Shown here: piece after piece, positions 1 through 43,705 of the stretch | How positions within the stretch are numbered: the stretch's first letter is position 1 | Layout: each line of letters begins with the position of its first letter | From: Pseudomonadota bacterium | GTDB lineage: Bacteria > Pseudomonadota > Gammaproteobacteria > Burkholderiales > Burkholderiaceae_C | DNA: 43,705 bases | NCBI GenBank assembly: GCA_021805805.1 | Contig: JAJZEB010000016.1 | Span: 1-43,705 of the forward strand | Direction of reading: 5' to 3' | Position numbers and translations under genes: made by a program | Notes under the pieces: generated by a model | Told to the model about the DNA's origin: nothing | Databases searched by the model: none | The model's input: only the letters and a program-made list of their open reading frames with translations

Positions 1-672
1 CAGCTTGGCGGACCCCGCCGGCGCGACATCTCGTACGCTGGGCAGGATCGCCGAGCGCAACGCGGCCGCAAGGAGCTCAAATCGAGCCATGCGCTCGGCG
101 TCCACTGGCGTGCCTTGCGCAAGCAGCTGACCTGCACGCGTGCGCAGCTCGCCGCGACTGTAGGTTCCCAGCAGCATCCCGATGATGGTGTTTAGCGTGT
201 CGAAGGCATCTTGCGCCTGCAGCGCGGGCGCGAGCGCCCGGGCCGCGTCACGGATCTGGTTCAGCGCCGCCTCACCCGATGCGTTGAGGATGCCCACCAG
301 GCGATCTTCCACGGCTTCACGGCCCACGCGCGCCGGGCGTTTGCCGACCACGCGGCCGAGGTTCTCCAGCAAGGCGCGTGCGCTGGAGGCCCAGTACAGC
401 CCCGTGCCACCTAGAGCGAGGTCGCCGGGTTGGGCGCTGGGGCCTCGCAGCAGCACCAGGTCGACACCTGGTAGCTGGATGGTGCGGTTGTAGCGGGTTG
501 GGTGGCTCAGTGTGACGTAGCCTTCGGACGTGAGGCCCCGGGTCAGCGCGCTGACGTGTGAGACCACGGCCTGGGGCACCAGGTAGCCGGCCAGCAGCTG
601 CCAATGACGCCGGACATAGGCGCGGATATCTTCGTCGGTGCCCGCGGTTACGTAGGCGCCTTGCGCGAGTCG
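1..672 (-). pseudogene. Fic-family protein, N-terminal half, 5'-truncated and open at the window edge
   Basis: A minus-strand frame runs open for 224 codons from a TAA stop (673-675) to the left edge and contains no plausible start codon near its beginning. It opens with RLAQGAYVTAG, which in related proteins lies after a short start segment, so the true start appears lost. It continues with GYVTLSHPTR, a basic RTIQLPGVDL stretch, LYWASSARALLENL and GEAALNQIRDAARALAP. From memory, this order matches the AbiEi-like N-terminal part of a subgroup of Fic (AMP-transferase) proteins; the catalytic HPFxxGN motif would lie beyond the window. The break abuts the intron debris at 870-1280, so rearrangement there is the likely cause. 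The Fic assignment is family recognition without a search; the missing start is seen directly. An alternative is a short product from an internal GTG. Confidence 0.6.
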
Positions 673-869
673 TTATAGGGCTAAGTAAAGGACTCCCTGC
701 TGTGCCGTCCCGCGGGGTTGAGTGTCGCACAGGCGCTTTTTCGGCTGTCGGTCTCTCACCAAATGTCGGTACGCAGCGAAGTAACGTGCCGAAATGTCGC
801 CAGCGCGCGAACGTCGCCATGCGCCTGGCATGACTGCCTCACCCGAATGGTCCGCCAGCTTGGGTCATC
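673..869. other. Non-coding junction between Fic remnant and intron remnant
   Basis: No supportable gene lies here. The only pattern I see is AAATGTCG occurring twice, at 761-768 and 792-799, 31 bp apart, with a looser third match near 811. Repeated GACATTT-type motifs are found in the ends of IS21-family elements, so this could be a worn insertion-sequence end, but the evidence is thin. Confidence 0.3.
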
Positions 870-1280
870 TGCTTGGAGGTGGAAGTCCTCTACACACCCG
901 GCAAGGGGAAGGGTTAGCCGAAGGCAAGGGTTTCGCGGGCGACTGCGAGTCTGAAGGAAGCCGGATGGCAAAGCGCTGGCCTGCCGCGCGCGGTGCGCCG
1001 GGTGGACATCCCCAAGCCGCAAGGCGGGGTGCGGACCCTGGGCGTACCCACCGTAGTGGACCGCCTGATCCAGCAGGCCCTGCACCAAGTGATGCAGCCG
1101 ATGTTCGAGCCGACGTTCTCGGACGGCAGCGACGGCTTCCGTCCGGGCCGCAGGGTACGTCCGGGAGGGTCGGCGCTGGGTGGTGGACATGGATCTGGAG
1201 AAATTCTTCGACCGTGTGAACCACAGAGCTTCAAGCGCCTGCGGCAACGGGTCACGGACCTGTGCCTGCGGGGTCGCCGG
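870..1280 (+). mobile_element. Degenerate group II intron remnant
   Basis: Around 899-968 the sequence has the blocks GGGGAAGGGTTAGCCGAAGG, CAAGGGTTTCG and GAGTCTGAAGGAAGCC followed by GGCAAA. These resemble the conserved ribozyme region that precedes the intron-encoded protein in bacterial group II introns. It is followed by a broken reverse-transcriptase reading frame (993-1280). The 3' ribozyme domains V and VI are not visible, so the element is truncated on its right at about 1280, just before the promoter box of the first array gene. Ribozyme recognition is from memory of related introns; the RT homology is clearer. Confidence 0.65.
993..1280 (+). pseudogene. Group II intron reverse transcriptase/maturase fragment
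   Basis: Three adjacent frames carry pieces of one RT. VRRVDIPKPQGGVRTLG, DRLIQQALHQV and SDGFRPGR are in the frame from 993. YVREGRRWVVDMDLEKFF and DRVNH are in the next frame from 1156. RLRQRVTD returns to the first frame after 1227. About ten residues normally present between FRPGR and the YV segment are missing at the first frame change, so that is a deletion rather than a sequencing slip. The catalytic YADD segment, maturase and any endonuclease domain are absent. The protein cannot be functional. The order and spacing of blocks are those of LtrA-type intron proteins. Confidence 0.85.
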
Positions 1281-1281
1281 T

Positions 1282-1303
1282 GTAATGTTTCAAATAGTTA
1301 CTT
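1282..1303 (+). promoter_or_regulatory. Upstream box A of the secreted-protein array
   Basis: This 22-bp AT-rich stretch reads GTAATGTTTCAAATAGTTAC plus TT. It matches the segment at 4549-4570 at 18 of 22 positions. It lies 142 bp before the start codon of gene 1, while the other copy lies 140 bp before gene 4. It stands out from the surrounding GC-rich sequence and follows the intron debris directly. A promoter or activator site is the simplest reading; no clear -35/-10 pair can be assigned. Confidence 0.5.
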
Positions 1304-1373
1304 TCAACCGAAGGCAGCGTTGATCGGCGGTTGTCGGCGAACCGATGCGTAACGAGACGTATCAGATGAACAG

Positions 1374-1423
1374 GTGCCCGGATCGCCCGCCACCTCGCAT
1401 TCATCCCGTCCAAGGAACGTCTC
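1374..1423 (+). promoter_or_regulatory. Conserved leader of gene 1
   Basis: The block begins GTGCCCGGATCGCCCGCCAC and ends with the ribosome binding site CAAGGAACGTCTC directly before ATG. The same block, with a few changes, precedes gene 4 (4640-4688) and gene 5 (5501-5551). The conservation exceeds what a Shine-Dalgarno site needs, so it may be a 5'-UTR element or simply recent duplication of the upstream region. Confidence 0.5.
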
Positions 1424-2878
1424 ATGCATCGATCTTCGTCCGTTGTCCCACGCTGTGTCCTTGCTCTGGCCGCTGGTGCCGCGCTGCTCGGTCAGGCCGC
1501 CAGCGCGGGCACCGTTGTGCTGTCCAATCTGTTGCCGGTGGACGCGTCGTGCATTCTCGAACTGCACCGCGATCCCTCGGCCGACCCGGTGGGCGCGAAC
1601 ACGGCGAACCTGCACGCGTGGCTGCAAGGCATGACCTTGTCCAGCGGCTCGCATGCCATCGTGTTCTTGAACGATGGGCTATTGCGCGCGGAGATCCGCT
1701 TCGACGCTTACGGCAAGCCATTCACGGCATCGTCGCAATTCGGCGTCCTCGGGCTGTTTTGTCAGGTCGGACCGATCGGTGGCGGCGGCCCGCAGCACGG
1801 AAGTATGTTCAACAATCCCTCGCCCCAGGTACTTGGCAATGTCGGAATGCTCCCGCCGCCCGGCGCCGGACCGCTCCAGGGCATCCATACGCTGCACACC
1901 TATACGCCGACCGATCGCACCGACTTCATGCTCCGGCTTCGCCCGGCGAATCCGGCAGCGACCGCGGCGGATTTGTGGGCCGGCGCGCCGCTGGTCGTCG
2001 ACCTGAGCGCGATGCCGCTGCTGTACGGCGGCGATCCGGCGCAGGACCAGCCGGTCAATCTCGGTCGCTACAACCTGGTTTCGCCGGCTGCCAACCCGGG
2101 GATTTTCAACGTGCAGGCTTTCAACGCGGCGATGGGGAACCCACCAATCATCAATGCGCCTGTCGGCAACGCGCCTGTCGGCAACGCGCCTGTCGGCAAC
2201 GCGCCTGTCGGCAACGCGCCGGCTGGCAACGCGCCGGCTGGCAATGCGCCGGCTGGCAATGCGCCGGCTGATGGCGCGCAGGTCGGCAATGCACCAGTCG
2301 CCAACGCGCCGGTGGGCGACGCACCAGTTGCCGAGGCGCCGGTTCGCAAAGCATCGGCGATCGAGCCACCGTATGGCGACTCACTGTTTGCCGACTCGCC
2401 GTTTGGGAAAGCACCGCGTCGCGACTCGCCGTTTTCCGACTCACCGTTCCTGGACGCGCCGTTTGGCAACGCACCGTTTGACGAAGAAGCGATGGTCGTC
2501 GCACCGTTTGACAACGTGCCGGAAGCGGACGCCCTCGTTGTCGAAGCGTTGTTTGGCAACGCGCCGTTTGGCAACGCGCCGTTTGGCAACGCGCCGGTCG
2601 CCGACGCACGGGTTGTCGACGCGGCGTTTGGCAACGCGTCGTTCAGCAACGTGCCGGTCGCCAAGGCGCCGGTTGCCAACGCGCCGGTTGCCAACGCGCC
2701 GGTTGCCAACGCGCCGGTCGGCGGCCGACCGTCGGGTGACGCGATCGATATCGACGCGTTGCTCGCCAACGCGCCACGCGACGGCGCGCACGACGCCTCG
2801 GCGGACGGGTCGTCGGACGCCTCGCACTGGTTCGCCGAGCAGCTCGCGGAATTGCAGAACCCGGCTTCGAAGCACTGA
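1424..2878 (+). CDS. Array gene 1: secreted two-cysteine protein (subtype I) with long pentapeptide-repeat tail
   Basis: This is a 484-residue exported protein of a family I do not recognise. Residues 1-28 are a Sec signal peptide ending GQAASA, and the mature protein begins GTVVLSNLLPVDASC. Conserved cysteines are C43 and C113. The core (29-240) shares FDAYGKPFTAS, YTPTDRTDFMLRLRP, AGAPLVVDLSAMPLL and LGRYNL with genes 4 and 5. Residues 244-433 are 38 consecutive pentapeptides (NAPVG, later NAPFG/DSPFG and NAPVA types) with no indel. The protein ends in an acidic region and HWFAEQLAEL. The start is fixed by AAGGA at 1413-1417 and the signal peptide. It leads the first block, with gene 2 99 bp downstream. 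Export is well supported; function is unknown. Confidence 0.85.
   Translation: MHRSSSVVPRCVLALAAGAALLGQAASAGTVVLSNLLPVDASCILELHRDPSADPVGANTANLHAWLQGMTLSSGSHAIVFLNDGLLRAEIRFDAYGKPFTASSQFGVLGLFCQVGPIGGGGPQHGSMFNNPSPQVLGNVGMLPPPGAGPLQGIHTLHTYTPTDRTDFMLRLRPANPAATAADLWAGAPLVVDLSAMPLLYGGDPAQDQPVNLGRYNLVSPAANPGIFNVQAFNAAMGNPPIINAPVGNAPVGNAPVGNAPVGNAPAGNAPAGNAPAGNAPADGAQVGNAPVANAPVGDAPVAEAPVRKASAIEPPYGDSLFADSPFGKAPRRDSPFSDSPFLDAPFGNAPFDEEAMVVAPFDNVPEADALVVEALFGNAPFGNAPFGNAPVADARVVDAAFGNASFSNVPVAKAPVANAPVANAPVANAPVGGRPSGDAIDIDALLANAPRDGAHDASADGSSDASHWFAEQLAELQNPASKH
2153..2722 (+). repeat. 15-bp tandem repeat, 38 in-frame units
   Basis: The unit is 15 bp (for example AACGCGCCTGTCGGC) and runs 38 times without an indel, encoding pentapeptides. 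The first eight units are nearly identical at the DNA level. The middle units are diverged and rich in PF (DSPFG, NAPFG), and the last return to NAPVA/NAPVG. The mix of fresh and old copies points to repeated expansion by slippage or unequal crossing-over while the reading frame was maintained. Confidence 0.95.
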
Positions 2879-2977
2879 TCCCGACAGCTGCTTGCGGTCG
2901 GACCGACAAGCGGCTCCACGCGCCGCCGCGCCTGCGCGTCGGCGCGCACATCTCTTCATCCACTCCAGGAGTTCACC

Positions 2978-3733
2978 TTGCCTGCATTCCCACTTCGCGC
3001 CGCCGTGCACACCATCGGCCTGGCCGCCGGCGCCCTGGTCGCAGCCGACGCCTTCGCCCAGGGCCGGATCAGCGTGGTCAACGCGCTGCCCGGGGCAGCG
3101 CGCTGCCAGTTCACCGTCAGCACCGCAGCGGGTAGCTTCGACCTGCCGCCGACCGTGCTGCAGGCCAACCAGGTCGTCCATGTGCATGTTCCGCCAGGCG
3201 CGTTGCCGGCGCGACACGACACCCTGCCGGACGGCACCGGTTACAGCTACTCGCCGTCCTACCGCGACATGATCGTGCGTTGCGAGACCGGACCCAACGC
3301 GACGGGCACGGACTGGGACCAGTACCACGAAATCACCTTCGACGACGCGCGCCCGGACCCTGCCCAGGCCGACGGATCGGACGGCGAATCCAGTCAGGCG
3401 TACAGCTACACGAGCTCGCAGGAGCGTCAGGCGCAGTATCCGCTGACCACGGTGACGCCGAGCGACCAGACCGGTTGGGTCATCCGCGTGGTGCCGCAAC
3501 ACGCCGGCGTCACCGCGGCCGACCTGCGGCTCGGCGCCCCGATCGTCGCCGAGCTGTGGGCTCTGGCGCTGCGGCCCGACGGCAACGTGGTGCAGCAGCC
3601 GGCGATCAGCGTCGGCCGCTTCCCGATGTGGCTCGACGAGGGCTCGGACGTCGAGGAAAGCTGGGAGGTGCCCCTGAGCGGCAATGGCTGGCAGTCGCCG
3701 CCCTCCGACGACGACGCGTCGTCGGCCAGCTGA
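2978..3733 (+). CDS. Array gene 2: secreted two-cysteine protein (subtype III)
   Basis: This is a 251-residue exported protein of the array family, function unknown. The start is a TTG, preceded by AGGAG six bases upstream, and it gives a clean signal peptide (1-27, ending VAADAFA). The mature protein starts QGRISVVNALPGAARC. Cysteines C43 and C102 match the family pair. VPPGALPAR and YPLTTVTPSDQTGWVIR match gene 7 best (VALPPGTLPAR, YPLTSVTPSDATAFAIR), which defines subtype III. LRLGAP and VGRFPM follow. The tail is acidic and serine-rich (DEGSDVEESWE, SDDDASSAS). It is 9 bp from gene 3 and surely co-transcribed with it. Confidence 0.85.
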   Translation: MPAFPLRAAVHTIGLAAGALVAADAFAQGRISVVNALPGAARCQFTVSTAAGSFDLPPTVLQANQVVHVHVPPGALPARHDTLPDGTGYSYSPSYRDMIVRCETGPNATGTDWDQYHEITFDDARPDPAQADGSDGESSQAYSYTSSQERQAQYPLTTVTPSDQTGWVIRVVPQHAGVTAADLRLGAPIVAELWALALRPDGNVVQQPAISVGRFPMWLDEGSDVEESWEVPLSGNGWQSPPSDDDASSAS

Positions 3734-3742
3734 GGCCGCGCC

Positions 3743-4426
3743 ATGAGACAGGCAATATGCATTCATCTGGTCGGCGCATCGGTGGCACTGGTCTGCGCCG
3801 CATGGTCCGGCCACGCCTCGGCGTACGGCACCATCGAAGTGGTCAACAGCCTGCCGGTCGAGGTGCGCTGCTCCGTGTCCGGGGCGCATCTCAGCGAGGT
3901 CGGGCCGCTGCGCGTCGGCAACCTGTACGTCCCGCCCGAAGTCATCCCGGCCTTCGCCCGCATCAGCATCGAGGTATCTCCGCTGTGGCCGGCGTCGCCG
4001 GTCGCCGAGCAGCCGCCGCACCATACCTCGGCCGCGTTCTCCAACCTGCGGCTGACCTGCGAAACCACGCGCCAGGCTTTCGGCGAGCCGTGGGGCCATC
4101 GCTACAGTGCCGAGTTCCATGCCGAGCCCAGCGGTGCCGTCGTCGACGACTGCGCCTCCGATGTCACGGACGAAAATCCGCATTGCAGCGGCGCGCACGT
4201 GTTCACCTACCCGCTGACGGTGGTGGTGCCGACCGGGATGACCGAGTTCACGCTGCAATTGCTGCCGCACGATCCGGCCGCCACCGCGCTGGAGCTGCAG
4301 CAGGGCGCCGCGCTCGACGTGCACCTGAGCGCCTATGCGCTGGGGCGCTACGGCGTGCGCCTGCACGCGCTGCCGCTGGACCTGGGCCGATTCGCGCTGC
4401 ACCGCGATGCGTCGCTGTCCGATTGA
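3743..4426 (+). CDS. Array gene 3: secreted two-cysteine protein (subtype II)
   Basis: This 227-residue exported protein belongs to the array family, function unknown. Signal peptide 1-27 ends SGHASA, and the mature start is YGTIEVVNSLPVEVRC. C43 and C106 are the family cysteines; two more occur in VVDDCASD and DENPHCSG. Landmarks are FSNLRLTCE, RYSAEFHAEP, VFTYPLTVVVPTGMTEF, LQLLPHDPAATALEL, LSAYAL and LGRFALHRDASL. The closest relative is gene 6, which shares the last motif almost exactly. It closes the first block and is followed by a strong hairpin (4435-4465). Confidence 0.85.
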   Translation: MRQAICIHLVGASVALVCAAWSGHASAYGTIEVVNSLPVEVRCSVSGAHLSEVGPLRVGNLYVPPEVIPAFARISIEVSPLWPASPVAEQPPHHTSAAFSNLRLTCETTRQAFGEPWGHRYSAEFHAEPSGAVVDDCASDVTDENPHCSGAHVFTYPLTVVVPTGMTEFTLQLLPHDPAATALELQQGAALDVHLSAYALGRYGVRLHALPLDLGRFALHRDASLSD

Positions 4427-4434
4427 CCTGCTTC

Positions 4435-4465
4435 GCCCCGCGGCGACCTCGCGCGTCGCGGGGGC
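4435..4465 (+). terminator. GC-rich hairpin ending the first array block
   Basis: GCCCCGCG (4435-4442) can pair with CGCGGGGGC (4457-4465) with one bulged base. It lies 9 bp after the stop of gene 3. There is no T-run, so it is at best a weak intrinsic terminator or a 3'-end stabiliser. Confidence 0.4.
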
Positions 4466-4548
4466 GGACGCGCAGGCGCCTGGCCGCCACGGTGCGCACG
4501 CGCGGCTGCACGGGATCCGTGCGGTCGTTCCGCAGCCGCGATGGCCGG

Positions 4549-4570
4549 GTGATTTTTCAAAATGTTACTT
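4549..4570 (+). promoter_or_regulatory. Upstream box B of the array (before gene 4)
   Basis: GTGATTTTTCAAAATGTTAC plus TT is the partner of the box at 1282-1303 and lies 140 bp before the gene 4 start. A second shared patch follows closer in: AACGTAACC here and GCGTAACGAGACGT before gene 1. Conserved spacing makes it a good promoter or operator candidate for the second block. Confidence 0.5.
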
Positions 4571-4639
4571 CGGGCGCAGTTGCGCGTACTTGCTGCGCAC
4601 CGCTAGAAACAAAACGTAACCAACGGGGTCGTACTCGAG

Positions 4640-4688
4640 GTGCGCGGATGGCCCGCCACCTTGTTCCACTTCCTGCAAGGAGCGTCTG
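4640..4688 (+). promoter_or_regulatory. Conserved leader of gene 4
   Basis: It begins GTGCGCGGATGGCCCGCCAC and ends GCAAGGAGCGTCTG before ATG at 4689. It aligns end to end with the leaders of gene 1 and gene 5. Confidence 0.5.
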
Positions 4689-5414
4689 ATGCCTCGCCTC
4701 CATTCCGTCGTCCTGGGCCGCATGGCCAGCGTGATCGCCTGCACGGCGCTTGTCGGCCAAGCTGCGGTCGCCGGCACCATCGTGCTGCACAACCAATTGC
4801 CGTTTCCCGCGGCGTGCGTCGTCGAGACCGTGGCCGCCGATGCCCTGGGCATCGGCGGTGCGAATCCGCAGGACTACACGCGCCTGCTGGACACGCAACT
4901 GGCCGCGGGTGCCGAACAGGTCGTCGTCGTCGCGGACGGGACCTGGCCAGCCGAGCTCGGCTTCGACGCCCAGGGCGTGCCATTCACCGCGTCGCGGCAG
5001 TTCGGCGCCTTGTCGGTGCGCTGTCACCTGGTGTCGGACGGTGCCGATGGCAGCGAGTACCGCGCGCATTTCATCCATGCCGGCGGCAACCCGGGGCACG
5101 CGCAGCGCGTCGGCGCGGGAAGTCCGGCCGGGCACCATGCGCTGCAAAGCTATGCACCGACCGATCGCACGGCGTTCACCATCCAGCTGCGCCCGGCGCG
5201 GCCCACGGCCGACGCCGAGGAACTGTTGACCGGCGCGCCGCTGAGCCTTGCGCTGTTCGCCATGCCGCTGCTGCACGACGGATCGCCGCTGCAGATCCAG
5301 GCGCTCGATCTGGGCCGCTACGACATGGCCAGATCGCCGGGTGACCCGGCGACGGCGTCGGCCGCGGCCTGGAACCGGCTTGGTGCCCGGTTCCGAGCGC
5401 AGCTGACACCCTGA
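4689..5414 (+). CDS. Array gene 4: secreted two-cysteine protein (subtype I)
   Basis: This 241-residue exported protein resembles the core of gene 1 without the repeat tail. Signal peptide 1-28 ends GQAAVA; the mature start is GTIVLHNQLPFPAAC. Cysteines are C43 and C112. It has FDAQGVPFTASRQFGAL, YAPTDRTAFTIQLRP, TGAPLSLALFAMPLLHDGS and LDLGRYD. It ends soon after, in a short alanine-rich stretch. It opens the second block, with its own upstream box and leader. Function is unknown; comparison with gene 1 shows the pentapeptide tail was added to, or lost from, one member. Confidence 0.85.
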   Translation: MPRLHSVVLGRMASVIACTALVGQAAVAGTIVLHNQLPFPAACVVETVAADALGIGGANPQDYTRLLDTQLAAGAEQVVVVADGTWPAELGFDAQGVPFTASRQFGALSVRCHLVSDGADGSEYRAHFIHAGGNPGHAQRVGAGSPAGHHALQSYAPTDRTAFTIQLRPARPTADAEELLTGAPLSLALFAMPLLHDGSPLQIQALDLGRYDMARSPGDPATASAAAWNRLGARFRAQLTP

Positions 5415-5417
5415 GCC

Positions 5418-5434
5418 GGCGCCGTCGCGGCGCC
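5418..5434 (+). terminator. Short perfect hairpin after gene 4
   Basis: GGCGCCG (5418-5424), loop TCG, CGGCGCC (5428-5434) form a perfect 7-bp stem four bases after the gene 4 stop. No T-run follows. It may attenuate read-through from gene 4 into gene 5. Confidence 0.3.
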
Positions 5435-5500
5435 GCGACGACCAGCGGCGCGTTGCCATGCCGCGTGGGTGTGCAGCGCGCGTCTTCCCCCGCAAAACGG

Positions 5501-5551
5501 GTGCGCGGATGGTCCCGCCGCCTTGCCTGCACTCTTGTGAAGGAACCTTTC
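5501..5551 (+). promoter_or_regulatory. Conserved leader of gene 5
   Basis: It begins GTGCGCGGATGGTCCCGCCG and ends GAAGGAACCTTTC before ATG at 5552, matching the leaders of genes 1 and 4. The distal AT-rich box is absent here because gene 4 occupies that distance. Confidence 0.45.
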
Positions 5552-6313
5552 ATGCCACGATCCACAACTGTCATCGCACGCCGCGTCGCCACGCTGATGG
5601 CTTGCGCGGTGCTCTTCGATCAAGCTGCCAGCGCGGGCATCGTCGCGCTGCACAATGATTTGCCCGTTCCGGCGTTCTGTGCCGCGGAGACGTTCTTCTC
5701 CGATGCCCCACGCGCCAACGGCCAGCCGGGCCCCCAATACCTGCAGCTGTTCAGCGCGCAGCTTGCGCCCGGCGCCAGTCAGGTCGTGCATGTGCCGGCG
5801 GGGACCTGGCCATCGTCGGTCAGCTTCGACGCCGATGGCGTTCCGTTCAGCTCCTCACGGTACTTCAGCACCCTGTTGCTGAGCTGTGGCACCCGTCCGG
5901 CAGGCGCCGGCGGCAGCGAGTACGTGGTGCGCCTGATCAACACCGAAGGCTATGTGGCGCCGGAATCCGTGCACGGCAGCGACTCGACCTTCCGCATCGG
6001 TCCGGAAATCTTCGATGGCAACTACGAGCTCAAGAGCTACACGCCGAGCGATGACACGGCTTTTGTCATGCGCCTGGGTGCGCGCGATGCCCTGGCCACC
6101 GCGGAGCAGCTGCGGGCCGGCGCGCCGCTGAGCATCGCAGTGAACGCCATGCCGCTGCTGCCCGATGGCTCGGCGCTGTTTGACGAAGCGATAGCGCTGG
6201 GTCGCTACGCGCTGGTCACGCCGCAGGACGACTCCGGTGACGTGTCGTCGGCGGCTTCGCGCAGCTTCAGCGCGCAGCTCTCGGCGCCGCAGGTGCTCGC
6301 ACCGGCGCTCTGA
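5552..6313 (+). CDS. Array gene 5: secreted two-cysteine protein (subtype I)
   Basis: This 253-residue exported protein is of unknown function. The ATG at 5552 is chosen over one 99 bp upstream because it follows AAGGAA and gives a 28-residue signal peptide (ending DQAASA) aligning with genes 1 and 4. The mature start is GIVALHNDLPVPAFC. Cysteines are C43 and C112, the same positions as in gene 4. FDADGVPFSSSRYFSTL, YTPSDDTAFVMRLG, AGAPLSIAVNAMPLLPDGS and ALGRYALV follow. It has a serine/alanine-rich end. Confidence 0.85.
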   Translation: MPRSTTVIARRVATLMACAVLFDQAASAGIVALHNDLPVPAFCAAETFFSDAPRANGQPGPQYLQLFSAQLAPGASQVVHVPAGTWPSSVSFDADGVPFSSSRYFSTLLLSCGTRPAGAGGSEYVVRLINTEGYVAPESVHGSDSTFRIGPEIFDGNYELKSYTPSDDTAFVMRLGARDALATAEQLRAGAPLSIAVNAMPLLPDGSALFDEAIALGRYALVTPQDDSGDVSSAASRSFSAQLSAPQVLAPAL

Positions 6314-6370
6314 CGCGGGGGCCGGGCACAGCCCGGCCCTGCGACCAGCGACTCTCTCCAGACAAGGAAG

Positions 6371-6402
6371 ACCTCATGCAAGACCTCATGCAAGACCTCA
6401 AG
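6371..6402 (+). repeat. 12-bp tandem duplication across the gene 6 start codon
   Basis: ACCTCATGCAAG occurs at 6371-6382 and again at 6383-6394, followed by a partial third copy (ACCTCAAG). It duplicates the start codon and gives the N-terminus MQDLMQDL. Confidence 0.9.
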
Positions 6403-7131
6403 CATGGTCGTGCCCGCCACCACATCGCCGTCGCGGCGCTGGCGTGCAGCGCCTGGTGCAGCCAGGCCGCCGCGCACGGCACCGTCGAGATCCACAACAG
6501 CCTGCCGATCGACGTGCAATGCGCCGTGCTCGGCACCCATCGCAGCGCCGAGGGGCCGCTGCAGCATGCCCAACTGTTCCAACCCGCGGTCGCGATCCCC
6601 GCGTTCACGTCGCTGAGCATCGCGGTGCCGTGGACGGTGTGGCCGCCGCGGCCCGAACCCGACCAGCGCTGGCACCGCGTGTCGGACGCGTTTTCCCATC
6701 TGCGCCTGGTCTGCGAAAGCGGCTTCGATCCCGCGACCGGGAGATGGCGCCAGCTGCACAGCGCCGAGTTCTACGCCGACCTGGCGGTCGACGGCGCCGA
6801 TGCCGACGCGTCGCTGCCGACTGCGGGCAGCCGGCACCGCAGCGGCGAGCATGTGTTCGCCTACCCGTTGACCGTGGTCACGCCGACCGCGTCGACCGAG
6901 TTCATCGTGCAACTGGTGCCGCACGAGGCGACCGTGACGATGGCGCAACTGGAGCAGGACGCGACGATCGATGCCCGACTGGCGGCGTTTGCACTGCACC
7001 CGGACGGTGAGCGGCTGCACGCCGAGCCGCAGCTGCTGGGACGCTTTGCGCTGCACCGCGACGCGTCGTTCGACGACGCGAGCGGGTGGCAGTCCGACAG
7101 TGCGCAGTACGACTGCTCCGCCTCCGATTGA
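6376..7131 (+). CDS. Array gene 6: secreted two-cysteine protein (subtype II)
   Basis: This 251-residue exported protein is the closest relative of gene 3. AAGGAAG at 6365-6371 fits the ATG at 6376; a second in-frame ATG at 6388 is a duplicate start. The signal peptide ends SQAAA, and the mature start is HGTVEIHNSLPIDVQC. The first family cysteine is C49 and the second lies in FSHLRLVCESG. It also has LHSAEFYADL, VFAYPLTVVTPTASTEF, VQLVPHEATVTMAQL and LLGRFALHRDASFDD. The extra cysteine seen in genes 3 and 7 before the YPLT motif is absent; here the segment reads SRHRSGEH. Function is unknown. Confidence 0.85.
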   Translation: MQDLMQDLKHGRARHHIAVAALACSAWCSQAAAHGTVEIHNSLPIDVQCAVLGTHRSAEGPLQHAQLFQPAVAIPAFTSLSIAVPWTVWPPRPEPDQRWHRVSDAFSHLRLVCESGFDPATGRWRQLHSAEFYADLAVDGADADASLPTAGSRHRSGEHVFAYPLTVVTPTASTEFIVQLVPHEATVTMAQLEQDATIDARLAAFALHPDGERLHAEPQLLGRFALHRDASFDDASGWQSDSAQYDCSASD

Positions 7132-7157
7132 CCGAGCCTTTTCGAGAGATTTCCATC

Positions 7158-8027
7158 ATGAAAAAACCTGTTCTTTCCAATATGCAGCGTGCTGCGATCT
7201 GGCTCGCAGCGATGACCGTCTGCACGCCACAGGCGCAGGCGCACGGTTCGATCCCGCTGGAAAACGAGCTCGCGCTGGCTGTGGACTGCGCGCTGTACCT
7301 GACGCGTCGCGACGCACACGGCATGGATCGAGGCCGCTTGCTGCAGTACCAGGTCGGCCCGGGGCAGGAGTTCACCGTCGCCCTGCCGCCCGGCACCCTG
7401 CCTGCGCGTGCTGCGTTCGCGCCTGCCGCGCACCACGTCTCCGACGCCTTTTCCAGCCTGCAGCTGTTCTGCCGGATCGCCGGCGATGCGGACATGGGGC
7501 CGGTGTATTCCGCGGAGTTCTACGCCGCCCTCGATGGGTCGCTCCCCGGCGTCGAAGCCGAGCTGTCGTCGATGCACAGCGACAACCCGCATTGCACCGG
7601 TCTGCACGAGCTGTCCTACCCGCTGACCTCGGTCACGCCGAGCGACGCGACCGCATTCGCGATCCGGCTGGCCGCCCACGACCCGTTCGTCACCCGCGAA
7701 CAATTGCAGCTCGGCGCGCCCGTCGAAGCCTACCTGATCGCGTACGCGCTCGACCCGGCAGGGGCGCGGCTGGAGCACACGCGCCTGATGCGGGGTCCGT
7801 TCCCGCTGCAGCTGCTCGGAATCGGGCAGCTGTCCGACGCCACCGGTGCGTCGCTGGCGTCGTCCGGAACCGAGTTGTCCGACCCGGGTTTTCCGACGGT
7901 GGTGCTGGACGACGACTCCGACAGTTCGCTGTCGGAGCGTCTCTCGGTGCAGATGACCGAGGACGAGCCTGAGCACGAGCACGAGCTTGCGGCCGTGCTC
8001 ATGAACGACGGGTCGGACTCGCCCTGA
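7158..8027 (+). CDS. Array gene 7: secreted two-cysteine protein (subtype III) with acidic tail
   Basis: This is a 289-residue exported protein, the last of the array. ATG at 7158 gives MKKPVLSN and a signal peptide ending TPQAQA; an earlier ATG at 7086 lies inside gene 6. The mature start is HGSIPLENELALAVDC. C44 and a cysteine in LQLFCRIAG are the family pair; DNPHCTGLHELSYPLT parallels gene 3, while LPPGTLPAR and VTPSDATAFAIR parallel gene 2. The last ~60 residues are strongly acidic (LDDDSDSSLSE, TEDEPEHEHEL), which could bind cations or basic surfaces. A perfect palindrome follows the stop. Confidence 0.85.
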   Translation: MKKPVLSNMQRAAIWLAAMTVCTPQAQAHGSIPLENELALAVDCALYLTRRDAHGMDRGRLLQYQVGPGQEFTVALPPGTLPARAAFAPAAHHVSDAFSSLQLFCRIAGDADMGPVYSAEFYAALDGSLPGVEAELSSMHSDNPHCTGLHELSYPLTSVTPSDATAFAIRLAAHDPFVTREQLQLGAPVEAYLIAYALDPAGARLEHTRLMRGPFPLQLLGIGQLSDATGASLASSGTELSDPGFPTVVLDDDSDSSLSERLSVQMTEDEPEHEHELAAVLMNDGSDSP

Positions 8028-8043
8028 CCGTGCGCCGCGCATG

Positions 8044-8065
8044 CGCCGCGGCGATCGCCGCGGCG
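8044..8065. terminator. 22-bp perfect palindrome between convergent genes
   Basis: CGCCGCGGCG followed by AT and CGCCGCGGCG is a self-complementary 22-mer centred on GATC. It lies between the end of gene 7 (8027) and the end of the minus-strand ORF (8082), so it could act as a bidirectional terminator. It lacks T-runs. Confidence 0.45.
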
Positions 8066-8081
8066 TACCACCGGCGACCGC

Positions 8082-8339
8082 TCAGCGCGGTACGGCGAAC
8101 GTTCCCGGCGGCGAGTGCTGCGCCGCAGAACCCGCTTCGGCCGGCGCCGCGGTGCCGAGCAACAGCGCGCCGAGCGCCAGCAGGGTCAGCGTCGCAGCCT
8201 GCCACGCGCGCTGCCTGGCGCGGCGCACCGGCGGTGCGAGCAGCGCGGCGATGCGCCGACGCCGCAGGCGGCGGTCGGCACCGGGCAGGCTCGGAAAGGC
8301 GATCGGGCGAGCCGTGCGCAGGTCGGCCTTGTTCGGCAT
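8082..8339 (-). CDS. Small single-pass membrane protein, hypothetical
   Basis: This is an 85-residue minus-strand frame. The ATG at 8339 is preceded by GGAGAA at a good distance and starts MPNKADLRTARPIAF; a longer version from 8366 lacks such a site. A very basic stretch (RRLRRRRIAALL, RRARQRAW) precedes one hydrophobic segment (about 50-69, TLTLLALGALLLGTAAPAEA), so the N-terminus should be cytoplasmic. Codon use is like that of the neighbouring genes. I recognise no family. In GC-rich DNA a chance ORF remains possible. Confidence 0.5.
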   Translation of the reverse strand: MPNKADLRTARPIAFPSLPGADRRLRRRRIAALLAPPVRRARQRAWQAATLTLLALGALLLGTAAPAEAGSAAQHSPPGTFAVPR

Positions 8340-8573
8340 CGGATTCTCCATTGAGGGTAGGGGCAATGCGCGGTTCGACCGCGCCGTCGCGGTGAAGTTC
8401 CACGCAACGACGCGGCTAAAACCGCTGTTGTCGTAACAAAGCGTGTTTGCGCAGTGCAGCAGCTAGAATCGAGGGTCCGCCGCGCCGCGCACGCGTGCCG
8501 CGGCCGGATGTCCGATCAACCTCTGTGTGGCCAGCCGCCCGCGGCGCGCGGACGGCGCCACCGCCCGCCCGCC

Positions 8574-9974
8574 ATGCAACGCACGCTGTACGACAAGCTC
8601 TGGGACGAACACGTGGTCGACGTCGAATCCGACGGCACCGCGTTGCTGTACATCGACCGCCACCTGGTGCACGAAGTGACCAGTCCGCAGGCGTTCGAGG
8701 GCCTGGAGCTGGCCAGGCGCAAGGTCTGGCGCATCAGCGCCAACCTGGCCGTGTCCGACCACAACGTGCCGACCACCGATCGCTCGGCCGGAATCTCCGA
8801 CCCGGTCTCGAAGCTGCAGGTCGACACCCTGGACGCGAACTGCGCGCGGCTGGGCATCACCCAGTTCCGCATGACCGACCGCCGCCAGGGCATCGTGCAC
8901 GTGATCGGCCCCGAGCAGGGCGCGACGCTGCCGGGCATGACGGTGGTCTGCGGCGACTCGCACACCAGCACCCACGGCGCCTTCGGCGCGCTGGCCTTCG
9001 GCATCGGTACCAGCGAGGTCGAGCACGTGCTGGCGACGCAGACGCTGCTGGCGCGCAAGATGAAGAACATGCTGGTGCGCGTCGAGGGCCGGCTGGGCGC
9101 CGGCTGCACCGCGAAGGACATCGCGCTGGCCGTGATCGGCCGCATCGGCACCGCCGGCGGCACCGGCACGACGATCGAGTTCTCCGGCTCGACCATCCGC
9201 GCGCTGAGCATGGAAGGTCGCATGACCCTGTGCAACATGGCCATCGAAGCCGGTGCGCGCGCCGGCCTGGTGGCGGTCGACGACACCACGCTGCGCTACA
9301 TCAAGGGCCGCCCGTTCGCGCCGACCGACGTCGAGTGGGCGCAGGCCGAGAGCTACTGGCGAACGCTGCGCTCGGATTCCGGCGCGCACTTCGACGTCGT
9401 CGTCGACCTCGACGCCACGCGCATCGTGCCGCAGGTCACGTGGGGCACGTCGCCGGAAATGGTCGCCGGCATCGACGCGCGCATTCCGGACCCGGACAAG
9501 GAAGCCGATCCGGTCAAGCGCGCGGCGATGGAGCGTGCGCTGCAGTACATGAACCTGGAGCCTGGCAAGCCGCTGGCCGACATCCGCATCGACAAGGTGT
9601 TCATCGGTTCGTGCACCAATTCGCGCATCGAGGACCTGCGCGACGCCGCGCGCGTGCTCGCCGGGCGGCGCATCGCGTCGAACGTGCGGCTGGCGCTGGC
9701 GGTGCCGGGCTCGGGTCTGGTCAAGGCGCAGGCTGAGCGCGAGGGCCTGGACAAGGTGTTCAAGGCCGCCGGCTTCGAATGGCGCGAGCCCGGCTGCTCG
9801 ATGTGCCTGGCGATGAACGCCGACCGGCTGGAGCCGGGCGAGCGCTGCGCGTCGACCTCGAACCGCAATTTCGAGGGCCGCCAGGGGCAGGGCGGACGCA
9901 CCCACCTGGTCAGCCCGGCGATGGCCGCCGCGGCCGCGGTGGCCGGCCACTTCGTCGACGTGCGCGCGCTGTGA
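8574..9974 (+). CDS. leuC: 3-isopropylmalate dehydratase large subunit
   Basis: With LeuD it isomerises 2-isopropylmalate to 3-isopropylmalate in leucine biosynthesis. The 466 residues match the usual ~470 when starting at [15 protein letters not shown]; upstream in-frame starts would add an arginine-rich, non-conserved extension. Motifs include [32 protein letters not shown] and TWGTSPEM. The [4Fe-4S] cysteines lie in IGSCTNSR (about C347) and [10 protein letters not shown] (about C407 and C410). It leads the leuC-leuD-leuB-asd run. A TAGAAT hexamer at 8464-8469 could be its -10, but no good -35 is visible. Confidence 0.97.
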
Positions 9975-10014
9975 CGCGGCGCCGAGGCTGATACCCGAAC
10001 CGGACTCCACTCCC

Positions 10015-10674
10015 ATGCAAGCCTTCACCGTTCATCAAGGTCTGGTCGTTCCGCTCGACCGCGAGAACGTCGACACCGACGCGATCATTCCGAAGCAGTT
10101 CCTGAAGTCGATCCGGCGCACCGGATTCGGCCCCAACCTGTTCGACGAGTGGCGCTACCTGGACCACGGCGAACCGGGGCAGGACCCGGCGTCGCGGCAG
10201 CCGAACCCCGATTTCGTGCTGAACCAGCCGCGCTACGCCGGCGGCAGCATCCTGCTGGCGCGCAAGAACTTCGGCTGCGGCTCGTCGCGCGAGCACGCGC
10301 CGTGGGCGCTGGATCAGTACGGCTTCCGCGCCGTGATCGCGCCGAGCTTCGCCGACATCTTCTTCAACAACAGCTTCAAGACCGGGCTGCTGCCGATCGT
10401 GCTGCCCGAGCACGAGGTGGCGCGACTGTTCGACGAGGTCGCGGCGTTCGTCGGCTACCGGCTGACGGTGGACCTGCCGCGCCAGCGCGTGGTCAAGGCC
10501 GACGGCACCGAGCTGCCGTTCGAGATCACCGAGTTCCGCAAGCAATGCCTCGTCGGCGGCCTGGACGAAATCGGCCTGACGCTTCGTCACGCCGACAAGA
10601 TCCGCAGCTTCGAGGCCGAGCGCATCGCGCGGATGCCGTGGCTTGCGCACCGAATCCTGTCATCCACCTCCTGA
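10015..10674 (+). CDS. leuD: 3-isopropylmalate dehydratase small subunit
   Basis: This is the swivel-domain partner of LeuC, 219 residues, a normal length. It begins [20 protein letters not shown] and contains [27 protein letters not shown] (about 84-98, the substrate-specificity loop region) and [13 protein letters not shown]. It starts 40 bp after leuC and is followed 7 bp on by leuB, so the three leu genes form one transcription unit. Confidence 0.97.
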
Positions 10675-10681
10675 AATTCCG

Positions 10682-11779
10682 ATGAAGATAGCTGTTCTGC
10701 CCGGTGACGGCATCGGCCCCGAGATCGTCGCCGAGGCGGTCAAGGTGCTGCAACGCCTGCAGGCGATCCACGGCCTGCGTTTCGAGCTCGAGTACGCCGA
10801 TGTCGGCGGCACCGCCTACACGAACCACGGCCATCCGCTGCCCGAGGCCACGCTGCGGCTGGCGCAGGCCGCCGACGCTGTGCTGTTCGGCTCGGTCGGA
10901 GATCCGCGCTACGACAACCTGGAGCGCGCGCTGCGTCCGGAGCAGGCCATCCTCGGCCTGCGCAAGAACCTGGGGCTGTTCGCCAACCTGCGCCCGGCGC
11001 TGCTGTACGCCGAGCTGGCCGACGCGTCGAGCCTGAAGCCCGAGGTCGTCGCCGGGCTGGACATCCTGATCGTGCGCGAACTCACCGGAGACATCTATTT
11101 CGGCCAGCCGCGCGGCCGCCGCACGGCGCCCGACGGCGCCTTCGCCGGCGCGCCCGAAGCCTTCGACACCATGCGCTACAGCCGCCCGGAAATCGAGCGC
11201 ATCGCCCACGTCGCGTTCCAGGCCGCGCGCACGCGTCGCGCGGCGGGCCACGCCGGGCGCGTGACCAGCGTCGACAAGGCCAATGTGCTGGAGACCTTCC
11301 AGTTCTGGAAGGACGTCGTCACCGAGGTGCACAAGGACTATCCGGACATCACCCTGGAGCACATGTACGTCGACAACGCGGCGATGCAGCTGGTGCGCGC
11401 GCCGAAGAAGTTCGACGTCATCGTCACCGGAAACATGTTCGGCGACATCCTGTCCGACGAGGCGTCGATGCTGACCGGCTCGATCGGCATGCTGCCGTCG
11501 GCGTCGCTGAACGCCGAGCAGCGCGGGCTGTACGAGCCGTCGCACGGCTCGGCCCCGGACATCGCCGGGCGCGGCATCGCCAATCCGCTGGCGACCATTC
11601 TCAGCGCGGCGATGATGCTGCGCTATTCGCTGGGCCAGGACGCGGCCGCGGCGCGCGTCGAGACCGCGGTGCAGCAGGTGCTGCGCGACGGCCTGCGCAC
11701 CGCCGACATCGCGCAGCCGGGCGCCGCCACCGTGGGCACCGCGGCGATGGGCGACGCGGTGGTCGCGGCGCTGGACTGA
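10682..11779 (+). CDS. leuB: 3-isopropylmalate dehydrogenase
   Basis: The NAD-dependent oxidative decarboxylation of 3-isopropylmalate is the third leucine step. The product has 365 residues beginning [16 protein letters not shown]. It has [14 protein letters not shown], a DNAAMQLV segment and [15 protein letters not shown], the conserved dehydrogenase signature with metal-binding aspartates. An in-frame ATG 39 bp upstream lies inside leuD and is less likely. Confidence 0.97.
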
Positions 11780-11802
11780 TTCGAATCCGACGGAAGACGA
11801 CG

Positions 11803-12921
11803 ATGGCAAAGATGCGAGTAGGGTTGGTCGGCTGGCGCGGCATGGTCGGCTCGGTGCTGATGCAGCGCATGCGCGACGAAGGCGATTTCGCGCGGATCGA
11901 GCCGGTGTTCTTCTCCACCAGCAACGCCGGCGGCGCCGCGCCGGAGTGGGCCGGCGCCGGACTGACGCTGCACGATGCGCACGACCTCGATGCGCTGCGC
12001 AGCTGCGACGTGGTGCTGACCGCGCAGGGCGGCGACTACACCGGCGCGGTGTTCGAGCCGCTGCGCGCCAGCGGCTGGAACGGACACTGGATCGACGCCG
12101 CGTCGACGCTGCGCATGCGCGACGACGCGGTGATCGTGCTCGACCCGGTCAACCGCCCGGTGATCGACGCCGCGCTGGCGCGCGGCCAGCGCAACTGGAT
12201 CGGCGGCAACTGCACCGTCAGCTGCATGCTGATGGGAGTCGGCGCGCTGTTCAAGGCCGGACTGGTCGAGTGGATGACCAGCATGACCTACCAGGCCGCC
12301 TCGGGCGGCGGCGCGCAGCACATGCGCGAGCTGCTGACCCAGTTCGGCACCCTCAACGCGTCGGTGCGCGGTCTGCTCGACGATCCGGCCTCGGCGATCC
12401 TCGACATCGACCGCGGCGTGATCGATACCCAGCGCGCGCTGCCGGCGGCGGCGACGCGGCAGTTCGAGGTGCCGCTGGGCGGCAGCCTGATCCCGTGGAT
12501 CGACAAGGACCTCGGCAACGGGGTGTCGCGCGAGGAATGGAAGGGCGGCGCCGAGACCAACAAGATCCTCGGCCGCAGCACGCCGATCCCGGTCGACGGC
12601 CTGTGCGTGCGCGTCGGTGCGATGCGCTGCCACAGCCAGGCGCTGACCATCAAGCTCACGCGCGACGTGCCGCTGGCCGACATCGAGGCCATGATCGCGG
12701 CCGACAACCCCTGGGCCAAGGTGGTGCCGAACACCCGCGAGGCCACCATCCGCGAGCTGACCCCGGTGGCGGTGACCGGCACGCTGACGATTCCGGTCGG
12801 ACGGCTGCGCAAGCTGGCGATGGGCTCCGATTATCTCGGCGCGTTCACCGTCGGCGATCAGCTGCTGTGGGGTGCTGCCGAGCCGCTGCGGCGCATGCTG
12901 CGCATCGTGCTCGAGGCCTGA
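11803..12921 (+). CDS. asd: Aspartate-semialdehyde dehydrogenase
   Basis: It reduces aspartyl phosphate to aspartate semialdehyde for lysine/diaminopimelate, threonine and methionine. The 372 residues are of the Gram-negative type. [14 protein letters not shown] forms the NADP-binding start, [12 protein letters not shown] holds the catalytic cysteine (about C137), and [17 protein letters not shown] and [17 protein letters not shown] follow. It lies 23 bp after leuB and probably shares its transcript, ending before the inverted repeat at 12960. Confidence 0.97.
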
Positions 12922-12959
12922 GCGACCGCTGCGGGCGCACGCCGGGCGGGGTTGCGCAA

Positions 12960-12995
12960 GCCTTGCGCAGCGCAAATTCCTGCGTTGCGCAAGGC
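12960..12995 (+). terminator. 10-bp-arm inverted repeat after asd
   Basis: GCCTTGCGCA (12960-12969) pairs perfectly with TGCGCAAGGC (12986-12995) across a 16-base loop. A further TTGCGCAAG overlaps the left side, so alternative pairings exist. It is 38 bp past asd, with no T-run. It is a candidate end of the leu-asd transcript. Confidence 0.45.
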
Positions 12996-13041
12996 GTCAA
13001 TCCCGCGTTTGCGGCGGCGATGCGACAATTCGGCCAGCAGC

Positions 13042-13068
13042 ACAAGTTCGGTCAGTGTGCGAACTTGT
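13042..13068. promoter_or_regulatory. Inverted repeat overlapping the fimV -35 element
   Basis: ACAAGTTCG (13042-13050) and CGAACTTGT (13060-13068) are perfect 9-bp arms separated by 9 bases. The right arm overlaps the putative -35 hexamer, the position of a repressor operator or an activator dimer site. No regulator can be named. Confidence 0.5.
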
Positions 13069-13093
13069 CAGCCTAACTCTCTGATGCTATGGT
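13065..13093 (+). promoter_or_regulatory. Sigma-70 promoter candidate of fimV
   Basis: TTGTCA (13065-13070), a 17-base spacer and TATGGT (13088-13093) match the vegetative consensus at 5/6 and 4/6 positions. They lie 28 bp before the GTG start of fimV. Confidence 0.6.
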
Positions 13094-13120
13094 GATTTCA
13101 CTCTAATATCGCCGCCTCTA

Positions 13121-15874
13121 GTGAATCCGCGCAAGTCACCGACGCATCGCGTACCACGTTCCGGTCTGTGCCGGGCGATCGCCGCCTTGTTCCTGGCGGG
13201 AGGCGCCATGGCGCAGGCGCAGGCGCTGGAACTGGGCGCAGCCAGCGTGCAGTCGGCGCTGGGCCAGCCGTTGCGCGTGGTCATCGCGATGGACCCGCTC
13301 AGCGCCAGCGAGGCGGCAAGCCTGAAGATCGCGCTCGCGCCCGCAGCGGACTTCGCCGCGCGCCAGCTCAGCTACAGCCACGCGCTCGACCAGTTGCGCG
13401 TGACCATCGAGCACGGCGCCGATGGCCGCGTCTGGCTTCAGTTGCGCGGCAACCAGCCGGTCGATGATCCCTATCTGGACGTGTTGCTGCGCGCGACCTG
13501 GTCCGGAGGCGAGCTGACGCGCGACTACACCTTGTTGTTCGACCCGCCCGGTTTCCATGAGCCTGGGCCTCCGACCCTGGTTGCGCCACAGGTCGCCGGC
13601 GGGCAGACCCAGGCTGCTGCTGCGGTGGCGCCTGCGCCTTCGACGCGGCGTGCCGAAGGGCAGGTCCGGCGGCATGGCGCGGCGCGTTCCAGTGCGCCTG
13701 CGACGGCTTCTGCTGCGGCGACCTACCGCGTGCGCCCGGGCGACACGCTGAGCACGATCGCGCGCCGGGTCCAGGTCGAGAACGTATCGCTGGATCAGAT
13801 GCTCGTCGCCTTGTACAGGGCCAACAGCGGCGCGTTCATCGATCACAACATGAACTTGCTGCGCGCCGGCGCGGTGCTGCGCCTGCCGGCCGCAGGGGCT
13901 GCGGGCGCGGTTCCCGATGACGCTGCGCAGCGCGAGGTGGTCGCGCAAAGCCGCGATTTCCAGGCTTACCGCGAACGCCTTGCGCAGCTCGCCGGACACG
14001 CCACGCCGCAGCCTTCGCACGCATCGCGGCGCAGCGCAGGGCGCATCGTCGCCGAGGTGCGCGAGCCTGCCGGTGCGGCATCGGCGCCGCGCTCGCGCCT
14101 GAAGTTGAGCAAAGCCGCGGTCGGCGCCCAAAGTGCCGAGGCGAACCGCATTGCCAGGCAGGAACAGGCTGCGGCGATCGCCGCGAAGCTGGCTGCGGCG
14201 CGCGCCAGCGTGGCCGAACTGTCCAGGCTGGAGGCCAGTGCCGCACAGGCCGAGGCGAGCGCTTCGGCGTCCCGCCCGGCGCCGGCGCAGGCGCCGGTGC
14301 AAGCGCCGGTGCAGGCGCCGGTGCAGGCGCCGGTGCAGGCGAAGCCGCGCGTGGCGGCGCCTGCACCTGCGGCGCCGCGGGCGCATTCCGTGGCCTCGGC
14401 TGCGGCGCACAAGGCAGCCCCGAAGCTGCCCAGATGGATCGCGCCGCCGGCGGCGCGACCGCGCCCTGCCGAGCCGAGCGTCAGCTGGAGCGACCGACTG
14501 CTCGCCAACCCGATGCTGCTGCCGGCCGCCGGCGGCGTGCTGGTCCTGCTCTTGCTGCTGCTGTGGCTGCGCCGCAGGGCGGCATCCAAGGCGCCTCGCG
14601 ACAGTTCGGTGTTCGACAGCCGGCTCACGAGCGCCGACAGCTTTTTCGGTGGCAGCGGTGGCGAGCGAGTCGACACGCGCAACAGCACGCTGGGCTCGTC
14701 GATCGCCTACACGCCCAGCCAGCTCGATGCCGGCGACGTCGACCCGGTGGCCGAAGCCGATGTCTATCTGGCCTACGGCCGTGACCTGCAGGCCGAGGAA
14801 ATCCTCAAGGAGGCGCTCAAGCAGCACCCGGACCGCAATGCGGCTCGAATCAAGCTGCTTGAAATCTACGCCAAGCGCAAGGACGTGCGTTCGTTCGAAA
14901 TGACCGCGGCCGAGCTGTTCACGCTGACCGAAGGCACTGGCCCGGACTGGAAGAAGGCGCAGGACCTGGGGCGTCACCTCGATCCGGTCAACCCGCTGTA
15001 CCACAACACCCAGCCGCCGAGTTCGCTGAACAATCCGTCGACCATGCCTTCGAGCGGATTCGAACCCGCCGCATCGGAGCTCGGTGACGCGGCACCAACG
15101 CTGCCGGCGACCGAGCTGATGGCCGCCGGAACGCGCAGCGTGCCCAGCGCGCCGACGGACGCGGGCGGACTCGACCTCGACCTCGACCTCGCCGGCAGCG
15201 GTGCCGGCGCTGGCAGCGAGCCGGCCGTGCCGCCGGCGGAGCTCGATTTCGATCTTGGCGGAGTCGCGCCGGCCGGGCTTGCGACGCCTGCCGCCGGGAT
15301 CGAGCCCGAACCCCGTGCCGTGCCGGAGCATGCGCCGCTGGAGTTCGACCTCAGCGGGCTGTCGCTGGACCTGACTCCTCCTGCGGGTTCGGTTCCGGCA
15401 GATGCACAACCCACGCAGCAGCCTGTGCTCGACGGCGATCTCGAGCTGGTCGCCGTTGACGACGCCGACGAAGCCGCTGCCTCGCCCGCGCCAGCGTTCG
15501 AGCAGCCGCTGCGCGACGAGCCGCACGATGCGGAACAGCCAGCCGGCGCATCGCCTGTCGAGGAATCGCACCTCGAGGAATCGCACCTCGATGAATTGCA
15601 CCTCGATGAATTGCACCTCGATGAATTGCCCGCCGGGCCGGAGCACGCCGTCGAGCCCGCGGCCGATGGCCATGCGCTCGAAGCCGCGCCATCGGGTGGC
15701 CCGGTCCATGCGCAGGAGCCTGCCGAGGCAGTCGACACCCGATTCGAGCTGATCGAGGAATGCCGCGCGCTCGGCGATGTCGACACGGCGCGCGACCTGT
15801 TGCGCGAAATCGTCGCCGAGTCCGACGGGCCCTCGCGCGCACGCGCCGAGGCGATGCTGGCCGAGCTGGGTTGA
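13121..15874 (+). CDS. fimV: FimV-type polar/peptidoglycan-binding protein
   Basis: FimV proteins organise cell poles, type IV pili and twitching in related bacteria. This one has 917 residues from a GTG start. A signal peptide ends AMAQAQA. The conserved N-terminal domain starts LELGAASVQSALGQPLRV, with SYSHALDQLRVT and LDVLLRATWSGGELTRDYTL. A LysM domain (about 201-250) starts TYRVRPGDTLSTIARRVQV. An alanine-rich coiled-coil-like region carries QAPV repeats. A single membrane helix (about 465-487, GGVLVLLLLLLWLRR) precedes a cytoplasmic part with a TPR-like block (DVYLAYGRDLQAEEILKEAL), a long acidic linker, and the C-terminal FimV motif FELIEECRALGDVDTARDLL. truA starts 40 bp downstream. 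Confidence 0.92.
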   Translation: MNPRKSPTHRVPRSGLCRAIAALFLAGGAMAQAQALELGAASVQSALGQPLRVVIAMDPLSASEAASLKIALAPAADFAARQLSYSHALDQLRVTIEHGADGRVWLQLRGNQPVDDPYLDVLLRATWSGGELTRDYTLLFDPPGFHEPGPPTLVAPQVAGGQTQAAAAVAPAPSTRRAEGQVRRHGAARSSAPATASAAATYRVRPGDTLSTIARRVQVENVSLDQMLVALYRANSGAFIDHNMNLLRAGAVLRLPAAGAAGAVPDDAAQREVVAQSRDFQAYRERLAQLAGHATPQPSHASRRSAGRIVAEVREPAGAASAPRSRLKLSKAAVGAQSAEANRIARQEQAAAIAAKLAAARASVAELSRLEASAAQAEASASASRPAPAQAPVQAPVQAPVQAPVQAKPRVAAPAPAAPRAHSVASAAAHKAAPKLPRWIAPPAARPRPAEPSVSWSDRLLANPMLLPAAGGVLVLLLLLLWLRRRAASKAPRDSSVFDSRLTSADSFFGGSGGERVDTRNSTLGSSIAYTPSQLDAGDVDPVAEADVYLAYGRDLQAEEILKEALKQHPDRNAARIKLLEIYAKRKDVRSFEMTAAELFTLTEGTGPDWKKAQDLGRHLDPVNPLYHNTQPPSSLNNPSTMPSSGFEPAASELGDAAPTLPATELMAAGTRSVPSAPTDAGGLDLDLDLAGSGAGAGSEPAVPPAELDFDLGGVAPAGLATPAAGIEPEPRAVPEHAPLEFDLSGLSLDLTPPAGSVPADAQPTQQPVLDGDLELVAVDDADEAAASPAPAFEQPLRDEPHDAEQPAGASPVEESHLEESHLDELHLDELHLDELPAGPEHAVEPAADGHALEAAPSGGPVHAQEPAEAVDTRFELIEECRALGDVDTARDLLREIVAESDGPSRARAEAMLAELG
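14288..14341 (+). repeat. 12-bp tandem repeat in fimV (QAPV)
   Basis: CAGGCGCCGGTG (one copy with CAA) is repeated four times with a partial fifth, encoding QAPVQAPVQAPV. It lies in the periplasmic linker between the coiled coil and the membrane helix, and its length is likely to vary among strains. Confidence 0.85.
15560..15631 (+). repeat. 15-bp tandem repeat in the fimV acidic linker
   Basis: Units of the type GATGAATTGCACCTC / GAGGAATCGCACCTC occur four times plus a partial copy, encoding E/D-E-S/L-H-L pentapeptides before DELPAG. The repeat is histidine-rich within an acidic cytoplasmic linker. Confidence 0.85.
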
Positions 15875-15914
15875 GCGCGGTCGTGCGGCGCGCGCATTGC
15901 GGCGATCCGGCACG

Positions 15915-16700
15915 ATGCGCATTGCGCTGGGCCTGAGCTATCGCGGCTGTGCCTACCAGGGCTGGCAGAGCCAGCCCGGAGGCAGCACCGTGCAGGACGC
16001 GCTGGAGAGCGCGTTGCAGCGCTTCGTCGGCAGCCCGCTGCGCGTGGTCTGCGCCGGGCGCACCGACGCTGGCGTGCACGCGCTGCAGCAGGTGGTGCAT
16101 CTGGACAGCCCGGTGACGCGGGCTCCGTTCTCGTGGGTGCGCGGCGTCAACACCTTCCTGCCGGCAGACGTCGCGGTGCGCTGGGCACGCGAGGTCGACG
16201 ACGCATTCCATGCGCAGAAGAGCGCGCGCTCGAGGCGCTACCGCTATGTGCTGCTGCAGCACGCGGTGCGCCCGGCCCTGCTGCACGGCCTGGTCGGCTG
16301 GACGCATCTTCAGCTCGATGCCGACGCCATGCGCGCGGGCGCCGCCGAGCTGCTCGGCGAACACGATTTCTCGTCGATGCGCGCCAGCGCCTGCCAGGCG
16401 CCGAGTCCGGTGAAGACCGTGCACGCGATCGACATCGCGCGCGAGGGCGACACCTGGACCTTCGACTTCCACGCCAACGCGTTCCTGCACCACATGGTGC
16501 GCAACATCATGGGTTGCCTGCTCGCGGTCGGCAGCGGCGCGCGCGACGCCGCCTGGCTGCGCGCGGTGCTGCACGCGCGCGACCGCCGTGTCGCAGCGCC
16601 GACCTTCATGCCCGACGGCCTGTATTTCGCCGGGCCGAGCTATGCGGGACAATGGGATCTTCCCGAGCCCGTTCGCGGCCAGCCGGTGCTGCGCGCCTGA
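15915..16700 (+). CDS. truA: tRNA pseudouridine(38-40) synthase
   Basis: It converts uridines 38-40 of the tRNA anticodon arm to pseudouridine. The 261 residues begin MRIALGLSYRGCAYQGWQSQ; an upstream in-frame ATG lies within fimV. The catalytic aspartate is D51 in CAGRTDAGVHAL. RRYRYVLL, HDFSSMRA and FHANAFLHHMVRNIMG are typical motifs. It sits between fimV and trpF in the usual Burkholderiales order. Confidence 0.96.
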   Translation: MRIALGLSYRGCAYQGWQSQPGGSTVQDALESALQRFVGSPLRVVCAGRTDAGVHALQQVVHLDSPVTRAPFSWVRGVNTFLPADVAVRWAREVDDAFHAQKSARSRRYRYVLLQHAVRPALLHGLVGWTHLQLDADAMRAGAAELLGEHDFSSMRASACQAPSPVKTVHAIDIAREGDTWTFDFHANAFLHHMVRNIMGCLLAVGSGARDAAWLRAVLHARDRRVAAPTFMPDGLYFAGPSYAGQWDLPEPVRGQPVLRA

Positions 16701-16747
16701 GCGCGCGTCTGCGCGCCGCCGTCCCCGTCCCCGTCCCCGTCCTCGCC

Positions 16748-17383
16748 ATGCACCGCACCCGGATCAAGATCTGCGGCATTACCCGCGTCGACGATGCGCT
16801 GGCGGCTGCCGCCGCGGGAGCCGATGCCATTGGCCTGGTGTTCTACCCGCCGAGCCCGCGCGCGGTCGACATCGAGCAGGCGCTGGCGATCCGCCGCGCG
16901 CTGCCGCCGCTGGTGGGGACCGTGGCGCTTTTCGTCAACGCCGAGGCCGCGTTCGTCGACCGCGTGGTGCAGCGCCTGCGCCCGTCGCTGCTGCAGTTCC
17001 ACGGCGACGAAACGCCGCAGGACTGCGCGCGCCACGGCCACCCGTACCTGCGCGCCGCGCGCATGCGTGCCGGGTTCGATTTGGTAGACTTCGCTGCGCG
17101 CTACGCCGATGCCCAGGGAATCCTGGTCGACGCATTCGTCGATGGCTACGGCGGCGGCGGCGAGGTGTTCGATTGGTCACTGATTCCAACAAACGTCGGC
17201 TTTCCCATCGTTTTGTCTGGTGGGTTGCGTGCGCAAAATGTGGCGCAGGCGGTTTCGCGCGTGCGTCCCTGGGCGGTTGACGTCTCCTCCGGAGTCGAGG
17301 CCGCCAAGGGCGTGAAGGACGCCGCCGCGATGCGCGACTTCGTCGCCGCGGTGCGCGCCGCCGACACGTCGCCGCCGCGCTGA
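16748..17383 (+). CDS. trpF: Phosphoribosylanthranilate isomerase
   Basis: It performs the Amadori rearrangement of phosphoribosylanthranilate in tryptophan synthesis. There are 211 residues from [18 protein letters not shown], with the catalytic base C9 in [45 protein letters not shown] and VDVSSGVE follow. No Shine-Dalgarno is visible; the gap after truA is a CCCCGT hexamer repeated three to four times (16721-16743). The frame is open further upstream through truA, but family length favours this ATG. Confidence 0.95.
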
Positions 17384-17433
17384 GCGCCGCGGCGCGGCCG
17401 TGTCCTCCGCAGACCATTTGCGCACACACCGAA

Positions 17434-18629
<1,196 letters not shown>

Positions 18630-18633
<4 letters not shown>

Positions 18634-19453
18634 GCCGCATTCCGGCCACTTTCGCCGCGCTGGCAGCGCGGGGCCGCAAGGCGCTGATCCCGTACATCAC
18701 CGCCGGCGACCCATCGCCGCAGGGGACCGTGGCGCTGATGCACGCGCTGGTCGCCGCAGGTGCCGACATCGTCGAGCTCGGCGTGCCGTTCTCCGACCCG
18801 ATGGCCGACGGCCCGGTGATCCAGCGCGCCGCCGAGCGCGCGCTGGCGCATGGCGTGCGGCTGGCCCAGGTTCTCGACTGGGTGCGGGCGTTTCGCGCCG
18901 ACGACGCGCGCACCCCGGTGGTGCTGATGGGCTATGCCAACCCGATCGAGCGCTACGGAGTCGATGCGTTCATCGCCGCGGCGGCCGCAGCCGGGGTCGA
19001 CGGCGTGCTGGTCGTCGACTATCCGCCCGAGGAGGCGGTCGATTTCGCGCGCGCGCTGCAGGCACGCGACATCGACCCGATCTTCCTGCTCGCGCCGACT
19101 TCGACCGAGGCGCGGATGCGCCATGTCGACGCGCTGGCCAGCGGCTATGTCTACTACGTGTCGCTGAAGGGGGTGACCGGCGCCGGCCACCTCGACGCCG
19201 CCGACGTCGCCGCGCGCTTGCAGCAACTGCGCGCGCATGTGAAACTGCCGCTTGGCGTGGGTTTTGGCATCCGTGACGGCGTCGGCGCGGCCGCGGTGGC
19301 CGCCAGCGCCGATGCGGTGATCATCGGCTCGCGCATCATCGAATTGATGGAAGGCCTGGACGACGACGCCGCGCGCGCCGCAGCGGCGAGTTTCGTCGCC
19401 GACATCCGCCAGGCCATCGACGCGCCGCGCGCGGCGCCCAACAGGAGCGCATC

Positions 19454-19457
<4 letters not shown>
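18630..19457 (+). CDS. trpA: Tryptophan synthase alpha chain
   Basis: It cleaves indole-3-glycerol phosphate to indole and channels it to TrpB. It has 275 residues. The catalytic pair falls at E49 and D60 in [19 protein letters not shown], the classical numbering. [12 protein letters not shown] and LGVGFGIRD form the phosphate site. It overlaps trpB by 4 bp at its start and accD by 4 bp at its end. Confidence 0.98.
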
Positions 19458-20312
<855 letters not shown>

Positions 20313-20329
<17 letters not shown>

Positions 20330-21626
20330 CCCCGGCGCGCCGGGTTGGGACCTGGCGCGCTGGTTGCAGCACGCCGAACAGCTGCATGCGCAGCCGATCG
20401 CGCTCGGGCTCGAGCGCGTGGCGCGGGTCCGCGATGCGCTCGGGCTGCATTTCGATTGCCCGGTGTTCACCGTCGCCGGGACCAACGGCAAGGGATCGAC
20501 CTGCGCCTACATCGAGCAGATCCTGCTCGCCGCCGGCTACCGCGTCGGACTGTACGGCTCGCCGCACCTGGTGGCGTTCGAGGAACGCTGCCGCATTGGC
20601 GGCGTCGCGGTCGACGCCGACGCGCTGGTGCCGCACATGCTGGCGGTCGAACAGGCGCGCTGCGCGCTGCAGCCGGCCGAGGCGCTGACGTATTTCGAAT
20701 TCACCACGCTGGCGATCCTGCGCCTGCTGGCCGCTTCGGGGCTCGACGCGGTGGTGCTCGAGGTCGGCATGGGCGGACGGCTCGACGCGGTCAACGTGAT
20801 CGACGCCGACTGCGCGGTGATCACCAGCATCGCGCTGGACCACACCGCGTTCCTCGGCCCCGACCGTGAGGCCATCGGTTTCGAGAAGGCAGGAATCCTG
20901 CGCGGCGGACGCGTCGCGATCGTCGCCGACCCGCAGCCGCCGGCCAGCGTGCTGCGGCATGCGGCCGACGTCGGCGCGCAGCTGTGGCGCGTCGGCGAAC
21001 AGTTCGGCTTCAGCGCGCTGGGCCAGCAGCAGTGGGCGTGGCACGGGCCGCATCTGCGCCGGCCGGCGCTGGCCTGGCCGACGATGCGCGGCGCCAACCA
21101 GTTGCTCAACGCCAGCGCTGCGCTGGCCGCGCTCGACGCGCTGCGCGAGCGGCTGCCGACCAGTGCGCGCGACGTGCGCCAGGGCCTGGCGCGCGCCGAG
21201 TTGCCGGGGCGCTTCCAGGTGCTGCCCGGGCAGCCGCAGATCGTGCTCGATGTCGCGCACAACCCGCACGCGGTCGCGGTGCTGGCGGAGAATCTCGATG
21301 CCCTGGGCTTCGCTCCGACGACCCACGCCGTGTTCGGTGCGATGGCCGACAAGGACATCGCCTCGATGCTGGCGCGGATCGCGCCGCTGGTGCAGCGCTG
21401 GTACCCGTGTGCGTTGCCTGTGGCGCGCGCCGAGGACGTCGCGGCGCTGGCCTCGCGCATCGATCCGGCCCAGCTTGCCGGCGTCTACCCGACTCCGGCG
21501 CAGGCGTTCGCGGCGGCCCGCGCTGCCGCCGATACAGCCGATAGAATCGTGGTTTTCGGCTCGTTCCACACGGTCGGCGGAGTGCTCGAGGCGCTGCGCG
21601 GCGATCGCACCCCAGCTACCCGATGA
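20313..21626 (+). CDS. folC: Folylpolyglutamate synthase / dihydrofolate synthase
   Basis: It adds glutamate to dihydropteroate and folates. The ATG at 20313 ([14 protein letters not shown]) gives 437 residues; an earlier in-frame ATG at 20265 would overlap accD by 65 bp. The P-loop is [11 protein letters not shown] (about 53-63). [42 protein letters not shown] and [13 protein letters not shown] are Mur-ligase-type motifs. Its stop overlaps the next start (ATGA). Confidence 0.95.
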
Positions 21627-22429
21627 AAGTCCCAGGCAAGCGCGGCAAGGACGGCGAGCGCCGCGCGCGCGCCTCCGAGCCGCAGAGCGAAGAGGCGTTG
21701 CGCGTTCGCGCACGCCGGCGGCTGATCGGCGCGGTGGCGCTGGTGCTGACCGGAATCGTTGTTTTTCCGCTGATTTTCGAGACCCAGCCCAGGCCGGTGG
21801 CGTCGAACATGACGCTGGACATCCCGCCGCAACCCGCGCTGCGCGCTGCCAGCGCAGCGGCGGCGCAGGCTCCGGCCGCACGCGCAGCCAGCGCCGCGGC
21901 AGCGGCTCCGGGCACCGTGGCAGCGAACACGCCCGCGGTTTCGCCTCCGCTTGCTGCGCCGACAGTCCGCTCCGCGCCGACTGCCCGCCCTGCGCCGACT
22001 GGCCGCCCCGCGCCGAACATCAGCCCTGCGCCGACGGCCCGCCCTGCGCCTGAGACGGCGCCAGGCAAGCCCCCCGGGCCCACCGCGGCGCGCAGCGCGC
22101 AGCGCATGGCCGGCGCGCGCCAGGCGCTGGCCGCACTGGAAGGCAAGACGCCGGGGCAGATCAGTGCAGCCAGCGCGGCCGAGGCGGCGGTTCCGCACGA
22201 CACGCGTTTCATCGTGCAGGCCGGCGCCTACGCCGACGCAGCCAGCGCGCGCCGTGTCCGCATGACCATCGAGCATGCCGGTTACCGGACCTACACCCAG
22301 GTGGTCGACACGGCGGCCGGCAAGCGCATTCGCGTGCGCGTGGGCCCGTTCACCAGCCACGCACAGGCGGCGCAGGTCGCCGCGCGCATCCGCGCGCTGG
22401 GGCTGAGCGCAGTGGTGCTGACGCTGTGA
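21623..22429 (+). CDS. SPOR-domain membrane protein (DedD-like)
   Basis: It has 268 residues: a basic cytoplasmic N-terminus, one membrane helix (34-52, GAVALVLTGIVVFPLIFET), a proline/alanine-rich periplasmic linker and a C-terminal SPOR domain (about 193-268, FIVQAGAYADAASARRVR to VRVGPFTSHAQAAQVAARI). SPOR domains bind denuded glycan at the septum, so a division role is expected by family. The linker has an 18-bp repeat (21957-22052) encoding APTxRP hexapeptides. It overlaps folC and cvpA by four bases each. The name dedD is used for this position in relatives, but I leave the symbol open. Confidence 0.88.
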   Translation: MKVPGKRGKDGERRARASEPQSEEALRVRARRRLIGAVALVLTGIVVFPLIFETQPRPVASNMTLDIPPQPALRAASAAAAQAPAARAASAAAAAPGTVAANTPAVSPPLAAPTVRSAPTARPAPTGRPAPNISPAPTARPAPETAPGKPPGPTAARSAQRMAGARQALAALEGKTPGQISAASAAEAAVPHDTRFIVQAGAYADAASARRVRMTIEHAGYRTYTQVVDTAAGKRIRVRVGPFTSHAQAAQVAARIRALGLSAVVLTL

Positions 22430-22917
22430 ACCCGCTCGACTGGCTGGCGATCGCCGCGCTTGGCGTGTCGGCGCTGGTCGGGGTGCTGCGCGGCGCCGCA
22501 TACGAACTGATCAGCCTTGGCGGCTGGGTCGCCGCCATCGTCGTCGCGCATCTGGGCGCGCCGTGGGTCGCGCTGCGGCTACCGTCCGCGATCGCGGCGC
22601 CCGAGCTGCGCGCAGGGGTCGGCTGGGGCGTGTGCTTCATTGCCACGCTGCTGGCCAGCGGATTGCTGGCGACGCTGGCGCGGCTGCTGCTGCGGTCGAC
22701 CGGGCTTGGGCTGTTCGATCGCAGCCTGGGTGCGCTGTTCGGCCTGGCGCGTGGCGTGCTGCTGGTGCTGGTCGCGCTGTTCACGGCGCGCTATACCGCG
22801 CTGCCGCACAGCACGCTGTGGCAGACCTCGCTGTTCGTACCGCCGGCGTCGGCCGCGCTGGACGCGCTGCTTCCCGCTTTGCCCCACGCCGTCGCGCACG
22901 CGCTGCCGGCCCATTGA
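22426..22917 (+). CDS. cvpA: CvpA-family inner-membrane protein
   Basis: It has 163 residues from a GTG overlapping the previous stop (GTGA). [39 protein letters not shown], a third helix [20 protein letters not shown] and [20 protein letters not shown] are characteristic; a fourth helix follows ([14 protein letters not shown]). Members are needed for colicin V production and envelope homeostasis in enterobacteria. Position before purF is the conserved arrangement. Confidence 0.92.
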
Positions 22918-22939
22918 TTCGGTTTCGTTGGAGTGCATC

Positions 22940-24439
22940 ATGTGTGGAGTCGTCGGCATCGTTTCGCGACAGCCGGTCAATCAGGTGATCTACGACGCAT
23001 TGCTGCTGCTGCAGCACCGCGGTCAGGACGCCGCCGGAATCGTCACCGGCCAGTCGGGCAAGCTGTACATGCAAAAGGCGCGCGGAATGGTGCGCGACGT
23101 TTTCCGCACCCGCAACATGCGCGCGCTGCCGGGCAGCTATGGCCTGGGCCAGGTGCGCTATCCGACTGCAGGCAGCGCCGACAGCGAAGAGGAAGCGCAA
23201 CCGTTCTACGTCAACGCGCCGTACGGGCTGGCATTGGCGCACAACGGCAACCTGACCAACACCGCCGAGTTGCGCGGCCAACTCGCCGGAACCGATCATC
23301 GGCATATCAATACCGGGTCGGATTCCGAAGTTCTGCTCAACGTGCTGGCGAGCGAACTCGATCGCGTCAGCGGCGCGCAGCCGCTGGCTCCGGCCGACCT
23401 GTTCGCCGCGGTGCGCGGGGTGCACCGCAGGGTGCGCGGCTCGTACGCGGTGGTGGCGCTGATCGCCGGCCATGGACTGCTCGCGTTCCGCGATCCGTAC
23501 GGCATCCGGCCGCTTTGTTTCGGCCGTAGCGAGACCGAAGGCGATTTCATGGTCGCCAGCGAATCGGTCGCGCTCGAGGGCAACGGCTTCCGCCTGGAGC
23601 GCGACGTAGCGCCGGGCGAGGCCGTGTTCGTCGATCTCGACGGCCGCCTCAGCGCCGAGCAGTGCGCGACTGCGCCGACGCTGAATCCGTGCATTTTCGA
23701 GTTCGTCTACCTGGCGCGGCCCGACTCGGTGCTCGACGGCATCTCGGTCTACCAGGCGCGGCTGAACATGGGCGAGACGCTGGCGCAGCGTGTCATCTCG
23801 GTGATGCCGCCGAGCGAAATCGACGTCGTCATCCCGGTGCCCGAATCGAGCCGGCCGTCGGCGATGCAACTGGCGTGGAAGCTGGGCCGGCCGTACCGCG
23901 AAGGTTTCGTCAAGAACCGCTACGTCGGTCGCACCTTCATCATGCCTGGACAAGCGGTGCGCAAGAAGTCGGTGCGCCAGAAGCTCAACGCCATCGGCCA
24001 GGAATTCGCCGGGCGCAACGTTCTGCTGGTCGACGATTCGATCGTGCGAGGAACGACTTCGCGCGAAATCGTGCAGATGGCGCGAGAGGCAGGAGCACGC
24101 AAGGTCTATCTGGCGTCGGCGGCGCCTCCGGTGCGCTATCCGAACGTCTACGGCATCGACATGCCGACCGCAGGCGAACTCGTCGCGCATGGGCGCGATG
24201 TCGAACAGATCCGGGCGCAGATCGGCTGCGACGCACTGATCTACCAGGATCTGGAAGCGATGAAGCGCGCGGTGCGCCGCGAACGCGCCGATATCGCGAC
24301 CTTCGAAGCCTCGTGCTTCGACGGCTGCTACGTCACCGGCGACGTCGATGCGGCGCTGCGCGGCGCGCAACGCGGCAACGGCGACGACCCGCCTGGGGGG
24401 CGGCTGAACCTGCAGGGCCAGGAGGAGACGCCGGCATGA
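22940..24439 (+). CDS. purF: Amidophosphoribosyltransferase
   Basis: It commits PRPP to purine synthesis by amide transfer from glutamine. It has 499 residues. [15 protein letters not shown] exposes the catalytic cysteine after removal of Met1. [38 protein letters not shown] and the PRPP loop [14 protein letters not shown] (about 361-374) are all present, and [14 protein letters not shown] lies near the end. AGGAGGAG lies just inside its 3' end and serves the next start. Confidence 0.98.
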
Positions 24440-24465
24440 GCGCAGCGCGCGGGGTAGTTCAATGA
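24436..24465 (+). CDS. Nine-codon coupling ORF between purF and metZ
   Basis: ATG at 24436 overlaps the purF stop (ATGA) and follows the strongest Shine-Dalgarno of the region, AGGAGGAG at 24420-24427. It encodes MSAARGVVQ and stops at 24463-24465, overlapping the metZ ATG (ATGA again). metZ itself has only a weak site. The arrangement fits translational coupling by re-initiation; whether the peptide matters is unknown. Confidence 0.5.
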
Positions 24466-25682
24466 GCGAGACATTCGACGACGACGCGCCGCTGCACCCG
24501 GACACCATCGCCGTGCGCGAGGCGCTGCCGCGCAGTGCCTGGGGCGAGCACAGCGAGGCCTTGTTCCTGACCAGCAGCTTCGTGCAGCCCGACGCGGCCA
24601 GCGCTGCAGCGCGCTTCGCAGGCGACGAGGACGGCTTCATCTACTCGCGCTTCTCGAATCCGACGGTGGCCAGCATGGAGCGCCGGCTGGCTGCGCTGGA
24701 AGGAACCGAGGCCGCGCTCGGCACAGCCAGCGGCATGGGCGCGATCGCGCTGATCATGCTCGCGCTGCTGAAGTCGGGCGACCACGTGGTGTGTTCGCGC
24801 TCGGTGTTCGGCGCCACGCTGAAGCTGCTCGGCGCCGAGTTCGCCAAGTTCGGCGTCGAGACCACGTTCGTGCCGCAGACCGACCTTGCGGCGTGGCGCG
24901 CGGCGATCCGCCCCGGGCGCACCCGGCTGTTGTTCGCCGAGTCGCCGACCAATCCGCTGGCCGAGGTCTGCGACATTGCCGCGCTGGCCGAGCTGGCGCA
25001 CGACTCCGGCGCGCTGCTGGCAGTCGACAACTGCTTCTGCTCGCCGGCGCTGCAGCGCCCGGCCGAGTTCGGCGCCGACCTCGTCGTGCATTCGGGAACC
25101 AAGTACCTCGACGGCCAGGGCCGCGTGGTTTCCGGCGCCGTGTGCGGAAGTCGCGAACTGATCGAGGGCCGGTTGCTGCCGATGCAGCGCAGCGCCGGAA
25201 TCACGCTGTCGCCGTTCAACGCCTGGGTGGTGCTCAAGGGCCTTGAGACGCTGAGCCTGCGCATGCGCGCGCACAGCGCCAACGCGTTGGAGCTGGCGCA
25301 CTGGCTGCAGCGCGAGCCTGCAGTGGCGCGGGTGCACTACCCCGGACTGCCGACGCACCCGCAGCACGCGCTGGCGATGAGCCAGCAGTCGGGCCAGGGC
25401 GGCGCGGTGCTGTCGTTCGAGGTCGCTGCGCCCGACGCGGCCAGCGCGCGCGCGCGCGCCTTCGCCGTCATCGACGCCACCCGGCTGTGCTCGATCACCG
25501 CCAACCTCGGCGACACCAAGACCACCATCACCCACCCGGCCAGCACTTCGCACGGCCGCCTCAGCGAGGAGCAGCGCGCCGCTGCCGGAATCACCCAGGG
25601 CCTGCTGCGCATCGCGGTCGGCCTCGAGCATGTCGGCGACCTGCAGCGCGATCTGGCGCGCGGATTGCGTGCGCCGGCCTGA
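24462..25682 (+). CDS. metZ: O-succinylhomoserine sulfhydrylase
   Basis: This PLP enzyme of the Cys/Met-metabolism family makes homocysteine from O-succinylhomoserine and sulfide. It has 406 residues. [20 protein letters not shown] and [13 protein letters not shown] are typical, and the PLP lysine is K214 in [38 protein letters not shown] is near the end. It lies downstream of purF as in other Burkholderiales. The choice of MetZ over cystathionine synthase or lyase rests on sequence resemblance and context. Confidence 0.9.
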
Positions 25683-25698
25683 AACCTCTCCTGTGCCC

Positions 25699-27102
25699 AT
25701 GACTCGTCCCGTCCGCACCCGTTTCGCACCCAGTCCGACCGGTTTCATCCACCTCGGCAACATCCGCTCGGCGCTGTACCCGTGGGCCTTCGCACGCCAC
25801 CACGGCGGCTGCTTCATCCTGCGCATCGAGGACACCGACACCGAGCGTTCGACCGACGCTGCGGTGCAGGTGATCCTGCAGAGCATGCAATGGATGGGGC
25901 TCGACTACGACGAAGGTCCGTACTACCAGATGCAGCGCATGGCGCGCTACCGCACCGTGCTGCAGCAATTGGTCGACGCCGGCCACGCCTATCCCTGCTA
26001 CATGAGCACGGCCGAGCTCGATGCGCTGCGCGAGCAGCAGATGGCCGCCGGCGAGAAGCCGCGCTACGACGGGCGCTGGCGTCCGGAGCCGGGACGCACG
26101 CTGCCCGAGCCTCCGCCCGGCGTGCAGCCGGTGCTGCGTTTTCGCACGCCTGCCAGCGGCAGCGTGGCGTGGGACGACAAGGTCAAGGGCCGCGTCGAGG
26201 TGCGCAACGACGAGCTCGACGACCTGGTCATCGCCCGCCCCGACGGAACGCCGACCTACAACTTCTGCGTCGTCGTCGACGACATCGACATGGCCATCAC
26301 CCATGTCATCCGAGGCGACGACCACGTCAACAACACGCCGCGGCAGATCCACATCTTTCGCGCGCTGGGCGCCGAGCCGCCGGTCTACGCGCACCTGCCG
26401 ACGGTGCTCAACGAGCAGGGCGAGAAGCTGTCCAAGCGCAATGGCGCGAAAAGCGTGCTGCAGTACCGCGACGAGGGCTACCTGGCCGATGCGATGGTCA
26501 ATTACCTGGCCCGGCTGGGCTGGTCGCACGGGGACGCCGAGGTGTTCTCGCGCACGCAGCTGGTGCAGTGGTTCGATCTCGACCACCTCGGCCGTTCGGC
26601 GGCGCAGTTCGACGGCGAGAAGCTCAAGTGGCTCAATGCACAGTACCTGCGCGCGATGCCGGCGGCCGAGCTGGCCGCGCAGCTGCGTCCTTTCGTGCAG
26701 CGTGCCGGGCTGGTCGAGCACGGTGTCGATCTGGCCGCCGCCGCCGAGCTGTTGCGCGAGCGCGCGAGCACTCTGGCCGAGCTCGCCGAGCTGTGCGCAA
26801 TGTTCTACGCGCCACCGCAGCCGGACCCGGAGTTGCTGGCGCAGCACCTGGGCGACGCCGCGCGCGGTGGACTGTCCGACCTGCTGCCGCGTCTGCAGGC
26901 GCTGCCGGACTGGGACGCAGCGTCGATCGGCGCCGCGCTGAAAGCGTCGCTGAAGTCCTGCGGGCTGAAGATGCCGCAACTGGCGATGCCGCTGCGGCTG
27001 CTCGTCACCGGTCGGCTGCAGACGCCGTCGGTCGACGCGGTGCTGGCGCTGTGCGGGCGCGAAGCGGTGCTCGATCGCCTGACCGCAGGCTTGCGCGGCT
27101 GA
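25699..27102 (+). CDS. gltX: Glutamyl-tRNA synthetase
   Basis: It charges tRNA-Glu. It has 467 residues beginning [20 protein letters not shown]; the class I HIGH signature is HLGN (18-21) and the KMSKS signature is KLSKR (243-247, in [13 protein letters not shown]). [30 protein letters not shown] and [12 protein letters not shown] support the call. An in-frame ATG 69 bp upstream lies in metZ. It may be co-transcribed with metZ (16-bp gap). Confidence 0.97.
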
Positions 27103-27108
27103 GGCGCG

Positions 27109-27138
27109 TTGCGGGCACGCGACGGTTTGGGTTACAAT
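27109..27138 (+). promoter_or_regulatory. Sigma-70 promoter candidate for the 87-residue protein
   Basis: TTGCGG (27109-27114), 18 bases and TACAAT (27133-27138) lie in an AT-richer stretch after gltX, 38 bp before the next start. The -10 is good; the -35 is weak. Confidence 0.5.
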
Positions 27139-27176
27139 TGATTTGTTTAGAGGTTTCAAGGGCAAAAGGGCGAGCC

Positions 27177-27440
27177 GTGGCGAAAACAACTACTACGCGC
27201 AAATCCGTGGACAGTGATAGCGATGTCCTGACTCCTACCAAACCGCAGGTCTCGAAAGAGGCCAATCCCTGGGACTTGATGATGGCCAACGCGGCCGAGG
27301 TCGCGTCGACCTTCCGCAAGCGTCCCCAGGTGAAGGTTTCGTCGCCGTGGCGAGAAGGCTTCGGACGTCCGCTGTCGCAGCGTTCGCGCGAGATCTACGA
27401 GCACATCACGGCGAACAAGACGCGGCTGAAGCAGAAGTAA
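27177..27440 (+). CDS. Small basic hypothetical protein
   Basis: It has 87 residues from a GTG with AAAAGGG upstream. It has an S/T/K-rich, likely disordered start (MAKTTTTRKSVDSDSDVL), then NPWDLMMANAAEVASTFRKR, SSPWREGFGRPLSQRSREIY and a basic end (ITANKTRLKQK). There is no signal peptide or membrane segment. The codon use (AAA, ACT, AGT, GAT) is less GC-biased at the start than in its neighbours. I recognise no family. It has its own promoter candidate and a hairpin after the stop, so it is probably a single-gene unit. Confidence 0.75.
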   Translation: MAKTTTTRKSVDSDSDVLTPTKPQVSKEANPWDLMMANAAEVASTFRKRPQVKVSSPWREGFGRPLSQRSREIYEHITANKTRLKQK

Positions 27441-27460
27441 GCCGGCCGTTCCAGGCCGGC
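27441..27460. terminator. Hairpin between convergent small protein and pyrD
   Basis: GCCGGCC (27441-27447), loop GTTCCA, GGCCGGC (27454-27460) follow the stop codon directly. Lying between convergent genes, it can serve both strands. No T-run is present. Confidence 0.55.
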
Positions 27461-27469
27461 GGCGCAAAC

Positions 27470-28495
27470 TCAGCGCGCGGCCAGCGCTGCCGCGCAGTCG
27501 GCGACCAGCTGCGGTCCCTGGTAAATCAGGCCTGTATACAGTTGCACGAGGTCGGCGCCGGCCGCGATTTTCGCGCGTGCGCCGGAAGCGTCGACGATTC
27601 CGCCGACTCCGATGATCGGGTAGCCGCGTCCGAGGTGCGCGCGCAACTGCGCGATCACCGCGTCGGAGCGCACCTGCAGCGGGGCACCGCTGAGGCCTCC
27701 GGATTCGGCGGCGTGGCGCAGGCCTTCGACGCCGTCGCGCGCGATCGTGGTGTTGGTCGCGATCACGCCGTCGACTCCGTGGCGCTGCAGCGCGTCGGCC
27801 AGCGCGGCGATCTGCGCGGGATCGAGGTCGGGCGCCACTTTCAGCAACAGCGGAACGCGCCGCCCCTGCGCGTCGGCCAGCCGCGCGCGTTCGTCGGCCA
27901 GTCCGCGCAACAGCGTCTCCAGCGCCTCGTCGCTTTGCAGCTGGCGCAGATTGCGCGTGTTCGGCGACGACACGTTGACGCTGACGTAGTCGGCGTTCGC
28001 ATGCACCGCGCGCAATCCGGCAGCGTAGTCGTCGAGCGCGCGCTCGATCGGGGTGGTCGCGTTCTTGCCGATGTTCAGTCCGAGCGGAACTTCACGGCGG
28101 CTGCGCCGGACGTTGCGCAGGAACGCGTCGAGCCCTGCGTTGTTGAACCCCATGCGGTTGATCAACGCGCGCGCCTGCGGCAGCCGGAAAAGCCGCGGTT
28201 GCGGATTGCCCGCCTGCGGCCTGGGCGTGACCGTGCCGACTTCGACAAAACCGAACCCGAGCGCGGCGAGGGCATCGATCGCCTCGCCATTCTTGTCCAG
28301 TCCGGCAGCCAGCCCGACACGGTTCGGAAACCGCAGGCCGAGAAGCTGGACCGGGTCGTGCACCCGCGCCGGTGCGGCCAGCAGCGAAAGTCCGCAGCCG
28401 TGCAGCAGCCGCAGAGCACGCAGGCTCAGCGCGTGCGCGGTTTCGGGCTCGAGTGCGAACAGCAGGGGGCGGGCGACGGCATAGGGAATCGGCAT
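27470..28495 (-). CDS. pyrD: Dihydroorotate dehydrogenase (class 2, quinone-linked)
   Basis: It oxidises dihydroorotate to orotate in pyrimidine synthesis, at the inner membrane. The 341 residues include the N-terminal membrane-associating helix of class 2 enzymes ([20 protein letters not shown]). The FMN site has [13 protein letters not shown], and the catalytic serine is in [14 protein letters not shown] (S176-S177). ATNTT and GVGGI follow. It is divergent from rpiA; a TATTAT hexamer (complement of 28525-28530) could be its -10. Confidence 0.97.
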
Positions 28496-28569
28496 GGTGC
28501 GACGGGGCCACTGGGCGATCGACGATAATAAGCGCTTCCCGACACACGACCTTGCGCGATACCGCTCAG

Positions 28570-29232
28570 ATGAATCAGGATCAACTCAAGCGCGAAGTCG
28601 CGCAAGCCGCGCTGCGCCAGATTCCCGAAGGCCAGATCATCGGCGTGGGTACCGGATCGACGGTGAATTTCTTCATCGACGCCCTCGCCGACATCCGCCA
28701 CCGCGTGCGCGCGACGGTGTCGAGCTCGGAGCGCAGCACCGAACGGCTTCGCGCCCACGGCTTCGAGGTGCTCGACCTCAACGCGGTGACGAGCGTTCCG
28801 GTGTATGTCGACGGCGCCGATGAGATCGATCCGGCCGGGGCGATGATCAAGGGCGGTGGCGGAGCGCTGACCCGCGAGAAGATCCTCGCCGAGGTCGCCG
28901 AGCGCTTCATCTGCATCGTCGACGCTTCCAAGCTGGTGCCCAGGCTCGGCCGCTTTCCGCTTCCGGTCGAAGTCGTGCCGATGGCGCGCGAGCTGGTGCG
29001 ACGCCGGCTCGTCGCGCTGGGTGGAGCGCCGCGGCTGCGCGAGGGTTTCGTCACCGACAACGGCAACCAGATTCTCGACGTGCACGGGCTGGACATCGAC
29101 GACCCGCGGGCGCTGGAAACGCGGATCAACCAGATTCCCGGAGTGGTCACGGTCGGCCTGTTCGCGCATCGCGGCGCCGATCGGGCGCTGGTCGGCACGC
29201 CGGACGGCGTCGACGAGCGCAGCTTCGGCTGA
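28570..29232 (+). CDS. rpiA: Ribose-5-phosphate isomerase A
   Basis: It interconverts ribose 5-phosphate and ribulose 5-phosphate. It has 220 residues from [48 protein letters not shown] and VADASK-like IVDASK are the family blocks; [14 protein letters not shown] follows. Upstream in-frame starts lie in the pyrD region and are not conserved. Confidence 0.97.
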
Positions 29233-29288
29233 TTGCGGGGCTGGGCACCTGCGCGCCGAGCCGGCCGCCGGGGCATTGCAGTGCCGGA

Positions 29289-29911
29289 CTAGAACTGGAA
29301 TCCGGGCGGCGCGTGCGGGTCGGGCGGCGGCTTCACGGGAACGCTCGGCAACGGCGACCGCTCGGCTGCCGGGCGCGACGCCACGGCTGCGGCAGGTGGT
29401 GCCAGCGAACGCGCCGACGTGAAGTGGTCATGCGGCGGCAGCCGGCTGTGCGCCGGATAGCCGGCCGCGCTCAGCGCGTGCTGCCAGGCCGCGGCGTCGA
29501 ATCCGGGCGTCAGCTGCAGCGCGCCGATGGCCAGCAGCGGCAGGCGCCGCACGCCGTGGCTGAGTTGTGCGAAGCGCGCGCGTGCCGCGGGGTTGTCGAC
29601 GCGCAGCTCGGTGTAGGGAATCCCGCGCTGGCGAAGCAGCTGCACGCCGTCGTCGCAGGCGGCGCACTCAGGCATGGTGTAGATGACCACCGGATAGCGC
29701 GCGACGACCGCGCGCAGCTCGGCCGGCAGCGACGGTGGCGGCGCCGGAGTGGCCTGGCTGGTCAGGCGCTGCACCTGGTGTGTTCCGGACAGCGGCGGGA
29801 TGTCGGTGAACGTCACCTGGCCGCCGGGTCCGACCACCTTGTACAGCGCCCACGCCGCGTGCAGCGGCAGCAGCGCAAGCAGTGCCGCGAGTGCAGGGCG
29901 TCGCACAGACT

Positions 29912-29915
<4 letters not shown>
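29289..29915 (-). CDS. Periplasmic glutaredoxin-like protein with DUF4124 domain
   Basis: It has 208 residues. A signal peptide (1-23, ending HAAWA) is followed by LYKVVGPGGQVTFTDIPP, the pattern of DUF4124. A glutaredoxin-like fold follows: YPVVIYTMPECAACDDGVQL with CxxC at C84 and C87, then GIPYTELRVDN and RLPLLAIG. The tail is proline-rich. The ATG at 29915 overlaps the prlC stop by four bases, so it ends the minus-strand operon. By family it should be a thiol-disulfide protein of the envelope; the substrate is unknown. Confidence 0.85.
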
Positions 29916-31954
<2,039 letters not shown>

Positions 31955-31965
31955 TTTTGTCCGCG

Positions 31966-32814
31966 TCACGCGAGCTCGCAGGCCTGCACGGTATTGGCCA
32001 GCAGCATCGCGATGGTCATCGGTCCGACGCCTCCCGGTACCGGGGTGATCCACCCGGCGACGCGCGCGGCGGAGTCGAAATCGACGTCGCCGCACAGGCG
32101 GCCGTCATCGAGCCGGTTGATGCCGACGTCGAGCACCACGGCGCCGGGCTTGATCATGTCGCCGGTGATCAGCCGCGGCCGGCCGACCGCGGCCACCAGA
32201 ACGTCGGCACCGCGGCAGGTCGCTGCCAGATCGGGCGTGCCGCTGTGCGCGATGGTCACCGTGGCGTTGGCCTCCAGCAGCATCAGCGCCAGCGGCTTGC
32301 CGACGATGTTCGAGCGCCCGACGACGACCGCGTGGCGCCCGCGCAGGTCGCGCATGCCGATGTGCTCGAGCATGCGCATGCAGCCCAGCGGCGTACACGG
32401 GCGAAAGCCCTCGCGGCCGACCATCAGCGCGCCGGCGCTCGAGACGTGGAATCCGTCGACGTCCTTGCGCGGCGAAATGGCCTCGATCACACGCTGCGCG
32501 TCGATATGGCGGGGGAGCGGCAACTGCACCAGGATGCCGTGCACGGCGGGATCCTGGTTCAACGCGTGGATGCGTGCCAGCAGTTCGCCTTCGCGCAGGT
32601 CGGCCGCATACGTCTCGTGGATCGAGCGGATTCCGGCCTGCGAACAGGCAGCGATCTTGTTGCGTACGTAGACCTGGCTGGCGGCGTTTTCGCCGACCAG
32701 AACCACGGCCAGCGCCGGCTGGCGTCCGCTTGCGGTCAGTGCTGCTGCACGGGTGGCGACTTCGGCGCGCACCTGGGCGGCCAGCGCCCGTCCGTCGATC
32801 CATTGAGCTGTCAT
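31966..32814 (-). CDS. folD: Methylene-tetrahydrofolate dehydrogenase / methenyl-THF cyclohydrolase
   Basis: This bifunctional one-carbon enzyme has 282 residues. [17 protein letters not shown] holds the catalytic lysine K53. [23 protein letters not shown] and [20 protein letters not shown] (NADP site) are standard, as is [16 protein letters not shown] near the end. It follows the response regulator by 25 bp on the minus strand. Confidence 0.97.
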
Positions 32815-32839
32815 CGGGTTGGGTCCGGGGTGCGCCCGA

Positions 32840-33454
32840 TCACTTCGGTGCGCCGAGCGCGATCTTCAACAAGTCGGCGACGGTATTGGCGCCGAGCTTC
32901 TCCATGATATTGGCGCGGTGCGCCTCGACCGTCTTGATGCTGATGTTCAGGTCATCGGCGATCTGTTTGTTCAGGCGTCCGGCAACGATGCGTTCGAGCA
33001 CCTGAGATTCGCGGCTGGTCAGTTTCGACAGCAACGCCTCGCGGCTGGCGCTCTGCACGTGTTCCTCGAGGTCGATCCGCGCCTTTTGCAGCATGCGGTC
33101 GACGAGGTCGCGCAGAAGGTTCTCGTTGAACGGCTTTTCGATGAAGTCGATCGCGCCCTTCTTCATCGTGTTGACCGCCATCGGCACGTCGCCGTGGCCG
33201 GTGATGAACGCCAGCGGCATCGCCACACCGCGCTGCAGCAGGCGGTCCTGCAGTTCGAGCCCGCTCATTCCGGGCATGCGCACATCGACGATCAGGCACG
33301 CGATTTCGCGCGGATCGAAACGGCTCAGGAAGGCTTCGGCCGAGTCGAAGCAGCGTACCCGGTAATCGTTGCCCTCGAGCAACCATTGCAGTGAATCACG
33401 CACGGCCTCGTCGTCGTCGATGACGTAGACGGTTCCTTTGCTGGCAGGTTTCAT
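32840..33454 (-). CDS. FixJ-family response regulator
   Basis: It has 204 residues from [10 protein letters not shown]; the frame is open upstream into the kinase gene, but the ATGA overlap fixes this start. The receiver domain has [12 protein letters not shown], phospho-acceptor D57 in [12 protein letters not shown] and lysine in FIEKPFNE. The LuxR-type helix-turn-helix is [15 protein letters not shown] with [16 protein letters not shown]. It is paired with the kinase upstream. Targets are unknown; the adjacent divergent aceE promoter region is a plausible one. Confidence 0.92.
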
Positions 33455-35961
33455 GGGCTCGTCCGTTCGTTGGATGCGGCCGCGTCGCCTTGTTCCGCTG
33501 CGTCGTCTTGAGCGGCGGGTAGCGGTTCGAAGGGCAGCGTGAATCGAAACACGCTGCCACACAATCCTTGCGTATTGTATTGATTCTCGGCCCACAGCCG
33601 ACCTTGGTGAAACTCAATGATCGAGCGGCAGATGTTCAGGCCGATTCCCAAGCCCTCGGCCTTGGTCGTGTAGAAAGCCTCGAACAGGTGCGCCATGACG
33701 TCGTCGGGCACTCCGGTGCCGTTGTCGCGCACGGCGAAGGTGATCATCTGTTCGCCCGCGTCGACGTCGAGGGTGATCGCGCGCAGCACACCCTGGCGCT
33801 GCGCCTTGTCGACCGATTCGGCGGCGTTGCGCAGCAGGTTCAGCAACACCTGCTCGATCAGGATCGGGTCGACGTGCAGCATCCGGATTCCCGGAGCGAT
33901 ATGGGTGAACAGCCGCACATTGCGGCGGCGCAGTTCGATTTCGGCAAGCTCGAGGGTGTTCTGGACGATGACCTGCACCCTGCAGGGAACGCGGTGCGGC
34001 TCGCTTTTCTTGACGAAATCGCGCACGCGGCGGATCACCGCCGCGGCGCGCTGCGCCTGCCGTGCCGTCTTCTCCAGCGCCGCCTGCAGTTCGTCCTCGG
34101 GCATGCCCTGGTTGCGCAGCCGCGCGATCATTCCCGAACAGTAGTTGTTGATCGCGGTCAGCGGCTGGTTCAGTTCGTGCGCGAGCGACGACGCCATTTC
34201 GCCCATCGCGATCAGGCGACTGGTGATCTGCGCCTTTTCTTCCTGGTTGCGCGCGACTTCCTCGGCCTGGCGCCTGGCGGTGACGTCGGTGGCGATCAGC
34301 ATCTGCACCACGCGGCCGTCGACCCACTGGATGTAGCGCTGGCGCACGTCGAACCAGCGGTCGAGAGTCGGTACCCGGATTTCGTGCACCTGAGCTTGCG
34401 GGGCGAGGAATTCGTCGGCAGGTAGTCCTGCGTAGTCGTCGATTCCGTCGGAGGCGTCCTGCCCGGAAAACGCCGGTGGCTCCTCGCCGCTGAGCAGGTG
34501 GTGGCCGTGCGCCGAGGCGCCGAACCATTGCCGGTACAGCTTGTTCGCATAGAGCTGCTCGTTGCGGTCGAGGGCGAGCACCGAAACCGCCGCATCGAGC
34601 CCTTCGAGCACCGCGACGAATCGCTCGTGCGAGGCCGCCAGTTCCTGGCGGATCCGGGTCGGCTCGGTGATGTCGGTGACCGAGGTCATCCAGCCCGTCT
34701 GGCGTTCGCGTGCGTCGATCAGCGGCGAGACATAGACGCGGGCGTCGAACTCGCTTCCGTCCTTGCGTGCGATCTTCAACGCGAACCCGGAGGCAGGCGC
34801 CAGGCCGTCGATGGTCTGCTGCAGCGCGAGCGCCATTTCGGCAGCGCGGCGCATGGGCCAGTACGGATGCGGCGGACCATGTCCGATCAGCTCCTCCTCG
34901 GCGAACCCGGTCATTTTGCAGAAGGCCACGTTGACGTAGCTGATGCGCCCCTTCATATCGATGGCCTGCATTCCGGTCGACAGCGAGTTCTCGACCGCTC
35001 GGCGGAACGCGGTTTCGCGCGTCAGGCTGTCCTGTGCGCGCAGCCGCTCGCGCATCTGCCGCCAGGTGCCCCACAGCATCCACAGCATCAGCGCCGACAG
35101 CACGATCACCGCCCAGTACAGGCCGCGCACGCCCCAGCCCGGCGCGGTGTGGTAACTGCTCACGCGCATCGCCAGTCCGGCGTCGAACGGTCGCAGACCG
35201 ACCCGGTAGCGCAGCGGCTTGCTGTCGGCGTCGCTCGACGCCGTGCTGGCCAGCACCTGGCCGTTGCGTGCCAGCAGCGCGACCGCGTAGCGCGCGCTGA
35301 GCTCCTGCGCGACGCGGCTGCGCAACATCGCATCGACCGCGAACACCGCATCGACGTTGCCGGCGCGCACGTTGTCGATGATCACCGGAGTCGACGATTC
35401 GACCGCCCAGCCGAGCCCGGGCACGCGGTACGGCAACGAGTACGCAGTGCGCTGCGTCAGCACCGCGCGCGCGGCGACGTCGCGCGCCGCGTCGGGCAGC
35501 TCGTGTCCGATCCGGACCCAGTGCAGGTCGCGGGGCATTGCCGCGCTGGCCATGGCCTGGCGCACGATGCCGTTGGCGTCGATGCGGTAGACGAGCAGCG
35601 CGCTGGAGTGCTGGTGCACGAAGCCCGCAGCCATGGCGCGAAAGCGCACATCGCGGTGCGACGCGTCTTCGAGCATGTTGGCGATCGACTGCAGCTGTTC
35701 GAGCATCAGCGCCATTTCGACGCTGTAGCGCTGCTGCGCCCACTCGCCGTCGCGCTGCAGGGTGTCGCGCTCGCGCTGCAGTTCGGTCTGTTGCGCGTAC
35801 CGCAACAGCGCGGCTGCCGCGCCCAGGAACAGCACCAGCGTGAGCAGCGGGCCGAACAGCAGCGCGCGCTCTGCGTGACGGAAGCGCCGCGAACCGGTCC
35901 CAGAACGCCTGTCGGCACGGAACGCGCGGCGCAGGGCGGCAAACGGGTTGGCAAATTTCAC
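33451..35961 (-). CDS. PAS-containing sensor histidine kinase (FixL-like)
   Basis: It has 836 residues. TM1 (about 33-54) and TM2 (about 277-300) flank a periplasmic sensor region. Two PAS segments follow (AVENSLSTGMQAIDMKGRIS with MTGFAEEELIG, and VLEGLDAAVSVLALDRNEQL). The kinase core has the phospho-histidine H595 in SLAHELNQPLTAINNYCSG, N-box LLNLLRNAAESV, VRDNGTGV and GLGIGLNICRSIIE. No heme-ligand pattern of true FixL is evident. It is the first gene of the minus operon with the regulator, folD, prlC and glutaredoxin. The ligand is unknown. Confidence 0.92.
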   Translation of the reverse strand: MKFANPFAALRRAFRADRRSGTGSRRFRHAERALLFGPLLTLVLFLGAAAALLRYAQQTELQRERDTLQRDGEWAQQRYSVEMALMLEQLQSIANMLEDASHRDVRFRAMAAGFVHQHSSALLVYRIDANGIVRQAMASAAMPRDLHWVRIGHELPDAARDVAARAVLTQRTAYSLPYRVPGLGWAVESSTPVIIDNVRAGNVDAVFAVDAMLRSRVAQELSARYAVALLARNGQVLASTASSDADSKPLRYRVGLRPFDAGLAMRVSSYHTAPGWGVRGLYWAVIVLSALMLWMLWGTWRQMRERLRAQDSLTRETAFRRAVENSLSTGMQAIDMKGRISYVNVAFCKMTGFAEEELIGHGPPHPYWPMRRAAEMALALQQTIDGLAPASGFALKIARKDGSEFDARVYVSPLIDARERQTGWMTSVTDITEPTRIRQELAASHERFVAVLEGLDAAVSVLALDRNEQLYANKLYRQWFGASAHGHHLLSGEEPPAFSGQDASDGIDDYAGLPADEFLAPQAQVHEIRVPTLDRWFDVRQRYIQWVDGRVVQMLIATDVTARRQAEEVARNQEEKAQITSRLIAMGEMASSLAHELNQPLTAINNYCSGMIARLRNQGMPEDELQAALEKTARQAQRAAAVIRRVRDFVKKSEPHRVPCRVQVIVQNTLELAEIELRRRNVRLFTHIAPGIRMLHVDPILIEQVLLNLLRNAAESVDKAQRQGVLRAITLDVDAGEQMITFAVRDNGTGVPDDVMAHLFEAFYTTKAEGLGIGLNICRSIIEFHQGRLWAENQYNTQGLCGSVFRFTLPFEPLPAAQDDAAEQGDAAASNERTSP

Positions 35962-36061
35962 AAAGACGGTCTATCCACGAGAAGGACGGCGCGCGCGCCA
36001 CGTTCGAAGCTTAACGGCTCTGTGGCGTCTGATTTTGGAGAAAACACAGGGCGTATTTCAC

Positions 36062-36067
36062 ATTATA
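36062..36067 (-). promoter_or_regulatory. Perfect -10 (TATAAT) facing the sensor kinase
   Basis: The complement of ATTATA at 36062-36067 is the consensus TATAAT, 101 bp before the kinase start. The -35 region at 17 bases (TTTTGA) is poor, so an activator may be needed. It lies only 11 bp from the aceE -35. Confidence 0.45.
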
Positions 36068-36077
36068 GAAAGCGATC

Positions 36078-36106
36078 TTGCGATTCAAAAAATTGTTTGC
36101 CACAAT
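36078..36106 (+). promoter_or_regulatory. Sigma-70 promoter candidate of aceE
   Basis: TTGCGA (36078-36083), a 17-base spacer and CACAAT (36101-36106) each match consensus at four positions. The element lies 28 bp before the aceE ATG, in an AT-rich stretch that stands out locally. Confidence 0.55.
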
Positions 36107-36133
36107 CGCGGCCAACATCCAGAGGAGACCACC

Positions 36134-38836
36134 ATGTCCGCAGTGCCCGATCTTCCCCCGAATGCCGCCGACGGCGACCCCCAGGAAACGCGCGAGTGGC
36201 TTGACGCGCTGCAGGCGTTGATCGCCACGGAAGGCCGCGAGCGCGCGCACCAGCTTCTCGAGTCGCTGCTCGACCAGGCGCGGCAGGATGGCGTGGACAT
36301 GCCCTTTTCGGCCAACACGGCTTATGTGAACACCATTCCGCCCGATCTCGAAGAGCACAACCCCGGCAATGTCGAGGTCGAGGAACGCCTGCGCGCGTAC
36401 ATGCGCTGGAACGCGATGGCCATGGTCGTGCGTGCCAACCGGCTGCACCCGGCCGATGGCGGCGACCTTGGCGGCCATATCGCTTCGTTCGCCTCGCTGG
36501 CGACGATGCTCGGCGCCGGCTTCAACCATTTCTGGCACGCGCCCAGCGAGGAACATGGTGGCGACCTGATCTATTTCCAGGGCCACAGCGCGCCCGGAAT
36601 CTACGCCCGCGCGTTCATGGAAGGGCGTTTGAGCGAAGAGCAACTGCTGAACTTCCGCCAGGAAGCCGAAGGCCACGGCCTGTCGAGCTACCCGCATCCG
36701 AAGCTGATGCCCGACTTCTGGCAGTTCTCGACCGTGTCGATGGGCCTTGGACCGATCATGGCGATCTACCAGGCGCGGTTCCTGAAATATCTGCACGCGC
36801 GCGGAATCGCCGACACTTCCAAGCGCAAGGTCTGGGTGTTCTGCGGCGACGGCGAAATGGACGAGCCCGAATCGCTGGGTGCGATCGGGCTGGCCGCGCG
36901 CGAGAAGCTCGACAACCTGGTCTTCGTCGTCAACTGCAACCTGCAGCGCCTGGACGGCCCGGTGCGCGGCAACGGCAAGATCATCCAGGAGCTCGAGGCC
37001 GAGTTCCGCGGTTCGGGCTGGAACGTGCTCAAGCTGATCTGGGGCTCGTACTGGGATCCGCTGCTGGCGCGCGACAAGGACGGCATCCTGCGCCGGGTCA
37101 TGATGGACGTTCTCGACGGCGACTACCAGGCGATGAAGGCCAACGACGGCGCTTTCGTGCGAAAGCATTTCTTCGGTCGCGACCCGCGTCTGCTGGAGAT
37201 GGTCAAGCACATGAGCGACGACGACATCTGGCGTCTGAACCGCGGAGGTCACGATCCGCAGAAGGTCTACGCCGCGTTCCACGCCGCCGCCCACCACCAG
37301 GGCCAGCCGACCGTGCTGCTGGTGAAGACCATCAAGGGCTACGGCATGGGCAGCGCGGCCGAGGCACGCAACGTCGCGCACCAGGTCAAGAAGCTCACCG
37401 ACGACGACATCCGCGAATTCCGCGACCGCTTCAACATCCCGGTGCCGGACCACGAATTGCCGAAGTTGCCGTTCTTCAAGCCGGCCGACGACACTCCGGA
37501 GATGCAGTACCTGCACGCGCGGCGCAAGGCGCTGGGCGGCTACCTGCCGCAACGCCGCGCGCGCGCCGACGAGCAGCTGCCGGTGCCGGCGCTGCACGAG
37601 CTGTTCAAGCCGGTGCTCGAGGCCACTGCCGAGGGGCGCGAGATCTCGACCACCCAGGCCTACGTGCGCTGCCTGAACCAGCTGCTGCGCGACAAGACCC
37701 TGGGCCCGCGCGTGGTGCCGATCCTGGTCGACGAGACCCGGACCTTCGGCATGGAAGGCCTGTACCGGCAGATCGGCATCTACGCCCCGGAAGGCCAGAA
37801 ATACACCCCGGTCGACCGCGGCGAGGTGATGTACTACCGCGAGGACAAGGCCGGCCAGATCCTGCAGGAAGGCATCAACGAGGCCGGCGGCATGTGTTCG
37901 TGGATCTCGGCGGCGACGTCGTATTCGCACAGCAACCGGATCACGATCCCGTTCTACATCTACTACTCGATGTTCGGTTTCCAGCGCATCGGCGATCTGG
38001 CGTGGGCCGCCGGCGACATGCTCGCACGCGGCTTCCTGCTCGGCGGCACCTCGGGGCGCACGACGCTCAACGGCGAGGGCCTGCAGCACGAGGACGGCCA
38101 CAGTCAGATCATGGCCGCGAACATTCCGAACTGCATCAGCTACGACCCGACTTTCGCCCACGAGGTCGCGGTGATCCTGCACAGCGGCCTTCAGCGCATG
38201 GTCGAGAAGCAGGAGAACGTGTTCTTCTACCTGACCCTGCTCAACGAGAACTACGCCCAGCCCGGGCTGCGCGAAGGCACCGAGCAGGAAATCCTCAAGG
38301 GCATGTACCTGTGCAAGGAAGGCCCGAAACGCACGCCACGGGTGCAGCTGCTGGGCAGCGGCTCGATCCTGCGCGAGGTGCTGGCCGCGGCCGACCTGCT
38401 CGAACAGGACTGGGGCGTTGCGGCCAACGTCTGGAGCTGCCCGAGCTTCAACGAGCTGGCGCGCGACGGCGCCGACGTCGAGCGCTGGAACCTGCTGCAC
38501 CCGGACGCCGCGCCGCGTGCCAGTTTCGTCGCGCAGCAGCTCGAACGCCACACCGGCCCGGTGATCGCCAGCACCGACTACGTGCGCATGTTCGCCGAGC
38601 AGATCCGCCCGTACCTGCCCAAGGGACGCAGCTATCGGGTGCTCGGCACCGACGGCTTCGGCCGTTCGGACACGCGTACCAGGTTGCGCCGCCATTTCGA
38701 AGTCGATCGCCATTTCGTCGTGCTGGCCGCGCTGCGCAGCCTGGCCGACGACGGCACGCTGCCGGCGGCCAAGGTCGCCGAGGCGATCGCCAAGTACGCA
38801 ATCGACGCCGAACGCATCAATCCGCTGCTGGCCTGA
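36134..38836 (+). CDS. aceE: Pyruvate dehydrogenase E1 component, homodimeric
   Basis: This ThDP enzyme decarboxylates pyruvate and acetylates the lipoyl arm of E2. The 900 residues match the homodimeric AceE family. The start is MSAVPDLPPN after AGAGGAGA at 36120. The ThDP-binding segment is FCGDGEMDEPESLGAIGLA (about 235-253) followed by VVNCNLQRLDGPVRGNGKII. TIKGYGMGSAAEARNVAHQ and LLGGTSGRTTLNGEGLQHED are conserved. It leads aceE-aceF-lpdA. Confidence 0.98.
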   Translation: MSAVPDLPPNAADGDPQETREWLDALQALIATEGRERAHQLLESLLDQARQDGVDMPFSANTAYVNTIPPDLEEHNPGNVEVEERLRAYMRWNAMAMVVRANRLHPADGGDLGGHIASFASLATMLGAGFNHFWHAPSEEHGGDLIYFQGHSAPGIYARAFMEGRLSEEQLLNFRQEAEGHGLSSYPHPKLMPDFWQFSTVSMGLGPIMAIYQARFLKYLHARGIADTSKRKVWVFCGDGEMDEPESLGAIGLAAREKLDNLVFVVNCNLQRLDGPVRGNGKIIQELEAEFRGSGWNVLKLIWGSYWDPLLARDKDGILRRVMMDVLDGDYQAMKANDGAFVRKHFFGRDPRLLEMVKHMSDDDIWRLNRGGHDPQKVYAAFHAAAHHQGQPTVLLVKTIKGYGMGSAAEARNVAHQVKKLTDDDIREFRDRFNIPVPDHELPKLPFFKPADDTPEMQYLHARRKALGGYLPQRRARADEQLPVPALHELFKPVLEATAEGREISTTQAYVRCLNQLLRDKTLGPRVVPILVDETRTFGMEGLYRQIGIYAPEGQKYTPVDRGEVMYYREDKAGQILQEGINEAGGMCSWISAATSYSHSNRITIPFYIYYSMFGFQRIGDLAWAAGDMLARGFLLGGTSGRTTLNGEGLQHEDGHSQIMAANIPNCISYDPTFAHEVAVILHSGLQRMVEKQENVFFYLTLLNENYAQPGLREGTEQEILKGMYLCKEGPKRTPRVQLLGSGSILREVLAAADLLEQDWGVAANVWSCPSFNELARDGADVERWNLLHPDAAPRASFVAQQLERHTGPVIASTDYVRMFAEQIRPYLPKGRSYRVLGTDGFGRSDTRTRLRRHFEVDRHFVVLAALRSLADDGTLPAAKVAEAIAKYAIDAERINPLLA

Positions 38837-38873
38837 GTCCGGCGCCCGATACCAGACACAGGAGACACGAATC

Positions 38874-40283
38874 ATGGCAGTCATCGACGTCAAGGTGCCG
38901 GACATCGGCGATTTCAAGGACGTGGAGGTCATCGAGCTGTTGGTCCAGCCCGGTGACCGGGTCGCGGTCGAGCAGTCGCTGCTCACGGTGGAGAGCGACA
39001 AGGCCAGCATGGAGATTCCGAGCAGCGCTGCCGGCGTGGTGCGCAGCCTGCGCGTCAAGCTCGGCGACAAGGTCAGCGAGGGCAGTGTGATCGTCGAGCT
39101 CGACGCCGACGACGCGTCGGCGCCGGCAGGCGCGCAGGCGGCCAGGGCGGTCGAGGCGAAGACGACCGCCGGCGAAACGACCGCGGCCGATGCGGCCGCA
39201 AGCCCGGCCGGCGAGCCCCGCACGGCCGACGCGCGCGCGGCGGCGCTGGCTCCGGCCGAGGTCGGGGTCGGTTTCGCCTCCGAGCCGATCCAGCACACCC
39301 CGCCGACCGGCGCGCTGCCGCCGCTGGCGCTGCCCGACAATCCGGCGCAGCTGCCGCACGCGTCGCCGAGCGTGCGCCGGCTGGCGCGCGAGTTCGGCGT
39401 GCCGCTGGCCGAGGTCAAGGGCAGCGGGCCGAAAGGGCGCATCACGGCAAGCGACGTGCAGGCCTTCGTCAAGGCTGTGATGGCCGGCACGACGACCACG
39501 CGCGCATCGGCGGGCGCTGCGCCGTCTGCCGGCAGAGGCTCGGGGCTGGATCTGCTGCCGTGGCCGAAGGTCGATTTCGCCAAGTTCGGCCCGGTGCATG
39601 TTGAGCCGCTGAGCCGGATCAAGAAGATCTCGGGCCCGAACCTGGCGCGCAACTGGGCGATGATTCCGCACGTCACCCAGTTCGACGATGCCGACATCAC
39701 CGAGCTGGAGGCGTTCCGCAAGAGCAGCAACGAGCGCCTGGGCAAGAGCGGCGTGAAGCTGACGATGCTGGCCTTCGTCATGAAGGCGTGCGCCAGCGCG
39801 CTGAAGGCGATGCCGGCGTTCAATGCCTCGCTGGATGAAAGCGGCGAGAACCTGGTGCTGAAGGACTACGTGCACATCGGCTTTGCCGCCGACACGCCTC
39901 AGGGCCTGGTCGTTCCGGTGCTGCGCGACGTGGACAGGAAGGGGCTGTCGCAGATCGCCGCCGAAATGGGCCAGCTGGCCGCGGTGGCGCGCGAGGGCAA
40001 ACTCAAGCCGTCGGACATGCAAGGTGCCAGCTTCACGATCTCCAGCCTCGGCGGCGTCGGCGGCACCGCGTTCACGCCGATCATCAACGCCCCCGAAGTC
40101 GCGATCCTCGGCCTGTCGAAATCGCAGATCAAGCCGGTGTGGGACGGCGCGGCGTTCCAGCCGCGGCTTCTGCTGCCGCTGTCGCTGTCGTACGACCACC
40201 GCGTCATCGACGGTGCGATGGCCGCGCGTTTCACGACGCTGCTCGGCGACCTGCTCGCCGACCTGCGTCGCGTGCTGCTGTGA
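38874..40283 (+). CDS. aceF: Pyruvate dehydrogenase E2 (dihydrolipoyl acetyltransferase)
   Basis: It transfers acetyl from lipoate to CoA and forms the complex core. It has 469 residues: one lipoyl domain (about 1-80, lipoyl lysine K43 in ESDKASMEIP), an alanine-rich linker, a peripheral-subunit-binding domain (ASPSVRRLAREFGVPLAEV, GPKGRITASDVQAFVKA), and the catalytic domain with SLSYDHRVIDGAMAARF near the end. Only one lipoyl domain is present, fewer than in enteric AceF; a near copy is fused to LpdA. CAGGAGACACG precedes the ATG. Confidence 0.97.
   Translation: MAVIDVKVPDIGDFKDVEVIELLVQPGDRVAVEQSLLTVESDKASMEIPSSAAGVVRSLRVKLGDKVSEGSVIVELDADDASAPAGAQAARAVEAKTTAGETTAADAAASPAGEPRTADARAAALAPAEVGVGFASEPIQHTPPTGALPPLALPDNPAQLPHASPSVRRLAREFGVPLAEVKGSGPKGRITASDVQAFVKAVMAGTTTTRASAGAAPSAGRGSGLDLLPWPKVDFAKFGPVHVEPLSRIKKISGPNLARNWAMIPHVTQFDDADITELEAFRKSSNERLGKSGVKLTMLAFVMKACASALKAMPAFNASLDESGENLVLKDYVHIGFAADTPQGLVVPVLRDVDRKGLSQIAAEMGQLAAVAREGKLKPSDMQGASFTISSLGGVGGTAFTPIINAPEVAILGLSKSQIKPVWDGAAFQPRLLLPLSLSYDHRVIDGAMAARFTTLLGDLLADLRRVLL
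38892..39110 (+). repeat. Lipoyl-domain direct repeat, copy 1 (aceF)
   Basis: These 73 codons match 40312-40530 in lpdA at 67 of 73 amino acids. The DNA is also closely similar, including long identical runs such as GACATCGGCGATTTCAAGGA. It looks like an intra-operon duplication kept alike by gene conversion or selection. Confidence 0.9.
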
Positions 40284-40296
40284 GGAGGAACGCGCA

Positions 40297-42108
40297 ATGA
40301 GCATCGAGATCAAGGTTCCGGACATCGGCGATTTCAAGGACGTCGAAGTCATCGAGTTGCTGGTCAAGCCGGGCGACCGGGTGGCGCTGGAGCAGTCGCT
40401 GATCACGGTCGAGAGCGACAAGGCGAGCATGGAAATTCCGAGCAGTGCGGCTGGTGTGATCCGCAGCCTGCGCGTCAAGCTCGGCGACAAGGTCAGCGAA
40501 GGCAGCGTTCTGGCCGAGCTCGACGCCGACGGCGCAGCGGCCGCGAGCGGCGCCGCGCCCGCTGCGGACAAGCCGGCAGAGCAAGCGGCCGACAAGCCTG
40601 GCGACAAGCCCGCTGCCGCGCCGGTGCCGCAGGCCGCGCCGGCCTTCGCAGGGGCGGTCGACCACGACTGCGACGTGCTGGTGCTGGGTGCCGGCCCCGG
40701 CGGGTACTCGGCTGCGTTCCGCGCTGCCGATCTTGGATTGAAGGTGGTTCTTGTCGAGCGTTACGCCACGCTGGGCGGGGTGTGCCTGAACGTCGGCTGC
40801 ATTCCGAGCAAGGCGTTGCTGCACGTCGCCGCGGTGGTCGACGAGGCGGCGCATTTCGCCGATCTCGGCGTGCACTTCGGCGCGCCGCAGATCGACCGCG
40901 CCAAACTGGCCGCGCACAAGGCCAAGGTGGTCGGCAAGCTCACCGGCGGCCTGAGCGCGATGGCGCGCATGCGCAAGGTCACCGTGGTGCGCGGCGAAGG
41001 CAGCTTCGTCGATCCGCACCACCTGCGCGTGGCGCTGACCGAGGGCAGCGCACGCGCGTCGACCGGCGCCAGCCAGACCGTGCGCTTCAAGCGCGCGATC
41101 ATCGCCGCCGGCAGCCAGGCGGTGCACCTGCCGTTCCTGCCCGACGACCCGCGGGTGGTCGACTCCACCGGTGCGCTGGCGCTGCAGCACGCGCCGCGCA
41201 ACATGCTGATCGTTGGCGGCGGCATCATCGGCCTGGAAATGGGGACGGTGTATTCGACGCTGGGCGCGAGGCTCGACGTGGTCGAGATGCTCGATGGCCT
41301 GATGCCCGGCGCCGACCGCGACCTGGTGCGGGTCTGGCAGAAGGTCAACGCGGCACGCTTCGATCGGGTGATGCTGAAGACGCGAACGGTCGCCGCCGAA
41401 GCGCGCGACGACGGCATCTGGGTCACCTTCGACGGTGACGGCGCGCCTTCCGAGCCGCAGCGTTACGACCTGGTGCTGCAGGCGGTCGGACGTCGACCCA
41501 ACGGCGGCCGCATCGGTGCCGAGCACGCCGGTGTCGCAGTCGACGCGCGCGGCTTCATCGCGGTCGACGCCCAGTTGCGCACCAACGTGGCGCACATCCA
41601 CGCCATTGGCGATCTGGTCGGCCAGCCGATGCTGGCGCACAAGGCGGTGCACGAAGGCCATGTCGCGGCCGAAGTGTGCGCCGGCGAGCTGCGCGGCGAC
41701 GAGGCGCTGGCACGTGCGGCGTTCGATGCGCGTGTCATTCCCAGCGTGGCCTACACCGACCCGGAAATCGCCTGGGTCGGACTGACCGAGGACAGCGCGA
41801 AGCAGCAGGGCGTCAAGCTGCACAAGGGCCTGTTCCCGTGGAGCGCGTCGGGGCGGGCGATCGCCAACGGTCGTGACGAGGGCTTCACCAAGCTGCTGTT
41901 CGATGCCGACAGCGGGCGCATCGTCGGTGGCGGCATCGTCGGCACCCACGCCGGTGACCTGATCGGCGAGCTGGCGCTGGCGATCGAGATGGGCGCCGAC
42001 GCAGTCGACATCGGCCGCACCATCCATCCGCACCCGACGCTGGGCGAATCGATCGGTCTTGCCGCCGAAGTCGCCGAAGGCGTCTGCACGGACGTGCCGA
42101 AGAGGTAG
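40297..42108 (+). CDS. lpdA: Dihydrolipoamide dehydrogenase (E3) with N-terminal lipoyl domain
   Basis: It reoxidises dihydrolipoyl groups with FAD and NAD. It has 603 residues from MSIEIKVPDIGDFKDV after TGAGGAGGAA. The N-terminal lipoyl domain has lysine K42. After an Ala/Pro/Lys linker, the flavoprotein begins DCDVLVLGAGPGGYSAAFRA. The redox disulfide is C163/C168 in GGVCLNVGCIPSKALL, the NAD site is LIVGGGIIGLEMGTVYSTLG, and the catalytic His-Glu is in HPHPTLGESIGLAAE. Lipoyl-Lpd fusions are known in betaproteobacteria and some other groups. It starts 13 bp after aceF. Confidence 0.97.
   Translation: MSIEIKVPDIGDFKDVEVIELLVKPGDRVALEQSLITVESDKASMEIPSSAAGVIRSLRVKLGDKVSEGSVLAELDADGAAAASGAAPAADKPAEQAADKPGDKPAAAPVPQAAPAFAGAVDHDCDVLVLGAGPGGYSAAFRAADLGLKVVLVERYATLGGVCLNVGCIPSKALLHVAAVVDEAAHFADLGVHFGAPQIDRAKLAAHKAKVVGKLTGGLSAMARMRKVTVVRGEGSFVDPHHLRVALTEGSARASTGASQTVRFKRAIIAAGSQAVHLPFLPDDPRVVDSTGALALQHAPRNMLIVGGGIIGLEMGTVYSTLGARLDVVEMLDGLMPGADRDLVRVWQKVNAARFDRVMLKTRTVAAEARDDGIWVTFDGDGAPSEPQRYDLVLQAVGRRPNGGRIGAEHAGVAVDARGFIAVDAQLRTNVAHIHAIGDLVGQPMLAHKAVHEGHVAAEVCAGELRGDEALARAAFDARVIPSVAYTDPEIAWVGLTEDSAKQQGVKLHKGLFPWSASGRAIANGRDEGFTKLLFDADSGRIVGGGIVGTHAGDLIGELALAIEMGADAVDIGRTIHPHPTLGESIGLAAEVAEGVCTDVPKR
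40312..40530 (+). repeat. Lipoyl-domain direct repeat, copy 2 (lpdA)
   Basis: This is the partner of 38892-39110. The six amino-acid differences are conservative (Q/K, V/L, L/I, V/I, I/L, V/A). Confidence 0.9.
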
Positions 42109-42123
42109 ATGTGGGCCCCCTGA

Positions 42124-42147
42124 GCAAGGCGGCGCGAGCCGCCTTGC
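42124..42147 (+). terminator. Strong hairpin after lpdA
   Basis: GCAAGGCGGC (42124-42133), loop GCGA, GCCGCCTTGC (42138-42147) form a perfect 10-bp stem 15 bases after the lpdA stop. TTCCCCCC follows, so the U-tract is poor. It is the likely end of the aceE-aceF-lpdA transcript. Confidence 0.7.
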
Positions 42148-42194
42148 TTCCCCCCGATACGGCCCAGCGAAATGACAGTTATCAGCGGGACAGG

Positions 42195-42271
42195 CTAGTC
42201 CACTGCGTCAGGGAAATGGCACCCCCCGCCGAGGCGCCAAGGGGTGCCATTTCCCTGACGCAGTGGACTAG
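42195..42271. repeat. Perfect 31-bp-arm inverted repeat
   Basis: The arms 42195-42225 (starting CTAGTCCACTGCGTCAGGG) and 42241-42271 are exact reverse complements over 31 bp, around a 15-base loop. The right arm contains the TAG stop (42268-42270) of the convergent FmdE-like gene. Perfect identity over this length suggests a recent mobile or recombinational origin, or strong constraint. In RNA from either strand it would fold into a long hairpin and could terminate both lpdA and the convergent gene. Confidence 0.9.
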
Positions 42272-43140
42272 GGGCCTTCGTCGATCGGGCGCTTGCGATA
42301 CGGGTGGTTCTTCAGCCGCACGTCGGAGCGGGTGAACGGCGTACCAATCGTCCTGGCGGGGTCGACCCAGTCGCTCCACTTGAAATCGGGAATGATCGCA
42401 GCGCTGTAGCTCTCGGTCAGCGGGTGGTCGAGGATGTCATTGACATGCACCCACTGCGCGTAGCGCATGCGGTCGACCTGGTACGGGGTCGGTCGTCCGC
42501 CGGCGTTCTTGACCACGGCTTTGAGCGCCTGGACATCCTTCATCGAGACCTTGGGAGTCCAGCTGATCCTGCCCGGCAACATCACCGGCTCGCCGGGAAT
42601 GTTGTTGATGCCTTCCTTCCAAGTGGCGAGCACGGCGACCCCGGTGTCTTCCCGGTACAGGATGATGGCGTGGCTGTAGCGCTTGTCACGGAAGAAGCCG
42701 AGGTTGCCGTACTGCAGGCGCGCTCCGGTCAGGTAGGCGACCCCATCCGACCAGCACGGCGAGTCGCCGCTGATGCCCGCCAGCACGCTGCGATCGATGA
42801 TGCCGTCCGGAAACAGGAGCCTGAACGCCACCCAGGCCGCGTTGGCCACATGCACGGTGCCTTCACAGTCATGTCCGTGGAAGCGGATCAGGTCTTTCAG
42901 CGTGACCGGGTACGTGTAGGGGGCGTAGCGGCCCTGGGTGCCCTGCGTCGCGAGCATTTCGAAGATCGGCGCATACGGTCTGGCGACCATCGACGCATAC
43001 CAGGTGGGGGAGCGATCCGGAGCTTCCACTCCGGTCTCGATGAAGATGGTGCGACCTTCGACGTAGGTCGGCCCGGCGGCCTGGGCGCCGAGCGTTGCCA
43101 CGGCCAGTGCCGCGGCCATTGCGCATGCACGCATCGCCAT
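42268..43140 (-). CDS. Exported FmdE-domain protein
   Basis: It has 290 residues from the ATG at 43140, chosen for its spacing to GGGAGG. A signal peptide (about 1-22) ends LGAQAA. The FmdE-like domain has LKDLIRFHGHDCEGTVHVAN (H88, H90, C92), ISGDSPCWSDGVAYLTGARL (C129, D132) and LQYGNLGFFRDK. FmdE was named after a subunit of formylmethanofuran dehydrogenase, but exported bacterial members are probably metal or cofactor proteins of other function. The zinc-finger tail of archaeal FmdE is not seen. It is convergent with lpdA, and its stop lies in the 31-bp inverted repeat. The family call is by motif; function is unknown. Confidence 0.75.
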   Translation of the reverse strand: MAMRACAMAAALAVATLGAQAAGPTYVEGRTIFIETGVEAPDRSPTWYASMVARPYAPIFEMLATQGTQGRYAPYTYPVTLKDLIRFHGHDCEGTVHVANAAWVAFRLLFPDGIIDRSVLAGISGDSPCWSDGVAYLTGARLQYGNLGFFRDKRYSHAIILYREDTGVAVLATWKEGINNIPGEPVMLPGRISWTPKVSMKDVQALKAVVKNAGGRPTPYQVDRMRYAQWVHVNDILDHPLTESYSAAIIPDFKWSDWVDPARTIGTPFTRSDVRLKNHPYRKRPIDEGP

Positions 43141-43272
43141 GCCCATGCCCTCCCTGGTTGCGGCGCGGTGCAGTGCGAGGCCGCGCAACCCACCCATTGG
43201 ATGCCTTGGCGTCTCGGAGGACCTTGATCGATCACCCCCAGGCGTGTCGATGACACCGCGTCGCCTGCGCGA

Positions 43273-43308
43273 CGCGAGCATGATGGTGGAGGCGCGCTGC
43301 GCACGCCG
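43273..43308 (+). repeat. 36-bp direct repeat, copy 1
   Basis: It begins CGCGAGCATGATGGTGGAGG and is identical to 43469-43504. The two starts are 196 bp apart. Confidence 0.9.
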
Positions 43309-43468
43309 CGCGCCCGGATCGCGTGGGCGCGCGGCGGCCGGACCCTGCGCACGACCGGCCCCGGTGCGGTCGCCCCCTGCGGGGCCGACTGCGCTTGCGC
43401 TGCTCGGGCCGCAGGCGCGCGGCGGGACTCGCTACGCGCGCTCGCGCGCGCTGCGCTCGAACAGCCGC

Positions 43469-43504
43469 CGCGAGCATGATGGTGGAGGCGCGCTGCGCAC
43501 GCCG
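43469..43504 (+). repeat. 36-bp direct repeat, copy 2
   Basis: This is an exact copy of 43273-43308. The flanks differ on both sides, so the repeat unit itself is limited to about 36 bp. Confidence 0.9.
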
Positions 43505-43705
43505 CCTGCACCCCTGCGCTGCTCGCCGCCCCGATGCCGGCCATGCGCGGGGCCCAGCCGCCACGCGCCGCCACCGTCCGTTGCACTCGACGAATCGCCA
43601 GCCCGACTCGAATGGAGCCCGCGCCAGCCATTCGCCCCGGAGCGCGTCGATCCGCCCGGTGGAAGCCTGACGCAGAAAGCCGCAGCGCGCAGCCCGCGCC
43701 CGCCA

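Follow-up and report, generated by a model that had tools for sequence, protein, structure and literature searches.

Within the window, the whole 43,705-nucleotide stretch of DNA analyzed, open reading frame calls give seven consecutive genes (T1 to T7), all on the plus strand and together spanning positions 1424 to 8027. A reading made from the sequence alone had proposed seven exported paralogs pointing the same way, and these are what we find. Three belong to subfamily A, T1 (1424..2878), T4 (4689..5414) and T5 (5552..6313), and four to subfamily B, T2 (2978..3733, starting at 2978 or 2981), T3 (3743..4426), T6 (6376..7131) and T7 (7158..8027), in a tree from which C195 was excluded. The T1 protein ends in five-residue (15-nucleotide) repeats of the NAPVG type encoded at about 2077-2805, T2 has an acidic Ser/Asp tail and T7 a long acidic tail. 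T2 starts 99 nucleotides past T1 and has no leader of its own, with T3 a further 9 nucleotides past T2; T6 lies 62 nucleotides past T5 and T7 26 nucleotides past T6. The T5 start was set at the ATG at 5552, in a frame that is open from 5453.

At the contig end, part of a Fic-family reading frame occupies 1..579 of the minus strand. It shares an exact stretch of at least 100 nucleotides with contig C160, where the frame continues beside gltA; the C160 part matches Fic (PF02661, E 3.5e-7), and the piece in the window has no Pfam match. A broken reverse transcriptase, presumably of the group II intron type, lies at 993..1352 on the plus strand. Its RVT_1 match (E 9e-6, 26 bits) is below the cut-off of 29.6 and is confined to positions 1-50 of the 205 in the profile. 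On the right flank are genes that we take from their translations to be leuC-leuD-leuB-asd. The minus strand carries at 8082..8351 a small reading frame for an exported or membrane protein of 89 amino acids that ends in PPGTFAVPR and has no Pfam match, with an ECF/sigma-E-like promoter (8374..8400, GAACTT...GTCGAA) 49 nucleotides before it. Its counterparts at the same position in two relatives are 50% (G019) and 47% (G008) identical.

An exported family and its distribution

Alignment of the seven proteins gives 17 invariant columns, among them two cysteines, so that the pair noted earlier is indeed present in 7/7. The other motifs listed in the sequence-only reading are present in general but looser than claimed. 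The mature start GTIxVxNxLP becomes GRISVVNALP in gene 2 and GSIPLENELA in gene 7, and in the C-terminal core gene 4 has YAPTD, gene 6 LEQDA in place of LxxGA and gene 7 RGPF in place of LGRF. With about 28 N-terminal residues cut off and a search space of 2e8, every one of the seven has a partner within the array at E ≤ 2e-14. Chance similarity, which the same reading had named as one of two outcomes that would undo its claim, is thus excluded. The proteins probably contain a single disulfide and are possibly rich in beta structure, for which there is a weak hint of periodicity in 58-69% of windows from a run made with no control protein.

The core of these proteins matches nothing above cut-off in Pfam (the seven window proteins, 17 of A2, 10 remote members and 10 of group iii), in NCBIfam (the seven and 20 further members) or in PADLOC and PHROGs (the seven). 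A sequence-profile search of the PDB gave nothing significant, the best matches being E 0.93 to an antibody chain for A2 and E 3.9 for A11. An extensin or pentapeptide assignment for T1 was rejected, since the repeat tail alone matches and does so below the Pfam cut-offs. A known family, the second refuting outcome named in the sequence-only reading, is therefore ruled out within Pfam, NCBIfam, PHROGs, PADLOC and the PDB, and the unrecognized exported family that had been proposed is real. We also rejected phage or plasmid cargo: one phage query had no match, alignment A9 had no relative in viral contigs, and of four plasmid queries three had no match and the fourth two chance-level matches (E 0.6 and 0.9).

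The array occupies the junction between gltA and leuC in four sister genomes, and this junction is gene-free in 12/12 other congeneric loci read, from 24 such genomes. Profile A2 finds the family in 4/28 congeneric genomes, the four closest by LeuC, and the iterated profiles A7 and A10 also give 4/28; the clade restriction is defined by these three profiles, the group iii profile A11 lying outside its scope. The searches of 400 genomes scored up to six candidates per genome, and two of them each gave weak matches in four genomes of other genera (E 0.001-0.01). We rejected these on inspecting L024-L027 and L190-L191, with L189 and L192 left out: the matches are short and fall within other genes or on the strand opposite to them. 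We call the host "Thiomonas-like" on the basis of its LeuC (85% to a Thiomonas MAG); nearer records may exist. At the level of sequence we regard the family, its export signals, its duplications and its insertion site at the gltA/leuC junction as established.

The survey for similar arrays that had been suggested revealed that the same four genomes contain additional arrays, made up of remote relatives. The superfamily totals 51 genes in several arrays, a count that leaves out a fragment in G008 and includes a broken gene, a gene truncated where its contig ends and three c61x genes. Two cysteines lie 40-85 residues apart in 50/51 members and an N-terminal hydrophobic stretch is present in 48/51; most precursors have about 160-290 residues. 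Because the first links between subgroups ran through the signal peptides, the profile comparison was redone with mature chains, first globally (30 column shuffles) and then in local mode (60), leaving C195 and G025c out of the leuC-array profile. This weakened the link between the leuC array and c61 (local-mode score 22.7, against a shuffle maximum of 18.6) and left that to c61x unsupported (15.2 against 22.8, also in local mode). With profiles free of the signal peptide, hhalign gave probabilities to the leuC array of 68% for solo, 43% for iii and 4% for c61. By these scores the apparent links of the subgroups to the leuC array are moderate in strength. In the genome that the window comes from, profile A10 at E 0.1 detected no member of group iii, though one may still exist there.

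The array genes have diverged rapidly, with dN of 0.41-0.55 compared with 0.02-0.05 for leuC, and dN/dS of 0.46-0.89 over five cross-species pairs. The small reading frame keeps pace with the array in divergence (dN 0.23-0.54), and a FimV-like sequence diverges too (0.32). High dN/dS, together with two broken members, one truncated beside TnpB in G025 and the other the G008 fragment, might point to a functionless, decaying expansion at an insertion hot spot. The ratios are nevertheless below 1, and long frames, both cysteines, signal peptides and leaders have been kept across large divergence, so we consider decay very improbable.

The leader hairpin and the promoter-like motif

A hairpin is conserved in ten leaders of the leuC array, 40-52 nucleotides before the start codon (-50 to -52 in nine, -40 in one). 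In the window it precedes T1 (1373..1394, 51 nucleotides before the ATG), T4 (4639..4660, 50 nucleotides) and T5 (5500..5522, 52 nucleotides, with one extra C), each on the plus strand. Pairing is preserved in 94% of cells, against 34-70% in slid controls, and the four genomes hold six mismatch-free matches, all in leuC-array leaders. Counted by pair the covariation is thin, with two-sided changes in 2/10 pairs, a result equaled by 106/500 shuffles. Counted by cell it is found in 5/100 (reached by 4/500 shuffles, with 0-2 cells in slid controls), and the covariation score of 0.196 was reached in 2/500 shuffles. No Rfam family matches the leader above gathering score in the window or L019-L023, the sole match there being a group II intron in L019. 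A conserved hairpin was suspected in the group iii array leaders too, and was rejected on finding that their folding is not uniform.

About 34 nucleotides before the hairpin, 9/10 leaders have an ECF/sigma-E-like promoter, with the GAAC -35 element and TC-containing -10 element 16-18 nucleotides apart that characterize RpoE/ECF regulons. The exception is T5, where no promoter match was found in front of the hairpin. The T1 promoter lies at 1339..1366 (GAAC-N18-ATCAGA) and that of T4 at 4606..4633 (GAAA-N18-GTCGTA), both on the plus strand; the latter is imperfect and not an exact match to the pattern. In a test run with a fixed offset on the leaders that defined the pattern, nine of ten reach a score of 6 or more out of 7, and shuffling gave at most two leaders (2000 rounds, fixed offset) or three (500 rounds, any offset). 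The one comparison independent of those leaders is with other members of the superfamily, where the pattern precedes 17/36 genes against 4/103 control genes, the paralogs not being statistically independent. The 36 are all members not belonging to the leuC array (37) except L188:4580; a wrong start was used for one c61 head gene. Of the 17 sites, one or more (L185:2201) falls within the neighboring gene. The exact relaxed pattern fits 6/14 leuC-array genes, and the whole window contains 11 matches of the sigma-E-like pattern, one of them the site before the small reading frame.

Between 1200 and 8600 we found no sigma-70 promoter; of intrinsic terminators the search gave a single candidate, on the opposite strand, compared with 3.3 expected. 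In the stretches read, we noticed no gene for a sigma or anti-sigma factor. As features of the DNA, the leader hairpin and the promoter-like motif are clear. The idea of a dedicated system, advanced in the sequence-only reading, is strengthened by 51 genes in four genomes and by the shared ECF-type promoter pattern.

Possible roles of the array

We tentatively favor, at somewhat short of even confidence, the view that the array is a branch of a new clade-specific exported superfamily under envelope-stress control, tandemly duplicated, fast-diverging and acting at or outside the envelope. An RpoE (sigma-E)-type ECF sigma factor would start transcription where the 5' arm of the hairpin begins. 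The mRNA would then begin with a stem-loop, which could stabilize it or tune its translation. Transcription units would include T1-T2-T3 and T4; T5-T6-T7 would form one with a hairpin and no promoter match. Export would be through Sec, and disulfide formation would follow in the periplasm; during stress the proteins would then serve, at the cell envelope or beyond it, as a varied set of surface or matrix proteins. Copies would have been gained by duplication followed by fast sequence divergence. A surface, matrix or interaction role is suggested rather than observed; a sigma-E-type promoter is just as compatible with proteins that work in the periplasm.

Tandem, diverging, exported paralogs might instead be periplasmic inhibitor or immunity proteins, each neutralizing a different incoming or self-made cell-wall toxin; a different toxin per paralog would favor many diverging exported copies. 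In G008 and G019 the array is adjoined by a gene for a C92-type amidase that has a signal peptide of its own, and the gltA/leuC slot also gathers Fic and HipA genes. Yet the C92 gene points the other way and is absent from the genes called in the window and in the G025 stretch, PADLOC gave no match, and reading by eye, with profile searches for some of the neighbors, picked out nothing effector-like immediately next to the paralogs in the stretches covered. We think inhibitors unlikely. The C92 gene itself (Peptidase C92, YiiX/YaeF, PF05708) is not a member of the paralog family; against the cut-off of 27 it passes in G019 (28.4) and falls just under in G008 (26.3). A sigma-E-like promoter was sought for it and no full match was found.

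Polymerizing subunits with a beta-sandwich fold, pilin-like or otherwise, that form a surface fiber or coat would account for the mature start GxIxVxN....C and the later S..F..LxLxC, a layout that recalls the disulfide arrangement of chaperone-usher pilins. Chaperone-usher pilins and spore-coat-U proteins resemble the array proteins in export, in size and in N-terminal disulfide layout. They differ in that the array proteins have no profile match: neither Fimbrial nor spore-coat-U was matched in Pfam up to E = 1 by window, A2, remote or group iii proteins, and no chaperone or usher was noticed by eye beside any array read. This makes such subunits quite unlikely.

Returning to envelope-stress control, a bolder form of it, possible though doubtful, is that within this Thiomonas-related clade some 50 secreted, single-domain proteins have arisen across four species as one repertoire. 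In several separate arrays under envelope-stress control, with a shared promoter type and a 5' stem-loop at one locus, these would have diversified in a free-living bacterium like a surface-antigen or coat-protein repertoire. A large family that is confined to one clade and has no known relatives usually gives no handle on its function; here the promoter pattern and leader hairpin provide two testable ones, by which the orphan family becomes a candidate regulon. If that were confirmed, a free-living bacterium would be seen to have built a large, diversified set of exported proteins for use under envelope stress out of a recent invention, and the fold of the family would be one worth solving.

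Comparison with known regulatory systems

Leaders of the ompA type place a 5' stem-loop on the mRNA of an exported protein. The array leaders are alike in that the mRNA is predicted to open with their hairpin, and differ in sequence. The array promoters share their layout, GAAC-N16..18-NTC, with RpoE (sigma-E) regulons, as represented in the part of a Shewanella promoter table that we consulted, for example GAACTT...GTCCGA before degQ (PMC4336711). The named RpoE targets in that part of the table are mostly genes for folding, proteases, outer-membrane proteins and LPS assembly (PMC4336711). The arrays differ from these regulons in that the putative targets are an unnamed, multiplied family of secreted proteins, for which RpoE dependence is a candidate.

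The tandem genes and their products

Between 1424 and 8027 on the plus strand lie seven consecutive open reading frames encoding exported proteins, T1 to T7 (1424-2878, 2978-3733, 3743-4426, 4689-5414, 5552-6313, 6376-7131 and 7158-8027). T1-T7 can be aligned across their entire core, where 17 columns are invariant, two of them being the cysteines. The sequence-only reading of seven exported paralogs pointing in one direction is confirmed. Their mutual resemblance is significant; with about 28 N-terminal residues removed, the best partner of every chain within the array reaches E = 2e-14 or lower (search space 2e8). T1 ends in a C-terminal tail of 5-residue repeats, acidic Ser/Asp-rich tails close several members, and the family sequences give a weak hint of beta strands, read with no control protein alongside.

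The proposal that this is an unrecognised family stands. There is nothing credible for the core of T1-T7 in Pfam, NCBIfam, PHROGs or PADLOC, where the T1 repeats are the sole source of matches and fall below the Pfam cut-offs. Scanned against Pfam, the 17 chains of the leuC-array type (alignment A2) gave nothing better than E = 0.03, and the A2 profile found no relative in the PDB, the best match being an antibody chain (E = 0.93). No such family appears in the titles and abstract openings listed for Thiomonas on genomic islands or on sigma factors, biofilm and secretion, and no paper was listed on tandem paralogous secreted proteins, which does not establish absence from print.

In a tree of 16 chains (A2 without C195) a single branch with support of 100/99 parts subfamily A (T1, T4, T5 and relatives) from subfamily B (T2, T3, T6, T7 and relatives). 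The window members do not cluster by genome, with five label changes versus a shuffled mean of 5.6.

The family, its export signals and duplication, the insertion site, the leader and the promoter-like motif are seen directly in the sequence. The exported products would fold around one disulfide, and may serve as a diversified set of surface or matrix proteins, working at the envelope or outside it. Less probably, such exported paralogs are periplasmic inhibitors or pilin-like proteins.

The gltA/leuC junction

The contig belongs to a 3.27 Mb draft genome (G000), and because its nearest named LeuC, from a Thiomonas MAG, is 85% identical, we infer that the genus is Thiomonas or close to it. The left end of the contig has an identical run of 100 nt or more in common with the end of another, C160, that bears gltA and the remainder of the Fic gene. 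This places gltA first, followed by the Fic gene, the reverse-transcriptase debris, the array and leuC. A group II intron end (RF00029) at L019:7989-8060 (minus strand), near a contig end, lies directly upstream of two C128 paralogs; reverse-transcriptase debris likewise precedes the window array.

A search of 28 congeneric genomes with profile A2 gives family members in four of them. The gltA/leuC junction is also filled by family members in the three congeners, alongside a HipA gene in G019, TnpB in G025 and a 98-residue ORF with no Pfam match in G008. The G019 and G008 junctions further hold a C92-type amidase in opposite orientation, a 412-448 residue protein and a small ORF. The amidase gene followed by that for the 412-448 residue exported protein, which has no Pfam match, is found in two of the four species, at L021:9241-11633 (minus) and L022:5863-8210 (plus). 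In the window the small ORF, at 8082-8351 (minus), encodes an exported or membrane protein ending in PPGTFAVPR and has its own sigma-E-like promoter at 8374-8400 (minus); counterparts of the ORF occupy the corresponding position in G019 and G008.

Junctions were read in 12 of the 24 congeneric genomes lacking the family, and in all 12 gltA and leuC are neighbours separated by 112-261 nt with no gene called between; for four of these the leuC start was taken from a separate leuC search, the stretch stopping just inside leuC. The four family-bearing genomes are the closest by LeuC (93-97% identity among themselves); the others reach at most 90% to the window's LeuC, one having no LeuC match. Elsewhere, no convincing member came from 399 genomes of the family, 399 of the order and 398 of the phylum, with at most six candidates scored in each.

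Between species the flanking leuC has dN of 0.02-0.05 and dS of 0.19-0.36. Five array pairs have dN of 0.41-0.55 and dS of 0.62-0.89, although some pairs may be paralogs, inflating both; dN/dS is 0.46-0.89, below 1. The C92 and 412-448 residue genes (dN 0.18-0.19) and a FimV-like sequence (0.32) lie between leuC and the array, and the small ORF diverges at the pace of the array (0.23-0.54). The N-terminal region that we take to be FimV-like (window 13121-14050, against L022:3-935) is 59% identical between G000 and G008, and the nearby asd 92%. Since some members are broken in G025 and G008, copies are both gained and lost.

Remote relatives in the same four genomes

A profile extended with L141, a weak hit of the A2 search, picked up remoter members, all of them in the four family-bearing genomes. 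Solo genes lie near a presumed cspA and a PAS histidine kinase gene in G000 and G025, and between what are presumably metK and ahcY in G008. Arrays of four (G000) and three (G025) genes adjoin a CheB/CheR-PAS-GGDEF-EAL gene, assigned by profile search in G000, or in G025 its look-alike. Two of these other loci adjoin c-di-GMP (GGDEF-EAL) or PAS histidine kinase genes (L174:8403-12977, L176:2-3157, L176:5032-7422). A third profile, A10, gave weak matches (E = 2e-8 to 0.06) in further arrays, group iii: seven genes in G008 adjoining pyridoxamine-oxidase-like and S30AE genes (neighbours profile-searched in this genome), seven and four on two G019 contigs with look-alikes of both neighbours, and six on a G025 contig with no other gene called. 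Group iii has no relative in Pfam (10 of the 20 members in A11 scanned), NCBIfam or the PDB.

The survey for similar arrays thus located further arrays of remote relatives, and the superfamily totals 51 genes (G000 15, G019 13, G008 10, G025 13). Two cysteines 40-85 residues apart occur in 50 and an N-terminal hydrophobic stretch in 48, the other three probably having mis-called starts.

Mature-chain profiles of the groups were compared locally, each against 60 column shuffles (maximum in brackets). Group iii scores 53.6 with the solo genes (18.3; probability 95%), 30.3 with group c61 (19.5) and 31.9 with c61x (21.2); the solo genes score 36.9 with c61 (21.4) and 24.6 with c61x (17.9), and c61 scores 30.3 with c61x (19.0). 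The leuC array scores 36.9 with the solo genes (18.7; probability 68%), 32.7 with group iii (17.1; 43%) and 22.7 with c61 (18.6; 4%); its link to c61x is unsupported, at 15.2 under a shuffle maximum of 22.8. By these scores the groups form a well-linked chain, but the leuC array is tied to the others directly by moderate links.

Leader hairpins and a promoter-like motif

Alignment of upstream regions reveals a bulged hairpin, GGTG-N-GCGGA-NNN-TCCGC-CRCC. For T1, T4, T5 and six counterparts from the three relatives it lies 50-52 nt ahead of the ATG; in a tenth gene the distance is 40 nt. Pairing holds in 94% of cells, versus 34-70% with the partner slid. Changes on both sides occur in 2 of 10 pairs, a number reached by 106 of 500 shuffles; the number of cells so changed was reached by 4 of 500 and the covariation score by 2 of 500. 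Conservation of the hairpin is thus clear, and its covariation suggestive. The four genomes contain six mismatch-free matches to the pattern, all within these arrays; matches with one or two mismatches are common elsewhere in them. Because T2, T3, T6 and T7 lack the hairpin and begin 9-99 nt after the neighbouring gene, the arrangement suggests the transcription units T1-T2-T3, T4 and T5-T6-T7.

A motif GAAC-N17/18-GTC precedes the hairpin by 33-34 nt, with 9 of 10 leaders scoring at least 6 of 7 and the T5 leader lacking it. Shuffles gave at most two leaders at that offset (2000 rounds) and three at any offset (500 rounds), for a motif defined on these very leaders. The relaxed pattern GAAC-N16..18-NTCNNA, derived from the leuC-array leaders and sought within 160 nt upstream, precedes 17 of 36 other superfamily genes versus 4 of the 103 remaining genes in these stretches (Fisher 1e-8, the paralogs not being independent); one of the 17, before L185:2201, sits inside a neighbouring gene. 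For one c61 head gene (L174) the pattern is seen only once the gene's start is corrected. The stricter GTC form precedes 7 of 36 versus 1 of 103. Within the leuC array itself the exact relaxed pattern occurs in 6 of 14 genes, the eight misses being T2, T3, T6 and T7, which lie inside units, T4, T5 and two G025 genes (G025b, G025c).

A transcription start 6-7 nt past the -10 element would place the hairpin at the 5' end of the mRNA, and an RpoE-type sigma factor may drive the array units under envelope stress. The array motif shares its layout with the RpoE-dependent Shewanella promoters that PMC4336711 lists, GAACTT...GTCCGA for example.
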